Shown here: positions 1 through 64,000 of the stretch, piece after piece
Layout of the letters: each line of letters starts with the position of its first letter
Numbering within the stretch: the stretch's first letter is position 1
NCBI GenBank assembly: GCA_019931105.1
Contig: JAIOUW010000001.1
Coordinates: 1,116,001-1,180,000 of the forward strand
Origin: Flavobacteriaceae bacterium NBU2977
GTDB lineage: Bacteria > Bacteroidota > Bacteroidia > Flavobacteriales > Flavobacteriaceae
Direction of reading: 5' to 3'
DNA: 64,000 bases
Program-made: the position numbers and the translations under genes
The notes under the pieces: model-generated
What the model saw: only the letters and a program-made list of their open reading frames with translations
Database searches by the model: none
Told to the model about the DNA's origin: nothing

Positions 1-645
1 TTCGACGATGAAAACCGCAGATCATATGCGCTTGGCCTGGGGTTTTCGCAAATTCTGCACAAAAATGTTCAAGGTTCGCTATCGCTTGATTTCGTTAACC
101 AGACCGGACTACTCTCCACTCCCTTTCAACGTGTCTATTTTAATGATGTGGCCGACTCGTTTATCGAAAATTTCCAATTGGCCGATGACATTGAACAATT
201 GCCAGATTCAAGATTCAAGATCGCCTTGGGGGGCCGTCTCAATTGGTTTCTGAACGAAACCATCGCGTTAAGAACCTATTACCGCTATTATTTTGATGAC
301 TGGGGCATAAGGTCTCACACGGCCAGTCTCGAAGTGCCCATAAAACTGTCGGATCAATTTACCGTGTACCCCAATTATCGGTTTTACAATCAATCGGCGG
401 CCGATTATTTCGCACCTTTTGAAACGCACTTATCAACGGATGTGTTCTATACTTCAGACTTTGACTTATCAAAATATACGGCCAACCAATTCGGACTGGG
501 GCTTTCGTATACCGATATCTTTACCAAGTTCCATATCTCGAAGTTCGGCCTAAAAAGTATCGATTTAAAGCTTTATCGCTATGATCGTGACACCACTTTT
601 GGTTCCTTCATCACAACCTTGGGCATAAAGTTCGTTATGGACTAG
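1..645 (+). CDS. DUF3570 outer-membrane beta-barrel protein, C-terminal part (5' end outside window)
   Basis: The reading frame is open from base 1 (FDDENRRSYALGLGFSQ...), so the gene begins upstream and only the last 214 residues are seen. Alternating aromatic and polar residues, several short strand-like segments and the end TTLGIKFVMD fit an outer-membrane barrel. Phrases such as FVNQTGLLSTPFQRVYFND and LRTYYRYYFDDWGIRSHT match my memory of the DUF3570 family. In other Bacteroidota this family often lies after a thioredoxin-like gene, a small DUF4266 lipoprotein gene and an FAD:protein FMN transferase gene; those would be outside the window. The function of the family is unknown. It converges on the ZIP gene with 28 bp between the two stop codons. 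Confidence 0.8.
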   Translation, partial: FDDENRRSYALGLGFSQILHKNVQGSLSLDFVNQTGLLSTPFQRVYFNDVADSFIENFQLADDIEQLPDSRFKIALGGRLNWFLNETIALRTYYRYYFDDWGIRSHTASLEVPIKLSDQFTVYPNYRFYNQSAADYFAPFETHLSTDVFYTSDFDLSKYTANQFGLGLSYTDIFTKFHISKFGLKSIDLKLYRYDRDTTFGSFITTLGIKFVMD

Positions 646-673
646 ATCTTTCGTTTGTGTTTTATTTCGGATT

Positions 674-1495
674 TTAACCCAACCCTACGTCCAAGACCAT
701 CATAATTATGAAGCCACCGATAAAGCCCATGGTCGCAATATCGGTATATTGGTCTTGCTGCGTTTCGGGAATCACTTCCTCTACCACCACAAAGATCATG
801 GCCCCGGCGGCAAAAGAAAGCGCATAGGGCAAAATCGGCTGAAAGGTAAGAACGGCCCAAGCGCCCAGTACCGCCGCAATAGGTTCAACGATTGCGGAAG
901 CCTGCCCGTAAAGAAAACTTTTCCAGCGGGTAAGACCTTGCCGTCGCAAGGGCATGGCCACGGCAAAACCTTCCGGAAAGTTCTGTAGCCCGATTCCCAG
1001 GGCCAATGCCACGGCGCCCCCGATACTGGCACCTTCGAAACCTGCGGCCACACCCCCGAACAATACCCCGACCGCCAATCCTTCGGGAATATTATGTAAG
1101 GTTATGGCCAATGTCAAAAGGGTAGTACGGTGCCAAGGCGTTTTGACGCCTTCAGCCTCGCTTTCCTTGAAATTAATGTGCAAATGCGGTAATATCTTAT
1201 CCAACCCGAAGATAAATGCGGCCCCCAAAAGAAAGCCGACCGCTGCAGGGATTACTTTTACGAACCCCTCGCCCGGACTCATCTCGATACCGGGTGCCAG
1301 AAGGCTCCAAAAACTTGCGGCCACCATTACCCCGCCCGTAAAGCCCAACATGCCGTCAAGCACGGCACGGTTCATCGTTTTGAACAAAAAGACCAGGGCC
1401 GCACCGGTCGCTGTCAAGCCCCATGTAAAGAGCGTAGCGTAAAACGCCGCCAAAATGGGGTCGATAGATTCGAAATAATCGATTATTGGTTCCAT
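674..1495 (-). CDS. ZIP-family divalent metal transporter
   Basis: A 273-residue inner-membrane protein with about eight hydrophobic segments. The two ZIP signature helices are clear: HNIPEGLAVG near residue 136 and QNFPEGFAVAMPLRR near residue 173; their histidine, asparagine and glutamate residues form the metal site in this family (GufA/ZupT-like branch). A histidine-containing loop (LPHLHINF) is present. It moves divalent metal such as Zn, Fe or Mn into the cytoplasm; the exact metal cannot be read from sequence. It begins one base after the stop of the DtxR-type regulator gene, so the two are almost certainly one transcript, and metal-dependent repression is likely. Confidence 0.93.
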   Translation of the reverse strand: MEPIIDYFESIDPILAAFYATLFTWGLTATGAALVFLFKTMNRAVLDGMLGFTGGVMVAASFWSLLAPGIEMSPGEGFVKVIPAAVGFLLGAAFIFGLDKILPHLHINFKESEAEGVKTPWHRTTLLTLAITLHNIPEGLAVGVLFGGVAAGFEGASIGGAVALALGIGLQNFPEGFAVAMPLRRQGLTRWKSFLYGQASAIVEPIAAVLGAWAVLTFQPILPYALSFAAGAMIFVVVEEVIPETQQDQYTDIATMGFIGGFIIMMVLDVGLG

Positions 1496-1496
1496 G

Positions 1497-2153
1497 TTAT
1501 TCCGTTATTTTTAAATATAGATTGGTCGCTATAAGATTCGATATATGAATGTCGGCTTCTTTGACCCTAATGTGCAAAGATCCATCGAACTCTTCTTTGT
1601 CCATTACGGTAATCTTGTCGCCGAGCGCAATTTTATGCTTGTCCAAAAACTTTAGAAAAGGTGGTGATGAATCCTTCACCCCGACACAGATTCCACTTGA
1701 ACCGATAGGCACCTCGTTCAGCAGTTTTTTGACCGCTTTCTTGAACTCGCCCTTCTTAGAAGGAATGGGGTCCCCATGCGGGTCTACCTGTGGAAAGCCC
1801 AAATGTCTGTCAAGGCTATCAATTAATTTTTCGCTCTTGATATGCTCCAATTGTTCTGCCACCTCATGCACCTCATCCCACGAAAAATCAAGCTTCTCAA
1901 CCAAAAAAACTTCCCAAAGCCGATGCTTCCTAACAATCGAAAGCGCTGTTTTTTGTCCGTATTCGGTCAAACTTACCCCCTTGTACGGTATGTAATTGAC
2001 CAATCCCTTTTCCGAAAGTTTTTTGACCATGTCGGTAACGGATGAAGGTTTGGTCTCCATCTGCTCGGCAACGGCATTGGTCGAAACGGTTTTATTTTCC
2101 CCTTTCCCCAAGTGATAGATGGCCTTGATATAATCTTCTTCGGAAAGCGTCAT
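1497..2153 (-). CDS. DtxR/MntR-family metal-dependent transcriptional regulator
   Basis: A 218-residue protein. The N-terminal winged helix (MTLSEEDYIKAIYHLG, then VSTNAVAEQMETKPSSVTDMVKKLSEKGLVNY) is followed by the DtxR dimerisation and metal-binding domain (HRLWEVFLVEKLDFSWDEVH, EVAEQLEHI) and a C-terminal SH3/FeoA-like domain. I chose the ATG at 2153 over a TTG seven codons upstream, because family members start next to this conserved segment and the TTG would overlap the predicted -7 box. The protein represses metal-uptake genes when bound to Fe or Mn. It is followed after 1 bp by the ZIP transporter gene and is divergent from a TBDR gene; the inverted repeat between them is the obvious operator candidate. 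Confidence 0.93.
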   Translation of the reverse strand: MTLSEEDYIKAIYHLGKGENKTVSTNAVAEQMETKPSSVTDMVKKLSEKGLVNYIPYKGVSLTEYGQKTALSIVRKHRLWEVFLVEKLDFSWDEVHEVAEQLEHIKSEKLIDSLDRHLGFPQVDPHGDPIPSKKGEFKKAVKKLLNEVPIGSSGICVGVKDSSPPFLKFLDKHKIALGDKITVMDKEEFDGSLHIRVKEADIHISNLIATNLYLKITE

Positions 2154-2171
2154 ACTATTTTTTTGGTTTAA

Positions 2172-2201
2172 CAAAAATACATTTTTATAGCTAAAAACAA
2201 A
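2172..2201 (-). promoter_or_regulatory. Candidate promoter of the dtxR-zip operon
   Basis: On the minus strand TATTTTTG (2179 to 2172) matches the Bacteroidota -7 consensus TAnnTTTG, and TTTG (2201 to 2198) lies 18 bp upstream as a -33 element. Transcription would start near 2165, about 12 bases before the ATG. The -33 element overlaps the left edge of the 24-bp inverted repeat. Confidence 0.55.
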
Positions 2202-2223
2202 TATTTAGTTTTGTCTAAATATT
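2200..2223. promoter_or_regulatory. Perfect inverted repeat, candidate DtxR-family operator
   Basis: AATATTTAG and CTAAATATT are exact reverse complements separated by six bases (TTTTGT). The site sits in the 75-bp divergent region between the dtxR-type gene and the TBDR gene, ends five bases before the TBDR start codon, touches the -33 element of the dtxR promoter and contains a TAGTTTTG (-7-like) sequence reading towards the TBDR. Occupation would therefore block both directions. Confidence 0.55.
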
Positions 2224-2228
2224 AATTT

Positions 2229-4523
2229 ATGCCAATCTTAAACAACAGCTCCTTAGTAATATCCCGTTCGTTCTTCGGTATTGCGTTACTGTTTATGGGG
2301 TCTTTTTGCCTAAATGCCCAGGCGGCCCGACTTAACGGAAACATTTCGGAAGACGGTAATCCCATACCCTACGCCAACCTATTTTTAGAGGGCACCACTT
2401 TAGGTACCGCTACCGACGAAACCGGCAATTTCGCATTGGATGGAATTCAGGCGGGAACATATACCTTAAAAGCGACCGTGCTCGGGTACCGCCCCTATGC
2501 CAAAAAAATTACATTGGCGGCCAGTGAGACAAAAACAATTCAAATAGCATTGGTAGCGGTTTCCGAACAATTGGAAGAAACCGTAGTTACCGGAACCCTA
2601 AAAGCGGTACGGCGTTCCGAAAGCCCTGTACCCGTTGAAGTGTACAGCCCAACCTTCCTTAAAAAAAATCCGACCCCAAATCTCTTTGAAGCCCTGCAGA
2701 CCGTAAACGGAGTGCGGCCCCAGATCAATTGTAATGTATGCAATACGGGTGACATTCATATCAACGGATTGGAAGGCCCCTACACGCTGGTTTTAATAGA
2801 CGGCATGCCCATCGTCAGTGGTTTGGGCACGGTATACGGACTCTCGGGAATACCCAATTCATTGATCGACCAAATCGAGATCGTGAAGGGCCCGGCCTCA
2901 AGTCTATATGGCAGCGAAGCGGTAGGCGGCTTGATCAATATCATTACCAAAAGTACTTTGGAAGCCCCAGATTTCTTTGCCGATGGTTTCGCGACCGGTT
3001 GGGGCGAATACAATCTTGACGTGGGTGCCAAAATAAATCTGGGCAAAAAAACCGACGTGTTACTGGGCGTAAACTATTTTAAATACGATACACCGATAGA
3101 TAACAATGGCGACAATTTTACCGATCTTACCCTTCAAGATCGAATCTCGATTTTTCAAAAATGGAATTTTAAACGCAAGAACGATCGCATTCTTTCCCTT
3201 GCAGGACGCTTTTTTTATGAAGACCGATGGGGCGGCGAAATGCACTGGACACCCAAGTTTCGCGGTGGCGATGAAATTTACGGGGAAAGTATCTACACTA
3301 GAAGATGGGAGGTTTTAGGAAAATACCAACTGCCCATCATTGAAAAGGTGTTATTCTCTTTTTCCTATAACGACCACAACCAAAATTCGGTGTACGGAGA
3401 TACCCCTTATTTGGCCGACCAACGAATCGGTTTCGGGCAATTGACCTGGGACAAAAAACGGGGTGCCCATGACCTTTTGTTCGGAGCCGGCCTGCGCTAT
3501 AATTATTATGACGATAACACGACCGCAACGGTTTTGCCCGATGAAGTAATCATACCGAGCGTATTTGTACAAGATGAAATCAGCTTGGCCAAAAGGCATT
3601 CCCTTTTACTCGGCATGCGGTACGATTATGATAAAAGGCATGGTTCAATAGTTACCCCGAGATCCGCATATCGATGGAAAATGACCGATAACGATATTGT
3701 ACGATTAAATGCCGGCACAGGTTTTCGTGTGGTCAACTTGTTCACCGAAGAGCATGCCGCACTTACCGGGGCACGCGAGGTTGTGGTTACCGAAGCATTG
3801 AAACCCGAAAGATCGTTCAACCTGAACTTGAACTACCTGAAAAAAATCTATGCTGACAATGGGACTTTTGCAAGTGTGGATGCTTCTATTTTCTATACCC
3901 GATTCAGCAATGCCATTTTGCCCGATTACGATACCGATCCCAACTTGATTATTTATGATAATCTGGAGGGAAAATCGGTTTCCCAAGGGGTAAGCGCCAA
4001 TATCGACGTCATGTTCCCATCTGGATTCAAGTTATTGATCGGTGCCACTTTTCAAGATGTACGCCAAACCGAGAAGGGTATCTCACAACGCCAAATTCTG
4101 ACCGAAGGCTATACCGGCACTTGGAATCTAGGATATGACCTAAAAAATCTGCACCTGGCCATCGATTATACCGGAAACCTTTATGGCCCCATGCGTCTGC
4201 CGACTTTGGGCGAAAAAGACCCCAGGGATGAGTATTCACCAGTTTGGAGCATTCAAAACATTCAATTTACCTATAAAGGATTAAAAAACTTCGAGGTCTA
4301 TAGTGGTATCAAAAATCTATTGGACTGGACACCGAATAAAGGAAATCAATTTATCATAGCCCGTGCGAACGACCCATTCGACAAAAACGTAAGCTTTGAT
4401 GACAATGGCGATGTGGTCGCCACGGCCGACAACCCTTATGGACTGACTTTTGATCCGTCATATGTTTACGGCCCTAACCAGGGCATAAGAGGTTTTTTAG
4501 GGATACGCTATCGCTTGAACTGA
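2229..4523 (+). CDS. TonB-dependent outer-membrane receptor, probably for a metal complex
   Basis: A 764-residue receptor with a signal peptide ending near AQAARL, a carboxypeptidase-regulatory-like domain at about residues 33-110, a TonB-box-like EETVVTGT near 117, a plug domain with the usual end PASSLYGSEAVGGLINIITK, and a beta-barrel ending in a terminal GIRYRLN. The plug carries a CNVC pair (C168, C171) that could bind a metal or form a disulfide. No SusD gene follows, so this is not a glycan-type receptor. Position next to a DtxR-type regulator and ZIP gene, with a shared inverted repeat, suggests uptake of a metal chelate such as an iron siderophore; the ligand is an inference. Confidence 0.9.
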   Translation: MPILNNSSLVISRSFFGIALLFMGSFCLNAQAARLNGNISEDGNPIPYANLFLEGTTLGTATDETGNFALDGIQAGTYTLKATVLGYRPYAKKITLAASETKTIQIALVAVSEQLEETVVTGTLKAVRRSESPVPVEVYSPTFLKKNPTPNLFEALQTVNGVRPQINCNVCNTGDIHINGLEGPYTLVLIDGMPIVSGLGTVYGLSGIPNSLIDQIEIVKGPASSLYGSEAVGGLINIITKSTLEAPDFFADGFATGWGEYNLDVGAKINLGKKTDVLLGVNYFKYDTPIDNNGDNFTDLTLQDRISIFQKWNFKRKNDRILSLAGRFFYEDRWGGEMHWTPKFRGGDEIYGESIYTRRWEVLGKYQLPIIEKVLFSFSYNDHNQNSVYGDTPYLADQRIGFGQLTWDKKRGAHDLLFGAGLRYNYYDDNTTATVLPDEVIIPSVFVQDEISLAKRHSLLLGMRYDYDKRHGSIVTPRSAYRWKMTDNDIVRLNAGTGFRVVNLFTEEHAALTGAREVVVTEALKPERSFNLNLNYLKKIYADNGTFASVDASIFYTRFSNAILPDYDTDPNLIIYDNLEGKSVSQGVSANIDVMFPSGFKLLIGATFQDVRQTEKGISQRQILTEGYTGTWNLGYDLKNLHLAIDYTGNLYGPMRLPTLGEKDPRDEYSPVWSIQNIQFTYKGLKNFEVYSGIKNLLDWTPNKGNQFIIARANDPFDKNVSFDDNGDVVATADNPYGLTFDPSYVYGPNQGIRGFLGIRYRLN

Positions 4524-4590
4524 ACTATGAACATCAAGTGAAACTATTCTAGAGAGACCCAAGGTTTTATGAAAACCATAACCACGTGCA

Positions 4591-5610
4591 TTAAACCGAA
4601 TTGCGTCGAAAGAGCTGTAATGGCAGTATCGTCTGAATTTTCTTTTTGTTCTTCACAAAGTTTGCCGCAATTTTGGCCATTTCGTTAAAATTGGTCGATA
4701 TTGTAGTGATTCCGCCAAAGACAATTTGCTTGGAGACATTATCATCAAAGGAAAGTATGCCCAAATCTTTACCAAGCTCATAGTTCTTTTCGACACATTC
4801 CTTTAAAAAATACCAAAGCATCGAGTCATCCTTAATAAAATATAACGTATTTTTTTTAAGGGTGCCGTGCACGTATCGATTCATTGTAGTACCCTCTATC
4901 TCATATTCAGACAAGAACCTATGAAACGCTTTTTTTATTCCGACAGGTGAATAATCATGTTCATTATCAAAAAACAACACCATTTTTTCATATGTACTTA
5001 TATCGGGCAGTAGTTCTAACAAACACGAATAGGTTGCCTCTTCAAATTCTTGACAAACAAAGGAGTAACTCTGGCCCAAATACAAATACCTATCGACCAA
5101 TAGCAACCTATCGGCCGGAATGCGCTTTAAAATATGAGGTACGGTCTTACCTTGTATAGGCGCAATAACATACATTCCGTATTTTCCGATGATGTTCGAG
5201 GTTATGGTCTCGAATAACGATATATTATCATGATGGAAGAAGACATCGATTTGATAATTGTCATCCAAGGAATTCCTGAAAGTATTGTAAAAATCCTCTT
5301 GAAAGCTCTGAAATGCAAAGAGTAGAAGTGCTACCCTTATTTTAATGTTCGTGTCTTGGCCCACTACATAATAGCCCTTTAGCTTGACCGATTCAATTAA
5401 ACCTCTGTCCTTCAATTCTTCATAGGCCTTCACAATTGTTTTTCTCGCATACCCAATTTCACGCACCATCATATTGATCGATGGAAGCTTTTCACCTATG
5501 GGGAGCGTTCCGTCCTCTATACCCCAAAGTACACCCTGCACCAACTGCTCGTGCTTAGAAAGACTATGATCTTCCTTTAATTTCAATACTTTATCAACAA
5601 TGGGTGTCAT
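4591..5610 (-). CDS. GntR-family regulator with periplasmic-binding-protein-like sensor domain
   Basis: A 339-residue cytoplasmic regulator. Residues 1-80 form a GntR winged helix (LSKHEQLVQGVLWGIEDGTLPIGEKLPSINMM, then YARKTIVKAYEELKDRGLIES). The rest resembles a LacI-type sugar-binding domain (IKIRVALLLFAFQSFQEDFY; ILSFDDNVSKQIVFGGITTISTN). Such GntR/LacI hybrids in Flavobacteriia usually control neighbouring polysaccharide or monosaccharide loci. It is divergent from susC with a 251-bp region between, which contains a perfect palindrome. The effector is probably a sugar released from the glycan, but nothing in the sequence names it. Confidence 0.9.
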   Translation of the reverse strand: MTPIVDKVLKLKEDHSLSKHEQLVQGVLWGIEDGTLPIGEKLPSINMMVREIGYARKTIVKAYEELKDRGLIESVKLKGYYVVGQDTNIKIRVALLLFAFQSFQEDFYNTFRNSLDDNYQIDVFFHHDNISLFETITSNIIGKYGMYVIAPIQGKTVPHILKRIPADRLLLVDRYLYLGQSYSFVCQEFEEATYSCLLELLPDISTYEKMVLFFDNEHDYSPVGIKKAFHRFLSEYEIEGTTMNRYVHGTLKKNTLYFIKDDSMLWYFLKECVEKNYELGKDLGILSFDDNVSKQIVFGGITTISTNFNEMAKIAANFVKNKKKIQTILPLQLFRRNSV

Positions 5611-5703
5611 TTCTTAAAAGGTTGTCCAAATCATGCCTTAATGTTACGGCGCGCAATTCGCCTTCCGTTATCAATCTTACAAAGACTCGATCAAATTGTT
5701 AAA

Positions 5704-5724
5704 TTATCAACGAATTGTTGATAA
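5704..5724. promoter_or_regulatory. Perfect inverted repeat, candidate GntR operator
   Basis: TTATCAAC and GTTGATAA are exact reverse complements with the 5-base spacer GAATT. A related ATCAAATTGTT sequence lies just upstream. The site is in the divergent gntR-susC region, 137 bp before susC and about 27 bp upstream of a -7-like element, a place that could suit an activator of susC or a repressor of gntR. Confidence 0.5.
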
Positions 5725-5750
5725 AAATTTTTATTATCTGCTTTTAATTT

Positions 5751-5758
5751 TATTTTTG
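5751..5758 (+). promoter_or_regulatory. Candidate -7 element of the susCD operon
   Basis: TATTTTTG matches the Bacteroidota consensus TAnnTTTG exactly. No convincing TTG is found 17-23 bp upstream, as expected for an activated promoter. The start would lie near 5765, giving a leader of about 97 bases, which is usual for susC genes. Confidence 0.35.
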
Positions 5759-5861
5759 CTATAGTAGCATAGTGTATCATAGCACGTAAAGATGACGTAA
5801 TATTACAATATATTTACTATATTTAATATCTCTGATTTTCTTAACTAACAACTTAAACTAT

Positions 5862-8800
5862 ATGAAGAACCAACCTGTTCCTAAAAAATGGCATGTTTTT
5901 CGAAAACATGCAATCACAACATTATCATTGTTTTTCGGAGTAATATTACTCTCCGCAACTTATGCGCAAAGTACCATAACAGGTACGGTTACCGATGAAA
6001 CCGGCACACCGTTACCTGGGGTAAGTGTGGTAGTGCAGGGCACTACTACAGGCGTGTCTACAGATTTCGATGGTCTATATTCCATTTCTGTAGATGACCC
6101 GGGCAGCACGCTTGTCTTTTCCTACATTGGGTATTTGACGCAAGAATTGCCGATTGGCGGAAACAGCACATTGGATGTACAAATGCAAGAAGATGTTCAG
6201 AACCTTGACGAAGTGGTCGTCGTTGGGTATGGTACCCAAAAGAAAGCGACCTTGACAGGGTCTGTATCCTCTGTTGGTGGTGAAGACCTAGAACAGGCCA
6301 ACTCTGCAAACCTAGGCGCTGCCTTAGGCGGTAGGGTACCTGGTTTGTATATCGATACGGGTCAGGCCGTTCCGGGAGCTGATACACCCGCCATTCGTGT
6401 TCGGGGTACAAACACTTTTAACAATTCAGGTGCGCTTGTCGTTATCGATGGTATACCGGATCGTGAAGGTGGTATCGCCAGAATCAACCCAGCCGACATT
6501 GAAAGTATCTCCGTCTTAAAAGATGCCTCTGCGGCGATTTATGGGGCCAGGGCCGCAAACGGTGTTATTTTGGTAACTACCAAGCGCGGTAAGGTTGGAG
6601 CCCCAACGGTCAAGATAAGTTCAACAATCGGTACGCAAAGTTTTACAAGGACTCCGGAAATGTTGGATGGTGCCGAGTATATGGATTTGGTCAATGTATT
6701 GAACGTCTATAAATTGCCCGTTGGTGAATGGCAAACTGCCCACGCGGGACGTGGTGCGCCGTACACACGTTTGGATACTGGCGAAGTGGTAAACCCGACC
6801 TTCACGAATGATAGAATTGCCCAAACCGCAGCTGGCAGCGATCCTTGGTTGTACCCTGATACCGATTGGTTTGATGAAGTTACGACCAAAGGTTCGATTA
6901 TCTCGCGTCAGAATGCCCAAATTTCTGGGGGTACCGAAAGTGTGCGTTATTTGGCCTCATTGGGTCACCTATCCCAAGATGTCAACTTTAGGGGATGGGC
7001 AAAACCTTACAAGCAGTTTGATCTGAGATTGAATATTGACGCCAAGATCAGTGAATCGTTAAGCCTTGACGTTGGTCTTTATTCGCGACAAGAAAATCGA
7101 TATTCGAACACACGTGGCGAAGCCGGTGTTATGGCCGATATGATCAGGCAATATCCATGGTTTCCCGCCTATTGGCCTACAGGTGAATTGGGCCCCGATA
7201 TCGAAAACGGTAACAACCCGGCGGTACGCGTTACCGATGCCCCCGGTTACGATGACCGAAGCAATAATTATGTACAGAGTAATATCGGTTTGACCTATAA
7301 TGTGCCTTTTGTTCAAGGTCTTCAGTTCAAAGGTTTGATTTCTTATGACAAAGTGAACAGGGAAAGACGCCTATGGCAAAGACCATGGACGTTATATACT
7401 TGGGACGGCGTCAATCGCAACTCTTCTGGATTGACCGAAGCCCAAAGAGGCCCTGGTGATCCGAGCTTGGAACAAGAGCACACTACCAAAACAGATGTAA
7501 CGGCCACTGTCACCGGATCCTACGAAAAAGAATTCGGCGATCATAGTTTCAAATTGTTGGGCGGGGTTACCCGTGAAGAAAGTGAGCAACAGTTTTTCGA
7601 AGCTTTCAGACGATTCTTCCTTTCCAGTGAATTGGCCCAATTAGACCTTGGGGGCAATGAAGGGCAAAGAAGTGCAGGTAGAGGTTTTGAAGTGGCCCGA
7701 TTGAATTATTTCGGACGACTTAACTATGACTATAAGGATAAATATCTATTAGAGTTCTTGTTTCGATATGATGGTTCGTACCTATTCCCCGAAGACAATC
7801 GTTTCGGGTTTTTCCCAGGGGTTTCAGCAGGTTGGATCATGACCGAAGAACCCTTTATCCAAGAGGCACTTCCATTTTTAGACTATTTCAAATTGCGAGG
7901 CTCTTATGGCCAATTGGGTAATGATCAGGTAAATCCGTTCCAATATTTGAACGCATATGAGCTGTCCCAGACCGCTTTGGATGGTATTGTAACTACCGCT
8001 TATGAGACAAATGTGGCCAACCCGAACATTACTTGGGAAACCGCTATTTCACAGAATATAGGTTTCGATTTGCGTACATTGAACAATAAGTTGTCGATCA
8101 GTTTTGATTACTTCAAGAATTCAAGGGAAGATATTTTGACCGTACCGTTATTGACGCTTCCTGAATATAGTGGTATTAATGCTCCTCCGCTTAACGTTGG
8201 GGAATTTGAGAATACCGGTTACGAAATCACCTTGGGGCTTAACGGCGGTAACGAGGACTTCTCGTACAACGTTACCTTCAATTTCAGTGACACCAACAAC
8301 AAACTGGTGTTCTTCGATGAACCTTCATTGGATGACCGCCCATGGCAAAGACAACAAGGCGGTGAAATAGGTAGGCCTCTATTGTATAAGTATGATGGGG
8401 TGTTTCGTACACAAGCAGAAATCGATGCCGAAACGTTGGATTATAGCGGCGTTACCCCCTTGCTCAAACCAGGGGATGCCAGAGTAGTCGATATTAGTGG
8501 TGACGGTCGTATCGGACCCGAAGACAAACAGCGTACGGGCGGTAGTGCCTTTGCCGACACCCAATTTGGCTGGAATACCGCACTTAAATACAAGGACTTG
8601 GATTTCTCAATGTACTGGGCAGGCCAGACCGGTGGTTACAGCAACTATGAATGGTCTTTTATGTCAGGTACCTTGGCCAATGTGCAGCGAGATGTCCGTG
8701 ATCGGGCATGGTCATTGGATAATCCCAATGCCTATGGTCCAAGACTTGCCGATAGGGGCGATCAATGGTATTCAGGTCAGACCGACGCTTACCTGATTAC

Positions 8801-9092
8801 AAGGGATTTTTTCAGATTGAAGAATATGGAAATCGGATATACCTTCGATGAAGGGGTTATTGAGAAGCTTGGTGCCCAGAATTTGCGATTATCACTTTCA
8901 GGTACTAATTTAGCTACGTTTACCAAATATCCATTTGATCCGGAAATAGTGCAGGTAAGTAATTTCGATTTGGAAAATAACGACCCCAATGATGGGGACG
9001 GAACAGTTGGTGTCAGTGGTGGCCGAACTGCTAACGGAAATTCCTATCCTTTGCTAACAACGATTAATTTAGGATTTCAAATAACTTTTTAA
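5862..9092 (+). CDS. SusC/RagA-family TonB-dependent outer-membrane transporter
   Basis: A 1076-residue protein with a cleavable signal (ending LLSATYAQ), a carboxypeptidase-regulatory-like domain (ITGTVTDETGTPLPGVSVVVQG, about residues 38-120), the SusC-type TonB-box and plug start (NLDEVVVVGYGTQKKATLTGSV), a plug region ending DASAAIYGARAANGVILVTTKRG, and a large barrel. It forms the TonB-driven channel that imports oligosaccharides through the outer membrane, with the SusD lipoprotein acting as lid. The susD gene follows after 7 bp, and downstream GH36 and sulfatase genes mark this as a polysaccharide-utilisation locus. Confidence 0.96.
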   Translation: MKNQPVPKKWHVFRKHAITTLSLFFGVILLSATYAQSTITGTVTDETGTPLPGVSVVVQGTTTGVSTDFDGLYSISVDDPGSTLVFSYIGYLTQELPIGGNSTLDVQMQEDVQNLDEVVVVGYGTQKKATLTGSVSSVGGEDLEQANSANLGAALGGRVPGLYIDTGQAVPGADTPAIRVRGTNTFNNSGALVVIDGIPDREGGIARINPADIESISVLKDASAAIYGARAANGVILVTTKRGKVGAPTVKISSTIGTQSFTRTPEMLDGAEYMDLVNVLNVYKLPVGEWQTAHAGRGAPYTRLDTGEVVNPTFTNDRIAQTAAGSDPWLYPDTDWFDEVTTKGSIISRQNAQISGGTESVRYLASLGHLSQDVNFRGWAKPYKQFDLRLNIDAKISESLSLDVGLYSRQENRYSNTRGEAGVMADMIRQYPWFPAYWPTGELGPDIENGNNPAVRVTDAPGYDDRSNNYVQSNIGLTYNVPFVQGLQFKGLISYDKVNRERRLWQRPWTLYTWDGVNRNSSGLTEAQRGPGDPSLEQEHTTKTDVTATVTGSYEKEFGDHSFKLLGGVTREESEQQFFEAFRRFFLSSELAQLDLGGNEGQRSAGRGFEVARLNYFGRLNYDYKDKYLLEFLFRYDGSYLFPEDNRFGFFPGVSAGWIMTEEPFIQEALPFLDYFKLRGSYGQLGNDQVNPFQYLNAYELSQTALDGIVTTAYETNVANPNITWETAISQNIGFDLRTLNNKLSISFDYFKNSREDILTVPLLTLPEYSGINAPPLNVGEFENTGYEITLGLNGGNEDFSYNVTFNFSDTNNKLVFFDEPSLDDRPWQRQQGGEIGRPLLYKYDGVFRTQAEIDAETLDYSGVTPLLKPGDARVVDISGDGRIGPEDKQRTGGSAFADTQFGWNTALKYKDLDFSMYWAGQTGGYSNYEWSFMSGTLANVQRDVRDRAWSLDNPNAYGPRLADRGDQWYSGQTDAYLITRDFFRLKNMEIGYTFDEGVIEKLGAQNLRLSLSGTNLATFTKYPFDPEIVQVSNFDLENNDPNDGDGTVGVSGGRTANGNSYPLLTTINLGFQITF

Positions 9093-9099
9093 AAAATGC

Positions 9100-10977
9100 A
9101 TGATGAGAAAACTAGTATTTAAAATTACAGTTAGTATGGCTATTGGCCTGCTGATTGTTGGTTGTAACGATGATTTCTTGGAGACCCAGCCTTTGAGCCA
9201 GGCTTCCGAGACAAGCGTTTGGAGCGATTTAAAATTGGCTGAGGCCGCCGTTCTGGACCTTTACCAAGGTACTTGGGCGGGGACATTGACCCGTGAGGAA
9301 ACTACCGATGCCTTCACGGACCACGCGGTATTTACCCATCCGGGGCGTGGTGTAGATGGCTATACCGAAGGTAAAATGAACCCTGCAGGTAACTTTATGG
9401 ACATGCAGTGGATGAGCTGGCCCCAACTTTACCCGTTCGTAAGGGGAGCCAACGTTGCCATTGAAAGACTTCAGGAAAACGAAGCCGGCTTTGATGGCGA
9501 AACCCTGAATCGCTTATTGGGTGAAGCCTATTTTATGAGGGGCTACTACTACTCGCAGTTGATGCGTCAGTTTGGTGGTGTACCATTATTTACCGAGCCT
9601 TTGGATTTGGATAGTGAGGCGAACAATCCAAGGGCTACCTTTGAAGCCACCGTAAACCAGATTGTCGCAGATTTGGATCAAGCCATTGTACTTTTAGAAA
9701 CTGCACCGGCCAGTAAGGCCCGCGTACACAAGATTACGGCCATGGCATTGAAATCTCGTGTTTTGACACACGCTGCAAGTGATCTTTATGAGCCTTCCAA
9801 AGCATCTTCGGTTCCCACGATTGCAAGTTATAGCAATCCTGAATTGATCGGTTATACCAGTGGATCGCAAACCTCTAGATGGGAAAGCGCCAAAGCTGCC
9901 TCCAAGGCGTTATTGGATGCCACAACGGGTTATAAGTTGGATTATAGTGCTCCGGCCTCACAAGAGGAAGCTATCCAAAACTACGAGGATATTTGGCTAC
10001 AGGGTGCCCAGAATCAAGATTTCATATGGGGCCGATTGGTCGATGAATTCGGATTTGGATCGCGCACCTACCCCGGTGGAGATGGATGGTCACAAGGTCC
10101 AGGTATGGTGGCATTATACCACGGCCCAAATGGATATCACGAATGGGCGGGTACAACACCGACCGAAGCTCTTGTCAAAAAATATACCTTGGCCGATGGT
10201 ACCGAATTTGACTGGGACAACCCTGTACACGCAGCAGATCCCTATGCGAATCGCGAGGCCAGATTCTATGCAACATTCCTTTATGATGGAGCTCCTTGGA
10301 AGCCAAGGACGGACGATGTAGTCAGATTCGATAATTTTAACGAAATACAAACCGGTTTTTATACCTTCTCCGATGGAACTATAGTCAACGGAGTGGATAC
10401 GCGCCAAGGCCCGATAGAAGATTGGAACGGTTCACGTACGGGATATTATTTTAAGAAATTCTCTGATCCGGGCTTGCCTGCATCTTGGCCGAACAACTTG
10501 CAAAAAGTTGATGCCCCATACATTCGATACAGTGAAATTCTTTTGAATTATGTTGAGGCCAGCATCAATACCAATGACGAAGGTGAGGCAAGGGCTTGGT
10601 TAAACAGGTTACGTTTTAGAAACGGATTGCCTGCCGTTACTGCTTCGGGTTCTGAATTACTTGAAATATATAAGCGCGAACGCGATAAGGAATTGGTCAA
10701 TGAAGATGCCCGATTGTTCGATATGAAACGCTGGCTGGAAGGTCCACAATCATTGAACCAACAGGTACAACAAGTTGTAGTTCAAGCAGCACAAAAGGCT
10801 GGTTCAACTATGACACCTGATAACTATAGAAAAGACCCAGCAGAATTTGACTATACCTATACACCAACCAATATCGTTTTCGAAAATCGAATATGGCAAG
10901 ACCATGTCTATTTTATGCCCATTAAGCAGGAGGAAATAGATAAGGATCCATCACTTATTCAAAATCCAGGGTATTAA
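9100..10977 (+). CDS. SusD/RagB-family surface glycan-binding lipoprotein
   Basis: A 625-residue lipoprotein; the lipobox IVGC puts the lipidated cysteine at residue 22 (counting from the first of two adjacent ATG codons; the second, at 9103, is equally possible). The N-terminal part (DDFLETQPLSQASETSVWSD; LLGEAYFMRGYYYSQLMRQFGGVPL) and the C-terminal part (LNRLRFRNGLP; RERDKELVNEDARLFDMKRW) are typical of SusD proteins, which are built on TPR-like helices. It captures glycan at the cell surface and pairs with the SusC encoded 7 bp upstream. It is somewhat longer than many SusD proteins. A strong hairpin follows the gene. Confidence 0.96.
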   Translation: MMRKLVFKITVSMAIGLLIVGCNDDFLETQPLSQASETSVWSDLKLAEAAVLDLYQGTWAGTLTREETTDAFTDHAVFTHPGRGVDGYTEGKMNPAGNFMDMQWMSWPQLYPFVRGANVAIERLQENEAGFDGETLNRLLGEAYFMRGYYYSQLMRQFGGVPLFTEPLDLDSEANNPRATFEATVNQIVADLDQAIVLLETAPASKARVHKITAMALKSRVLTHAASDLYEPSKASSVPTIASYSNPELIGYTSGSQTSRWESAKAASKALLDATTGYKLDYSAPASQEEAIQNYEDIWLQGAQNQDFIWGRLVDEFGFGSRTYPGGDGWSQGPGMVALYHGPNGYHEWAGTTPTEALVKKYTLADGTEFDWDNPVHAADPYANREARFYATFLYDGAPWKPRTDDVVRFDNFNEIQTGFYTFSDGTIVNGVDTRQGPIEDWNGSRTGYYFKKFSDPGLPASWPNNLQKVDAPYIRYSEILLNYVEASINTNDEGEARAWLNRLRFRNGLPAVTASGSELLEIYKRERDKELVNEDARLFDMKRWLEGPQSLNQQVQQVVVQAAQKAGSTMTPDNYRKDPAEFDYTYTPTNIVFENRIWQDHVYFMPIKQEEIDKDPSLIQNPGY

Positions 10978-11010
10978 TTATAGTCTAGCCCTGTTTTAAC
11001 AAATTATTTG

Positions 11011-11050
11011 AATAACCCTTAGCGCGATTGTGCGGGGTTATTCTTATTTT
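11011..11050 (+). terminator. Hairpin terminator or attenuator after susD
   Basis: AATAACCC (11011-11018) pairs with GGGTTATT (11035-11042); the 16-base loop can pair further (GCGC with GTGC). The tail is CTTATTTT. As downstream genes belong to the same locus, it may only reduce read-through, giving more SusCD than enzymes. Confidence 0.6.
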
Positions 11051-11064
11051 GGGATATATTGATT

Positions 11065-14000
11065 ATGAAATCAACTGCTATGAACAGATTAATTTTTTGC
11101 CTTTTTTTGGCATGCGCGCTTTTGTCGTGCGAAAAAGAGCCAACGACCCTTTTCTCTAAAATGAAGGTGGAGGAAACAGGGGTGGATTTTAACAACAAAC
11201 TTACAGAGACCCATAAGTTCAACTATTTCACCTATCCTTACATGTATTTGGGTGGAGGTGTTTCGGTAGGAGATATCAATAACGACGGCCTTGAAGATAT
11301 CTACTTTATTGGCAACATGGTACCCAATAAATTATATCTTAACAAGGGCAATCTTCAATTTGAGGATATTTCGGAAAGTGCAGGAGTCGCGGGCGACCAA
11401 CGTTGGTATTCAGGAACTACTTTTGTCGACATCAATCAAGACGGGTATTTGGATATCTATTGCTCCGTAAGCGGTAAAGATACGCCTCGCAATAATGTAC
11501 TCTATATCAATAACCAAGACAATACCTTTACCGAAAAAGCCGCAGAATACGGTATCGACCATGATGGCCATAGTATGCAGTCGACCTTTTTTGATTACGA
11601 CAAAGACGGAGACCTAGATCTTTTCGTTAGCAATTATCCTCCAACAAGCTTTGTGGCCCCCGTTGAGTACTATGCTTATATGTTGGAAAATCATGAGTTG
11701 GAAGATTCCGATAGATTGTTCCGTAACGACAATGGACATTTTACCGATGTGACCGAAGCGGCAGGAGTTAGTAATTTTGGTCTTAGTTTGGGTGTTGTCA
11801 CCTCAGATGTCAATAATGACGGCTACCCCGATATCTTCGTCTCCAATGATTTCAATGCACCCGATTATTTGTTCATCAATAATCAGGATGGTACGTTCAC
11901 CAACCAGATAAATAACAGTCTTCAGCAAATTTCATTTTTCGGCATGGGTGCCGATATTGCCGACTTTAACAATGATGGCAATATGGACATCTTTCAATTG
12001 GATATGTCGGCTCCCGATCATTTCCGTTCAAAAGCAAACATGTCCGCCATGGATACCGAGGCGTTCTATAATTCCGTCAAATATGGCCTTCACCATCAAT
12101 ACATGCAGAATTCCCTACAAATGAACAATGGGAACGAACCTGGCGAATTGCCCCTTTTTAGTAATGTGGCACGATTAGCAGGTGTTTCCTCGACCGATTG
12201 GAGCTGGGGCGGCTTACTTTCCGATTTCGATAATGACGGCCAGAAAGACCTGTTCGTGACGAATGGCATCCGTAGGGATGTGAACAATAAGGATTTCTAT
12301 GCCGAGCATCGCGCTTTCTTTGATAAAATGGAAAATGACCCAGAGTATAAAGGAAAGGAAGAGGAAGTCGGTCTTTTGAACTATCTCAAAAAGTTACCAT
12401 CCGAAAAACTGAGCAATTATATGTTCAAGAACAATGGTGACCTGACCTTTGACAAACGATCCAAGGAATGGGGATTGGACGAAAAAACCTTTTCCAATGG
12501 CGTAGCCTTCTCCGATTTGGACAACGATGGCGATCTCGACCTGGTCATCAATAACCTTGAGGATATTGCAAGTATATTTAGAAATAACTCGGAGGGCAAA
12601 AATTATCTGGCCGTTGATGTACAAGGAAATAATAAAACGTTGCCCGAAGGTACCAGGGTAACCATTTATACCCCTAAAGGCATACAGGTGCAAGAATACA
12701 ACCCGGTTCGCGGCTACCTCTCTTCGGTAACACCACTACTCCACTTCGGATTGGGTGAAAATGACCGTATCGATAGCCTTTTGGTAGCTTGGCCCAACGG
12801 ACGAACCACTAAACTTTCGGGTGTCAATGTCAACCAAAAACTAGTGGTTTCCTATGATGAAAACGGTTCCTTCCAAACCTATTCGAACAGGGCCATGGCC
12901 TCAAATCAAAAAAAGTTCGAAACCGTAAGCATGTCAGACCCTTTTAAACACCAAGAAAATGACTACCCCGATTTTAAACAAGAAGTGTTGTTGCCCCATA
13001 GAACCTCTACCTTCGGCCCAGCTCTAGCCACGGGAGACCTTAACGGTGATGGCACCGAAGACTTTATAGTCGGAGGTGCGGTTGGTCAAGCGCCTGAAGT
13101 GTACATACAGGATGGTGAAGGCAATTTCGAGCAATTGCTAATACCTGAACTGGCAGAAGAGAAATTTCATGAAGACCTGGGCGTGCTGATTTTTGATCCC
13201 GATAACGACGGAGATCAAGATTTTATTATCGTTAGCGGTGGTAACGAGTTCAAACCCGGTTCTTTGGGCTACGAAGATCGATACTATGAAAATATCGGCC
13301 ATAACAGTTTTCAACGAAAACGGGGTGTATTCCCACCCTATATTAGAAATAGTGGTCTTGATATTTCGGCTTCCGATTATGATCATGATGGTGACCTCGA
13401 CCTATTTTTGGGCGGGCGCCTCGAACCCCAAAAATATCCGTATCCGGTGAATTCATATTTGATGGAAACCAGTGTAGGAACCTCAGGCACCACATTTATG
13501 GACGTTACAGATAAAAAGTTGCCCGAACTGAAAGAACTTGGGTTGGTAACGGCTTCGGTTTGGGTAGACTTTGATAACGATGGTTGGGACGACCTTGTTG
13601 TCGTAGGTGAATGGATGCCCGTAAAACTTTTTAAGAACAACAAAGGTACATTCGAAGACGTATCGGATAAAATGTTAAACGGCAATACACGTGGCTGGTG
13701 GTTTGCCGTTGAAAAGGGAGATTTTGACAAAGATGGCGACCAAGATCTGGTACTCGGCAACTTGGGTAAAAATTACAAATATCAGGCCAGTGAAGCGGGA
13801 CCTTTCAAAGTTTACCTAAATGATTTTGATGGTAATGAAAGCTCTGACATTGTACTGAGCTATAAAAAAGGAGATGCAGAATTTCCCGTGCGTGGGCGTC
13901 AATGTTCTTCACAACAGATGCCCGCCATCAAGTCAAAGTTCAAGGACTATAATTCTTTTGCCAGTGCCAATCTGAAACAGATTTATACGACCAAACTTTT

Positions 14001-14397
14001 GGAAGAATCATTAAGTTATGAGATTACTTCTTTTGAAAGCGTTTATCTTGAAAATGACAACGGAACATTTAAAAAACATGCGCTACCACAGCTGGCTCAG
14101 CTTTCAAGCATCAATCAATTCGTGGTAGATGATTTTAATGCCGATGGAAATCTTGATGTGGTCTTGGCCGGAAACCTCTATAACGCAGAAGTAGAAACAC
14201 CAAGGGGTGATGCTAGTTTCGGACTTTACCTAGAAGGCAATGGGAACGGCAATTTCGAGGCCAAGACCATGATGGAATCAGGGCTTAAAATCGTTGGTGA
14301 CGTTCGCGGAATGGAAGAAATTATGGTCAAGGACAAAAAACATCTTTTGATTGCCAAAAACGATGATTTCATGCAGCTTGTCAAAATAAACCCATAG
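11065..14397 (+). CDS. FG-GAP/VCBS-repeat lipoprotein with ASPIC/UnbV domain (CRTAC1-like)
   Basis: A 1110-residue lipoprotein; lipobox LLSC with cysteine 22. Many calcium-binding FG-GAP-type loops are visible (DINNDGLEDIYF, DYDKDGDLDLFV, DVNNDGYPDIFV, DLDNDGDLDLVI, DHDGDLDLFLGG), consistent with one or more beta-propellers. A central ASPIC/UnbV segment has the family pattern RVTIYTPKG, RGYLSSVTPLLHFGLG and VAWPNGRT. I chose the ATG at 11065; a TTG two codons upstream is less likely. Such proteins occur in many flavobacterial SusCD loci, where they may bind glycan at the surface, but no biochemical role is established that I can name. It lies between susD and the GH36 gene. Confidence 0.92.
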   Translation: MKSTAMNRLIFCLFLACALLSCEKEPTTLFSKMKVEETGVDFNNKLTETHKFNYFTYPYMYLGGGVSVGDINNDGLEDIYFIGNMVPNKLYLNKGNLQFEDISESAGVAGDQRWYSGTTFVDINQDGYLDIYCSVSGKDTPRNNVLYINNQDNTFTEKAAEYGIDHDGHSMQSTFFDYDKDGDLDLFVSNYPPTSFVAPVEYYAYMLENHELEDSDRLFRNDNGHFTDVTEAAGVSNFGLSLGVVTSDVNNDGYPDIFVSNDFNAPDYLFINNQDGTFTNQINNSLQQISFFGMGADIADFNNDGNMDIFQLDMSAPDHFRSKANMSAMDTEAFYNSVKYGLHHQYMQNSLQMNNGNEPGELPLFSNVARLAGVSSTDWSWGGLLSDFDNDGQKDLFVTNGIRRDVNNKDFYAEHRAFFDKMENDPEYKGKEEEVGLLNYLKKLPSEKLSNYMFKNNGDLTFDKRSKEWGLDEKTFSNGVAFSDLDNDGDLDLVINNLEDIASIFRNNSEGKNYLAVDVQGNNKTLPEGTRVTIYTPKGIQVQEYNPVRGYLSSVTPLLHFGLGENDRIDSLLVAWPNGRTTKLSGVNVNQKLVVSYDENGSFQTYSNRAMASNQKKFETVSMSDPFKHQENDYPDFKQEVLLPHRTSTFGPALATGDLNGDGTEDFIVGGAVGQAPEVYIQDGEGNFEQLLIPELAEEKFHEDLGVLIFDPDNDGDQDFIIVSGGNEFKPGSLGYEDRYYENIGHNSFQRKRGVFPPYIRNSGLDISASDYDHDGDLDLFLGGRLEPQKYPYPVNSYLMETSVGTSGTTFMDVTDKKLPELKELGLVTASVWVDFDNDGWDDLVVVGEWMPVKLFKNNKGTFEDVSDKMLNGNTRGWWFAVEKGDFDKDGDQDLVLGNLGKNYKYQASEAGPFKVYLNDFDGNESSDIVLSYKKGDAEFPVRGRQCSSQQMPAIKSKFKDYNSFASANLKQIYTTKLLEESLSYEITSFESVYLENDNGTFKKHALPQLAQLSSINQFVVDDFNADGNLDVVLAGNLYNAEVETPRGDASFGLYLEGNGNGNFEAKTMMESGLKIVGDVRGMEEIMVKDKKHLLIAKNDDFMQLVKINP

Positions 14398-14447
14398 AGA
14401 TTCTTTCGCAAAAAAGAGAACTCTTCATTCATTTATAAAATCTCAAG

Positions 14448-16307
14448 ATGTTCTTGAAAAAACTAACAATAAAAAGCTTGATTAAAACACTATTGCTAGT
14501 GTGCATCTGCAGCCCAATAACTGGCCAGAAAATAGACCAAATTCTAGAACTGGCCGGTCAACAGGTTGAAGTAACAGGCTCGTTCGACACGTTTAAAAAA
14601 GATTTGAGCATTGAAAAAATCGAAGCGGGTCTAGATATTGTCACGATTACATTGACCCATGAACAAGGAGCACTTCCACCGCAATTCTCGCTGAAGTGGA
14701 AGTTGCCGTCAAGTAATGTTGCTGGTTATTGGAGTACTGGTGCCTTCAACGATAAAACTATCGGCCCAAGTTGGGGGCCTTCTGAAGTACGGTCAATGCT
14801 GGCGAAACAGGCCCCGGTGATTACCCTATTTGGCCATGATGATATCAACCGACTTACTTTTGCCGCTACCGAGACGCTTAATACGGTTATCTTAAGTTCA
14901 GGCGTCAAAGAGGAAGATGGTTTTATTTACAACGAGATAACGTTCTTCTCCGAGAAGAATCGTCCATTAAAAAAGTATGAAGTCAAGATTCGGTTCGATG
15001 CAAGGCCGAAACCTTTTTCCGAAACTCTGAACGAGGTGGCCAATTGGTGGAGCGCAATGGACTTTTTAAAGCCTGTTAGGGTACCTGATGTTGCCCGAAA
15101 GCCAGTTTATTCAAGTTGGTATAGCTATCATCAGAACGTTACTATGAACGATTTGGTCAAAGAGTGCAGGCTTGCCAAGAAAATGGGTTTTGAATCAATT
15201 ATTGTGGATGATGGGTGGCAAACATTGGATAGTAACCGGGGTTATGCATATACCGGTGATTGGGAGCCTGAGCGCATTCCAGAGATGAAGGAATTTGTGA
15301 AAGCGGTCCACGAAATTGGCATGAAATTCATTTTATGGTACGGGGTTCCTTTCGTCGGCGAGAAATCAAAGGCCTATGAAAAAATGAAAGGAAAGTTTCT
15401 TAGGTATTGGGACGGACAAGGCACTTATGTTCTCGATCCAAGATATCCAGAGGTGAGACAATTTATTATCAAAACTTATGTCGATGCCACCCGTAATTGG
15501 GACCTTGACGGGTTCAAATTAGATTTTATCGGAAGGTTTACGGCAGACAACAACACCATACTGACCAAAGCGAACGGGCGAGACTTTGCATCGGTCAATG
15601 AGGCGACAGATGTTTTGATGACCGATTTGATAAAATCACTTCAAGAAATAAAGCCCGATATCATGGTAGAGTTTCGTCAACCATATGTTGGTCCGGCCAT
15701 GCGGAAGTACGGCAATATGTTTCGTGCTACCGATTGCCCCAATCTATCTTCGGTCAATAGAATAAGAACCAGCGATTTGCGGCTTTTGAGCGGTTCAACG
15801 GCCGTGCATTCCGATATGTTGATGTGGCACTATGACGAACCTGTTGAAGTTGCTGCCCTTCAAATACTGAATGTGATGTATTCCGTTCCTCAAATCTCGG
15901 TTCGACTAGAGGATATTCCTGAAGACCATTTCAAGATGATCAGGTTTTACACAGATTATTGGCTTAAGAACAGAGAAGTTCTATTAGATGGCGATTTTCA
16001 TCCCAGAAGCCCATTGACCAACTATCCAATACTTGAAGGAGCAAAAGGCACCAAGAAAATCGTTACGGTCTTCAATGATCAAATTGTAGATTTACCAACT
16101 ACAAGATTTGAAGAAATTGATGTTCTTAACGCAAAAAGTAACACCCGGATAATTATTGTGGCTACCGGAGAATCAAAAAAATACGAGTATAGCATATTTG
16201 ACTGCCTGGGTACGGAAACAAAAAAAGAAAACATTGAATTATCGCAGGGTACTTTTACTTTTGATGTGCCCGCTTCAGGATTGATTTCTTTCAAAGCATT
16301 AAAATAA
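14448..16307 (+). CDS. GH36-type alpha-glycosidase (alpha-galactosidase-like)
   Basis: A 619-residue secreted enzyme (signal ending CSPITGQ). Residues about 215-500 form the (beta/alpha)8 domain of clan GH-D: VDDGWQ at 253-258, DGFKLDF at 354-360 (D359 the predicted nucleophile) and FRATDCP at 425-431 (D429 the predicted acid/base). An N-terminal beta-sandwich region and a short C-terminal beta domain flank it. The reaction would be release of alpha-linked galactose, or alpha-N-acetylgalactosamine, from glycan. The sulfatase gene follows after 6 bp, so the two probably act in sequence on a sulfated galactose-containing polymer. The subfamily and true substrate are not decided by these motifs. 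Confidence 0.87.
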   Translation: MFLKKLTIKSLIKTLLLVCICSPITGQKIDQILELAGQQVEVTGSFDTFKKDLSIEKIEAGLDIVTITLTHEQGALPPQFSLKWKLPSSNVAGYWSTGAFNDKTIGPSWGPSEVRSMLAKQAPVITLFGHDDINRLTFAATETLNTVILSSGVKEEDGFIYNEITFFSEKNRPLKKYEVKIRFDARPKPFSETLNEVANWWSAMDFLKPVRVPDVARKPVYSSWYSYHQNVTMNDLVKECRLAKKMGFESIIVDDGWQTLDSNRGYAYTGDWEPERIPEMKEFVKAVHEIGMKFILWYGVPFVGEKSKAYEKMKGKFLRYWDGQGTYVLDPRYPEVRQFIIKTYVDATRNWDLDGFKLDFIGRFTADNNTILTKANGRDFASVNEATDVLMTDLIKSLQEIKPDIMVEFRQPYVGPAMRKYGNMFRATDCPNLSSVNRIRTSDLRLLSGSTAVHSDMLMWHYDEPVEVAALQILNVMYSVPQISVRLEDIPEDHFKMIRFYTDYWLKNREVLLDGDFHPRSPLTNYPILEGAKGTKKIVTVFNDQIVDLPTTRFEEIDVLNAKSNTRIIIVATGESKKYEYSIFDCLGTETKKENIELSQGTFTFDVPASGLISFKALK

Positions 16308-16313
16308 TACCCT

Positions 16314-17906
16314 ATGAAGACTTTTGATGTCAGCCTAATACGCTTTACGTTATTCGTGTTGAGTACTCTTTTATGTGCCTCATGCCAAAATAAGAAAGAG
16401 CAACCCGAAGAAATTCAGCCCAATATCTTATGGATCTTTTTAGAAGACACCGCTCCCCTATTGGGTTGTTACGGATCAACAATAGTTAGCACCCCTAATA
16501 TTGATAGCCTAGCCCAACAAGGGGTGCTGTACACAAATACCTTTATGCCGGCACCCGTATGTTCGGCCAGCCGGTCAAGCATAATAACCGGCGTAATGTC
16601 TACCACCACCGGAACTCATAATCATCATAGCTCGAGAACGAAGGAATCGGCCATTTACTTGCCTAAGGATATAAAGACAATACCCGAAGTATTTAAAGAA
16701 AATGGATACTTTACTTTCAATAACGGAAAGGACGATTATAACTTCGTCTATGATAGAAGAGACCTTTATGGCCAAGACTACAGATTACATCCGCTTTACG
16801 GTAAAAGCGGAGTTCATTTAGAATTGGCTTCTTTAAGAAAGAAACAACCCTTTTTCGGGCAAATTCAATTGTACGGGGGCAAAGAGATTTTCAACAGCCG
16901 TTTCAAAGAAAATGTAAAAGCGCCTGTTGATCGTGACAAAATCGAACTACCGCCTTACTTGCCAAATCACCCCGTTATAGTTGAAGAATATGCCAATCAT
17001 TTAGATGCAATTCAAGTGACCGATGAAAAAGTGGGCCAGATCATTCAAGATTTGAGAAACAATGGAATGTTGGACAATACTGTGGTTTTCTTTTTCTCAG
17101 ACCACGGTATGCGCATGACACGTAACAAACAATTTTTGTACGATGGCGGCCTACATGTGCCTTTGATTATCGCCGATTTCACCAAGGCTACCGGAAAATT
17201 GTCTTCAGGCACCATAAACGAAGACTTGATCAGCGGATTGGATCTCGGTCCAAGCTCCTTGGCCTTGGCGGGCATAAAGATTCCTTCATATATAGAGGGC
17301 AAGAATATATTTGACGAGTCGTTTGAAAGAGATTATGTAATCTCTACCCGGGATCGTTGCGATTTTACCATTGATAGAATTCGTTCCGTTCGTTCCAAGG
17401 ATTACAAATACATTAGAAACTTTAAGACCGATAGGCCCTATACCCAGCCTACCTATATGGATTTTGATGAAATCGAATTTGTTCAAGTGATGCATCAATT
17501 ACATAAAGAGCAAAAGTTAAATTCGGTTCAAGATCGATTTATGTCAGATGAGCGTCCGTCGGATGAACTGTACGACTTAAGAAACGACCCTTTTGAATTG
17601 AACAATCTAGCTACAAATCCCCAGTACAAAGATGTACTTGAGGAATATTCGGATATTTTGACGAATTGGATCAACAAGACCAATGATCAGGGGCAATACC
17701 CTGAGGATGAAGAGAACCTAAAGCTAATGTTAGGCATATGGGGAGAGCATGCCATAAATCCGGAGTATGATTTTTTGAGAAAAAAATATCCCGATTTGTC
17801 CGGTTCGCTTGTCTATTTAAAAACTGAATCCTCAATATTGATCGATTCTACCATGGCCGAAGCGCCTTTATTAGAATTAAGAAAAAATAAAGCTTTGGAC
17901 AATTGA
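16314..17906 (+). CDS. Type I (formylglycine-dependent) sulfatase lipoprotein
   Basis: A 530-residue sulfatase. The active-site motif CSASR (residues 83-87, in PVCSASRSSIITG) is the C-x-P/A-x-R pattern whose cysteine becomes formylglycine. Metal-site segments are LWIFLEDTAPLLGCYG near 40 and FFSDHGM near 260. The N-terminus LSTLLCASC suggests lipidation of C24, though the -3 residue is a cysteine instead of the usual leucine. The protein would remove sulfate esters from glycan at the envelope. The maturase that makes formylglycine is not in the window. It ends the locus that starts with susC; the next gene is 141 bp away. Confidence 0.93.
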   Translation: MKTFDVSLIRFTLFVLSTLLCASCQNKKEQPEEIQPNILWIFLEDTAPLLGCYGSTIVSTPNIDSLAQQGVLYTNTFMPAPVCSASRSSIITGVMSTTTGTHNHHSSRTKESAIYLPKDIKTIPEVFKENGYFTFNNGKDDYNFVYDRRDLYGQDYRLHPLYGKSGVHLELASLRKKQPFFGQIQLYGGKEIFNSRFKENVKAPVDRDKIELPPYLPNHPVIVEEYANHLDAIQVTDEKVGQIIQDLRNNGMLDNTVVFFFSDHGMRMTRNKQFLYDGGLHVPLIIADFTKATGKLSSGTINEDLISGLDLGPSSLALAGIKIPSYIEGKNIFDESFERDYVISTRDRCDFTIDRIRSVRSKDYKYIRNFKTDRPYTQPTYMDFDEIEFVQVMHQLHKEQKLNSVQDRFMSDERPSDELYDLRNDPFELNNLATNPQYKDVLEEYSDILTNWINKTNDQGQYPEDEENLKLMLGIWGEHAINPEYDFLRKKYPDLSGSLVYLKTESSILIDSTMAEAPLLELRKNKALDN

Positions 17907-18047
17907 AGATAGGCTAAGGGAACAAAATCGATTTTTTCGACCTTGCTCTGTTAGCATTTATCCATTAAACCCCTATTTGTATAAATATTTATCTTTAATC
18001 AAAACGGCAAATCGTTTTAAATCGCATAATTAACATGGACTCATATT

Positions 18048-19304
18048 GTGCCTAAAAAAACCTATCTGATAAAATGTACGGCATTCTTGGCCGCCCTTGT
18101 GCTGTTGGGCCTGATATATTACTGTAAAAACCCAAAAGTAGCATCAGAATACCATAGCCCAAAGGTATTGGCCACACACTATAACGGCGAAAATTATGTT
18201 GGGTCCGAAACCTGTATGGAATGTCATGCAAACATATATTCCGACCATTTAAAAACGGCACACTATAACACCTCGGCCGTTGCGAACGAAAAAAAAATTT
18301 TGGGCAACTTTGAACCGCCTGCCAATGTCTTAGATCTTGAGTATGTCAAATTTACCATGGAACATCAAGTGGATTCGTTCTTTCAACATACCGAATACAA
18401 AAATAGACTTAATACTAATCGACCATCTTCATTTGATGTTGTTATTGGATCAGGTGTTAGAGGGCAATCGTATCTTACTTGGCAAGGTGACAAACTGTTT
18501 CAACTACAAAGTTCTTACCATAAACCAGCCGATAGTTGGGTCAACAGCCCTGGGTATCCTACCTATGCTATTGAACGCCCTGTTCGCGATGGATGTATCA
18601 GGTGCCATGTTACTTTTGCAAAAAATAAAAATATCGGCGAAGGAAACCAGTATGACAAAGACCAGATAATTTATGGAATAGACTGCGAAAGATGCCACCG
18701 CCCTGCGGCAAAACATGTTTCCTATCAAAGAAAAAAGCCGAAAGCCGAACAGTCTAAATTTATGTTGAAGATCGATTCACTTTCGCGGCAAAAGCGACTC
18801 GACATCTGTGCCCAATGCCACTCGGGCGCTCGAAACAATCAATTGAAGGGGAATCCCTTCTCTTTTCTAACGGGTGAAAATTTAGACGAATATTCCCAAA
18901 ACATTTCTATAGTCGGCTCATCAGATCAACTTGACGTTCATGGTAATCAATACGGCCTACTCACCAATAGCGAATGTTTTAAACAGACCGCTACAATGGA
19001 TTGCACCACATGTCACGACCCCCATAAAAATCAAAAGGGAAATACCAGCTATTTTAATCAAAAATGTATGGCTTGCCATTCAGCGGACAAGACGACTTGT
19101 TCGGTGGAAACCTTTCAAACCAAATCAATGGATGACAATTGTATTGCCTGTCATATGCCTGAAATGAGGTCAAAATCTATTATGATCAAATTAAACCAAA
19201 AAGACAGTATCGAATCGTCTTTTAAAATACGGACGCATCTGATCAAAATATACACCGAAAAAGATTGGTCGAATGACGGATCTAACGCACCTGAAGTACA
19301 ATAG
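18048..19304 (+). CDS. Membrane-anchored seven-heme c-type cytochrome
   Basis: A 418-residue protein with one N-terminal hydrophobic helix (about residues 10-26). Seven CxxCH heme-binding motifs are visible: CMECH 56-60, CIRCH 183-187, CERCH 213-217, CAQCH 254-258, CTTCH 319-323, CMACH 340-344 and CIACH 365-369. This resembles cytochrome c554-type multiheme proteins that carry electrons outside the inner membrane. The only start keeping the helix is GTG at 18048; a nearby ATG at 18035 is in another frame and stops at once. Its last 23 bp overlap, tail to tail, the end of a monoheme cytochrome gene. Redox partner unknown. Confidence 0.88.
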   Translation: MPKKTYLIKCTAFLAALVLLGLIYYCKNPKVASEYHSPKVLATHYNGENYVGSETCMECHANIYSDHLKTAHYNTSAVANEKKILGNFEPPANVLDLEYVKFTMEHQVDSFFQHTEYKNRLNTNRPSSFDVVIGSGVRGQSYLTWQGDKLFQLQSSYHKPADSWVNSPGYPTYAIERPVRDGCIRCHVTFAKNKNIGEGNQYDKDQIIYGIDCERCHRPAAKHVSYQRKKPKAEQSKFMLKIDSLSRQKRLDICAQCHSGARNNQLKGNPFSFLTGENLDEYSQNISIVGSSDQLDVHGNQYGLLTNSECFKQTATMDCTTCHDPHKNQKGNTSYFNQKCMACHSADKTTCSVETFQTKSMDDNCIACHMPEMRSKSIMIKLNQKDSIESSFKIRTHLIKIYTEKDWSNDGSNAPEVQ

Positions 19305-20001
19305 TATCATTTCCTTTTTTAGAACTCTCCGGAACATTTTCGAGTCCATGGTCAATATATTGTGCCATTAATAGAAATACGCCCTTACCTTCTTTTCCCT
19401 CGATTTTCTTAGGTGTCCTAAAAACACCTTCTATTCCCGAAACATAATTGAAATCGGGTCTTGAACTATTTTTTAAAATCCAGCCTAACACCATTTTTAC
19501 TTCATCCGGCTTGAGATCAGGCTGTGCCGGCATTATTTGATTTCCCCATGTTCCCGTGGTACCGTTGGTTATTTTCCGCGCCAAATATTGCAAGGCATCT
19601 GTACGGTTGTTATAACGATCGGCTATCTGTGAAAATGACGGTCCAATTAGCTTATCCTTGGCACTGTGGCAGGTAAAGCAGTTCGAAGAACCCATCCAGG
19701 AAAGTACATCCAGATCAATCGACTCACCATCATGTAAATATTTTGCAACTTGGGAAGAATCTGGAAGGTACTGAACGGCAAGCACAACGTCATTGGCAGT
19801 TATCTCATCGTATTCCGAGTTTCCATCTTCCATATCGGTTATGGTAATACGGTACGGAATCCATTCATCCAATGAAACTCCATCATTCCTTTGCGGAACG
19901 AAAATCTTTACGACGGGTGCTTCGTTTTCTTGATAAGGTGCCAGTGCGGCAAAAAGGGTAAGTCCTAAAAACGAGATAAAAATCGATAGTTTGTGGCGCA
20001 T
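19282..20001 (-). CDS. Monoheme class I c-type cytochrome, secreted
   Basis: A 239-residue protein with a signal peptide (MRHKLSIFISFLGLTLFAALA). One heme motif CFTCH lies near residue 108, followed by KDKLIGPSFSQIADRY and the distal methionine in QIMPAQPDLKPDEVKMVLGWIL, the pattern of class I cytochrome c. The first 90 residues (PVVKIFVPQRNDGVSLDEWIPYRITITDMEDG) look like an immunoglobulin-like or PKD-type domain such as is found beside cytochrome domains in Bacteroidota PQQ- and ThuA-type proteins. It is the last gene of a pair with the flavin amine oxidase upstream (11-bp gap) and may take electrons from it. Confidence 0.88.
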   Translation of the reverse strand: MRHKLSIFISFLGLTLFAALAPYQENEAPVVKIFVPQRNDGVSLDEWIPYRITITDMEDGNSEYDEITANDVVLAVQYLPDSSQVAKYLHDGESIDLDVLSWMGSSNCFTCHSAKDKLIGPSFSQIADRYNNRTDALQYLARKITNGTTGTWGNQIMPAQPDLKPDEVKMVLGWILKNSSRPDFNYVSGIEGVFRTPKKIEGKEGKGVFLLMAQYIDHGLENVPESSKKGNDTIVLQVR

Positions 20002-20012
20002 TTCTAAAAAAA

Positions 20013-21479
20013 TCAGGCTTCGTCGATTTCTATTGCCACTCGATTGGCCGACCGCGTCGCCGCCTCGGTACCCCAGTTCAGGTTATCGGCATAAGCGCCG
20101 GCGAAATGAATACGCCCCTCGGGTTTTGTAAGCACGGGCCAGAACTTTTTCAATTCCCCTATAGGAAAAGCCAATCGCTCACAGGTCGGCGCATACCTTT
20201 GTTTCGTCCAATCCCTTCCCAGGGCAAGCTCTATGGTATCTTTTTTGCCCGGATATACCTCTCTAAAAGCAGCAAGTGCCCTTTGCGGTGAAATACCCCC
20301 AGGACCTGTTCCCAGGATGATAACCCGATGGGTATCGACTTCATCGGCCGATTGCCAAACATCCCACAGATCCTGATGTCCAAAAACCATATTGATGGTC
20401 TCAAAACCATCTTCACGCCAAAACTCAGAACTTGCTTGAAAAACAAAACGTTGGTACGAATCATAGGCTATGTTTTCAAGGGCATAGCGCTTCTCGGATG
20501 AAATTTCGGGGGTAACGGGAATCTTTTTAAAGGCCGGGGGTGGAATACAATTCACATAATAGTCGGCCTCTATGGTTTTCGTCTCGGCTTGATTGATGTA
20601 GGTCACCCTGATTTTATTTTCTCCATTCTCAATGGATGTGATCCGGTGGTTTAGCCATACCCTTGGGCCCAAATGTTTTGCAAAGGCATTGGGTAGCATT
20701 TGGTTACCACCCTTTAGATGGTAGACATCCAAAGGGTAGTTCGCCACTCCCCTTATTTTTAAAATTGCGGAATACCATAGTCCGTACAAGGCTGATGAGT
20801 TTTTACCCCCCAACAGTTCCAAAGCTCTTGGAGATGCTCCTTCTTTTTTATAGATTTCGGCCATGGGCATCTCGTCATAATGATCGTTGCCCACGCCAAA
20901 AGGTTGGTATTCATCTTTAAATTTTTCGAGGTAAGGTTCGATGTATAACGATTTCAATTCTCCCCAAGGATGAACGGCCAAAAAGTCGATTTCTCTTTGA
21001 TTGAACCCCATGCCCTTCAAAATCGATTTGTCGTGCAGCATTTCTTGGGAATAAAAGGTGCCGCCAATACTTCTGAGCATTTTCTTTCGACGATCGTATG
21101 GAAGGGCGGTGAGCCCAAATTCATCGATATAGTTCCAGTAAAGCTCATATCCTGGCTTTGTAATGTGTTCTTGTCCGCCATCACCATAAAGTCCGTCTGA
21201 AAGCCCGTCATGAACCGTATAAACATGCCCGCCATGCCTGCCCGAGGCTTCTAGAACGGTCACATGGTGCCCTAGTTTCATAAGCTCATAGGCAGTGCAA
21301 AGACCGCCTATACCTGCCCCACCTACCACCACTTTTTTAGGGTTGGCGATCGTCTTGATCTTTTGGGTTGCAGCGCCTTCCTTCGACCTATCGATAGGTT
21401 CCGCCATGCCGAGCAAGGGAATACCGGCCCCTGCGCGAAGCGTGTTCTTAATAAATTCTCTTCTTTTGATTTCTTCCAT
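20013..21479 (-). CDS. Twin-arginine flavin amine oxidase family protein
   Basis: A 488-residue FAD enzyme. The start MEEIKRREFIKNTLRAGAG carries a twin-arginine signal (RREFIK) and would be exported folded. The dinucleotide-binding motif VVGGAGIGGLCTAYELM, with the following acidic end VTVLEASGRHGGH, and the C-terminal FAD motif GRIHFAGAYADNLNWGTEAATRS place it in the amine oxidase/phytoene desaturase superfamily. The substrate could be an amine, but the superfamily also includes desaturases. The cytochrome c gene 11 bp downstream suggests that electrons go to a cytochrome and not directly to oxygen; this is inference. Confidence 0.85.
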   Translation of the reverse strand: MEEIKRREFIKNTLRAGAGIPLLGMAEPIDRSKEGAATQKIKTIANPKKVVVGGAGIGGLCTAYELMKLGHHVTVLEASGRHGGHVYTVHDGLSDGLYGDGGQEHITKPGYELYWNYIDEFGLTALPYDRRKKMLRSIGGTFYSQEMLHDKSILKGMGFNQREIDFLAVHPWGELKSLYIEPYLEKFKDEYQPFGVGNDHYDEMPMAEIYKKEGASPRALELLGGKNSSALYGLWYSAILKIRGVANYPLDVYHLKGGNQMLPNAFAKHLGPRVWLNHRITSIENGENKIRVTYINQAETKTIEADYYVNCIPPPAFKKIPVTPEISSEKRYALENIAYDSYQRFVFQASSEFWREDGFETINMVFGHQDLWDVWQSADEVDTHRVIILGTGPGGISPQRALAAFREVYPGKKDTIELALGRDWTKQRYAPTCERLAFPIGELKKFWPVLTKPEGRIHFAGAYADNLNWGTEAATRSANRVAIEIDEA

Positions 21480-21573
21480 GGCCTTGGCATTATGCTTTCT
21501 TAAATTTACATAAATAAGCCCATGTTTTATAATCAGGGGTATGCCAAGATTACAAAGGGATATTTTAAGGTGT

Positions 21574-22548
21574 TCAGACTTTTCTTCCCATTAGCCCCTC
21601 TCCGAAGTTTCGAAGTACTTCCTTTTTCTCTTTTGATATATCAAGAGTATCCAAAATGGCAAAAGCATTGTTGGAATAGGTTAAAATCGCCTTTTTAGTG
21701 AGCTTTTCCGAGCCACTCTCCAAAAAAATTTCCTTGATGGTCTCGATTTTCGCCGAAGGGTCTTCTGGTTGTATCGAATACATATCCAATAGTTCTTTTT
21801 TTTGTTGGGTCGATCCCATCTCAAGGACATTGAGGTACAAAAATGTTTTCTTGTTCGCTATAATATCGCCCCCCACCTGTTTTCCAAAAGTTTCAGGGTC
21901 GCCAAAAACGTCGAGATAATCGTCTTGTAACTGAAATGCAATACCAAGGTTTCGGCCGAATTCGTAGCTATTGTTTTGCTCCCGTTCACCTGCACCCCCA
22001 ATGATTCCGCCCATCTTTAAGGCCGCGGCGATCAGTACAGCGGTTTTATATTCGATCATCCTCAGGTACTCGGGTTTGGTAACATCGTCACGTGTCTCAA
22101 AATCGATGTCGTATTGTTGCCCCTCGCAAACTTGCAGTGCCGTCTCACTGAACAATCGCACCAATTCACGAAAAGTAGCGCCCTTATAACCCTCGAACAA
22201 TCGATAGGCATAAATGAGCATGGCATCACCTGAAAGTATTCCGGTATTGACGTCCCATTTTTCATGTACGGTCGTTTTTCCCCTTCGCAATGGAGCATTG
22301 TCCATAATATCATCATGTACCAACGAAAAATTATGGAACACCTCGATCGCCAAGGCGGCATCCATGGCCTCTTTGTAATGATCACCAAATATATCGGCGG
22401 CCAACAGGGTAAGAACGGGGCGCAACCGTTTTCCTCCCAAACCTAAAATATAGGTCATGGGGGCATAAAGGTTTTTAGGTTTCCTGGTCTTAATCCGAGA
22501 TTCTAGATGGGCAATGAAAGCCGATCGATATTCTTCAATAGAAAGCAT
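21574..22548 (-). CDS. Polyprenyl synthetase (short-chain trans-prenyl diphosphate synthase)
   Basis: A 324-residue cytoplasmic enzyme with both aspartate-rich motifs: HDDIMDNAPLRRG (D79, D80, D83) and FQLQDDYLDVFGD near residue 210, plus GGKRLRP near 39 and an FGKQVGGDI segment. It condenses isopentenyl diphosphate with allylic diphosphates to make farnesyl or geranylgeranyl diphosphate for quinones, carotenoids and cell-wall lipid carrier. The two residues before the first motif (LV) are small, which usually means product length of C15-C20, but this is not certain. Housekeeping gene; the flavin enzyme gene downstream is 94 bp away and need not be linked. Confidence 0.93.
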   Translation of the reverse strand: MLSIEEYRSAFIAHLESRIKTRKPKNLYAPMTYILGLGGKRLRPVLTLLAADIFGDHYKEAMDAALAIEVFHNFSLVHDDIMDNAPLRRGKTTVHEKWDVNTGILSGDAMLIYAYRLFEGYKGATFRELVRLFSETALQVCEGQQYDIDFETRDDVTKPEYLRMIEYKTAVLIAAALKMGGIIGGAGEREQNNSYEFGRNLGIAFQLQDDYLDVFGDPETFGKQVGGDIIANKKTFLYLNVLEMGSTQQKKELLDMYSIQPEDPSAKIETIKEIFLESGSEKLTKKAILTYSNNAFAILDTLDISKEKKEVLRNFGEGLMGRKV

Positions 22549-22705
22549 ATGTGAAATTTACCCAAAAATACGTCCATTTTAACAAATGCCTTCATGGTCT
22601 TTTCCCGACTAAATGAAACAATTGTAAAAATATGTCGTCTCACAATGCAATAGCTTTAAAAAGTTTCGTCTATATAATCGAATTGCCGACACAAATAGCC
22701 CTTAA

Positions 22706-23248
22706 ATGGTTTCTGAAAAGGAAAACTACTTAAAACTAAACACCTTTTTTAAAGAAGAATACAATTCTTTGAAAGGTTATGTGCGGTCCAGAATCGATGA
22801 CACGGTCGATCGCGACGCCGAGGATATCGTGCAAGAAGTCGCCCTTAAGTTATTTTCGCGGGCGGAAAGCTTATCGCCCATCGATAACATTGCGGGATTT
22901 GTTTACAATTCTGTGCGCAACAAGATTATCGACCTGATGCGCAAGAAGAAGAAAGAAACGAGCCTCGAAGAAGATATGGAAAAGCGCTTGTTCGAATTTA
23001 CCGAAGTGTTATATGGAAAAACCGACAATGAATATTCTGAGGAAATGAAAGACGAGCTCAAAAAAGCGATAGGTAACCTTAAGACCTCGCATCGTGAAAT
23101 AATAATCGCAATCGACTTTGAAGGATACACATATCGGGAACTTGCCGAAGAAACACAAATTCCATCAGGAACCCTAATGTCACGTAGGCATCGTGCCCTG
23201 TCGTTACTGCTCAAAGAACTGGAAAACAAAAAGCAAATTATAAACTAA
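22706..23248 (+). CDS. ECF-type RNA polymerase sigma factor
   Basis: A 180-residue sigma-70 family protein. Region 2 shows DAEDIVQEVALKLF and FVYNSVRNKIIDLMRKKKK; region 4 shows LKTSHREIIIAIDFEGYTYRELAEETQIPSGTLMSRRHRAL with the usual helix-turn-helix. It directs RNA polymerase to a special promoter set. The small membrane protein gene starting 11 bp downstream is the natural partner, possibly as a regulator of its activity, although it has no recognisable anti-sigma zinc motif. The target genes are unknown. Confidence 0.92.
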   Translation: MVSEKENYLKLNTFFKEEYNSLKGYVRSRIDDTVDRDAEDIVQEVALKLFSRAESLSPIDNIAGFVYNSVRNKIIDLMRKKKKETSLEEDMEKRLFEFTEVLYGKTDNEYSEEMKDELKKAIGNLKTSHREIIIAIDFEGYTYRELAEETQIPSGTLMSRRHRALSLLLKELENKKQIIN

Positions 23249-23259
23249 ATTTTATTGAT

Positions 23260-23664
23260 ATGGAAGAGTATATAGAACACAAGGTCAAGACCAAAGCGGA
23301 AAAATTTTTTCGCGGATTTTTCAAGGTACTGTTCATGATTCTTGCCGCAATAGTCTTTGTACTTCTATTCGGATATGGATTCATGCTATTGTGGAATTGG
23401 CTCATGCCAGATGTCTTTGGTCTACCCATGTTGAACTATTGGAAAGCTGTGGGTCTTCTCGTAATGGCAAAGTTACTGTTCAGCAGCTTTGGGGGAGAAA
23501 ATAAAAAACATCATGCAAAACCCCATAAACGAAACAAAAGCAGAAGATGGAACAGCTGTGGCGGTGATTACTCAAAATGGGAAATGTATGATGAATTCTG
23601 GAAAGAGGAAGGAGAAATGGCCTTTAACAATTACGTGGAGCGTAAACAACAAGAGGAAAAATGA
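23260..23664 (+). CDS. Small two-helix membrane protein downstream of the sigma factor
   Basis: A 134-residue protein that I do not recognise as a named family. After a charged N-terminus there are two hydrophobic stretches, about residues 24-48 and 55-76, then a basic, histidine-rich tail (KKHHAKPHKRNKSRRWNSCGG) and an acidic, glutamate-rich end. The gene starts 11 bp after the sigma factor stop codon, so they are cotranscribed. Candidate roles are membrane-linked control of the sigma factor or a stress protein; neither is proved by the sequence. Confidence 0.8.
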   Translation: MEEYIEHKVKTKAEKFFRGFFKVLFMILAAIVFVLLFGYGFMLLWNWLMPDVFGLPMLNYWKAVGLLVMAKLLFSSFGGENKKHHAKPHKRNKSRRWNSCGGDYSKWEMYDEFWKEEGEMAFNNYVERKQQEEK

Positions 23665-23752
23665 TTTTCATCAGGGCGCTATGTTAAATAATGGTAAAAC
23701 TTTGGAAACTATTTAGGTTTTTAAAGTTTCCTGATTTATTTTTGTTGCCCCT

Positions 23753-24358
23753 ATGAAAGAAAAAATTTTGGACAAGGCTATCGATATGTTTTTGAACTTA
23801 GGGTTCAAAAGTGTGACCATGGATGACCTCGCCAATGAGATCGGTATATCAAAAAAAACGATTTATACCCATTTCGAAAATAAAACGAAATTGGTCGAGG
23901 CCAGTACGAATCAGCTTTTTTGCTCTATATCTCAAGGCATCGACCATATCTGTTCATGGCACAAAAACCCCATTGAAGAACTTTATGAAATAAAAAAGTT
24001 CGTAATGGTCCATTTAAAAGACGAGAAATCGTCACCTCAATACCAGTTGCAGAAATACTATCCGAAAATATACGGTTCGATGCGCACACGACAGTACGAA
24101 GTTATGCAAGAGTGTGTAGTGTCGAATGTCAAAAGAGGTATTGACCAAGGTATTTATCGTGAAAATCTAAATATCGATTTTGTGAGTAGAATCTATTTTG
24201 CCGGAGGCACAAGTCTAAAGGACCGTACATTGTTTCCGGTCGATAAATTTCCCGCGACAGAATTAATGGACAACTATCTGGAATACCATCTTCGAGGAAT
24301 CGTTACCCCAAAAGGAAGAAAAATATTGAATTCTATCATCAACTCAAACCAAGAATAA
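23753..24358 (+). CDS. TetR/AcrR-family transcriptional regulator
   Basis: A 201-residue protein with a TetR N-terminal helix-turn-helix (ILDKAIDMFLNLGF, VTMDDLANEIGISKKTIYTHFENKTKLV). The C-terminal ligand-binding part is not informative. The stop codon overlaps the start of the TolC gene by one base (TAATG), so it is the first gene of the efflux operon and probably controls it. A TATTTTTG element at 23737-23744 fits the -7 consensus, with the start codon only 9 bases further on. Confidence 0.93.
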   Translation: MKEKILDKAIDMFLNLGFKSVTMDDLANEIGISKKTIYTHFENKTKLVEASTNQLFCSISQGIDHICSWHKNPIEELYEIKKFVMVHLKDEKSSPQYQLQKYYPKIYGSMRTRQYEVMQECVVSNVKRGIDQGIYRENLNIDFVSRIYFAGGTSLKDRTLFPVDKFPATELMDNYLEYHLRGIVTPKGRKILNSIINSNQE

Positions 24359-25704
24359 TGAGGAATCATTTTGTACTATTTTTAGCAACTTTTGTAATAA
24401 ACTTGGGTTTTGGCCAAGAACAAGTCGCTGAAAAATCGAGCTTCACCTTAGATGAAGCCATCTCCTTCGCGCTTGAAAACAACTATAGTGCAATCAATGC
24501 AAATCGCGATATCATAGATGCCCAAAAGCAAAAGTGGGAGACTATCGCAACCGGGCTGCCCCAAATCGACGGAAACATTAGTTATCAAAACCAGTTGAAA
24601 CAACCGGTTTCTTTAATTCCCGCCGAATTTTTTGGAGGGGAGCCAGGAACATTTCAGCCCATTACTTTTGGTCAGCCCCAACAAGCAGTCGCAACCGCAA
24701 CCCTTCGCCAACAAATTTTTGACGGATCGTATATCGTAGGCGTTCAGGCTACCAAGGCATTTTTGCGCTATAGTGCCAACAATAAGGAAAAGACAGATCT
24801 CGAGGTCAGAAAAGCAGTAACCGAAGCCTATGGCAATGTCTTGTTGGCCCAAGAAAGTGTTGCCATACTCGAAAAGAACAAAACGACTTTGGAGAAAAAT
24901 CTATTTGAAACGCAAAAACTCTTCGAAAACGGATTGGGCGATGAAGAAAGTGTCGAACAATTACAGATTACACTGTCTTCAGTCGAAAACCAACTTAAAA
25001 ATGCCGTTCGCCTGAACCATATTACCCTTCAAATGTTGAACTTGGTCATGGGCATTGCCATCGATGCACCGACACAATTGAGTGAAAATCTTGATAATCT
25101 GGCACAAAAACAGATTGACCTACAATTGTTGGAAACCGAATTCAACATCGAGAACAACGTAGACTATAAGTTGGTCGAAAACCTGAACGAGCAACGCTAT
25201 TTTGAACATAAATTGGCCAAAAGTAGGGCACTGCCCACCTTAAACGCCTTTATAAATTATGGCAGTTCGGCCTTTGCCGATAATTTCAATTTTCTAAATG
25301 GTGATCAAGAATGGTTCGATTCCTCTGTTTTAGGATTTGACCTCAGCATACCGTTGTTCAGTTCCGGTAAACGAAGTGCCAGTACGGCAAGGGCAAGGAT
25401 TGCAATGGAAAAGGCCAAAACTGAAAAACAAGAAGCCGAGGAACAGATTCGTCTGCAATTGGAGAATGCCAAAAGCGAATACCAACTGGCAGTTGAAGAG
25501 TACCAGACCGCAAAAGACAATCTTGGTCTTGCCGAACGTATCGAAAACAAGAACCAAATCAAGTATTCCGAAGGAATCGCCAGCAGTTTTGAATTGCGTC
25601 AGGCACAGACCCAGCTTTATGACGCACAGCAAGGCTATCTACAATCAATGGTAGAAGTCATCAACAAAAAAACCAATTTAGAAACCATATTGAACGAAAA
25701 GTAA
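24358..25704 (+). CDS. TolC-family outer-membrane efflux channel
   Basis: A 448-residue protein with a signal peptide (ending LGFGQEQVA) and two similar halves of outer-membrane efflux protein repeats: FTLDEAISFALENNYSAINANRDI near residue 30, KAVTEAYGNVLLAQESV near 150, and long coiled helices (KAKTEKQEAEEQIRLQLENA) near 350, ending NKKTNLETILNEK. It forms the exit duct of the tripartite RND pump encoded just downstream. The ATG overlaps the TetR stop codon. Confidence 0.95.
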   Translation: MRNHFVLFLATFVINLGFGQEQVAEKSSFTLDEAISFALENNYSAINANRDIIDAQKQKWETIATGLPQIDGNISYQNQLKQPVSLIPAEFFGGEPGTFQPITFGQPQQAVATATLRQQIFDGSYIVGVQATKAFLRYSANNKEKTDLEVRKAVTEAYGNVLLAQESVAILEKNKTTLEKNLFETQKLFENGLGDEESVEQLQITLSSVENQLKNAVRLNHITLQMLNLVMGIAIDAPTQLSENLDNLAQKQIDLQLLETEFNIENNVDYKLVENLNEQRYFEHKLAKSRALPTLNAFINYGSSAFADNFNFLNGDQEWFDSSVLGFDLSIPLFSSGKRSASTARARIAMEKAKTEKQEAEEQIRLQLENAKSEYQLAVEEYQTAKDNLGLAERIENKNQIKYSEGIASSFELRQAQTQLYDAQQGYLQSMVEVINKKTNLETILNEK

Positions 25705-25764
25705 GTTTATTGGGTTTATCGGTTCATAGTTTTAGGCATAAAAAACATTACTCCCGACCATGAT

Positions 25765-26127
25765 ATGAAAGTATTCTCTTTTGAAAAATTGAAGGTTTGG
25801 CAAAAAGCCAGGGAACTTTCGGTCAAAGTTTATAAGACGACCAAGGCATTCCCAGAAGAGGAGCGATTTGGACTGATAAGTCAGATGAGGCGGTGCGTTA
25901 TCTCAATTTCATCGAATCTTGCTGAGGGAACGGGAAGACATTCGGCAATGGACAAGGCAAGATTTACCGAAATGGCGTTTGGTTCTGCCTTAGAGCTTCT
26001 AAATCAATCTATTCTTAGCCATGATATGACATTTCTATCCGATGAAGACTATGATGACCTACGCAAATCGATTACAGAAATAACGGCAATGTTGGATGGC
26101 CTTTACAAATCACAAATAAACCAATGA
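25765..26127 (+). CDS. Four-helix-bundle protein (23S rRNA intervening-sequence protein family), copy 1
   Basis: A 120-residue protein of the S23/IVP family: FEKLKVWQKARELSVKVYKTTKAFP, then GLISQMRRCVISISSNLAEGTGRHS. The family was first found in sequences inserted in 23S rRNA and forms pentameric helical bundles; its function is unknown. Here it is not in an rRNA gene but between tolC (60 bp upstream) and the RND adaptor (start 50 bp downstream), all on one strand. A second, diverged relative lies between the adaptor and the permease. Confidence 0.9.
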   Translation: MKVFSFEKLKVWQKARELSVKVYKTTKAFPEEERFGLISQMRRCVISISSNLAEGTGRHSAMDKARFTEMAFGSALELLNQSILSHDMTFLSDEDYDDLRKSITEITAMLDGLYKSQINQ

Positions 26128-26177
26128 ACATTTCAACACATAAACCCATAACACATCAACATATAAATATCGCCACT

Positions 26178-27350
26178 ATGAAAAACATAATGTATTTGCT
26201 AATCGCTTCGATTCTTTTGGCATCCTGTGGAGGAAAGCAATCACAGTCGGTCGAAGATTTGGTCGCCCAAGGCGATTTGGAAGCCATTCGCGCCAAAAAA
26301 TCTGAAATTTCAGAGCAACAAAGACAACTTGAGGCCACTATCAGATTATTGGATTCAGCTATTGCCATGAAATCGGGAGAGGAAAAAATGCCTCTCGTGA
26401 CCACCATCACCACCGAAGCACAGAAATTCGAGCATTTCTTGGAATTGCAAGGCAATGTCCAGACCAAGCAGAACGTGCTCATCTATCCTGAAATGGCCGG
26501 CACGCTGCAAAGAGTCTATGTCAAGGAAGGTCAGCGTGTGGCCAAAGGGCAAATGCTCGCCTCTATCGACGATGGAGGAATGGGCAGCCAATTGGCCCAG
26601 TTGAAGACCCAGGCAGATTTGGCCAAAACGACCTTCGAGCGCCAAAAGCGGCTATGGGAACAGAAAATCGGTTCCGAGATCCAATACCTGCAGGCAAAGA
26701 GCCAATACGAATCTACGGAAAGCGCGGTAAAACAAGCTGAAAGCCAATTGGGAAAATCGACCATTAGGGCACCTTTTTCCGGTATCATCGATGATGTCAT
26801 CAAGGATCAAGGTACCGTGGTATCTCCCGGTCCGGGATCTGAGGTTTTCCGAATAGTAAATTTATCAGATATGTATATCGAGGTAGACGTACCCGAAACC
26901 TATATAAGTGGAATCACGAAGGGTAAGGAAGCGATCGCTTACTTTCCCGTCTTGGGCGATACCGTTCGCACAAAGATCCGACAGACCGGTAATTTTATCA
27001 ATCCGAACAATCGGGCCTTTACGGTAGAAATTCCCGTTCCCAATGAAAAAGGTAATATCAAGCCGAACCTAACGGCAAAGGTAAGTCTCAACGATTATTC
27101 AAATGATGCGGCCATTGTTATCCCCCAAGGGATCATATCGGAAAATGCCGAAGGACAACAATATGTATACATTGCCGAAAAATCAGATGACCCCAACAAG
27201 GCCAAGGTCAGAAAACAGATTATCACCACGGGCAAGACCCAAGGCAGCGTGGTCGAAGTGCTTACGGGCATCTCGAACGGGGACGAACTTATCAGGGAAG
27301 GTGCCAGAAGCGTAAAAGATGGTCAAAATGTTGAGATTTTAAATCAGTAA
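26178..27350 (+). CDS. RND efflux periplasmic adaptor (membrane fusion) lipoprotein
   Basis: A 390-residue lipoprotein; lipobox LLASC after MKNIMYLLIASI. I chose the ATG at 26178, because the one at 26124 would add 18 residues of non-signal sequence and overlap the previous gene. Visible parts: a coiled-coil region near residues 20-55, a lipoyl/barrel-sandwich domain (LELQGNVQTKQNVLIYPEMAG; YVKEGQRVAKGQMLASIDDG), a helical hairpin, then STIRAPFSGIIDDVIKDQGTVV and the beta-barrel region. It joins the RND permease in the inner membrane to TolC. Confidence 0.95.
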   Translation: MKNIMYLLIASILLASCGGKQSQSVEDLVAQGDLEAIRAKKSEISEQQRQLEATIRLLDSAIAMKSGEEKMPLVTTITTEAQKFEHFLELQGNVQTKQNVLIYPEMAGTLQRVYVKEGQRVAKGQMLASIDDGGMGSQLAQLKTQADLAKTTFERQKRLWEQKIGSEIQYLQAKSQYESTESAVKQAESQLGKSTIRAPFSGIIDDVIKDQGTVVSPGPGSEVFRIVNLSDMYIEVDVPETYISGITKGKEAIAYFPVLGDTVRTKIRQTGNFINPNNRAFTVEIPVPNEKGNIKPNLTAKVSLNDYSNDAAIVIPQGIISENAEGQQYVYIAEKSDDPNKAKVRKQIITTGKTQGSVVEVLTGISNGDELIREGARSVKDGQNVEILNQ

Positions 27351-27389
27351 TTAGACGGTAGACGATAGGTAAAGTAAAAACTATTTGAT

Positions 27390-27749
27390 ATGAAGAACAT
27401 CAAGTTTGCCTTTGAAGATTTAAATGTCTACGAAAAAGCTCTTGATTCTGTTGATCTGGCCTATGAAACTACAACCAACTTCCCAAAACATGAACTTTAC
27501 GGGCTTGTATCGCTATTAAATAAGGCTGCCGTTTCCATTGCCTTAAATATAGCCGAAGGTTCTGGGCATACGAGTCCCCAATTGAATCGTTTTCTTCAAA
27601 TAGCCATCAATTCGGTCAAAGAATGTGTGGTTTGCTCGACCGTTGCAAGTAGAAGAAAATATATAAGCGCAATAGAGGACAACGAAATAAGACAAAAGTT
27701 GGAAGAATTATCCAAAATGATGGGACTTCAGAAATATCTAAAAAAATAA
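27390..27749 (+). CDS. Four-helix-bundle protein (23S rRNA intervening-sequence protein family), copy 2
   Basis: A 119-residue protein of the same family as the gene at 25765: FEDLNVYEKALDSVDLAYETTTNFP, then GLVSLLNKAAVSIALNIAEGSGHTS. The conserved core N(L/I)AEG(T/S)G is shared, but the rest has diverged, so this is not a recent duplication. It lies 39 bp after the adaptor gene and 60 bp before the permease gene, in the same direction, and is surely part of the transcript. Role unknown; a link with pump assembly or with RNA is only a guess. Confidence 0.9.
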   Translation: MKNIKFAFEDLNVYEKALDSVDLAYETTTNFPKHELYGLVSLLNKAAVSIALNIAEGSGHTSPQLNRFLQIAINSVKECVVCSTVASRRKYISAIEDNEIRQKLEELSKMMGLQKYLKK

Positions 27750-27809
27750 ATGAAATAAGGTTCTTAAAGGAAATACTAACGTCTAAGAACTATCAACTAC
27801 ATACTAATC

Positions 27810-30800
27810 ATGAGTAGACAGAAAAAAAATGCAGATAAAGAGTTCGGACTATCGTCATGGGCGATAGACAATCCGTCGGTCATTTATGTAATGATCGCCA
27901 TCTTTCTATGGATAGGGTTCAAGGGCTACCAGTCCATGCCACGTGAAGATTTTCCCGAAATCGTAGAGACAAAGGTCTATATCAGCACTCCTTATCCGGG
28001 AAATACCGCTGAAGATGTTGAACGCCTCATCACGGATCCGTTGGAAGAACGCTTGAAAAATGTGAGTAACGTGGTTGAAGTTACTTCTACCTCCCAAGAA
28101 GATTATTCGATAATAACGGTGGAGTTCGATGAGGAAATTTCGGTAGAATCGGCCAAACTCAAGGTCAAGGACGAGGTCGATGGTGAAAAGGCCAGCGAAG
28201 ATTGGCCAACTTTCAATAATGCAAAGGTCGAACCCAATATTTTTGACCTAAATCTCTCGGAATCCTTTCCGATAATGAACGTGAATTTTACGGGTGACTA
28301 TCCCGTGGAAAAATTGAAGGAGTTCGCCGAATACATGCAAGATGAGATAGAAGACCTGCCGGAAGTCAAGGAAGTAAGCATTCGTGGTGCCCAAGAAAAA
28401 GAGGTCGAAGTGGCCGTCGATGTCTATAAAATGATGGCGGCAAAAGTCAGTTTTCAAGATGTATTGGGAGCCATAAGCAACGGAAATACCACGATGTCGG
28501 CCGGCAATATAGAATCGGGCGGTCAGCGTCGCACCATTCGTGTTTTGGGAGAGATCGAAGACCCTGAACAACTGAACGATTTTGTGGTAAAATCGGAAAA
28601 CGGGGCAATATATCTCAAAGACATCGCAACCATAAAATTCGATGAAGAAGAAAAGACAACCTATGCCCGTGAATTTGGGGAAAGCGTGGTAATGCTCGAT
28701 ATTAAAAAACGGTCGGGCAAGAATATGATCGAAGCCACTACCAAGGTCAGGGAGCTTGTCAAAGAGGCGCAGCAAAACTACTATCCGGCCGACCTGAACA
28801 TAACGATCGCCAATGATTCCTCCGGTAGGATTTTGAACCAAGTTGACGATTTGGTCAATAACATCATCTTCGGGATAATTTTGGTGGTAACGGTTCTGAT
28901 GTTCTTTTTGGGTTTTCGAAATGCCCTGTTCGTCGGTTTTGCCATACCCATGTCGATGTTCATGTCGTTCATGATCTTGAACAATCTAAGCGGCTTGGTC
29001 GATGGCATGAGCTTTACCCTCAATACGATGATTCTTTTCGGCATGATTATGGGCCTTGGTATGATGGTCGATAACGGTATCGTTGTGGTCGAGAACGTCT
29101 ACAGACTGATGAGCGAGGGCATGTCACGTACCGAGGCGGCCAAAAAAGGTATTGGCGAAATAGCCTACCCTATCATTATCTCAACGGTAACTACAGTTGC
29201 GGCCTTTGTTCCGCTTGGGTTATGGCCCGGAATTTTTGGTCAGTTCATGATCTATTTCCCTATTACCCTATCGGTCGTATTGGGCTCATCACTTTTTGTC
29301 GCGATTTTTATGAACTCGATGCTCGTTTCACAATTTATGGAATTGGGCGAAAAAGAGCTGACCAAAAAACAATTGATACGATTGAGCATCATTCTTGTCG
29401 GCTTCGGATTGTTCATACTTATCATCGGTGGCCCAATGCGAGGTATGGGTAGCGTAATGATCGTGACGGCAGTTCTATTCTGGATCTACAAATACTTCTT
29501 GAAAAAATGGGCTAACGCTTTTCAGAATACCGCCATGGTACGTTTCGAGAATTGGTACGAGCGTCGTATAAAACATTCCCTTCACGGCAATAATGTATAT
29601 TGGTATTTCGGGATTACTTTTATCTTGTTGATCACGGTATTCATGCTTTTCGGAATGTCTTTGGGCAGGGGCCGTACCAAGGTAGAGTTCTTTCCCGATA
29701 ATAAGCCTAATGAAATATATGCCTATATCGAATATCCGCAGGGCACTTCGATCGAAAAGACCAATGAGCTGACCAAAGCCATTGAAAAAAGGGTATATGA
29801 AGTCGCAAATCAAGACAAATACACTAGTGGGGAGCACAACTATTTAGTGGAATCCGCGGTATCGCAAGTGGGCGAAGGTGCTGGAAACCCGATGACCGAT
29901 GGTGGTTCGGCAGCAGAAATGCCGCATCGGGGCAAAGTGACCTTATCGATGCGCGAATTCAAATATAGAAATGGCAGGGATACCGAAGAGTTGCGGGCCG
30001 AAATACAGGAGGCCCTCACGGGAATCTATCCCGGGGTGGCTATTTCGGTGGAAAAAGAGGCCAACGGGCCTCCGGCAGGTTACCCGATAAATATCGAACT
30101 CGAAGGAAAGGACTATACCGAGCTCATCAACACCGCCGAAGACATCCGTAACTTTATCAATACCAAGAACATAGCCGGTATCGAAGAATTGAAAATCGAT
30201 GTAAACAAGGGCAAACCGTCGATGCAAGTGGTAGTGGATCGTGAAAAGGCGGGTGAATTAGGGGTTTCCGCAGGTCAAGTGGGCCAACAGCTGCGCCGAT
30301 CTGTATTCGGCGAAAAAGCCGGCGTTTACAAAGTTCATGGAGACGACTATGATATCAATGTCCGTTTCAATGAGGATATTAGGTATAATAAAAGTGCCCT
30401 CTTTAACCAGAATATCATTTTTAGGGATCCGGCCAATGGGCAAATAAAAGAGATTCCGGTTTCGGCGGTGGCCACCCAGCGAAATTCCTCAGGTTTCAGT
30501 GCCATCAAACATCGTGATAATAAAAGGGTCGTTACCGTATATTCACAATTGAAGCCCGGCTTTAGCGATGCAGGTGCCATAGTCGCCGAGATTCAGAAAG
30601 AAATGGAAGAATACAAGGGACTCCCCTCCGATGTAAAAATAGATTATACTGGTCAGATCGAAGAACAGAACAAACAAATGGCATTCTTGGTAGGTGCCTT
30701 TTTCTCTGGCCTTGGGTTGATTTTCTTGATATTGATATTCCAGTTCGGTGGTATCTCCAAACCGTTTATCATCATGATCGCCATCTTTTTGAGTTTTATC

Positions 30801-31331
30801 GGGGTCTTCGGTGGATTAATGATAACAGGATGGTCATTCGTCATCATGATGACCATGATGGGCATCATATCCTTGGCGGGGATCGTGGTCAACAACGGTG
30901 TCGTATTGCTCGACTATACCCAAATATTGATCGATCGTAAAAAAGTGGCGCTGGGCATGGATGATAAAGATCTCTTGACCATGCCACAGGTTACCGAAAT
31001 TATTACCAAGGGCGGCAAGGCAAGGCTACGCCCTGTTATTTTGACCGCCATTACTACGGTATTGGGGTTGATCCCATTGGCCATAGGCTTGAATATCGAT
31101 TTCTTCTCGCTGTTCTCCGAGTTTGACCCAAAAATATATATGGGTGGTGATAACGTAGTGTTTTGGGGGCCTTTGGCATGGACGGTTATCTTCGGATTGC
31201 TCGTTGCCACCTTCTTGACCTTGATCATTGTTCCTGTATTGTTCAACATTTCATATCGTATGAAAATTTGGGCGCGAAAAAATCTAGGTAAAAAAGTTAC
31301 CGACCAAAAGATCGCTGAGCAGGTAGCTTAA
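27810..31331 (+). CDS. RND-family efflux permease
   Basis: A 1173-residue inner-membrane transporter of the AcrB type. The first transmembrane helix (SVIYVMIAIFLWIGFKGYQSMPREDFPEI), the porter-domain pattern PYPGNTAEDVERLITDPLEE, helices near residue 350 (FGIILVVTVLMFFLGFRNALFVGF) and GMIMGLGMMVDNGIVVVENV, and the second half (GGKARLRPVILTAITTVLGLIPLA) are all present. It is longer than AcrB (about 1050 residues); there is an extra hydrophobic stretch near residue 525-555. It exports hydrophobic compounds with proton-motive force through the adaptor and TolC. Substrates are not indicated. Confidence 0.96.
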   Translation: MSRQKKNADKEFGLSSWAIDNPSVIYVMIAIFLWIGFKGYQSMPREDFPEIVETKVYISTPYPGNTAEDVERLITDPLEERLKNVSNVVEVTSTSQEDYSIITVEFDEEISVESAKLKVKDEVDGEKASEDWPTFNNAKVEPNIFDLNLSESFPIMNVNFTGDYPVEKLKEFAEYMQDEIEDLPEVKEVSIRGAQEKEVEVAVDVYKMMAAKVSFQDVLGAISNGNTTMSAGNIESGGQRRTIRVLGEIEDPEQLNDFVVKSENGAIYLKDIATIKFDEEEKTTYAREFGESVVMLDIKKRSGKNMIEATTKVRELVKEAQQNYYPADLNITIANDSSGRILNQVDDLVNNIIFGIILVVTVLMFFLGFRNALFVGFAIPMSMFMSFMILNNLSGLVDGMSFTLNTMILFGMIMGLGMMVDNGIVVVENVYRLMSEGMSRTEAAKKGIGEIAYPIIISTVTTVAAFVPLGLWPGIFGQFMIYFPITLSVVLGSSLFVAIFMNSMLVSQFMELGEKELTKKQLIRLSIILVGFGLFILIIGGPMRGMGSVMIVTAVLFWIYKYFLKKWANAFQNTAMVRFENWYERRIKHSLHGNNVYWYFGITFILLITVFMLFGMSLGRGRTKVEFFPDNKPNEIYAYIEYPQGTSIEKTNELTKAIEKRVYEVANQDKYTSGEHNYLVESAVSQVGEGAGNPMTDGGSAAEMPHRGKVTLSMREFKYRNGRDTEELRAEIQEALTGIYPGVAISVEKEANGPPAGYPINIELEGKDYTELINTAEDIRNFINTKNIAGIEELKIDVNKGKPSMQVVVDREKAGELGVSAGQVGQQLRRSVFGEKAGVYKVHGDDYDINVRFNEDIRYNKSALFNQNIIFRDPANGQIKEIPVSAVATQRNSSGFSAIKHRDNKRVVTVYSQLKPGFSDAGAIVAEIQKEMEEYKGLPSDVKIDYTGQIEEQNKQMAFLVGAFFSGLGLIFLILIFQFGGISKPFIIMIAIFLSFIGVFGGLMITGWSFVIMMTMMGIISLAGIVVNNGVVLLDYTQILIDRKKVALGMDDKDLLTMPQVTEIITKGGKARLRPVILTAITTVLGLIPLAIGLNIDFFSLFSEFDPKIYMGGDNVVFWGPLAWTVIFGLLVATFLTLIIVPVLFNISYRMKIWARKNLGKKVTDQKIAEQVA

Positions 31332-31359
31332 CTTGACCTAAGCATTAAAATTGGAATCG

Positions 31360-31400
31360 TCCCAAATTAGTCTGTAGGGTAATTTGGGACTTCTTTTTTG
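31360..31400 (+). terminator. Strong terminator of the efflux operon
   Basis: GTCCCAAATTA (31360-31370) pairs perfectly with TAATTTGGGAC (31381-31391) around a 10-base loop and is followed by TTCTTTTTT. Confidence 0.85.
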
Positions 31401-31451
31401 AAAAGCATAAAATCTACTGCCCTACTTACCATGTACTCGCGCAATACTTCT

Positions 31452-31459
31452 TAAATTTG
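31452..31459 (+). promoter_or_regulatory. Candidate -7 element of aspS
   Basis: TAAATTTG fits TAnnTTTG and lies 20 bases before the start codon, so the leader would be about 14 bases. The same TTAAATTTGCC string stands before dxs. No clear TTG at -33. Confidence 0.45.
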
Positions 31460-31479
31460 CCGACTAAGCAAATTGTTCT

Positions 31480-33234
31480 ATGTATAGAAGTCATACTTGT
31501 GGAGAACTCAGGGAATCTGACGTCAACAAAAAGGTAATACTGTCCGGATGGGTACATAAAATACGCGACAAAGGTTTTGTGGCCTGGGTCGACCTAAGAG
31601 ATCGATACGGAATAACACAGCTGGTCTTCGATGAAGACCGTACTTCGACAAAGCTTTTGGAACAGGCCCGGACACTTGGTCGAGAATTCGTCGTTCAGGT
31701 CAAGGGCGAGGTCATTGAGAGGGCCTCTAAGAACCCCAACATTCCTACCGGAAATATTGAGGTATTGGTCGAAGAACTGACCCTGCTCAACAGTTCAAAA
31801 ACACCCCCCTTTACCATAGAGAACGAAACCGACGGCGGTGAAGACCTTCGAATGAAATATCGCTATCTCGACATTCGCAGAAATCTTGTCAAAGACAACC
31901 TCATCTTTCGCAGTAAGGTCGCCATGGCGGTTCGAAAATACCTTTCAGAACAAGGTTTCATCGAAGTGGAAACACCATATTTGATAAAATCGACGCCCGA
32001 AGGTGCCCGCGATTTTGTGGTGCCCAGCCGCATGAACGAAGGGCAGTTCTATGCCCTGCCCCAATCGCCACAAACATTCAAGCAATTATTGATGGTCGGC
32101 GGATTGGATAAATACTTCCAAATCGTAAAATGTTTTAGAGATGAAGATTTAAGGGCCGACAGGCAACCCGAATTCACTCAGATAGATTGTGAAATGGCCT
32201 TTGTTGAACAAGAGGATATTTTGAACGCTTTTGAGGGATTGACCACATTCCTGCTTAAAGAAATCAAAGGGGTCGAAATCGACAAGTTTCCAAGAATGAC
32301 CTTTGACGATGCCATGAAAAGATATGGTAACGATAAACCCGACATTCGTTTTGGAATGGAATTCGGTGAACTTAACGAAGTAGCCCAACACAAGGATTTC
32401 AATGTATTCAACTCAGCAGAACTCGTCGTAGGCATTGCTATACCAGGTGGAAATTCGTACACCCGAAAAGAAATCGACAAATTGACCGATTGGGTAAAAC
32501 GGCCACAGATCGGGGCCAAGGGTATGGTCTATGTACGGTGCAACGAAGACGGCACTTTCAAATCGTCAGTCGATAAGTTCTATGATCAAGAAGATTTGGC
32601 CAAATGGGCCAATGTGACGGGCGCAACTGCGGGTGATCTTATTTGTGTACTTTCAGGGGAAGCACACAAAACCAGAACACAGTTGAGTGCCCTGCGTATG
32701 GAACTGGCAGAGCGCTTAGGATTGCGAAAGCCCGATGAGTTCGCTCCATTATGGGTAATCGATTTTCCGTTGTTGGAGCTCGACGAGGAAACCGGAAACT
32801 ATCATGCCATGCACCACCCCTTTACATCGCCCAAACCCGGACAACTCGAATTGCTTGAAACTGACCCCGGTGCGGTTCGTGCCAATGCCTATGACTTGGT
32901 CTTGAACGGAAACGAAATAGGCGGAGGGTCGATTAGGATCCATGACAAAGAAGTACAGAGCGTTATGTTCAAACATCTGGGCTTTACCCCTGAGGAGGCA
33001 AAAGCACAATTTGGTTTTCTGATTGACGCCTTTCAATATGGTGCCCCGCCCCATGGCGGAATCGCATTTGGCCTGGATCGCCTGGTGGCGATTCTTGGTG
33101 GTCAAGAAACCATTCGTGACTTTATCGCCTTTCCAAAAAACAATAGTGGCCGTGATGTGATGATCGACGCACCTGCGCCCATCGACGAAGCGCAGTTGAA
33201 AGAGCTGAACCTGAAAGTCGATATTCGATCTTAA
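31480..33234 (+). CDS. aspS: Aspartate--tRNA ligase
   Basis: A 584-residue class II synthetase. The N-terminal OB fold ([26 protein letters not shown]) binds the anticodon. Class II motifs follow: motif 1 around [11 protein letters not shown], motif 2 in [18 protein letters not shown], and motif 3 in [15 protein letters not shown]. The bacterial GAD insert domain lies between motifs 2 and 3, as expected for the long bacterial form. It charges tRNA-Asp; whether it also acts on tRNA-Asn depends on the presence of asnS and gatCAB elsewhere. Single gene, ending in a clear terminator. Confidence 0.98.
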
Positions 33235-33241
33235 ATTCTCG

Positions 33242-33266
33242 ATCCCGCTTTTCAGCGGGATTTTTT
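33242..33266 (+). terminator. Terminator of aspS
   Basis: ATCCCGCT (33242-33249) pairs with AGCGGGAT (33254-33261) around the loop TTTC and is followed by six T. Confidence 0.85.
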
Positions 33267-33295
33267 AATACTTTTAAGTAAGAACAATGTCTTAA

Positions 33296-35080
33296 ATGCC
33301 GACCCGACAACAAAAACTATTCACCCAGTTCATCAAATGGCGATATAAGAATATCTCCAACAAGATGTTTACCCATATAATGGCGGTAATAGTTGGCCTA
33401 CTTGCCGGGTTGGCCGCTGTAACATTGAAAAACCTAACCTATTTTATCGAATCATCACTGGAGAGTGGTATCGTTTTTTCAAGCAATCAATTATACTTTA
33501 TACTTCCGATCATCGGGCTGACCTTGGTCTACCTTTACGTAAAATTCGTGCATAAAGAAAAATTGGAACACGCCATATCTTCCATTTTGTTCGCGCTCTC
33601 CAAAAAGAAGGGTATCATCGACATGAAGAAAATCTATACCCCTTTGATAACGGCTCCGTTGACCGTCGGTTTTGGAGGTTCTGTCGGATTACTTGGGCCA
33701 GCGGTTGCCTCGGGGTCGGCGATCAGCTCGAATTTGGGAAGACTACTTCACATCAATGCCAAAACACGCTCTTTGTTGATCGCCTGTGCTTCCGCAGGTG
33801 CCATTGCCTCCATATTCCAATCTCCCATTGCCGCCATTATTTTTGCGGTAGAGGTTTTTAGTATGGATTTTACCATGCTTTCGATGCTTCCCCTGCTATT
33901 GGCCTCTATATCAGGAGTGCTTACCTCGTATTTCTTTTTGGGCAACGAGGTTTTGTTCAATTTTTCATTGGCCGACAGTTTTGAGGTAGAGGATACCCTG
34001 TTCTATATCTTATTGGGGGTCGGTACCGCCTTTGCTTCAATTTATTTTACCAAAATGTATTTTGGTATACTCAGATTGTTCGAGCCATTGAGAAGTCCCA
34101 AATACCGATTATTGGTAGGTGGATTGGCAATAGGGATTATGCTGTATTTCATCCCGCCGTTATACGGCGAGGGTTTCGGCTTTATCAACAACCTTTTGGA
34201 AGGTAACCACGTCGCCGCTCTGGGAACCACTCCTTTTGATGCTTATATGGACAATATTTGGATCGTCATTGCCTTATTGTTCGGGCTGACCATTTTCAAA
34301 GCCGTGGCAATGACCACCACCTTTGCCGCGGGAGGTGCCGGAGGAATCTTTATTCCCACCATGGTAATGGGCAGCGCCTTGGGCAATGTGGTCGCCAAGG
34401 TCATCAACCATTCCGGACTCGGGTTCGCGGTGTCGGAAAGTAATTTTACACTGATCGGTATGGCCGGCCTGATTGCCGGAGTACTACATGCCCCATTGAC
34501 AGCGATATTTCTAATAGCCGAAATTACAGGGGGCTACGAACTCTTCGTACCCTTGATGATTACAGCGGCCATATCATATTTAATCACAAAAAATGCCGTT
34601 GACCATACGATTTATACCCGCGAACTTGCAGAACAAGGAGCTTTGCTCACTCATGATAAGGATGAAAACGTGTTAAATGTCATGCAGCTCGATGATGTAA
34701 TTGAAATGGATTTTAAAGATGTAAGGCCCACTATGTTCTTGGGTGAGATGTTGCATGAATCGGTTTCGAAATCGACGCGCAACCTTTACCCCGTAGTAAA
34801 TCAAGACGGTGTTCTTGTAGGGGTCGTACTGCTCGACGACATACGTGAATTCATGTTCGATACGGCCCTTTACCGAACTACAACGGTATCGACCTTTATG
34901 CAGCAACCTCCTGAAGTCATCCTTTACGGGGAAGATACCATGCAAAAGGTGATGCGAAAATTTCAAGTTAGCGGAGCGTGGAACCTTCCGGTCATCAAAA
35001 ATGGAAAGTACCTTGGTTTTGTCTCGAAATCAAAACTGTTGACGGCCTATCGACGCGAACTGATCAATTTTACCAAATGA
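33296..35080 (+). CDS. CLC-family chloride channel/transporter with CBS domains, gating glutamate missing
   Basis: A 594-residue membrane protein with about 10-12 hydrophobic helices and a C-terminal CBS pair (residues about 450-590; MQLDDVIEMDFKDVRPTMFLGEM and STFMQQPPEVILYGEDTMQKVM). CLC filter segments are seen: GGSVGLLGPAVASGS at 128-141 and AAGGAGGIFIPTMVMGS near 350. At the place of the external gating glutamate (GxEGP) this protein has leucine 133. At the internal proton glutamate (FIIEE in E. coli ClcA) it reads FAVEV, with valine 187 in place of the second glutamate. It may thus conduct chloride without proton coupling; this is read from motif alignment only. The next gene overlaps its stop codon. 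Confidence 0.92.
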   Translation: MPTRQQKLFTQFIKWRYKNISNKMFTHIMAVIVGLLAGLAAVTLKNLTYFIESSLESGIVFSSNQLYFILPIIGLTLVYLYVKFVHKEKLEHAISSILFALSKKKGIIDMKKIYTPLITAPLTVGFGGSVGLLGPAVASGSAISSNLGRLLHINAKTRSLLIACASAGAIASIFQSPIAAIIFAVEVFSMDFTMLSMLPLLLASISGVLTSYFFLGNEVLFNFSLADSFEVEDTLFYILLGVGTAFASIYFTKMYFGILRLFEPLRSPKYRLLVGGLAIGIMLYFIPPLYGEGFGFINNLLEGNHVAALGTTPFDAYMDNIWIVIALLFGLTIFKAVAMTTTFAAGGAGGIFIPTMVMGSALGNVVAKVINHSGLGFAVSESNFTLIGMAGLIAGVLHAPLTAIFLIAEITGGYELFVPLMITAAISYLITKNAVDHTIYTRELAEQGALLTHDKDENVLNVMQLDDVIEMDFKDVRPTMFLGEMLHESVSKSTRNLYPVVNQDGVLVGVVLLDDIREFMFDTALYRTTTVSTFMQQPPEVILYGEDTMQKVMRKFQVSGAWNLPVIKNGKYLGFVSKSKLLTAYRRELINFTK

Positions 35081-35328
35081 AGCATCTCATTCTCTTAATC
35101 GTAATTGCATCTTTTGTATCCATAATCTACGGGTTCACTTTGCCGGAGGGAGAAACACTCCTGGCCGATAAATTTATCGGGGCTGGAACAGTCGGGCTTT
35201 TTTTGGTGGCCATGCCACTTTTCTTGTTTACCTACAGCAAGGGAAAGAAAATGAAAGATTATATGCTCACCGATGAGAACATTCGAAAAATGAGAGGTGA
35301 AGATATCGAAAAGCCTGAAAATCAATGA
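35077..35328 (+). CDS. Small two-helix membrane protein coupled to the CLC gene
   Basis: An 83-residue protein. The ATG at 35077 overlaps the TGA of the CLC gene (ATGA), which shows translational coupling; longer starts inside the CLC gene are not credible. Two hydrophobic segments (MKHLILLIVIASFVSIIYGF and VGLFLVAMPLFLFTY) are followed by a charged tail (GKKMKDYMLTDENIRKMRGED). I do not recognise a named family. It could be an accessory subunit of the channel, or simply share its transcript. Confidence 0.78.
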   Translation: MKHLILLIVIASFVSIIYGFTLPEGETLLADKFIGAGTVGLFLVAMPLFLFTYSKGKKMKDYMLTDENIRKMRGEDIEKPENQ

Positions 35329-35418
35329 TGTTTGAAAACATATACTGTCATTTTTCTACCAACTTTCAACAAAAAAACATAAATTAGTAGTGATTATTAG
35401 TAATTAATTTTTATTGGA

Positions 35419-35613
35419 ATGACTGGAACAGTTAAATTTTTCAATGAATCCAAAGGTTACGGGTTCATTACCAACGACGAAACCGGAAAAGACATTTTCG
35501 TTCACGCCACTGCGCTCAACGGAACTGAGCTTAAGGAAGGCGACAAAGTAGAATACGTAGAAGAAGAAGGACGCAAGGGAATGGTAGCTGCGCAAGTGCA
35601 GGTCACTGGATAA
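35419..35613 (+). CDS. Cold-shock protein (CspA family)
   Basis: A 64-residue single OB-fold protein: TGTVKFFNESKGYGFITND, then DIFVHATALNG. The RNP1 motif (KGYGFI) and RNP2 motif (DIFVHA) that bind single-stranded RNA and DNA are intact. It acts as an RNA chaperone; whether it is cold-induced cannot be told. It is a single gene with an AT-rich 5' region of about 90 bases and its own terminator. Confidence 0.95.
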   Translation: MTGTVKFFNESKGYGFITNDETGKDIFVHATALNGTELKEGDKVEYVEEEGRKGMVAAQVQVTG

Positions 35614-35641
35614 TAAGTATCTTATTTTGAATGATCAGGAG

Positions 35642-35671
35642 ACCCTGACCTATATATGGTCAGGGTTTTTT
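35642..35671 (+). terminator. Terminator of the cold-shock gene
   Basis: ACCCTGACC (35642-35650) pairs with GGTCAGGGT (35658-35666) around the loop TATATAT and is followed by a run of T. Confidence 0.85.
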
Positions 35672-35696
35672 AGTGCCGTTGGTGTAATAGTTTCAA

Positions 35697-36146
35697 TTAA
35701 TTCAAATTGCGTTTTTGCACGAAGAACTTTCTTAACAAATCGGAAGCTTCATCCTCTAAAATGCCACCCAAGACTTTTGTCTTTGGGTGCAACTTCGTGC
35801 CCAATGCCCCATACCCACGTTGCGGATCTTTGGCCGCATAAACAATTTTTGAAATCTGACTCCAATATAGAGCTCCAGCGCACATCTGACAAGGCTCTAA
35901 AGTAACATACAATGTACATTCATGCAGATACTTGCCTCCCAGAAAATTTGCCGCAGCAGTAATAGCTTGCATCTCTGCATGGGCGGTCACATCGTGCAGT
36001 TGCTCGGTCAAGTTATGCGCCCTGGCAATTATTCTATCTTTTACGACCACAATTGCCCCAATAGGCACCTCGCCCTTCTCAAAGGCGGCCTCCGCCTCTT
36101 GCAAGGCCTTTCTCATAAAATAAGTATCATCGAAAGGGAGTACCAT
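35697..36146 (-). CDS. tadA: tRNA-specific adenosine deaminase
   Basis: A 149-residue cytidine/deoxycytidylate deaminase-fold enzyme. The zinc site is HAE (H56, with the catalytic E58, in VTAHAEMQAI) and PCQMC (C86, C89 in TLEPCQMCAGA). It deaminates A34 to inosine in tRNA-Arg(ACG), which is essential in most bacteria. I chose the ATG at 36146 (MVLPFDDTYFMRKAL); upstream codons add 19 residues with no family likeness. TadA is preferred to guanine deaminase because of the VPIGAIVVVKDRIIARAHN and RGYGALGT segments. Confidence 0.93.
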   Translation of the reverse strand: MVLPFDDTYFMRKALQEAEAAFEKGEVPIGAIVVVKDRIIARAHNLTEQLHDVTAHAEMQAITAAANFLGGKYLHECTLYVTLEPCQMCAGALYWSQISKIVYAAKDPQRGYGALGTKLHPKTKVLGGILEDEASDLLRKFFVQKRNLN

Positions 36147-36243
36147 GAGGACAAAAATACGATACTGAAATGAGTAATCTCTGATACATACAGTTGAAAA
36201 CAAGTATCAATAAATTTCAGAAATGCTGGTCATAAGTTCTTAT

Positions 36244-36498
36244 TCATTTCTTAAACTCCATTTTATAAACCTCAAAGTAAAGTAAGAGCTCTTGAAGATC
36301 TAAACATCCCGTCTTTCGATAAATACTTTTCTCCATTTTTTCGACCTTCCCCTTTGCAAGACCCAAAATTTCTGCCAGCGCCGAGCTACCCAGTTGAAAT
36401 TGCATCATCTCAAGAACGAGCATTTCTTGCCGGGTAAATTCAACGGTATGTGCCCTTGCTTCGGTTTTGATTCTATTGAACCGATTGTTCCCCTTCAT
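36244..36498 (-). CDS. Small LuxR/GerE-like helix-turn-helix protein
   Basis: An 84-residue protein. EFTRQEMLVLEMMQFQLGSS, LAEILGLAKGKVEKMEKSIYRKTG and LDLQELLLYF follow the four-helix pattern of LuxR-type DNA-binding domains, though with substitutions in the recognition helix. There is no receiver or sensor domain and the basic N-terminus is short. It could be a free-standing DNA-binding protein or a remnant of a larger regulator. No partner gene is near. The resemblance is moderate. Confidence 0.55.
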   Translation of the reverse strand: MKGNNRFNRIKTEARAHTVEFTRQEMLVLEMMQFQLGSSALAEILGLAKGKVEKMEKSIYRKTGCLDLQELLLYFEVYKMEFKK

Positions 36499-36901
36499 AT
36501 AAAACTAACTTAAATTGACCTAAAAAAATGAGCGGAAGACAATGCCCCTTCCCTAGAAATATTGAAAGATCCTCGGTACTGTTTCAAACGTATCAGTTGA
36601 CAAAACAGCTTAAGTTCTTTTATAAGAAGAACTTCCTAATGGTCAAACAAATGAAAATTACTATTTAGGATTCAATATTCTTAGTTGACGATATCAAACT
36701 TAACCCTATCAATCAAGTAAAAAAATACCCTGAAATGGGTATATTCTTTACGAAGTTGGAATTTCAAAGTTTGTTCATAGGCTTTTTGCGCGGTAACTTA
36801 ATGAACCGGTATTCCCCTAAATCACAACCCAGTCTTTTTTAGTGAATTATTAAACTTAGCAACGGTATACTAGTGAATACCCTTAAATTTGCCAATTGAA
36901 A
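36499..36901. other. Gene-free 403-bp region upstream of dxs
   Basis: No convincing coding frame is seen. It holds a short hairpin (ATACCC at 36725-36730 and GGGTAT at 36737-36742) without a T tail, and near its end a TAAATTTG element (36884-36891) that fits the -7 consensus for dxs with a leader of only a few bases. AT-rich tracts fill the rest. Confidence 0.4.
36884..36891 (+). promoter_or_regulatory. Candidate -7 element of dxs
   Basis: TAAATTTG fits TAnnTTTG, and the surrounding TTAAATTTGCC is identical to that before aspS. The start codon follows after 10 bases, so the mRNA would be nearly leaderless. Confidence 0.4.
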
Positions 36902-38671
36902 ATGCAGTTGCTAAAACATATCAGATGTCCTGATGATCTTCGTAAACTCAAAGAAGAAGATCTACCGCTACTTGCCGATGAACTTCGCGACTTTATCATT
37001 GATATCGTTGCGGTCAAAGAAGGTCATTTAGGGGCGAGCCTTGGCATTGTTGAACTGACCATTGCCCTACACTATGTATTCGATACCCCGAACGATAAAT
37101 TGGTTTGGGATGTCGGCCATCAGGCTTACGGGCACAAAATATTGACGGGGCGAAAAGAAATTTTCGATACCAATAGGCAGCTTGGGGGCATTAGTGGTTT
37201 CCCGAAACGAAGCGAGAGCGAATATGATGATTTCGGTACCGGGCACAGTTCAACTTCAATTTCTGCCGTTTTGGGCATGGCCATTGCCTCGCAATTAAAA
37301 GGTAAGCACGAAAGACAACATATCGCCGTCATCGGTGATGCTTCCATTGCAGCTGGAATGGCCTTTGAGGGCCTCAACCATGCCGGTGTGACCGATGCCA
37401 ATATTTTAATAGTACTGAACGACAATGCCATTGGAATCGACCCCAGCGTGGGGGCACTGAAAAAATACCTGACCAATGTGAAAAGGGGCGTTGCCAAAGA
37501 TGAAAATATTTTCGAATGTCTCAACTTCGACTATTATGGCCCTGTTGACGGCCATGATCTAAATGCCCTGCTCAGCGAACTCAAAAGGCTAAAATCGGTC
37601 AAAGGCCCTAAATTGCTACATGTTATCTCCACCAAGGGCAAAGGCCTGCAACAGGCTGAAAAGGATCAAGTTACTTATCATGCCCCAGGCAAGTTCGATA
37701 AGAAAACAGGTGAACTGGAGAAAAGATCCGCCGACGGACTACCGCCCAAGTATCAGGATGTATTTGGACATACAATGGTTGAACTGGCCCATCAAAACAA
37801 AAAAATTGTAGGGATCACTCCTGCCATGCCTACCGGTAGTTCTTTAAAATATATGATGGAGACCTTTCCCGACAGGGCATTCGACGTCGGTATCGCCGAA
37901 CAACATGCCGTTACCATGGCTGCCGGAATGGCCGCGGAAGGCCTGATACCATTTTGTAACATATACTCCACTTTTTTACAACGGGCCTATGACCAAGTCA
38001 TTCATGATGTGGCCCTCCAAAATTTACCCGTTATCTTTTGTCTGGATCGTGCAGGCATCGTAGGCCAAGATGGAGCTACCCATCATGGCATGTATGATCT
38101 TGCCTACTTGCGCTGCATACCGAACCTTATTATTTTTGCCCCCTTGAACGAAACCGAACTCCGCAATATTATGTATACGGCCCAGATGGGATTGCAACAT
38201 CCGATCGCGATACGTTATCCAAGAGGTAGAGGCGTCGTTACGGATTGGAAATTGCCCTTCGAAATAATTGAAATGGGAAAAGGGAAGGAGTTAAAGAAAG
38301 GTTCGAAAATTGCGATATTATCCGTCGGCCATATCGGGAATATGATTTCCGATTTAATCGAACGTCTTGATTTCAAATCACTTATCGGACATTATAATAT
38401 GAGATTTGTCAAACCCATCGACAAGCATCTGCTACAAATGGTCTTTGACCAGTACGAGTATGTAATCACCGTAGAAGATGGTTGCAAAATAGGTGGTTTT
38501 GGCAGTGCCGTTTTAGAATCGGCCAACACCATGGGCCTAAAAAAGAATATTAAAATATTTGGGGTTGAAGATGTTTTTGTTGAACATGGAACTGTCGAAG
38601 AACTTCACCAAGTTGCGGGCATTGACATTTTGACCATCGAAAAATATTTAAGCTCCCTTGTCAATAAATAG
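36902..38671 (+). CDS. dxs: 1-deoxy-D-xylulose-5-phosphate synthase
   Basis: A 589-residue thiamine-diphosphate enzyme. VWDVGHQAYGHKILTGR near residue 60, GTGHSSTSISAVLGMA near 113, the ThDP/Mg motif GDASIAAGMAFEGLNHAG near 143 and FDVGIAEQHAVTMAAGMAAEG near 325 identify it, as does DRAGIVGQDGATHHG. It joins pyruvate and glyceraldehyde 3-phosphate, the first step of the MEP isoprenoid pathway. It is slightly shorter than the E. coli enzyme. Start: ATG at 36902 rather than a TTG two codons upstream. It is directly followed by a DUF3078 gene (1-bp gap), an arrangement that suggests one transcript. Confidence 0.97.
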   Translation: MQLLKHIRCPDDLRKLKEEDLPLLADELRDFIIDIVAVKEGHLGASLGIVELTIALHYVFDTPNDKLVWDVGHQAYGHKILTGRKEIFDTNRQLGGISGFPKRSESEYDDFGTGHSSTSISAVLGMAIASQLKGKHERQHIAVIGDASIAAGMAFEGLNHAGVTDANILIVLNDNAIGIDPSVGALKKYLTNVKRGVAKDENIFECLNFDYYGPVDGHDLNALLSELKRLKSVKGPKLLHVISTKGKGLQQAEKDQVTYHAPGKFDKKTGELEKRSADGLPPKYQDVFGHTMVELAHQNKKIVGITPAMPTGSSLKYMMETFPDRAFDVGIAEQHAVTMAAGMAAEGLIPFCNIYSTFLQRAYDQVIHDVALQNLPVIFCLDRAGIVGQDGATHHGMYDLAYLRCIPNLIIFAPLNETELRNIMYTAQMGLQHPIAIRYPRGRGVVTDWKLPFEIIEMGKGKELKKGSKIAILSVGHIGNMISDLIERLDFKSLIGHYNMRFVKPIDKHLLQMVFDQYEYVITVEDGCKIGGFGSAVLESANTMGLKKNIKIFGVEDVFVEHGTVEELHQVAGIDILTIEKYLSSLVNK

Positions 38672-38672
38672 T

Positions 38673-39812
38673 ATGTACAAAAAAATTGCACTAAGTTTTT
38701 TCTTGTTTTCTTCATTGAATATCATTTGGGCTCAAGATACCATTCCACCTTCAAAGAAAGCGGATACGGTCTTAATTGAAACTACCATCGACACGATGGC
38801 AATAGATACGACGGTGGTCGACACTTTGGTCATCAGAAGAGAACAGGAAAGAATCAAGGACATAAAAAAAGGGGTTACCCTAAATACTTCGGTTATTTCC
38901 TTTAAGAAAACGAAGCCCTTGGACAAAGAGTATAAAAAGTTTCAAGTGCCGTCGTTCTGGCAAAAAATCAACCTATTGGGACTTAATTTTAGCGAAGTGG
39001 CGTTTGTCAATTGGAATGCGGGGGGAAACAACTCAGTATCCGCCTTGGCAAATATCCGTTTCGAACGAAATTACAAGTTTCGATATATTCAATGGGAGAA
39101 TTACCTCGAAATGCGCTATGGTCTCAATGCCCAAGACAACCAAAAACTGCGGAAGACAGATGATGCATTACGCTTTAGTTCTACGTTCGGTTACCGCAGG
39201 GATACCATTAGCAATTGGTACTATTCTGCCAAGGCCAATTTCAATACACAGTTCTCGAACGGATATAAATACCCCGATAGAACCGCGCCCATTTCACGGT
39301 CACTATCGCCCGGATACTTCTTTCTAGGGGCAGGTACCAGTTATATTTCTGAAGGACGTAAATTCAATCTTTATATTTCACCCCTGACTCAAAAAGCGAC
39401 CGTCGTTCTTGACCAAGACCTAGCCGATAAAGGCGCTTTCGGTGTGGAAAAAGCGGTTCTCGATGCCGATGGCAATGTAATTCAAAATGGGAAGAACCTT
39501 TTTCTCGAGCTTGGTTTTCTTGTCACCAACCATTGGGAAACCCAAGTTGCCAAGAACATAGCCTTAAAACATAGAATAAACCTATATACCGATTATTTGC
39601 GCAAATTCGGCAATATAGATGTAGATTGGGAGCTGAATATGGATCTACAGGTGAACGAATATATCGTCACGACAATCGGCACTCATTTGATATATGACGA
39701 CGATATTCTTTTTGATCCGGTAAAAGATGCCGATGGAATTGTGATCGATCCCGGAGAGCCCCGTATTCAATTCAAGCAATTATTGGGGGTCGGGGTGTCG
39801 TATAATTTCTGA
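38673..39812 (+). CDS. DUF3078 outer-membrane protein
   Basis: A 379-residue protein with a signal peptide (FLFSSLNIIWAQ). After a threonine/aspartate-rich stretch (TIDTMAIDTTVVDTLVI) comes FWQKINLLGLNFSEVAFVNWNAGGNNSVSALANIRFER, the hallmark of DUF3078 proteins, then alternating strand pattern to the terminal GVSYNF. This is an outer-membrane barrel of unknown function. Its ATG begins 1 bp after the dxs stop codon, so it is cotranscribed with dxs. The upstream TTG inside dxs is not needed. Confidence 0.9.
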   Translation: MYKKIALSFFLFSSLNIIWAQDTIPPSKKADTVLIETTIDTMAIDTTVVDTLVIRREQERIKDIKKGVTLNTSVISFKKTKPLDKEYKKFQVPSFWQKINLLGLNFSEVAFVNWNAGGNNSVSALANIRFERNYKFRYIQWENYLEMRYGLNAQDNQKLRKTDDALRFSSTFGYRRDTISNWYYSAKANFNTQFSNGYKYPDRTAPISRSLSPGYFFLGAGTSYISEGRKFNLYISPLTQKATVVLDQDLADKGAFGVEKAVLDADGNVIQNGKNLFLELGFLVTNHWETQVAKNIALKHRINLYTDYLRKFGNIDVDWELNMDLQVNEYIVTTIGTHLIYDDDILFDPVKDADGIVIDPGEPRIQFKQLLGVGVSYNF

Positions 39813-39829
39813 GATTCTGCAAAATAACG

Positions 39830-39860
39830 AAAGCCTTCCCGAAGGGAAAGCTTCCGCTTT
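39830..39860. terminator. Candidate two-way terminator between DUF3078 and DUF5777 genes
   Basis: AAGCCTTCCC (39831-39840) pairs, with one mismatch, with GGGAAAGCTT (39844-39853). On the minus strand the mismatch becomes a G-T pair. Tails are CCGCTTTTC on plus and CGTTATTTTG on minus, both weak. Confidence 0.4.
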
Positions 39861-39918
39861 TCATAGCAATTTCTCTCTTTGGCCCGAGAGCAGGGCTACT
39901 AACAGTCAAAAACTTACT

Positions 39919-40818
39919 TCAGTTTTGTTTTGCTTTTTTTACTTGAAAGGCCCTTGAAATATTGAATCCGAAATGGATATCCCCATTAAAAAAACCACCG
40001 TTGGTTTCGGCGATGAACCCTTTTTCGATCATCGACACCGCATTGGTAAAGACGAGTTGGAAGATGTGGCCCCCCGTCTCGATATCGACCCCAAAAGCAA
40101 TCGAGTTCTTTACGTCGATTGATTCAAACGGATTCAAATTATAGTAATACTCCCCGTTAATAGAAACGCGCTGGCTTATTTTAATACGCGTACCAATGCC
40201 AAGTGCTACCATATCGTGCGGGTCATTATTCTCGGATACCGTATTAAAATGAATGAATGTGGGCATTAACTGTAATGAGACATTCGGGCCAAATTTTCTA
40301 GCCACCAATATTTGACCGGTATAGGTCAGCCGTTCACTAAAGGTGGGTTTGTTCTCTGGCAAGTAATCTTTTATCGTCTTTGCGGTTGTGCTACCAAAAA
40401 GTGTCATGCCAAAAGGAAATGGGTTTTCGCCCGACTTTTGTTGAAGCAGCCGGTATTTTCCATAGATATCAAAAGTCTTTTCGAACGAGCTGCGCCCAAC
40501 GGCCAAGGTGAGCCTATCGTTCAAAGCATATTCAAAACCGAATCTTATGTTCGAATCATCAAGGCCAAAGAGTTGGTCAAAACCGGAATTTATGCGACCG
40601 AAACGGTGAGAAATCAAAAATTCCAAAACTCCCGTTTTACGGGTCTCTACAGAGTGCCCGTTCAACAATCGCGTGCCGTTAAAAGTGCCTGAAACCGTCA
40701 AAGTGGTGTCTGATGCCTCTTCCTCCAAAATGGATTCCAAATCTTGGGCCAAGTTCTTGAAAGGCAACACCGAGACAATGATGAATAAAAAGAGATAGTT
40801 CTTCATACGATTATTCAT
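39919..40818 (-). CDS. DUF5777-family outer-membrane beta-barrel protein
   Basis: A 299-residue protein if started at the ATG at 40818, which overlaps the YceI gene end by 8 bp; an ATG four codons later (40806) also gives the full signal peptide (MKNYLFLFIIVSVLPFKNLAQ). The mature part has barrel-like strands with family phrases (VLEFLISHRFGRINSGFDQLFGLDDSNIRFGFEYAL, PFPFGMTLFGS). In this operon it follows YceI, an OB-fold protein and a heme lipoprotein. DUF5777 has no known function; neighbours suggest an envelope process with redox parts. Confidence 0.85.
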   Translation of the reverse strand: MNNRMKNYLFLFIIVSVLPFKNLAQDLESILEEEASDTTLTVSGTFNGTRLLNGHSVETRKTGVLEFLISHRFGRINSGFDQLFGLDDSNIRFGFEYALNDRLTLAVGRSSFEKTFDIYGKYRLLQQKSGENPFPFGMTLFGSTTAKTIKDYLPENKPTFSERLTYTGQILVARKFGPNVSLQLMPTFIHFNTVSENNDPHDMVALGIGTRIKISQRVSINGEYYYNLNPFESIDVKNSIAFGVDIETGGHIFQLVFTNAVSMIEKGFIAETNGGFFNGDIHFGFNISRAFQVKKAKQN

Positions 40819-41362
40819 AGGGTTTGTGATGTAGTTCAAATGATACCTTAATGGTCTTTGCAATGTTATTTGCCACTATGGCCGGAATCTTAATCTTAAA
40901 ATCGGCGACATCTACCTTAAAATCGCCTTTTAAGATAATCTCGTCATCCATCATTTTTATATCTACCATGGTGCTGATTTCCTTTTTCTCGCCATGAACG
41001 GTCAAGGTACCGACTATTTCGGTCGCCGTATTGGTGCCATCAATTTCATTTAGGTTCTTTATCTCGCCCGAGAAAGTAGCCTTAGGGTACTTGTGCGATT
41101 CGACATAGTTCTCATTGAAATGCTCTTGCATCAAGGCCTTTTCGAACATGAATGAACGCATCAAAAGCTGAATGGCAATCTTACCCGTGGTGGTATCGAT
41201 TATGCTCAAGACCTGATTGTTATCGGCCTTGATATCTTCTACGATCGAATGCGAAAAAAAAGATACAAAACCTTCTTTGGTAAGAAACTTGTCTTGGGCA
41301 CTTGCCATATTCACGGCGGACAACAAAAAAAACAATCCGAAAATTTTTGCCATAAATCTCAT
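40811..41362 (-). CDS. YceI-family periplasmic protein
   Basis: A 183-residue protein with a signal peptide (FLLSAVNMASAQ). The YceI lipocalin-like domain is seen in GFVSFFSHSIVEDIKADNNQV, MRSFMFEKALMQEHFNENYVESHKYPKATFSGEI and EIVGTLTVHGEKKEI, the last being the usual family end motif. Members bind isoprenoid-like lipids. The ATG at 41362 overlaps the stop codon of the OB-fold gene (ATGA), showing translational coupling. Another methionine three codons later is possible. Confidence 0.9.
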   Translation of the reverse strand: MRFMAKIFGLFFLLSAVNMASAQDKFLTKEGFVSFFSHSIVEDIKADNNQVLSIIDTTTGKIAIQLLMRSFMFEKALMQEHFNENYVESHKYPKATFSGEIKNLNEIDGTNTATEIVGTLTVHGEKKEISTMVDIKMMDDEIILKGDFKVDVADFKIKIPAIVANNIAKTIKVSFELHHKPYE

Positions 41363-41781
41363 TCTACTATAGTACATCTTACCATTATTACATCTAGCAA
41401 ATATCCTGTGCAGATGCCCTTTATGCCGATATCCTGTCCAACTTTTAAATTCAAAACCTTTCCGTTTTCTTCCGGTAACAAATGGCAAATAATACTGGAT
41501 TCGGAATCTTCATCCTTTAAAGTAATCACGCTGTTGCCCTTTAGAGTAGATACTTCAAAAACCCTTCCTTTTACCAAAATTACACTTTCAGAGTATTTTT
41601 CATTGGTAGCAATTTCATTTTCCTGATATTCATCGATTAGGTTTTGCGCGGTCAAAACGTACGATGCTTCCGCCTGCTTGACATCTAGATGGGGTTTATT
41701 GTACCAATAAATCGAGGCCAATAGCAAAGGTATTGCCAGCAGTAAAAAACCTAGTATTATATTAAACCGTGTACCTCTCAA
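41359..41781 (-). CDS. Membrane-anchored OB-fold protein (tRNA_anti-like)
   Basis: A 140-residue protein with one N-terminal helix (FNIILGFLLLAIPLLLASIYW), followed by a short linker and an OB fold: VILVKGRVFEVSTLKGNSVITLKD, SSIICHLLP, LKVGQDIGIKGICTGYLLDVIMVRC. This is the pattern of the tRNA_anti-like family, whose role is unknown despite the name; it is a periplasmic domain here. It is coupled by ATGA to the YceI gene and is 12 bp downstream of the heme lipoprotein gene. Confidence 0.8.
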   Translation of the reverse strand: MRGTRFNIILGFLLLAIPLLLASIYWYNKPHLDVKQAEASYVLTAQNLIDEYQENEIATNEKYSESVILVKGRVFEVSTLKGNSVITLKDEDSESSIICHLLPEENGKVLNLKVGQDIGIKGICTGYLLDVIMVRCTIVE

Positions 41782-41793
41782 ATCAATCGTTTT

Positions 41794-42150
41794 TTAATTG
41801 TTCATGGCTCCGTCATCCACCCAACACTTAATTGCGGTTATTTCGGCCATGGTCAAACTACCCTCTTTGGGCATTGCCCTTGATTGTGTAACATCTTTTA
41901 TCAAACCCGCGATACCGGCAACACCATTGTATGTTGTAAGATTTGGCGCAAAAGGCTCACTACCGTCGCCATTATGGCAGGGCATACAGTTCGAATCGAT
42001 CAAAGGCCTGATCGTTTCGCCGTAAAGCACCGGAGTTTCGCATTCGCCATCAACCTGTATTTCTTCATTTTCGACGTTATACTCACACGACAATATCGTT
42101 AATGCCATTGTGCCTATTGTCATACTCTTAAGTATTACTTTAATTCTCAT
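41794..42150 (-). CDS. Small monoheme c-type cytochrome-like lipoprotein
   Basis: A 118-residue protein with lipobox ILSC (MALTILSCEYNVE). One heme motif CMPCH is in IRPLIDSNCMPCHNGDG, and a possible distal methionine is in SRAMPKEGSLTMAEITAIKCWVDDG. It resembles the cytochrome c domains found in Bacteroidota heme lipoproteins with a predicted position at the periplasmic or outer surface. Second gene of a five-gene operon, 19 bp after the Yx(FWY)xxD-repeat lipoprotein gene. Confidence 0.85.
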   Translation of the reverse strand: MRIKVILKSMTIGTMALTILSCEYNVENEEIQVDGECETPVLYGETIRPLIDSNCMPCHNGDGSEPFAPNLTTYNGVAGIAGLIKDVTQSRAMPKEGSLTMAEITAIKCWVDDGAMNN

Positions 42151-42169
42151 ATAGGTTTAAAGATAAAGA

Positions 42170-43774
42170 TTAGTCCGTTAGGGGGCTGGTACCGGTATTT
42201 AGGATCGGCCAAACCCCCGGGGAAGGGAAACTGATTCCTTTATTGTCGCCACGTGCCTCATCTTGTCCGAAATAATATAATGGCCAACCTTTATACGTTA
42301 ATTGGGTTCTACCAAAGACATCGATGGCGCCAAAATCGGCAGCGTTGAATATGCTGGGTATTTTGTCCAAAGTGATTTCAGCGATGGGCCAGACCGAGTT
42401 ATTGGAAAAATCCGGGTTGGTGAAATTATTAGTGTCTTTGGTATCATTGATAAACCCGTAAAGTGTTCTTCCATCTATATCGGTCATATAAAATGTTGCC
42501 CCATCACCAGGAGAATAATCCCCTAAATAATTTACTCCATCATGACCCACCAATTGAGCACTGACATACATTAAGGAATAATCGGGTTTGGCGATATACC
42601 ATACATTGTTCACAGCATCTCCATTAGTGTCACCTGCGGCCGAATCACCTACAAAATAATACAAGGGCCAACCCTTATAGGTGGTTTGCTTCGAACCATC
42701 GGATCGGTCGATTGTTGCAAAATCAGAGCTATCCAATCCATCATCGACAATAATATCTTCGCTGTAAAAAACGGGCCATGTGTTCAAACACCCATCAATG
42801 CATTGCGATGTTTCCTTTGAATCTAGAGAAAAAAAGTATAATGATATACCCTCGGCATCGGTCATAATACTTCCGAAGCCGGGATCCTCTGCAAGTTTGA
42901 CCGTGCTCTGTGGTGCCGGCGCGATTTCTGTGTTCAAATTCGCTATTGGCCATACCCCCGGAGCCGGAAAACTAATCCCTTTATTATCTCCACGAGCTTC
43001 GTCCTGACCGAAATAATATAATGGCCAACCCTTATATGTCAGCTGTGTTCGGCCAAAAACATCGATCGTGCCGAAGTCTTCAACATTTAGAACACTAGGT
43101 ATTTTATCAAGGTCAATTTCGGCAATGGGCCAAACGGCATCGTTCGAGAAATCAGGATTTGTAAAATTATTGGTGTCTTTTTGATCATTGATAAAGCGAT
43201 ACAAGGTATTGCCCTCAAAATCTACGAGATATGTGGTAGCACCATCACCTTGCGTATAGTCTTCCAAATAATTATTGCCATCATGGCCGACCAACTGGGC
43301 ACTGGCATACATCAACGAATAGTCAGGTTTGGCGACGTACCAAATATCGTTGACCCCATCACCGTTGGTATCTCCTTCTGACGTATCGTTGGCGAAATAA
43401 TACAAGGGCCACCCTTTATAAGTTGTTTGTTTGGCCCCGTCAGTTCTATCAATGGTAGCAAAATCAGCAGTATTCAAGCCCGTATCGACTGTAATGGTCT
43501 CTTGAAAGAAAACCGGCCAAGAACTTAGGCAACCATCTAAACACTCTGATGTATCCTTGGTATCGCGCGAAAACAAATAAAGTGATTTTCCTTCGGCATC
43601 GGTCATTATTTTTCCGAATGCAGCATTGTCTATGAGCCTAATTGTATTGGGCGTTGGTTCAGGATTATCAATTGGTTGGCCACCACCCGTCTCTGGCGGA
43701 TCGGGAGCGTCATCTTTACTACATCCAAAGAGCAAAAAAACAATAGTTAGCGTTAAATGGCCTAGATTTTTCAT
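42170..43774 (-). CDS. Lipoprotein with duplicated Yx(FWY)xxD repeats (COG4315 / secreted repeat PF03640 type)
   Basis: A 534-residue lipoprotein (lipobox LLFGC, then a proline/glycine linker). Two halves, about residues 44-281 and 287-530, are close copies. Each half has two kinds of repeat, with the motif aromatic-x-aromatic-x-x-D appearing as YLFSRD, YYFAND, YRFIND, YYFGQD and again YFFSLD, YYFVGD, YGFIND, YYFGQD. TYKGWPLYYF occurs four times. CLDGCLSSWPVF and CIDGCLNTWPVF add a cysteine pair per half. The family's function is not known. It heads the operon with a heme protein, so an electron-transfer or heme-related role is possible. Confidence 0.9.
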   Translation of the reverse strand: MKNLGHLTLTIVFLLFGCSKDDAPDPPETGGGQPIDNPEPTPNTIRLIDNAAFGKIMTDAEGKSLYLFSRDTKDTSECLDGCLSSWPVFFQETITVDTGLNTADFATIDRTDGAKQTTYKGWPLYYFANDTSEGDTNGDGVNDIWYVAKPDYSLMYASAQLVGHDGNNYLEDYTQGDGATTYLVDFEGNTLYRFINDQKDTNNFTNPDFSNDAVWPIAEIDLDKIPSVLNVEDFGTIDVFGRTQLTYKGWPLYYFGQDEARGDNKGISFPAPGVWPIANLNTEIAPAPQSTVKLAEDPGFGSIMTDAEGISLYFFSLDSKETSQCIDGCLNTWPVFYSEDIIVDDGLDSSDFATIDRSDGSKQTTYKGWPLYYFVGDSAAGDTNGDAVNNVWYIAKPDYSLMYVSAQLVGHDGVNYLGDYSPGDGATFYMTDIDGRTLYGFINDTKDTNNFTNPDFSNNSVWPIAEITLDKIPSIFNAADFGAIDVFGRTQLTYKGWPLYYFGQDEARGDNKGISFPSPGVWPILNTGTSPLTD

Positions 43775-43904
43775 AATTTGTGTTCTTTGTAGTTCTATTT
43801 AAAGCCTAAATTAAACCCGTTACCTCACCTGTATCAAATAAAAGACGGTGAACGTGAAAAAATCAAGCTTGAAACCGAATTATTAACCCTAAAGTACTTT
43901 CTCT

Positions 43905-45035
43905 TTGAAAAAAGATAATCTCTACCTGTTCACCTTATTGGCCATCTCGATCATCGTTTTCCTGATCGGCTATTTTAGCATGGCGTATATGGTAAAGGTG
44001 AGTACCAACCAATTGTTGGAGATTCAAATTGAGTCGAGCAAGCGAGAGGCACGTGAATTTGCCGAACTTGTTTCGTCGCAGTTGGCGAACGGAATACCCC
44101 GTGAGGTCGTCGTCGACAACATTCAAAAAAGTATAGAGGGCACCGACATAGAAACAGGTTTCGTATGTATGTTTGATTGGTCAGGGGTAGAAATATGCCA
44201 TCCTGACCCCAATAAGATAGGGCAACAGACCAATCCGAACGAATCATATGTTAGATCTATCGAAGACCAGATCAATTCAGAGGATTTTTATGATCTCTTG
44301 ACCAACAAGAAGTCACAAGGTGGAATCAGGGATTTTTCCAATGAAAATCGAAGCTCTGAGATTATCTACCTGTACCCGGTCAAAAATTCGGATTGGATTA
44401 TCGCGGCCCACGCGAACATTACGAAAATCGAGAAACAGATCAAACAGTTGAAGTTCAACTTTATGTTGGTCTACCTGTTATCGAGTGCCACCATTGTACT
44501 ATTATGCCTTCTTATGGTCCGGTTTTTAGGAAGCTATTACGAAAAGACCTTAGAAACCAAAAATGAAAAACTGGCAGAAGAGGTCGTAAATCTTTCGAAA
44601 CTGAATACCGATCTAGGCAACTATCGCAATCGCATCGCCAAAAAAATAGAGGAGGAAAATCAGGTAGAAAACGACAATTCGGAAGATCAGGTGAAAATTA
44701 AGAATAGGCTGTTGACCTATTCAAAAGACAAACTGATAAGCATCAAAGTTGATGAAATCGCCTTTATCGGCACCGAAAATTCAATCACCTGGATCACCTC
44801 TCTAGATGGTAAGCGCTATAGCAGCAACTCTAGCCTTGATGAGCTCTATAACAGTTTGGATCCCATGCTTTTTTTCAGGGCCAATAGGCAGTACATCATC
44901 TCGGTCCAGGGCATCGATGAAATCTTAAGGTACGGAAACAATCAACTAAAGATAAGGCTGAACCCACCTTCGAGTGAAGCGATTATTATTAGTAAAAATA
45001 AGGCTTCAGAGTTTAAAAAATGGTTGAATATGTAG
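43905..45035 (+). CDS. Membrane-bound LytTR-type transcriptional regulator with extracytoplasmic sensor
   Basis: A 376-residue protein: transmembrane helix 1 (about residues 6-29), a periplasmic sensor of Cache type (FVCMFDWSGVEICHPDPNKIG; YPVKNSDWIIAAHANI), transmembrane helix 2 (186-207), a coiled coil (212-252), and a LytTR DNA-binding domain (266-376) with the signature MLFFRANRQYIISVQGI. There is no kinase or receiver domain, so it is a one-component system that must bind DNA from the membrane. The start is TTG at 43905: a TAA is in frame five codons upstream and no ATG precedes helix 1. It is divergent from the Yx(FWY)xxD operon (130 bp apart), a likely target. Confidence 0.88.
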   Translation: MKKDNLYLFTLLAISIIVFLIGYFSMAYMVKVSTNQLLEIQIESSKREAREFAELVSSQLANGIPREVVVDNIQKSIEGTDIETGFVCMFDWSGVEICHPDPNKIGQQTNPNESYVRSIEDQINSEDFYDLLTNKKSQGGIRDFSNENRSSEIIYLYPVKNSDWIIAAHANITKIEKQIKQLKFNFMLVYLLSSATIVLLCLLMVRFLGSYYEKTLETKNEKLAEEVVNLSKLNTDLGNYRNRIAKKIEEENQVENDNSEDQVKIKNRLLTYSKDKLISIKVDEIAFIGTENSITWITSLDGKRYSSNSSLDELYNSLDPMLFFRANRQYIISVQGIDEILRYGNNQLKIRLNPPSSEAIIISKNKASEFKKWLNM

Positions 45036-45438
45036 TTTAACGGCATTTTTATCAGTGCCGAACCATAGAAGTTCAGTACTAAAATTTCCGTTTCAAGCGT
45101 GATTTTTTCCCCTTCACATAGTTTTATTTGAAAATTGGCATGTAAATTCTTCCCTTTACACCATCAAACAAAAGGTGGTTCCCTACTATTGCCATTCTTC
45201 TTTTGTAAACTTTGGGGTTTCTATTGAAATTCTTTTAAAAAGGATTTTTTAAAACACGAAGTGAGCGAGATTATGACGGTTATTTAAGTCATAGAATCGC
45301 GGCAATTAATGCACAGGTAATATTCTATTTACCGGTGTCAGACAAAAAACTTCCCTAAGCATATTGATTGTTCGTGACGTCTAAGTCGGCGTACGAACAA
45401 AAAATATCGAATATTTAACCATTTTAATATATAATGCA
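45036..45438. other. Gene-free 403-bp region between the LytTR gene and a lipoprotein gene
   Basis: No coding frame of note. It starts with a small hairpin after the LytTR gene (CGGCA and TGCCG) and contains a perfect 8-bp inverted repeat near its right end, listed separately. The rest is AT-rich with no recognised RNA. Confidence 0.4.
45368..45400. repeat. Perfect 8-bp inverted repeat before the lipoprotein gene
   Basis: TTGTTCGT (45368-45375) and ACGAACAA (45393-45400) are exact reverse complements with 17 bases between. It ends 38 bp before the ATG. It may be an mRNA leader hairpin or a binding site; the neighbouring LytTR regulator is one candidate, although LytTR sites are usually direct repeats. 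Confidence 0.45.
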
Positions 45439-46296
45439 ATGAAAAAAAGGAAGTTTTTAGTCACACTAGGGATTATAGGGTTTATGTCCACATCATGCTC
45501 TGTGGATGACAATGGATTGAACGTGGCCAATCTAAGAGCGGATCTCGATGAACTCAACAATATTACTACCTCAGGTTCTTGGAGGATCGCTAATTTCTCG
45601 GAATCAGACGACGATCATACCAGTGACTTTACAGGATATGACTTTTTCTTTGAAGACGATGGCAGCTTATTTGCCATTAGCCAAACAAACAATATCAATG
45701 GCCGATGGTCGTTGACCATGGACGAATCTGGGGAGGATTTCAGTTCGAACGATGATTGCGGAAACTGCACAAATTTTCAACTTCTCGACGTCTTGACCGC
45801 CTGTTCTGACTGGTATGTTGATAAACTGGAACGTAATGATGAAGATTTGGAAGACAGCCTTTCGGGATATCGGTTCAATTTTTCCAATGACGGAACATTT
45901 AGTGCCATGAAAGGTACGACCAGCTACCAAGGCAGTTGGGAAAGTAGTGGCACCGGTAATGACATCACAGTGTTAATTACAATTTCGGATATTCCTGAGA
46001 TCGAGGAAACATGGAGGCTTCATGAAATAGAACTGGAAAATGGGGAAAGTAAAGTCGACCTAAGGATAGGCGATGATAGATTGCGTTTTAAAAATAATTG
46101 TTCGCGACTAGATTTGGCGAACACGAACAGTGGTCAAAATGAGGTGGATTTCAATATTTTCTTTGAAAGCCCTGTCAATTTCAACCGCCTAAGCCAAGAT
46201 TGGGAAATCATTTCATACACGAGTTCAAAAATTGAATTGGTACACGTCAGTGGGGGTAATGGCGGCACCGATTTATTGACCTTCGAAAAGAACTAA
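45439..46296 (+). CDS. Lipoprotein with repeated lipocalin-like segments, function unknown
   Basis: A 285-residue lipoprotein with lipobox STSC (cysteine 20) followed by the acidic SVDDNG that favours surface export in Flavobacteriia. Two or three related segments of the type W-R-(I/L)-x-x-F and G-x-F-x-F-x-x-D-G-(T/S) occur (GSWRIANFSESDDD, GYDFFFEDDGSLFAI; GYRFNFSNDGTFSAM), as in lipocalin-like domains of Bacteroidota. It is not part of an obvious operon; the upstream gene is the LytTR regulator 403 bp away and a strong terminator follows. Confidence 0.75.
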   Translation: MKKRKFLVTLGIIGFMSTSCSVDDNGLNVANLRADLDELNNITTSGSWRIANFSESDDDHTSDFTGYDFFFEDDGSLFAISQTNNINGRWSLTMDESGEDFSSNDDCGNCTNFQLLDVLTACSDWYVDKLERNDEDLEDSLSGYRFNFSNDGTFSAMKGTTSYQGSWESSGTGNDITVLITISDIPEIEETWRLHEIELENGESKVDLRIGDDRLRFKNNCSRLDLANTNSGQNEVDFNIFFESPVNFNRLSQDWEIISYTSSKIELVHVSGGNGGTDLLTFEKN

Positions 46297-46394
46297 CCTA
46301 CTCTACCAGGCCCCTGGTCGCTGTACTAGTTGAATGTCGATTGATAGAACCTTTATGGGAAAAACATGCTATGAAAAAGTGAAAGGTTCTCAAC

Positions 46395-46424
46395 AAACCG
46401 CCCCATACTATCGGGGCGGTTTTA
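46395..46424. terminator. Two-way terminator between lipoprotein and dgt genes
   Basis: AAACCGCCCC (46395-46404) pairs perfectly with GGGGCGGTTT (46413-46422) around an 8-base loop; the plus strand continues with T. The genes on both sides converge here. Confidence 0.8.
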
Positions 46425-46446
46425 AGTATGGCATTGTGAATACCTA

Positions 46447-47799
46447 TTAAGATAAATTGAAGTCCGTTCCGGTAATCTTAGAATGTAAATGTACAGCGCT
46501 ACTATCTGATAGGCTGGCCACATAGCAACAGGCATTCAATACTATTCTGTATAATGAGGTCTCTTCCCCTGTATAAAATTCGGGCAGTATTTTCAATATC
46601 AACCCATCATACTTTGATGCTTGCCCGCTCATCTTGCCTACCAAAGCGTTCGTCAATACCTCCAAAATATCGAAAATGACCTTATAACCGGCAATCTCTT
46701 TATCGACAACTTCCCTTGAGTTATAGATATTACCAACACTTATGGCTAGAATATCCCTTATCTGGGCTTGATACTTGCTTTTGTCCAAAAGGGAAGTTTC
46801 AAATGTACCGTTAAGTATTTTACTTTCATTGGCAACAAACAAATCCACCGCATCACTGATAAGCGTGTTGATGGCAAGTGCCCTCAAATAACTCAACCTG
46901 TCTTCTTTATACCGTAAGGTATTATACTTTTTGGTATTTATTCGGTCTTTTACGAGGTTGATCAAGTACTCCAAGGCAAAATCCTCAGAAATCAGTCCGA
47001 GATTGATCCCGTCCTCAAAATCGATTATGGTATAGCAGATATCATCTGCCGCTTCGACCAAGTACGTCAACGGATGTCTTGAAAACGAAACATCGGCTCC
47101 TTCCCTTGTTGGTATCAAACCCAATTCGGCTGCCACCTCGACAAAAGCATGCTTTTCCGATTGAAAAAACCCGAACTTCTTATCGGCGATATGCCTACTC
47201 GGCTTTTTGGGCAACGATTCTTTGGGATACTTCATAAAAGCCCCTAGCGTGGCATAACTAAGCCGCAATCCGCCATCAACCCCTTCGCGTGATTCTGTCA
47301 ATAATCTAAACCCGTTCGCATTGCCTTCAAAATTGATAAGATCTTGATATTCTTTCTCCGACAACTCTGACCGATATTTTTTTCCGTTTCCCGTTTTGAA
47401 ATATTCCCCAATCGCCTGCTCCCCGCTATGACCGAAAGGTGGGTTCCCGATATCATGGGCCAACGAGGCCGCCGCCACTATAGCTCCGAAATCGTTAAAA
47501 TGATAACCATGTATTTCGGCTAGGTAAGGATGTTTTTTTAGAATCTGTTTTCCTGCTATCCTACCAAGGCTTCGACCGACAACAGAAACCTCAAGGCTAT
47601 GGGTCAAACGGGTATGCACAAAGTCGGTCTTTGAAAGCGGTATTACTTGGGTCTTGTCCTGTAAGCTGCGAAAAGCCGATGAAAAGATGATGCGATCATA
47701 ATCGACCTCAAAACCCAAACGCGTCTCATCTTGCTCTTTTCGCAGTCGTTTATGGGTATCGCCATGGCGTTTTAGCGACAATAATCTTTCCCAATCCAT
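46447..47799 (-). CDS. dgt: Deoxyguanosinetriphosphate triphosphohydrolase (HD domain)
   Basis: A 450-residue HD-domain enzyme. The N-terminus (RIIFSSAFRSLQDKTQVIPLSKTDFVHTRLTHSLEVSVVGRSLG) and the metal motif LAHDIGNPPFGHSGEQAI are typical of dNTP triphosphohydrolases, and EAADDICYTIIDFEDGI supplies the last metal-binding aspartate. It splits dNTPs to nucleoside and triphosphate. The length and the FxSAFRSLxDKTQV start place it with the long dgt type. It is a single gene with the divergent TBDR gene 192 bp away. Confidence 0.93.
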   Translation of the reverse strand: MDWERLLSLKRHGDTHKRLRKEQDETRLGFEVDYDRIIFSSAFRSLQDKTQVIPLSKTDFVHTRLTHSLEVSVVGRSLGRIAGKQILKKHPYLAEIHGYHFNDFGAIVAAASLAHDIGNPPFGHSGEQAIGEYFKTGNGKKYRSELSEKEYQDLINFEGNANGFRLLTESREGVDGGLRLSYATLGAFMKYPKESLPKKPSRHIADKKFGFFQSEKHAFVEVAAELGLIPTREGADVSFSRHPLTYLVEAADDICYTIIDFEDGINLGLISEDFALEYLINLVKDRINTKKYNTLRYKEDRLSYLRALAINTLISDAVDLFVANESKILNGTFETSLLDKSKYQAQIRDILAISVGNIYNSREVVDKEIAGYKVIFDILEVLTNALVGKMSGQASKYDGLILKILPEFYTGEETSLYRIVLNACCYVASLSDSSAVHLHSKITGTDFNLS

Positions 47800-47881
47800 A
47801 ATTCTTGTTTACGCCGCAAGATAGTCCTTTTTCAAATTGTCGTTCTGCGGTAATTCGGGAGTTAACATTTGATTAAGCCCA

Positions 47882-47958
47882 TAACATTTAAGTAACAATA
47901 TCACAATATCGATTTAATAAACACCTAACACACGCTTTACAACGCCTTGGTTTCTTTG
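47882..47958 (+). promoter_or_regulatory. Tandem 11-bp-phased half-sites (Pho-box-like) and -7 core before the TBDR gene
   Basis: Seven-base units start at 47882, 47893, 47904, 47915, 47926 and 47937, always 11 bp apart: TAACATT, TAACAAT, CAATATC, TAATAAA, TAACACA, TTACAAC. The third and fourth are weak. The last ends at 47943, and after 11 bp comes TTTG (47955-47958, within TTTCTTTG), the core of the Bacteroidota -7 element. This is the direct-repeat plan of PhoB/PhoP sites. The start codon is 33 bp further on. Confidence 0.6.
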
Positions 47959-47991
47959 CTGCGGTATTTAAAAACATAGTAAAACAAACTA

Positions 47992-50796
47992 ATGAAACGA
48001 TTTTTTTTGAGTCTGCTCATTTTAGCAGCAATGCATTCAAATGCACAGGATAACGGCAGCATTGCCGGAAAAATTACCGACAAAGAAGTGAATAACGAAC
48101 CTCTACCTTTTGCCAATATCTTGATCAAGGGAACGACCAAAGGAACCACCTCTGATTTTGACGGGTTATATGAAATAGCCGATTTAGAAGCAGGTACCTA
48201 TACAGTGGTCTACAGTTTTGTGGGATACGAAACCGTTGAACTGCCGAATATAGCCGTTGTAGCAGGCAAGGTGACCACCGTCGACCTGGGCATGGCCGCC
48301 AATGAAGGTGTATCGCTAGACGAAGTCGTCGTAACTACCGTGGCACGCAAAGATTCTGAAGTAGCCTTATTGCTCGATCAGAAAAAAGCGGTCGAAATAA
48401 AAGAAAGTATCGGTGCCCAACAATTGGGCAAGATCGGAGTGTCAGATGTTGCCACCGCAACCACTAAAATTTCCGGAGTATCCAGTAGTGAAGCATCAGG
48501 CGATGTTTTTGTTCGTGGGCTCGGAGACAGGTATTTGATTACTACATTAAATGGTCTTCCCGTGCCTTCCGATGATGTGGAGAAAAAGAATATAGATCTG
48601 GGGCTTTTTCCTACTAGGGTCATTCAGAATGTAAGCGTGAGCAAGACCTATTCGACACAAACATCGGCAGATCAATCATCGGGCAACATCAATATTAGTT
48701 CTCGAGAACTTTCCGGCTCAAGTGAGTTGAGCTTCGGCCTGCAAACGGGTATCAATTCGAACGTTGCCAAGAGTGGTGTTTATGATGACTTTAAAGTATC
48801 ACGGAATTCTGCGAATACCGATTTTGGCTTCTATGCCCAGAACCGTACAACCCAAGAACTTATTACGCAGCAAGGTTGGAACACCGTACAAAAGGAAAAT
48901 CCAATCGATTACAGCTTCAATTTTGTGGCCGGAAAAAAAATCAAGGAAAGGTTCGCCGCCCTTTTAACGGCATCGCACAATACCTCGCATACCTATGGTC
49001 AAGGTCTTTTTAGGCAATTCCGCTCTAACTTTATCGATGATACCATTACCGATGCGACCAATTTTAACAGAAGGGCTGTTACCTCTGCATTGCTCGATTT
49101 TAGCTTCTTTGCCAACGACAAAAACAAACTAAAATCATCTACCTTCTTTATCAATACTACCAACGACGAGGTTTATGAAGGAGGGCGCAATGGCGAAGGA
49201 ACCATTTTTGAGGAGACTGATGTCAACGAGGCCTTTCAGTTTGTTAGAGATCAAAATATCAAGCAGACACGTTTGTTGGTGACCCAACTTTTAGGCACAC
49301 ATAAGCTTGGCGAAAAAAACAGCCTAGAATGGGCGGGTGGCTACAACAGCGTAAATGCCGACGAACCGAACCGAATACGAAACGAAGTCAATATCATGAA
49401 TGATGACGGCCGTATTCAATTGGGAAGAACCGGTGGATTTCAACAACGAAAATCGAAACAAGAAATAGCCGATAAAGAATTTAGCGGTTATCTAAAAGAT
49501 GTTTTACAGCTTATCGATGAAGAAGAAAAATCATTTAAGGTAGAACTTGGAATCAATTACCGAAACAAAGAGAGAGATTTTTTCTCTCAGTTCATCGGTG
49601 TCGAAGAGCGCGCTACTGACGTCATCAATCCGCCTTCGATCGATAATTTGGGCAGTATCTTTCAACAAGGCAATTTCGATAATGGATTGCTTGAGTTCAA
49701 CATTTTACAACCCGACCTTTATAATGGCAAATTGATTTCCCAAGCGGCGTTTGCAGATTTCAATGTAGGATTGGGCAAATGGAATTTCAACGCCGGCTTA
49801 CGTTACCAAAAAGATGAGATCAAAGTCAGTTTCGATGTAGGCAACTTTTCTGGAAGGATCGGCGAATCGGTCAAGGAATATAACAACCTTTATCCAAGTC
49901 TTAACGTCAAGTACGACATTAACGATAAAAATGGCCTAAGATTGGCCGTTAGCCGTACGATTACCTTACCCGAGTTCAAGGAAATATCACCATTTGAATA
50001 CGTCTCGCAGACAGGACAGGTGACTCGAGGTAATCCTGACCTAGAAGCGTCACGAGATTTAAACTATGACCTGAAATGGGAATATTTTCCATCCAATGGA
50101 CAATTGATATCGTTAGCGGCATTCTATAAAGACATTTCAGACCCTATCAACAAGGTCCAAGATAGAGGTTCGGCAGGTGTGTTTTCTTTTTTCAACTCAG
50201 GCGAAAAAGCGGAAATCTATGGATTCGAAGCGGAAACAAAAATCGACCTTGTTTCGCCGATAACCAATGAGGAAGATGGAAGCATGTCGGGTTACGGCCT
50301 TAATCTAGTCTTTAACGCTACCAGAATGTGGCATACGCAAGACTTGAAGGAGGTACGTGACGAAAATGGAAATTTCATAAGAACCTTTAGATATAATGGG
50401 CTTACGGAAACAGGACTTCAAGGAGCTTCCGATTGGATCGTCAATACAAGTTTGAACTTCAACACCGCTGGAGAAAATTCGTTTAACGCATCGTTAACCG
50501 CAAACTATGCCTCGGATAAAATCTTTGCACTAGGTGCTCCAGAAATACAAAGTCAGAGCGAGACTTTTTACAATGATGCCATTGTTGAAAAAGGGTTTGT
50601 TGTACTCGATGCTGTAATCAGTAAAGAGTTTGGCGAACACTGGAGAGTTCGTCTGATCGGCAGAAACCTACTTAATCCTGAAATCAAAAGAACCCAATTG
50701 GTCAAACCGAGCACGACCAATCTTGAAACCGAAGAAATTGTACGCTCCTATACAGCTGGATCACAGCTTAGATTAGGTATCAATTATACATTTTAG
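47992..50796 (+). CDS. TonB-dependent outer-membrane receptor, probably phosphate-regulated
   Basis: A 934-residue receptor with a signal peptide (LILAAMHSNAQ), a carboxypeptidase-regulatory-like domain at about 20-105 (GSIAGKITDKEVNNEPLPFA, then TSDFDGLYEIADLEAGTYT), a TonB-box-like SLDEVVVTTVA and a plug with GDVFVRGLGDRYLITTLNGLPVPSDD, a pattern known from larger TBDRs of the Caulobacter/Xanthomonas type. The barrel ends RLGINYTF. There is no SusD partner; a large duplicated lipoprotein gene follows 41 bp downstream. Pho-box-like repeats upstream and the phosphate transport genes that follow suggest that it takes up a phosphorus-containing compound; the ligand is unknown. Confidence 0.92.
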   Translation: MKRFFLSLLILAAMHSNAQDNGSIAGKITDKEVNNEPLPFANILIKGTTKGTTSDFDGLYEIADLEAGTYTVVYSFVGYETVELPNIAVVAGKVTTVDLGMAANEGVSLDEVVVTTVARKDSEVALLLDQKKAVEIKESIGAQQLGKIGVSDVATATTKISGVSSSEASGDVFVRGLGDRYLITTLNGLPVPSDDVEKKNIDLGLFPTRVIQNVSVSKTYSTQTSADQSSGNINISSRELSGSSELSFGLQTGINSNVAKSGVYDDFKVSRNSANTDFGFYAQNRTTQELITQQGWNTVQKENPIDYSFNFVAGKKIKERFAALLTASHNTSHTYGQGLFRQFRSNFIDDTITDATNFNRRAVTSALLDFSFFANDKNKLKSSTFFINTTNDEVYEGGRNGEGTIFEETDVNEAFQFVRDQNIKQTRLLVTQLLGTHKLGEKNSLEWAGGYNSVNADEPNRIRNEVNIMNDDGRIQLGRTGGFQQRKSKQEIADKEFSGYLKDVLQLIDEEEKSFKVELGINYRNKERDFFSQFIGVEERATDVINPPSIDNLGSIFQQGNFDNGLLEFNILQPDLYNGKLISQAAFADFNVGLGKWNFNAGLRYQKDEIKVSFDVGNFSGRIGESVKEYNNLYPSLNVKYDINDKNGLRLAVSRTITLPEFKEISPFEYVSQTGQVTRGNPDLEASRDLNYDLKWEYFPSNGQLISLAAFYKDISDPINKVQDRGSAGVFSFFNSGEKAEIYGFEAETKIDLVSPITNEEDGSMSGYGLNLVFNATRMWHTQDLKEVRDENGNFIRTFRYNGLTETGLQGASDWIVNTSLNFNTAGENSFNASLTANYASDKIFALGAPEIQSQSETFYNDAIVEKGFVVLDAVISKEFGEHWRVRLIGRNLLNPEIKRTQLVKPSTTNLETEEIVRSYTAGSQLRLGINYTF

Positions 50797-50837
50797 AGAA
50801 CCCACAACTAATGAATTAACATTTAAAACTGAAAATT

Positions 50838-52883
50838 ATGAAACTGAAAACGATTAGATTTTTTTCATTGTTCGCTGCCGTGCTTGCATTTACCCTTGTA
50901 AGTTGTAGTGACGACGACAACTCGCCCGACCCTGGGCCGATTCTTCCAGATGCTACCTGCGACGACGGAGTTAAGAATGGTGATGAGACGGGTGTAGATT
51001 GTGGCGGTAGCTGCAGTAACTCGTGCGATACCCCGACCGAGGGCACCGAACTAAGTGGCAGCCAAACTGATGATTTGACCTTAGACCCGACCAAGACCTA
51101 TACTTTGACAGGTACTTATAGTATTGAATCTGGTGCTACCTTGACAATTCCTGCGGGAACAATGATTGTTGCCGATTCAGGTACCGATATATATATCGTG
51201 GTGAAAAAAGGTGGAAAAATCGATGTGCAAGGTACTTCAGCCGCACCTGTAGTAATGACCTCGGCCAATGAGACTCCTGGGGATTGGGGCGGTTTGGTCA
51301 TAGCCGGTAACGCGACGACCACCGAGGGTGTCAATGCCGTTGCCGAAGTGGGCGGAATCGTTTATGGCGGTAGCGACGATACCGATAACTCAGGTTCGAT
51401 CAGTTATTTGATCATCAACTACGCCGGGGCGCAGATTAATTCTGAATCTCAGTATAATGGTTTGACACTATACGCCGTTGGTTCAGGAACCACAATCGAT
51501 AATGTCGCCATTTTGAACGGAACTGACGATGGTGTCGAATTTTTTGGCGGTACCGTAAGTGCCAGTAACTTCTATTTGGAAAACAATGAGGATGATGCCG
51601 TTGATTGGACGGAAGGATGGAACGGAACCTTGACCAATACCTATGTTTTGCATACCAATGCCGGATTTTCAACTGCTATAGAGGCCGATGGGGCAAATAA
51701 TAATCCGACCATAGTGAACTTCACGGCTGTCTCTACGCAGGGTGGAACTGCACTACAGTTCAAAAAAGAATCAGGTGCAACTATAACGGGTCTTTCACTG
51801 ACCGGATATGAAATTTCGGTCGATATGAAGGATAATGGCCCATTGACAAATGTACAAATCGATGGTTCTGACGCTGATCCCGCCCTGACCTACCTAGCAG
51901 ATGCCTCTGTCGATGCTTCCGCTTTTGCTTGGGTCGATACCGACAATCAAGTAACCATCATGTCATTGGAAGGCACACTGACCGAAGATATGACGTTGAA
52001 CGCTAATACTATTTACAATCTGAACGGAAGTCTTAGCGTCGAAAGCGGTGCTAAGTTGACCATTCCGGCTGGTACGGTCATTATCGCCGATGCCGATAGC
52101 GGTACAGAGACCGACACCTATATCGTAATCAAGAAAGGGGCTCAAATAGATGTACAAGGTACGGCCGCCGACCCAGTGGTCATGACCTCTACGAATCAAA
52201 GTCCCGGTGATTGGGGCGGACTTGTAATCCTTGGTGATGCAACGACCACCGAAGGGGTAGACGCGATTGCGGAAGTTGGTGGCTTTACCTATGGTGGAAC
52301 CAACGACGAAGATAACTCAGGTAACATCAGTTACTTGATAATCAACTATGCCGGGGCACAAATCAACTCAGAATCACAGTATAACGGACTTACCTTATAT
52401 GCTGTTGGGTCAGGAACGACCGTTGAAAACGTGGCAATTTTGAACGGTACCGATGATGGTGTCGAGTTTTTTGGAGGTACGGTAAGTGCATCAAATTTCT
52501 ATCTGGAGGACAATGAAGATGATGCCGTCGACTGGACAGAAGGATGGACAGGCACTTTGACCAACACTTATGTGCTGCACGAAAATGCCGGTTTCTCAAC
52601 TGCTATCGAGGCCGATGGTGTCGATGCTGCAGTAGGTGTCCCCACAATTGTCAATTTCACCGCAGTATCTACAGCCGATGGTACCGCACTTCAGTTTAAG
52701 AAAACAACGGGGGCCACAATGACCAATGTATCGCTTTCAGGATATACAACCAATGTCGATATGAAAGACGGTGGACCGGTGGGCAACATAACTGTTGATG
52801 GCACGGCATTGACAAGTGTCGATGATGATGTATTTAACGGCACTGTAGTCGATATTACTATGTTTGATTGGGCCAACGACTAA
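50838..52883 (+). CDS. Surface lipoprotein with two duplicated beta-helix-like domains
   Basis: A 681-residue lipoprotein: lipobox LVSC (cysteine 23) and acidic SDDDNS, then a cysteine-rich motif CDDGVKNGDETGVDCGGSCSNSC. Two homologous domains follow, about residues 68-340 and 365-675. Each begins with a TYxLxGxxSxESGAxLTIPAGT segment and contains shared blocks such as PGDWGGLV, ISYLIINYAGAQINSESQYN, GTDDGVEFFGG and NEDDAVDWTEGW. The short regular turns resemble a right-handed parallel beta-helix. No catalytic site is recognised. It lies 41 bp after the TBDR gene and is probably its surface partner, in the place where a SusD would be. Confidence 0.85.
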   Translation: MKLKTIRFFSLFAAVLAFTLVSCSDDDNSPDPGPILPDATCDDGVKNGDETGVDCGGSCSNSCDTPTEGTELSGSQTDDLTLDPTKTYTLTGTYSIESGATLTIPAGTMIVADSGTDIYIVVKKGGKIDVQGTSAAPVVMTSANETPGDWGGLVIAGNATTTEGVNAVAEVGGIVYGGSDDTDNSGSISYLIINYAGAQINSESQYNGLTLYAVGSGTTIDNVAILNGTDDGVEFFGGTVSASNFYLENNEDDAVDWTEGWNGTLTNTYVLHTNAGFSTAIEADGANNNPTIVNFTAVSTQGGTALQFKKESGATITGLSLTGYEISVDMKDNGPLTNVQIDGSDADPALTYLADASVDASAFAWVDTDNQVTIMSLEGTLTEDMTLNANTIYNLNGSLSVESGAKLTIPAGTVIIADADSGTETDTYIVIKKGAQIDVQGTAADPVVMTSTNQSPGDWGGLVILGDATTTEGVDAIAEVGGFTYGGTNDEDNSGNISYLIINYAGAQINSESQYNGLTLYAVGSGTTVENVAILNGTDDGVEFFGGTVSASNFYLEDNEDDAVDWTEGWTGTLTNTYVLHENAGFSTAIEADGVDAAVGVPTIVNFTAVSTADGTALQFKKTTGATMTNVSLSGYTTNVDMKDGGPVGNITVDGTALTSVDDDVFNGTVVDITMFDWAND

Positions 52884-52908
52884 GGGTCGGGTTTGATTAA
52901 ATACCACT

Positions 52909-52938
52909 GAAAGCCCCGCCTTCGGCGGGGCTTTCTTT
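52909..52938 (+). terminator. Strong terminator after the beta-helix lipoprotein gene
   Basis: GAAAGCCCCGCC (52909-52920) pairs perfectly with GGCGGGGCTTTC (52924-52935) around the loop TTC; the tail is TTTG. Confidence 0.8.
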
Positions 52939-53089
52939 GACATATTGGGGCGGGCCGCAAGTGATTTTCCTGATAAATTTCATTGAAAAGTAATGGCGTT
53001 ATAACCCAAACCTTACCTACAAATAATCTATGCTTAACCTAAACTTTACTTTGCTGGGTTTTCTTTGTATTCGTAATCTTAGATTCGAT

Positions 53090-53491
53090 ATGAAAAAACT
53101 AGGTCTAATTTTTATTTTAATGATCTCTATAAGTCTGTCGGCCCAAGAAAAAGGTAGCGTACAGGGTAAGATTATCGATTTGGAGGGTAATAACGAGCCT
53201 TTGCTTATGGCCGAAGTTCAAATCAAGGATACCGAATTCAAGACCATGACCAACTTTAACGGCAATTTTAAGATCGAGGGAATCGAACCTGGTTCATACA
53301 CTATGACAGTACGTTTCTTAGGTTACGAAAGTATAGAGCTTCCGGTTGAGGTTACGGCAAATGAAACGGTACGGATCGAAAGTGGCCTCAAAGCACAAAC
53401 ATTGGATCTAAGCGATATCTCCGCTTTGATTTTTGCCGATGCGGAGACCGCCTCGTCAGTCGCCAGCATTGAAAAAGAACAAAAAAAGTAG
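53090..53491 (+). CDS. Orphan carboxypeptidase-regulatory-like domain protein (TBDR N-terminal domain without barrel)
   Basis: A 133-residue secreted protein (signal MKKLGLIFILMISISLSAQ). The single domain (GSVQGKIIDLEGNNEPLLMAEVQIKD, then NFNGNFKIEGIEPGSYTMTVRFLGYESIELPVEV) is clearly like the N-terminal domain of the TBDR at 47992, but there is no plug or barrel and the frame stops cleanly after IEKEQKK. The ATG at 53090 is preferred, since upstream residues do not fit a signal. It may interact with the TonB system or be a shortened paralogue. It is separated from the lipoprotein gene by a terminator, so it may have its own promoter. Confidence 0.85.
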   Translation: MKKLGLIFILMISISLSAQEKGSVQGKIIDLEGNNEPLLMAEVQIKDTEFKTMTNFNGNFKIEGIEPGSYTMTVRFLGYESIELPVEVTANETVRIESGLKAQTLDLSDISALIFADAETASSVASIEKEQKK

Positions 53492-53502
53492 CACATTTAA
53501 CC

Positions 53503-53542
53503 ATAAAAAAGCCTCCATGTATTTTCATGGAGGCTTTTTTAT
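53503..53542. terminator. Two-way terminator between the orphan-domain and MORN-repeat genes
   Basis: AAAAAAGCCTCCATG (53505-53519) pairs perfectly with CATGGAGGCTTTTTT (53526-53540), with two more pairs outside; loop TATTTT. A and T runs make it work on both strands, which suits the converging genes. Confidence 0.9.
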
Positions 53543-53567
53543 TTAAGTCCGTTATTTTTAAAGAATG

Positions 53568-53927
53568 TCAATCTTTGGTTACCACCCTCGATTTGCTTTC
53601 TTTATCGATAACACTCGCGATTATGTTATTATCGAATACAACTTCTTTCATCTTGCCATCTTCCCAAAACAGCCACTTTCCTGTTTTAACGCCCTTTTCA
53701 TAAGAACCTTCCGAGGTCTTGTCGCCAGCATCATTATAGCTTACCCAATCTCCTTGAAGTTTCCCTGCCAGGTCAAAAGTGCCTTTTTGACTTACCTGTC
53801 CATTTTCATGAAAATAAGTAGCCTCGATTAGATTGGTCTCTTTGTTCAATTTGATTTCTTTCTTTTGTTGGGCAAAAGAGGCGGAGACCATAAATGAAAC
53901 AACAATTAATAAAACATATTTTTTCAT
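53568..53927 (-). CDS. Secreted MORN-type repeat protein (YwqK-like)
   Basis: A 119-residue protein with a signal peptide (LLIVVSFMVSASFAQ). Three MORN_2-type repeats are visible: EATYFHENGQVSQKGTFDLAGKLQGDW, VSYNDAGDKTSEGSYEKGVKTGKW and LFWEDGKMKEVVFDN. Such proteins are often labelled YwqK-family antitoxins, but that name is not a proven function here and no toxin gene is adjacent. The family is common in Bacteroidota. The gene reads away from the phosphate genes and shares a two-way terminator with the orphan-domain gene. Confidence 0.85.
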   Translation of the reverse strand: MKKYVLLIVVSFMVSASFAQQKKEIKLNKETNLIEATYFHENGQVSQKGTFDLAGKLQGDWVSYNDAGDKTSEGSYEKGVKTGKWLFWEDGKMKEVVFDNNIIASVIDKESKSRVVTKD

Positions 53928-53979
53928 GACAAACGCGCTATTATAAGTTCATATATACCAAATAAAGGTAAAAAATAAT

Positions 53980-54036
53980 TTACACTATATCAACACTTAC
54001 ATAACGTTAAATTTACATTCAAATTGTAACATCTTG
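53980..54036 (+). promoter_or_regulatory. Tandem 11-bp-phased half-sites (Pho-box-like) before a candidate small RNA
   Basis: Units start at 53980, 53991, 54002 and 54013: TTACACT, CAACACT, TAACGTT, TTACATT, each with a 4-base spacer. The pair TAACGTT/TTACATT is the same as that before the second pit gene. The array reads to the right, away from the MORN gene. A CTTG at 54033-54036, 13 bp after the last unit, is the only -7-like core. No protein gene follows until 54306. Confidence 0.5.
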
Positions 54037-54042
54037 AAAAAC

Positions 54043-54227
54043 AATGAAAAACCGTTTTCTAAAAAAACTTAATGATTACTTAATATTAGAATTACCATAA
54101 GATTATGTTGGAAAGCGATTTTTGTCTGTCATTACTAAAATAAACGGATTTCTTTTTGGATATTAGTTTTTGTCGACTATTCTTAGAGATCCCGAAGCTA
54201 CCTTTCTCAAGGTAGCTTCTTTTGTTT
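54043..54227 (+). ncRNA. Candidate phosphate-regulated small RNA
   Basis: The span lies between a Pho-box-like array and a perfect intrinsic terminator, with no protein gene of normal size. The approximate 5' end is inferred from the array; the 3' end is the terminator T tail. Two tiny frames occur (ATG at 54044, 18 codons, peptide MKNRFLKKLNDYLILELP; and a 12-codon frame near 54104), so a short peptide mRNA is an alternative. No known RNA family is recognised. Confidence 0.35.
54194..54227 (+). terminator. Strong terminator inside the region before oprP
   Basis: GAAGCTACCTT (54194-54204) pairs perfectly with AAGGTAGCTTC (54209-54219) around the loop TCTC, followed by TTTTGTTT. It reads on the plus strand only, although the nearest plus-strand gene upstream already has its own terminator. 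Something must therefore be transcribed between the two. Confidence 0.85.
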
Positions 54228-54238
54228 ATGACAAGATA

Positions 54239-54282
54239 TAACATTTAGGAAACATTAACTTAACATTGAGGTGGGTTCTTTG
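54239..54282 (+). promoter_or_regulatory. Tandem Pho-box-like repeats and -7 core before the porin gene
   Basis: TAACATT (54239), AAACATT (54250) and TAACATT (54261) are spaced 11 bp apart with 4-base gaps. The last ends at 54267, and after 11 bp TTTG (54279-54282, within GTTCTTTG) forms the -7 core. The ATG is 23 bp further. This is the clearest array in the window. Confidence 0.65.
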
Positions 54283-54305
54283 CAGCGACAAAAACTAATA
54301 CCTTA

Positions 54306-55508
54306 ATGAAAATTCTTCGATTGGCCCTTGGGCTATTTTTTCTCGTTTCTGCAAACCTATACGCTCAAGAAAAAAATGCACCGGCTTTTGGAAAAGGGCT
54401 GTTCAACTTGGTTGGAAAAGACAGTTCTTGGAGTATGAAAATCGGTACCCGTATGCAAATTTTGACCGTAGCCGATTGGTCGGAAGGTTCAGATGGCGGC
54501 ATGTCAAATCCACAACAGAACTTCTTGATCCGCAGGGCGCGTCTAAAATTTGACGGGTTTGCATATTCCCCAAAGCTTAAATACAAAATAGAGCTTGGAC
54601 TGTCAAACCGTGATATATCAGGTGGGTCAGAATTTACCCGAAATACGCCACGATATATTCTTGATGCTGTCGTGATGTGGAATTTCTACGAAAATTTCGA
54701 ACTATGGCTGGGCCAGACCAAATTACCCGGCAATATCGAACGGGTAATTTCATCTGGAAACCTTCAGCAGGTCGACCGTTCTTTAGTGAACAGTAGATTT
54801 AATATCGACCGTGATGTAGGTTTTCAATTAAGGCATCACACCCTTTTGGGCAAAAAATTCTTGATGCGCGAAAAACTGGCCTTTTCACAAGGTGAGGGAA
54901 GAAATGTAACCAATGGAAATCTTGGAGGGCACCAATATACGGCAAGGTTGGAATTTTTGCCGTTCGGTGAATTTGTTGGCAAAGGTGATTATAGTGGTAG
55001 TGACCATAAACGCGAAGAAACACCCAAAGTAATGTTCGCGTTCAATTATGATACCAACAAGAATGCGGTCAAAACAAGGAGCAACCTAGGTTCTTATATG
55101 ACCAACGATACGGGGTTTCACGAAACCGACATCAATACTTTTTTCTTTGACGGTATGTTCAAATACAGTGGTTTTTCATTTATGTGGGAATATGCCGACC
55201 GAACTGCGGACGACCCAATTGCAAAAAATTCAGATGGCACCGAGACCGGTGACATTGTCTGGGTCGGTAACGGTCTTAATCTACAAACCGGATATTTATT
55301 TAAGAACAATGTAGAAATATCGGGAAGATATACCAATATCGAACTCGACCAAATTACCGGAAGAAACCCTGAAACCCAATATACTCTTGGTCTATCAAAA
55401 TATATCGTCGGCCACAAACTAAAAGTACAGACAGATTTAAGTTACCTCAAGGTCGATAACGGTTCAGATGAGCTTATGTATCGACTTCAATTGGATGTTC
55501 ATTTTTAG
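54306..55508 (+). CDS. OprO/OprP-family phosphate-selective porin
   Basis: A 400-residue outer-membrane porin with a signal peptide (LFFLVSANLYAQ). WSMKIGTRMQILTVADW, QNFLIRRARLKFDGFAYSPKLKYKIELGLSNRD and FELWLGQTKLPGNIERVISSGNLQQVDRS are characteristic of the porin O/P family, and the chain ends in a barrel-type LQLDVHF. The protein would let phosphate or polyphosphate cross the outer membrane. It is controlled by the Pho-box-like array just upstream and is followed 70 bp later by a PiT transporter gene, so phosphate would pass from porin to inner-membrane carrier. The exact anion selectivity is not proved by sequence. Confidence 0.93.
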   Translation: MKILRLALGLFFLVSANLYAQEKNAPAFGKGLFNLVGKDSSWSMKIGTRMQILTVADWSEGSDGGMSNPQQNFLIRRARLKFDGFAYSPKLKYKIELGLSNRDISGGSEFTRNTPRYILDAVVMWNFYENFELWLGQTKLPGNIERVISSGNLQQVDRSLVNSRFNIDRDVGFQLRHHTLLGKKFLMREKLAFSQGEGRNVTNGNLGGHQYTARLEFLPFGEFVGKGDYSGSDHKREETPKVMFAFNYDTNKNAVKTRSNLGSYMTNDTGFHETDINTFFFDGMFKYSGFSFMWEYADRTADDPIAKNSDGTETGDIVWVGNGLNLQTGYLFKNNVEISGRYTNIELDQITGRNPETQYTLGLSKYIVGHKLKVQTDLSYLKVDNGSDELMYRLQLDVHF

Positions 55509-55578
55509 CATGATAACGATCATTTAAGTTGTAAATTGGTTTTTTCAAATTTGTACCCAGTACCAACCGAACTGAATT

Positions 55579-57846
55579 ATGGATAATATTTACTTTTTAA
55601 TGATCGTTGCCCTGGCCATCTTGGCCATTGCCGATTTAGTTGTGGGGGTCAGTAATGATGCCGTTAATTTCTTAAACTCTGCAATCGGCTCAAAGGCCAT
55701 CTCTTTTCGGTCAATGATGATCGTGGCAAGTCTCGGAATTTTTATTGGAGCCGTTTTTTCAAGCGGTTTAATGGAAGTCGCCCGAAAGGGCATATTCGTT
55801 CCCGGTGAGTTTTATTTTAGCGAGATCATGATCATCTTCATGGCGGTAATGATAACCGATATTCTGTTATTGGATTTTTTCAACACCCTGGGCATGCCAA
55901 CATCCACGACAGTATCGATTGTCTTTGAACTCTTGGGAGCAGCCGTCGCCATGGCATTGATCAAAATAGGTGCCGATAGCGGTTCGATATCTGAATTGTA
56001 TTCCTATATCAATACGGCTAAAGCAACAGAGATTATCCTTGGAATTCTCTTATCGGTCGTTGTGGCTTTTTCGGTAGGCGCGTTTGTACAATACGTTTCA
56101 AGGGCTTTATTATCATTTAATTTTGAAAGAAAATCGAAGTGGGCGGGTGCCATTTTTGGCGGCGTGGCGTTGGCCGCCATTACCTATTTTATTTTTATCA
56201 AAGGATTAAAGGGCACCGATTATTATACTGAGATCAAACCCCTGATCGAAGGTAAAACAGCCATGATAGTGACAATAAGCTTCATAATCTGGACTTTGCT
56301 GTCATATGTCTTAATAAAATTTCTCAAGAAAAACATTTACAAGCTTATTATCGCCGTAGGCACCTTTGCATTGGCCCTGGCCTTTGCAGGCAATGACCTC
56401 GTGAATTTTATCGGGGTGCCCATAGCCGCATGGCAGTCTTATGAAGCTTGGTTGGCCTCAGGTGTTCCGGCGAATGAATTTGCCATGGACGTTCTGGGAA
56501 GCAAGGTGCCGACCCCGACATTGTTTCTCTTGTTTGCCGGTTTGGTAATGGTGTTGACCCTTTGGTTTTCAAGCAAGGCGCGAAGAGTTGTAAAAACTTC
56601 AATAGACCTATCTAGTCAAGAAGAGACCCAAGAGCGCTTCGAGCCTAATTTCCTATCTCGAAATTTGGTCCGGTTTTCCATGCTGGTCTCAAAATATACA
56701 TCCACGGTAATTCCCGTTACAATCCAAGAAAAAATAGAAAAACAGTTCGAAAAACCAGTAATCGAATTACCAAAAGGAAAAATACATGAGCTGCCGGCAT
56801 TTGACATGGTGCGTGCCGCGGTAAACTTAATGGTCGCAAGTGTATTGATTTCTGTGGCAACATCCATGAAATTACCGTTGTCCACTACCTATGTCACTTT
56901 TATGGTCGCCATGGGTACCTCATTGGCCGACAGAGCTTGGGGCAGCGAAAGTGCCGTTTACAGGGTAGCCGGGGTTTTGAACGTAATCGGCGGTTGGTTC
57001 TTTACCGCTCTCAGTGCTTTCGTCGCTGCCGGAACAGTAGCCTATTTGATTCATTTGGGCGGCGGTACCATGATCGCGATGTTATTGTTACTGGCGGTTC
57101 TTCTATTGGTAAGAAACTATATTAGACACAATCAAAGGGCTAAAGTTGTCAAGGCCGAAGATAGTCTGAACAAATCAGAAAGCAGTTCGATACAAGGGGT
57201 AATCGAAGAGAGCGCCGATAACATTTCGAAAGCACTAAAACGGGTAAGTAAAATAAACAATAATACGATCAATGGCTTGATCAATCAAGATTTGGATTCG
57301 CTCAAAAAGGCCAAGTCAATGGTGGTTAAATTAGAAACCGAAATAGAGGAACTGCAAAATGATATCTTTTACTTTATTAAAGATCTAGATGATTCTTACT
57401 TGGGCGCCAGCAAGTTCTATATCGATGTAATCGGAAGTATTCAAGATGTTGCACAATCTTCTAGTCTTATTGCAAAGGTGAGCCATAAGCATGTAAACAA
57501 TAATCACAAGTCACTAAAGAAAAAACAGGCCGAAGAACTGTTGGCTATCAATGAAAAACTCATTCACCTATTTGACCAAATACGCGATGTTTTTGACACG
57601 AGAACCTTCGATAGAATAGTACCGCCAATTATGGAAGAAAAACAGTCTCTTTTGGACGAGGTAACCAATTCGATACAAAAACAGGTCGAACGCACACGAT
57701 TCGAAGAATCAAGTCCGAAAAACACCACTTTGTATTTCAGCATTCTTCTGGAGACAAAAGATTTGATCAAGGCCAATATGAATATTCTGAACTTGTATTA
57801 TGAAGAACATAACCGTTCAAAGGAAATTCTAAGGTCAAATGAATAG
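55579..57846 (+). CDS. PiT-family phosphate transporter with C-terminal PhoU-like domain, copy A
   Basis: A 755-residue protein. Residues 1-530 are a PiT (PHO4) transporter with both inverted signature repeats: GVSNDAVNFLNSAIGSKAIS near 24 and FAGNDLVNFIGVPIAAWQS near 270, and PLSTTYVTFMVAMGTSLADRAWG near 435. Residues 540-745 form a helical PhoU-like domain (AEDSLNKSESSSIQGVIEES; SHKHVNNNHKSLKKKQAEELLAI). It imports phosphate (or metal-phosphate) with protons or sodium. The PhoU part may sense phosphate or regulate transport. The sister gene lies 2 kb away. It follows oprP in the same direction, and converges on nptA. Confidence 0.95.
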   Translation: MDNIYFLMIVALAILAIADLVVGVSNDAVNFLNSAIGSKAISFRSMMIVASLGIFIGAVFSSGLMEVARKGIFVPGEFYFSEIMIIFMAVMITDILLLDFFNTLGMPTSTTVSIVFELLGAAVAMALIKIGADSGSISELYSYINTAKATEIILGILLSVVVAFSVGAFVQYVSRALLSFNFERKSKWAGAIFGGVALAAITYFIFIKGLKGTDYYTEIKPLIEGKTAMIVTISFIIWTLLSYVLIKFLKKNIYKLIIAVGTFALALAFAGNDLVNFIGVPIAAWQSYEAWLASGVPANEFAMDVLGSKVPTPTLFLLFAGLVMVLTLWFSSKARRVVKTSIDLSSQEETQERFEPNFLSRNLVRFSMLVSKYTSTVIPVTIQEKIEKQFEKPVIELPKGKIHELPAFDMVRAAVNLMVASVLISVATSMKLPLSTTYVTFMVAMGTSLADRAWGSESAVYRVAGVLNVIGGWFFTALSAFVAAGTVAYLIHLGGGTMIAMLLLLAVLLLVRNYIRHNQRAKVVKAEDSLNKSESSSIQGVIEESADNISKALKRVSKINNNTINGLINQDLDSLKKAKSMVVKLETEIEELQNDIFYFIKDLDDSYLGASKFYIDVIGSIQDVAQSSSLIAKVSHKHVNNNHKSLKKKQAEELLAINEKLIHLFDQIRDVFDTRTFDRIVPPIMEEKQSLLDEVTNSIQKQVERTRFEESSPKNTTLYFSILLETKDLIKANMNILNLYYEEHNRSKEILRSNE

Positions 57847-57890
57847 ACCCTTACCTTGTTCAAATAGGGTAAGTTGTCAAACTTCATATA

Positions 57891-59636
57891 CTAATCACCG
57901 TTTTCAAGCAAAGAATCTTTGTCGCCATAAAGTAGTTCAGCCACAGAAATTAGATTCTTGATCGTCTCGTTCAAGTTATCCTTATCATTGACCAAAGAAG
58001 AGGCCATCTCTGGTGTGATCAAATTTTCGCTTATTAGTTTATTTATTGATCTTGTAGTCTGGTACTTTCCTTCTTTTGCCGCATGCCTTAGCTTCAGCAA
58101 TTTGGCATAGTGTTCTTCTTTACCATCTTTGGTCCTGAATAAATAGATAATTTGCAAAACCTTGGCCATCTTCTTCCGAAATTTATCATATTGCTTTGCC
58201 ATGTGCTTATTTTCCGAATTCTGATAATTTGAGACATTGATACTTATCTCTAAAACCGCCTTAATAATTTCGACCATCTTACGGTTTGCAATAATGATAT
58301 TTGTGATTTGGTCGTTCTGACTTTTGCCCATCTTTAAGGTGCTTTGGGCGGTTGTGGCATATCTTATTATTTCACCGTAAATAGTTTTGACCTTGTTGTA
58401 ATAAAGATTTCTAACATCGGTGCCAAAATCCTCTTGGGACTTTTTGATGATTTCCTTCGGCTTTAAGTCCGACTTTATATCTTCCCTATGAATGTTCAAT
58501 GCATGGGTCACTATTTCGAAAACCGCGTTCTCATAGAGGTATTTTGACTCTTTGAGAAGTGAAAAAATAACCGTCTCAGGATATTTTATAATCTCCTTGT
58601 TCAAATATTTGGGCTCATCGATCTCTTTTTTTACCTCTAATTTTGATGGCACTAATTTTTCTACGACTTTGGCAATAGGTGCAATGAACCAAACCAGAAT
58701 CAAAGTGTTTGTAATATTAAAAGTGGTGTGAAACAAAGATAAGGCGACCGGAATTGCGGCCGCACTGGCATATGGCGATTCCGCACCCGTTAATGATACC
58801 AGCCATTCTATAATTTTTAAGAACGGATAGAACAATACCAGAACCCAAATAACACCGATTATATTAAAAATCAAGTGGGCCCGTGCCGTGCGTTTCGCAT
58901 GAAAGTTGGCCACAATGGCCGCCAAGTTTGCCGTAATTGTAGTCCCGATGTTCTCCCCCAAAACCATTGCCGCAGCCAATGGAAACGGAATCCAACCTTG
59001 AGCCGTCATGATAAGGGTAAGTGCCATGGTGGCACTTGAGGATTGAATAATGACCGTCAATAGGGTGCCGATGAACAAAAACAATAAAACGGACCAAAAG
59101 CCCAAATCGGTATACCGTTTTAAAAATTCAAGAATTTCAGGATTTTGTCTTATATCGGGTACCGCATCTTTTAAAAATTGCAACCCGATAAACAAGACCG
59201 CAAAGCCGATGATAAAAGTGCCCCAATTCTTTAAATTTTGCTTTTTTGCAAATGTCAGCGCAAAGCCAAGACCTACCAAGGGCAGTGCAATAGTGCTCAT
59301 ACTCACTTTGAAGCCAAGTATTGTAATCAACCATGCCGTAATGGTAGTGCCGATATTGGCCCCCATGATAACGCTAATTGCCTCTGTAAGGGTCAACAAC
59401 GATGCATTCGAAAATCCAACTACCATTAAGGTGGTCGCAGACGAAGATTGAATAATCGATGTAATGAAAAATCCGGTGAATATACCAAATACCCTATTCG
59501 AGGTCATGGTGGCCAGAATTTTCCTCATCTTGTCACCGGCCAAACTCATTAAGGCATCGCTCATGACTTTCATTCCAAAGAGAAATAGCCCGAGCGAACC
59601 TAAAAGTTGAAGAATATCGTAGAAACCGTAATCCAA
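57891..59636 (-). CDS. Na/Pi cotransporter family protein with PhoU-like domain
   Basis: A 581-residue NptA/YjbB-type transporter: LLGSLGLFLFGMKVMSDALMSLAG, then inverted repeats with QSSSAT (in FFITSIIQSSSATTLMVVGF and LLTVIIQSSSATMALTLIM) and GANIGTT/GENIGTT. The C-terminal 230 residues are a PhoU-like helical domain (VTHALNIHREDIKSDLKPKEI; GKSQNDQITNIIIANRKMVEIIK). It moves phosphate with sodium; in some bacteria such proteins export phosphate. The only start that keeps the first helix is TTG at 59636, as an in-frame TAA lies seven codons upstream with no ATG. It sits between the two pit genes on the other strand. Confidence 0.93.
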   Translation of the reverse strand: MDYGFYDILQLLGSLGLFLFGMKVMSDALMSLAGDKMRKILATMTSNRVFGIFTGFFITSIIQSSSATTLMVVGFSNASLLTLTEAISVIMGANIGTTITAWLITILGFKVSMSTIALPLVGLGFALTFAKKQNLKNWGTFIIGFAVLFIGLQFLKDAVPDIRQNPEILEFLKRYTDLGFWSVLLFLFIGTLLTVIIQSSSATMALTLIMTAQGWIPFPLAAAMVLGENIGTTITANLAAIVANFHAKRTARAHLIFNIIGVIWVLVLFYPFLKIIEWLVSLTGAESPYASAAAIPVALSLFHTTFNITNTLILVWFIAPIAKVVEKLVPSKLEVKKEIDEPKYLNKEIIKYPETVIFSLLKESKYLYENAVFEIVTHALNIHREDIKSDLKPKEIIKKSQEDFGTDVRNLYYNKVKTIYGEIIRYATTAQSTLKMGKSQNDQITNIIIANRKMVEIIKAVLEISINVSNYQNSENKHMAKQYDKFRKKMAKVLQIIYLFRTKDGKEEHYAKLLKLRHAAKEGKYQTTRSINKLISENLITPEMASSLVNDKDNLNETIKNLISVAELLYGDKDSLLENGD

Positions 59637-59690
59637 ATCGACTATGATGAACTGTTACATTAAGGTAAATATAAGGTTAATTAATTGTAA
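59634..59690 (-). promoter_or_regulatory. Tandem Pho-box-like repeats before the Na/Pi gene
   Basis: On the minus strand four units run with perfect 11-bp phase: TTACAAT (59690-59684), TAACCTT (59679-59673), TTACCTT (59668-59662) and TAACAGT (59657-59651). TTTG follows at 59637-59634, after 13 bp, not 11 as in three other arrays, and it overlaps the TTG start codon, so the real -7 element and translation start need checking. Confidence 0.55.
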
Positions 59691-59843
59691 ATATTTGAAC
59701 AGTATATGATCGAGGCTCTTTTGAACAATGGCATTATTTAGCCCTTGATGGGCCTTAAATTTTGAAAAACCTCTTTTTATCAATTTCAAGCTCGTTCTAT
59801 TTCATTCCATTCCACAAAATGCCCGTTCAGAATCCTAAATTCA

Positions 59844-59876
59844 TAACGTTTTGGTTACATTGATTGAAAAGATTTG
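59844..59876 (+). promoter_or_regulatory. Pho-box-like repeat pair and -7 core before the second pit gene
   Basis: TAACGTT (59844) and TTACATT (59855) have the 7-4-7 layout. The second ends at 59861 and, after 11 bp, TTTG (59873-59876, within AAGATTTG) forms the -7 core; the ATG is 32 bp further. The geometry equals that of the TBDR and porin promoters. Confidence 0.55.
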
Positions 59877-59908
59877 AAGTAGGTTTGCATCCTTATTTCT
59901 AAGCAGTT

Positions 59909-62209
59909 ATGGATAATATTTACTTTTTGATGATTATTGCATTGGCCTTTTTGGCCATTGCCGATTTAGTCGTTGGCGTGAGCAATGATGCGGTCAACTT
60001 TTTAAACTCGGCGATTGGATCAAAAGCTATTTCATTCAAGACCATAATGATCGTGGCGAGTTTAGGAATAGCCCTAGGCGCCATTTTTTCAAGTGGCATG
60101 ATGGAGGTAGCCCGTAAGGGTATTTTCAATCCGGGGCAATTCATGTTCGATGAAATCATGTTCATATTCATGGCCGTGATGATTACGGATATTTTATTGT
60201 TGGACTTCTTCAATACCGTAGGCATGCCGACATCTACCACCGTTTCGATTGTCTTTGAACTTTTGGGAGCTTCCGTCGCCATGGCCCTGATAAAAGTAGG
60301 GGCGGCCCATGGCAACCTTGGCGATGTCATAAATTACATCAATACTTCCAAAGCCACTGAAATCATTTTTGGTATTCTATTGTCAGTTGTGGTGGCATTT
60401 TCAATCGGAGCCTTGGTACAATGGGTATCAAGGCTATTATTATCATACAATTTCGAAAAAAAGGCAAATTGGATAGGAGCCATTTTTGGTGGCGCGGCAC
60501 TTTCGGCAATTACTTATTTCATCTTAATGAAAGGTATTAAAGGTACCTCTTTTGCCAGCGAGAGTTTTGATCTTATAGGAGGCGTCACCATTAAAGATTT
60601 CTTAGAGACAAAGTGGGCTTCCATTATAGCATTAAATTTTGCGATATGGTCGTTACTTTCTTATATCTTAATCAATTTTGTGAAAATCAATATTTATAAG
60701 TTGATCATTGGGGTCGGCACATTTGCCCTGGCTTTGGCATTCGCCGGCAATGACTTGGTCAACTTTATTGGCGTGCCCATCGCGGCTTGGCAATCGTACG
60801 AAGCCTGGGAAGCTTCTGGAATAGCAGCCTCTGAGTTCAGCATGAGCGTATTATCTTCCAAAGTGCCAACTCCTACACTTTTACTTTTCATATCAGGAAT
60901 GGTCATGGTCATTACATTATGGCTATCAAAAAAGGCTCGCTATGTGGCCGATACCGAAATTAACCTGGCCAGGGAAGGCGAGGCCAAAGAACGTTTTCAA
61001 CCTAATTTTCTCTCAAGGGGCATCGTGCGCTTGGCCATGAGTATTTCACAGGTAACCTCATCACTTGTTCCAAAATCGATGCAAGAAAAAATCGATGCAC
61101 AATTCAAGAAACCCGTAATATCCTTGGCCCGTGATAAAACTTACGAAGTTCCTGCCTTCGATATGGTACGGGCCGCAGTCAACCTGATGGTTGCCGGCAT
61201 TTTGATCTCGATTGCAACATCATACAAATTGCCACTCTCCACGACCTATGTAACCTTTATGGTGGCTATGGGCACATCACTTGCTGACCGTGCATGGGGC
61301 GCCGAAAGTGCCGTATATCGTGTAGCGGGCGTGCTCAACGTAATCGGGGGTTGGTTCGGCACCGCAATTATAGCCTTCATTTCGGCAGGAACAATACTTG
61401 CACTCATAAGCTTTGGTAAAGGTGCGGCCATCGCTATCTTGTTGTTTTTTGCAATCCTGATCTTGGTAAGAAACTACATTGCCTATAACAGAAAATCAAA
61501 GGAAATAAGGGCTGAAGATTCCTTGAACAAGGCAGAAAGCAGTTCGATACAAGGTGTAATTATCGAAAGTGCCGAAAACATATCGAATGTCTTGAAAAGA
61601 ACCAATAAGATATATACGAATTCTATAAACGGACTCGCGAAACAGGATCTGGATCTGCTAAAAAAGAATAAAAAACAAGGGGCAAAACTTGCTTCGGAAA
61701 TCGAAGACCTGCGTGATCATCTATTCTATTTTATTAAAAACCTGGATGAAAACAGTGTTGGAGCCAGCAACTTTTATATTACCGTACTAGGATATTTGAC
61801 CGATATTAGCCAATCTTTGGAGTATATCGGAAAGGTGAGCCACAAGCACATCAACAACAATCACAAAAAATTAAAGTACAATCAAATAAAAGAGCTTAAG
61901 GAAATTGACAATACATTGGAGGAAATCTTCGATAAGACCAAAAAGGCGTTCGATGAACTTTCATTCGAGCAGGTCGGTTCCATAATAGACCGAAAACAAG
62001 AATTGTTCGCTCTTGTTTCGCAAAAAATTGAGAAACAGGTCGCTCGCACGCGAACCGAAGAGTCAAGTCCGAAGAACACCACATTATACTTTTCCTTACT
62101 CTTGGAGACTAAAGATCTGATTACGACTACTATGAATCTGCTAGAGCAGTATTACAGGGCGCATGACAGTTCAATATCACCTACCAAAATCGAAGAATCA
62201 GAAGAATAG
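59909..62209 (+). CDS. PiT-family phosphate transporter with C-terminal PhoU-like domain, copy B
   Basis: A 766-residue paralogue of the protein at 55579, nearly identical at the start (MDNIYFLMIIALAFLAIAD) and with the same signatures (GVSNDAVNFLNSAIGSKAIS, FAGNDLVNFIGVPIAAWQS, PLSTTYVTFMVAMGTSLADRAWG) and PhoU-like tail (SHKHINNNHKKLKYNQIKELKEI). Differences lie mainly in a loop near residue 215-235, slightly longer here, and in the tail. It imports phosphate. Unlike copy A it has its own Pho-box-like promoter and no porin gene before it, so the copies may be used under different conditions. The duplication is not recent, as many third positions differ. Confidence 0.95.
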   Translation: MDNIYFLMIIALAFLAIADLVVGVSNDAVNFLNSAIGSKAISFKTIMIVASLGIALGAIFSSGMMEVARKGIFNPGQFMFDEIMFIFMAVMITDILLLDFFNTVGMPTSTTVSIVFELLGASVAMALIKVGAAHGNLGDVINYINTSKATEIIFGILLSVVVAFSIGALVQWVSRLLLSYNFEKKANWIGAIFGGAALSAITYFILMKGIKGTSFASESFDLIGGVTIKDFLETKWASIIALNFAIWSLLSYILINFVKINIYKLIIGVGTFALALAFAGNDLVNFIGVPIAAWQSYEAWEASGIAASEFSMSVLSSKVPTPTLLLFISGMVMVITLWLSKKARYVADTEINLAREGEAKERFQPNFLSRGIVRLAMSISQVTSSLVPKSMQEKIDAQFKKPVISLARDKTYEVPAFDMVRAAVNLMVAGILISIATSYKLPLSTTYVTFMVAMGTSLADRAWGAESAVYRVAGVLNVIGGWFGTAIIAFISAGTILALISFGKGAAIAILLFFAILILVRNYIAYNRKSKEIRAEDSLNKAESSSIQGVIIESAENISNVLKRTNKIYTNSINGLAKQDLDLLKKNKKQGAKLASEIEDLRDHLFYFIKNLDENSVGASNFYITVLGYLTDISQSLEYIGKVSHKHINNNHKKLKYNQIKELKEIDNTLEEIFDKTKKAFDELSFEQVGSIIDRKQELFALVSQKIEKQVARTRTEESSPKNTTLYFSLLLETKDLITTTMNLLEQYYRAHDSSISPTKIEESEE

Positions 62210-62265
62210 AACGGTCGAACGATTCCCAAAAAATTAAGTACATTGTATTCATAAATAAAATAGAC

Positions 62266-62985
62266 ATGACGCCGTATTCTCTTTTTTTCTGTTTATTAAT
62301 GACGGTTTCGACGGGCATTGCACAAGAAATTACAGGAGAACAACTTTTGAACAAGGCCATAGAATATCATGATCCGAACGGTAATTGGGGCTCTTTTCAG
62401 GGCACTTTACAGGTAACCATGACCACCCCCGATGAAAAACAAAGAATAAGTGATATTGAAATAGATCTGCCGGGGCAAATATTTCAATTGGAGTTCGATC
62501 AAGAAGGCGATAGAATTTCTCAGCGCGTCGAAAAGGGTAAATGTTTATTGGCCTTGAACGGAAGCAGTTCAATCTCGAACGAGGCTGTCGAAAAGCATAG
62601 ATTGACCTGTGAAAGGGCCAAGCTTATGAAAGACTATTACACTTATCTCTATGGCCTTCCGATGAAACTAAAAAACCCTGGCACCATGATTTCACCAAAA
62701 GTCGAACGTAAAGAATTCAAGGGAAAAGAATATTTGGTATTAAAGGCAAGTTACGACGAAACCATAGGAAAAGACACCTGGTATTTTTACTTTGACCCAA
62801 AAACATATGCCATGGAGGTCTATCAATTCTTTCATGACGAGGCCAAGAATGATGGTGAATATATTTTGCTGAGCGACGAAGAAAATGCCTCCGGAATCAA
62901 AATGCCCAAAACAAGGGCCTGGTATTATAACAAAGACGACAAATACCTGGGTACCGATGTTTTGACCAAGACCTCTTCACTGTAA
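62266..62985 (+). CDS. DUF6503-family secreted protein
   Basis: A 239-residue protein with a signal peptide (FFCLLMTVSTGIAQ). ITGEQLLNKAIEYHDPNGNWGSFQGTLQVTM at the start of the mature part, LMKDYYTYLYGLPMKLKNPGT in the middle and a beta-rich second half (KDTWYFYFDPKTYAMEVYQFFHDEA) match the DUF6503 family of Bacteroidota, which resembles LolA/outer-membrane lipoprotein-sorting folds. Function unknown. It lies 56 bp after the second pit gene and may share its transcript. Confidence 0.83.
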   Translation: MTPYSLFFCLLMTVSTGIAQEITGEQLLNKAIEYHDPNGNWGSFQGTLQVTMTTPDEKQRISDIEIDLPGQIFQLEFDQEGDRISQRVEKGKCLLALNGSSSISNEAVEKHRLTCERAKLMKDYYTYLYGLPMKLKNPGTMISPKVERKEFKGKEYLVLKASYDETIGKDTWYFYFDPKTYAMEVYQFFHDEAKNDGEYILLSDEENASGIKMPKTRAWYYNKDDKYLGTDVLTKTSSL

Positions 62986-63112
62986 CCATGTAACCATTCA
63001 AAACCATCCTTTTCGATAAAAGGTAAGGCCGTTCATCGAAGAATTATATCAATTTACGCAATCGGCACGTTAGCTATAGGATAACACAACTCTTATCCCT
63101 TATATAGCCTAT

Positions 63113-64000
63113 ATGTGTTCTGTTCTTAAGAAGCCCCTATTACAAGTTTTGATGGTATTATTTTTCATGACCTCCTGTTCCAAGGATGGGGAAAACAATA
63201 CTGACAATTTTCAGGAAATACCAGCGGACGAGTCCGCAAAACTCGCCGCACTAAAACTCTACAACGACTACTACCTAGTTGCTACCACTACTAACGATGA
63301 TACTGAGTGGACAGGAGATGAGCCTTCTTGCGACCCCGGAAATATTCCTCAAGGCGTGAAGGATAAAATACTTATGCGGCTTATGTACTTCAGAAAGGCT
63401 TCTGGGTTACATAATGAAATTATCGAGAATTTGACGAAAAGTGAAAAAGCACAACAAGCCGCACTTATGATGTACGCGAATAATCAATTGGAGCATTTTC
63501 CACCTGAAAGTTGGAAATGTTACTCCGCCCATGGCAAGGACGGTGCGGGCAATTCGCTACTTGCCATGTCAAAGAATGCCGAGGCGATAGACACCTATAT
63601 ACGTGACCAAGGTTCGGCCAATGGCCCGGTCGGACACAGAAGATGGCTTCTATGGCCAAGACTTCAAGAAATTGGGCTCGGCAATACCGAAGCTTCCAAT
63701 GCCATTTGGGTGTTGGGCAACCCAGGTAGCCCTCCGACCGATGCCCCCGATTTTATCGCTTGGCCCCCAGAAGGCTATGTGCCGAACAGGTTGGTCTACC
63801 CACGATGGTCTTTTTCGATCCAAGACGCAGACTTTACCGAAACACAGATAAGCATGAAAGACTCCAAGGGCAATTCAGTTCAATTATCAGTCGAGGAGCT
63901 GGACAATGCCTATGGCGACAGAACCATAGTCTGGGTTCCTGAAGGGGTAAATACCAATTCCGCCAAAGACGAATTGTACCAGGTTACCCTCGAAAACGTA
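63113..64000 (+). CDS. CAP-domain (SCP/PR-1-like) lipoprotein, 3' end outside window
   Basis: The frame is open from the ATG at 63113 to the last base, 296 codons. The signal MCSVLKKPLLQVLMVLFFMTSC gives a lipobox MTSC followed by SKDGEN. The CAP-domain features are MRLMYFRKASGLHNEI, MMYANNQLEHFPPESWKCYS and GPVGHRRWLLWPRLQEIGLGN, where the first histidine and glutamate of the classic site are seen as LEHFP and RRWLLWP flanking. The following part (SWSFSIQDADFTETQISMKDSKGN-like strands) may be an Ig-like domain. CAP proteins are secreted proteins of varied function. Nothing links it directly to the phosphate genes. Confidence 0.85.
   Translation, partial: MCSVLKKPLLQVLMVLFFMTSCSKDGENNTDNFQEIPADESAKLAALKLYNDYYLVATTTNDDTEWTGDEPSCDPGNIPQGVKDKILMRLMYFRKASGLHNEIIENLTKSEKAQQAALMMYANNQLEHFPPESWKCYSAHGKDGAGNSLLAMSKNAEAIDTYIRDQGSANGPVGHRRWLLWPRLQEIGLGNTEASNAIWVLGNPGSPPTDAPDFIAWPPEGYVPNRLVYPRWSFSIQDADFTETQISMKDSKGNSVQLSVEELDNAYGDRTIVWVPEGVNTNSAKDELYQVTLENV

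Follow-up and report, generated by a model that had tools for sequence, protein, structure and literature searches.

Phased TWACATT repeat arrays and a conserved small RNA with predicted pairing to the oprP leader in a putative phosphate-starvation gene cluster of Flavobacteriaceae

In Escherichia coli the Pho box bound by PhoB consists of 7-bp units separated by 4 bp, i.e. with an 11-bp period, and PhoP of Bacillus recognizes TTAACA repeats. The flavobacterial arrays described here share with both the 11-bp direct repeats just upstream of the core promoter, where they appear to replace the upstream element, but they differ in their unit (TWACATT), in being phased by n x 11 bp to TAnnTTTG, the -7 element of Bacteroidota, in comprising up to six units, and in the occurrence of reverse-oriented arrays at phoB and orf119. 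Porin-repressing small RNAs that act in trans, e.g. MicF, are known from enterobacteria. The RNA of the present locus resembles these in being short and structured, in its Rho-independent terminator and in being predicted to pair with a porin mRNA close to its start. It differs in its host family, Flavobacteriaceae, in an apical-loop seed aimed at +1 to about +13-15, and in being encoded directly upstream of the target.

Within Bacteroidota, PhoB of Bacteroides fragilis has been found to bind the pstC promoter in EMSA, and porin O and Pit-like genes are PhoB-dependent (PMC3547664). B. fragilis belongs to another order of the phylum, and the part of that paper available to us contains no binding consensus and no small RNA. 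Closer to the present locus are the phoBR-linked cluster and the PUS loci of Flavobacterium johnsoniae, where a homologous TBDT and beta-helix lipoprotein lie beside phoBR and a PF07396 porin (PMC8115612); under low phosphate the transcripts of the TBDT (Fjoh_0545) and the lipoprotein (Fjoh_0546) are strongly induced, by 8.0 and 9.9 log2. In contrast, the F. johnsoniae OprP transcript is uninduced (-1.3 log2, a non-significant change, and the gene measured, Fjoh_0542, is possibly not orthologous), and the main text of that study nowhere uses "motif", "promoter" or "Pho box". Rfp18 of Flavobacterium psychrophilum is, like the RNA described here, a conserved and structured small RNA of the family with a predicted pairing action, but its predicted targets are metalloprotease mRNAs (PMC9723704). 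A defined Pho box for Flavobacteriaceae was not found in the literature searched.

Repeat arrays and their phase to the -7 element

The window, i.e. the whole stretch of DNA analysed, comprises 64,000 nucleotides of Flavobacteriaceae bacterium NBU2977. Five 11-bp-phased TWACATT arrays had been predicted in it, and all five were found and contain the best matches of the window. The longest can be read directly upstream of the TonB-dependent receptor (TBDR) gene (47882..47943, plus strand) as the six units TAACATT, TAACAAT, CAATATC, TAATAAA, TAACACA and TTACAAC, with the TTTG of the -7 core (47955..47958, +) 11 bp past the last unit. Three units precede oprP (54239..54267, +; TTTG at 54279..54282, +) and two precede the second pit gene, pit2 (59844..59861, +), while array 1 (53980..54019, +) has four units and the nptA array lies on the minus strand (59651..59690). 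A sixth array that had been overlooked, array 2 (54070..54109, +; TAATGAT, TAATATT, TTACCAT, TTATGTT), ends 11 bp before another TTTG (54121..54124, +) and is the putative promoter-proximal array of a small RNA gene.

Scanning the window with a two-unit matrix placed the best seven plus-strand and the best three minus-strand matches inside the arrays, as were all matches of a three-unit matrix, a result that is partly circular because the matrix was derived from these same units. In the organism's own genome the three-unit pattern with at most three mismatches had seven matches versus three in the control; four of them lie in the phosphate locus, and the oprP array is the top three-unit site of the genome. 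When TTTG was fixed at N11 from the units, only the oprP and pit2 sites reached one mismatch. Beyond the best few sites the degenerate pattern is genome-wide background, and two units plus N11 plus TTTG with three mismatches was rejected as a genome-wide search (42 versus 40 matches).

A non-circular test of conservation used 80 named relatives, two-unit sites scoring at least 13, shuffles, and dgt and orf239 as control genes. Such sites were found upstream of oprP in 86% of cases, of pit2 in 88% of 59 loci and of TBDR in 74% of 47 loci (0.6% in TBDR shuffles; 0.6-2.3% in shuffles across the tested genes), as opposed to 6% for dgt and 0% for orf239. Two units followed by N11 and TTTG occur at 76% of 80 oprP promoters versus 0.06% in shuffles. 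Unit spacing peaks at 11 bp, and also at 22, 33 and 44 bp, at oprP, TBDR, pit2 and nptA, with no such peak at the control orf239. Comparative sequence analysis thus shows that the arrays are real and kept across Flavobacteriaceae.

The geometry is less rigid than the fixed 11 bp originally proposed. At oprP, TBDR and pit2 of the relatives the distance from unit end to the TTTG is 11, 22 or 33 bp: for TBDR 11 bp in 22, 33 bp in 16 and 22 bp in 13 out of 47 loci, and for pit2 33 bp in 50, 22 bp in 40 and 11 bp in only 5 out of 59. In the window, N11-TTTG is literally present before TBDR, oprP and pit2, but the conserved -7 element of pit2 (59880..59887, +; TAGGTTTG) contains the next TTTG, 22 bp past the last unit. 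The rule that holds is n x 11 bp, with pit2 using 22 bp and nptA having no phased -7 element.

A small RNA upstream of oprP and its predicted target

The stretch around 53980-54019, previously regarded as gene-free, contains an RNA gene (54129..54226, +) of about 95 nt with inferred ends, which matches covariance model R1 at E = 4e-14. Its apical-loop core (54161..54179, +; TATTAGTTTTTGTCGACTA) includes GTTTTTGTC, which is invariant in the alignments, and a seed stretch at 54161-54174 that is predicted to pair with the oprP leader; an intrinsic terminator follows (54194..54226, +). The fold of 54040-54232 has a z score of -4.45. In the terminator 94% of cells are paired and six of eight pairs have changed on both sides, giving a covariation score of 0.42 versus 0.24 when shuffled. 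Because little besides this terminator emerged when a consensus fold was computed automatically for the full alignment, the stem around the seed was tested by enclosure against shuffles, and at least five enclosing pairs were found in 59 of 62 sequences (mean 10.8 versus 5.3 shuffled). Of 149 Flavobacteriaceae genera, 66 contain a match to model R1 at E < 2e-8 and 115 at E <= 0.01; outside the family only weak matches were seen, in 5 of 247 genomes. These comparisons show a widely conserved non-coding RNA whose stem-loop is preserved and whose terminator covaries, and predict its transcription.

No Rfam family matched this RNA at gathering score, the only hit being at chance level (E = 0.7), and we found no paper describing it in the literature searched. 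A putative stand-alone promoter, with array and TTTG in register, is present in the window and in many relatives, not in all: the register of array 2 is kept in many, its units are weak, and TTTG is absent at the corresponding spot in several.

The gene oprP (54306..55508, +) encodes a member of the phosphate-selective porin family (PF07396, E = 2.3e-9). Since TAnnTTTG occupies -12..-5 in F. psychrophilum (PMC9723704), we infer the +1 of oprP at 54287, and the small RNA is predicted to target the 5′ end of the mRNA (54287..54300, +; GACAAAAACTAATA). In the organism's own genome GACAAAAACTAAT occurs exactly only in the oprP leader and, as complement, in the small RNA. In 62 genomes the loop shows complementarity to the initial ~13-15 nt of the oprP mRNA. 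Cognate seed-leader pairs outperform swapped ones by 11:1 (p = 0.006) in a pooled swap test on independent tree pairs, which was used because position-by-position tree pair tests were underpowered. By comparative analysis the complementarity is thus maintained through compensatory change. A search through 149 genera for target-like leaders elsewhere showed TTTG-N4-GACAAAAACT to be nearly confined to the oprP/RNA locus, going by the coordinates of the matches. The other genes of the cluster were also considered as targets, but among the duplex energies calculated for all leaders a long contiguous seed was found only at oprP.

Since the pairing spans most of the ~19-nt leader before the AUG and should block ribosome loading, repression of oprP is the likely outcome predicted from the sequences. 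Activation or stabilisation of the mRNA by covering its 5′ end is a less likely outcome, though one to be taken seriously: pairing begins at +1, so that the duplex could protect against 5′-end decay, the oprP and small-RNA promoters appear co-activated, and deletion of Rfp18 in F. psychrophilum lowered two target mRNAs (PMC9723704).

Reverse-oriented arrays and the putative regulator

Array 1 is present in 41 of 43 loci, on the plus strand every time. Relative to the divergent orf119 it is reverse-oriented and keeps a constant distance to the start of that gene (54 +/- 5 bp; sd 5). Its distance to the RNA core is variable (157 +/- 28), and array 1 was therefore ruled out as the small-RNA promoter. 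A similar reverse-oriented array precedes phoB in most of 30 relatives. The nptA array stops ~15 bp short of the predicted start codon, and in M. halichondriae the phased units reach into the ATG. This position suggests repression, and it would fit the behaviour of the B. fragilis Na/Pi transporter, for which a 101-fold, phoB-dependent decrease in low phosphate has been reported (PMC3547664).

The arrays are best read as a box of the PhoB type, and we regard them as putative PhoB sites. The Pho-type regulon of the original prediction is partly borne out, insofar as phased repeats occur at phosphate genes and, in most relatives, before phoB, are conserved, and are phase-locked to the -7 element; the promoters of PhoX-domain genes in relatives, taken as an independent Pho test, mostly have no array, with marginal ones in two of eight full-length matches. 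These promoters leave some room for another OmpR-family regulator, in which case the cluster would not be a PhoB regulon. The organism's own genome encodes six proteins with an OmpR-type DNA-binding domain, and a relative's regulator (L037, 6224-6910), for which the PhoB models TIGR02154 and NF053854 are the two best matches, scores below the equivalog cut-offs (211 versus 296 bits and 208 versus 270 bits, respectively). Such a regulator is nevertheless improbable, given that the targets are phosphate genes, that the array recurs before phoB, that the phosphate cluster lies divergently beside phoB-phoR in another relative (G004), an arrangement resembling the phoBR-linked cluster of F. johnsoniae, and that homologues in F. 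johnsoniae are phosphate-responsive (PMC8115612).

Separability of RNA and target, and the proposed circuit

Loss of the RNA goes along with loss of its target site: ten loci without the leader also lack the RNA, and among oprP loci there is no RNA without leader (Fisher p = 7e-7). They are also separable. In one relative (L128) they are 3.2 kb apart with pairing retained, in two more (G103, G126) they are apart by position, and in three genomes (L229, L235, L244) the RNA is intact and a downstream oprP absent. In principle the element could instead attenuate oprP in cis, as part of a long leader transcribed from the upstream array, as it lies on the same strand ~130 nt upstream of oprP with a terminator between; the separated and solitary copies, together with the conserved promoter that oprP has 3′ of the terminator, make this very improbable. 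Even less credible is that the inverted copy of the leader is a protein's DNA operator, from which co-variation between lineages would also be expected (two inverted copies of one site), since the 62 genomes show 777 Watson-Crick, 18 G.U, 0 A.C and 11 other pairs, pairing stops at the predicted transcription start of oprP, and the copy sits in the loop of an RNA whose stem is conserved and whose terminator covaries.

On the reading that we prefer, an activator of the OmpR/PhoB type would control the locus as a cluster of phosphate-starvation genes. Dimers of a PhoB-like protein would occupy tandem TWACATT half-sites every 11 bp, in arrays that end one, two or three repeats (11, 22 or 33 bp) short of the TAnnTTTG element and substitute for the -33 element, and activate the TBDR, oprP, pit2 and small-RNA promoters. 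The reverse-oriented arrays at phoB and orf119 and the array on the nptA start may serve other modes, which at nptA would be repression. The small RNA, spanning about 54129-54226, would end at its own terminator, present AUUAGUUUUUGUC in its apical loop, pair with the first ~13-15 nt of oprP mRNA directly before the AUG and most likely repress porin translation. We consider this explanation as a whole probable. One activator for both oprP and the repressor of oprP makes an incoherent circuit, the benefit of which is not obvious.

Intact RNAs without a downstream oprP mean that oprP is not the sole constraint on the seed, and their persistence in genomes without a neighbouring porin gene suggests further targets. 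We lean, with some reserve, towards a family-wide small RNA whose own promoter is activated by the phosphate regulator, which pairs with the 5′ end (+1) of porin mRNA, has additional targets and may serve the Pho regulon as an arm of incoherent feed-forward control. Few small RNAs with identified targets have been described in Bacteroidota, and phosphorus limitation is ecologically important for the marine members of the phylum. The unit, the period, the rule for the phase to TAnnTTTG and a small RNA for which one target is clearly predicted, with compensatory evolution behind it, are given here with testable coordinates, and offer a means of finding Pho promoters in marine Bacteroidota and perhaps other small RNAs aimed at +1.

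Phased repeat arrays in the window and its relatives

Both reading of the sequence and a matrix scan located the five arrays of the original prediction, composed of seven-base units near TWACATT at an 11-bp period. On the plus strand they precede the TonB-dependent receptor gene (TBDR; 47882-47958 including TTTG; TAACATT-TAAG-TAACAAT-ATCA-CAATATC-GATT-TAATAAA-CACC-TAACACA-CGCT-TTACAAC-N11-TTTG), the phosphate-selective porin gene oprP (54239-54282 including TTTG; TAACATT-TAGG-AAACATT-AACT-TAACATT-N11-TTTG) and the second pit gene, pit2 (59844-59861; TAACGTT-TTGG-TTACATT), and on the minus strand nptA (TTACAAT-TAAT-TAACCTT-ATAT-TTACCTT-AATG-TAACAGT). The fifth, array 1 (53980-54019, plus strand; TTACACT-ATAT-CAACACT-TACA-TAACGTT-AAAT-TTACATT), had been assigned to a gene-free stretch. 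It is instead position-locked to the divergent gene orf119: 41 of 43 loci have it at 54 +/- 5 bp from that gene and at varying distances from the small RNA described below. It is reverse-oriented relative to orf119, as phoB arrays are to phoB. The product of orf119 (53568-53927, with the reverse array 54 bp upstream) has a weak MORN-type match and is likely secreted; the gene is probably an uncharacterised member of the regulon. A second gene-free phased array, TTACAATTACTTAACGTTAAATTTACATT, lies elsewhere in the same genome (locus L038 6523-6551; C11:194522), with ~89% identity to array 1 across 35 bp and no nearby gene reading in its direction.

Since the matrix was built from the window's own units, relatives provide a fair test of it. 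Among 80 loci collected by OprP similarity, two-unit sites occurred in 74-88% of oprP, pit2 and TBDR upstream regions vs 0.6-2.3% in shuffles, and upstream of the control neighbours dgt and orf239 in 6% and 0%, so that conservation of the arrays is established at the sequence level. So is their phase: spacings between units have maxima at 11, 22, 33 and 44 bp, and a TTTG mostly follows 11, 22 or 33 bp after the end of a unit. The predicted promoter geometry thus holds as phasing to TTTG but not as a fixed 11 bp; at pit2 the TTTG at 11 bp is conserved in only 5 of 59 loci, and because the conserved -7 element (TAGGTTTG/GATATTTG) sits 22 bp from the array, the rule is one of phase (n x 11 bp). 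The nptA array abuts the start codon, with phased units extending into the ATG in one relative (L049), a placement compatible with repression. In B. fragilis, low phosphate lowers a Na/Pi transporter 101-fold in wild-type cells, an effect missing from a phoB mutant (PMC3547664).

A predicted small RNA upstream of oprP

BLAST revealed conserved non-coding sequence among relatives at 53971-54235, which includes a predicted small RNA of ~95 nt (54129-54226). Its conserved core, TATTAGTTTTTGTCGACTA, lies ~150 bp upstream of oprP in most loci. A weaker phased array (array 2, 54070-54109) is found 5' of the core, its last unit 11 bp before a TTTG (54121-54124), and downstream is a terminator whose stem covaries, with 94% of cells paired and both sides altered in 6 of 8 pairs. 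The core is placed in an apical loop with at least five enclosing pairs in 59 of 62 sequences (mean 10.8 vs 5.3 shuffled), and folding of the window stretch gives z = -4.45. With E <= 0.01 as the limit, our covariance model (R1) matched 115 of 149 genera, and 66 of them still matched at E < 2e-8, as a rule with one hit per genome; matches outside Flavobacteriaceae were weak. Rfam held no match, and our literature search found no paper describing the RNA. Its 5' part carries in most relatives a TTAA-centred palindrome (GTCTTAAGAC, GTGTTTAAACAC, GTAATTAATTAC) that varies in sequence and keeps its self-complementarity, and is degenerate in the window (54129-54140). Four loci have a second core copy, possibly a paralogous RNA, between a CarboxypepD_reg gene and orf119 (L053 9257, L054 5930, L097 9256, L104 9205).

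Predicted pairing with the oprP leader and possible further targets

Read as its reverse complement, the core gives CGACAAAAACTAATA, the predicted 5' end of the oprP mRNA, whose start we place at G54287 because TAnnTTTG sits at -12 to -5 in F. psychrophilum promoters (PMC9723704). By pairing there, the small RNA would most likely mask the short leader as far as the AUG and curb porin synthesis; that it stabilises the mRNA rather than repressing it is a less likely alternative. Over 13 positions in 62 genomes, core and leader form 777 Watson-Crick, 18 G.U, 0 A.C and 11 other pairs, and complementarity drops off on the upstream side of the predicted start. A duplicated protein-binding site in the DNA, as opposed to an RNA seed, is a very improbable source of the match, as it gives no reason for G.U over A.C or for an end at the transcript start. 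Pairing by the RNA is further backed by comparison of loci: shuffling leaders among distinct combinations lowered pairing from 192 to 153 (0 of 20,000 shuffles reached the observed value), and cognate beat swapped partners 11 to 1 with 7 ties in phylogenetically independent pairs (p = 0.006). Matched seed and leader variants include CTTACAG with CTGTAA (L124), TAATGG with TCATTA (L079) and TTAAG with CTTAA (several of L115-L127). All 10 oprP loci without the leader motif also lack the RNA, and wherever an oprP locus has the RNA, the leader is there too (Fisher p = 7e-7, conservative because the RNA-calling script overlooked some true RNAs). Exact occurrences of GACAAAAACTAAT in the window's genome are limited to core and leader. 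Two loci carry, after the small RNA, a highly diverged porin-like gene missed by OprP tblastn (L242 6784-8013, L243 5535-6737), which shares the array, the TTTG and the GACAAAAACT leader.

In Altibacter lentus (L128), 3.2 kb separates the RNA from oprP and pairing is retained; by their coordinates, G103 and G126 appear to share this arrangement. Three genomes (G016, G132, G147) hold a strong copy with no leader-bearing oprP downstream, and intact genes with conserved seed occur without adjoining oprP at L229 5530, L235 9080 and L244 5921. In G166 (L232 5534) a duplicated locus retains a second copy of RNA and oprP promoter, with a porin frame ending after ~30 codons. The seed must therefore serve other tasks too, and further targets must exist beyond the neighbouring oprP. 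One, in some relatives, is possibly nptA, immediately upstream of which L106 (10654) has a nearly complete core complement. Full or partial core complements are seen in nptA leaders at L106 10654, L055 6552 and L062 15381.

Candidate regulator and proposed circuit

The window's genome encodes six OmpR-type DNA-binding proteins. One, of 228 aa and followed by a PhoR-like kinase (L037), matches PhoB models best, with scores below equivalog cut-offs. An 18-bp two-unit site lies ~80 bp upstream of its gene, and similar reverse-oriented sites are found at ~60-140 bp upstream of phoB in most of 30 relatives. The gene order in G004 is pit-oprP-RNA-lipoprotein-TBDR, then divergent phoB-phoR; in F. johnsoniae the genes strongly induced by low phosphate include a TBDT and a beta-helix lipoprotein that both adjoin phoBR (PMC8115612). 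We conclude that PhoB is the putative regulator acting on the arrays. PhoX promoters mostly lack arrays, and therefore the array is not established as a signature of every phosphate gene.

We infer a phosphate-controlled circuit in which PhoB~P would most likely bind the phase-locked arrays and activate transcription of TBDR, oprP, pit2 and the small RNA, which together with the probable curb on oprP would make an incoherent feed-forward loop. Small RNAs directed at porins are already known as a kind, and so are tandem Pho boxes with an 11-bp period. What is new is the Pho box proposed here for Flavobacteriaceae, together with its phase rule for promoters of the TAnnTTTG type, and a small-RNA family, missing from Rfam, that directs its apical-loop seed to target position +1.
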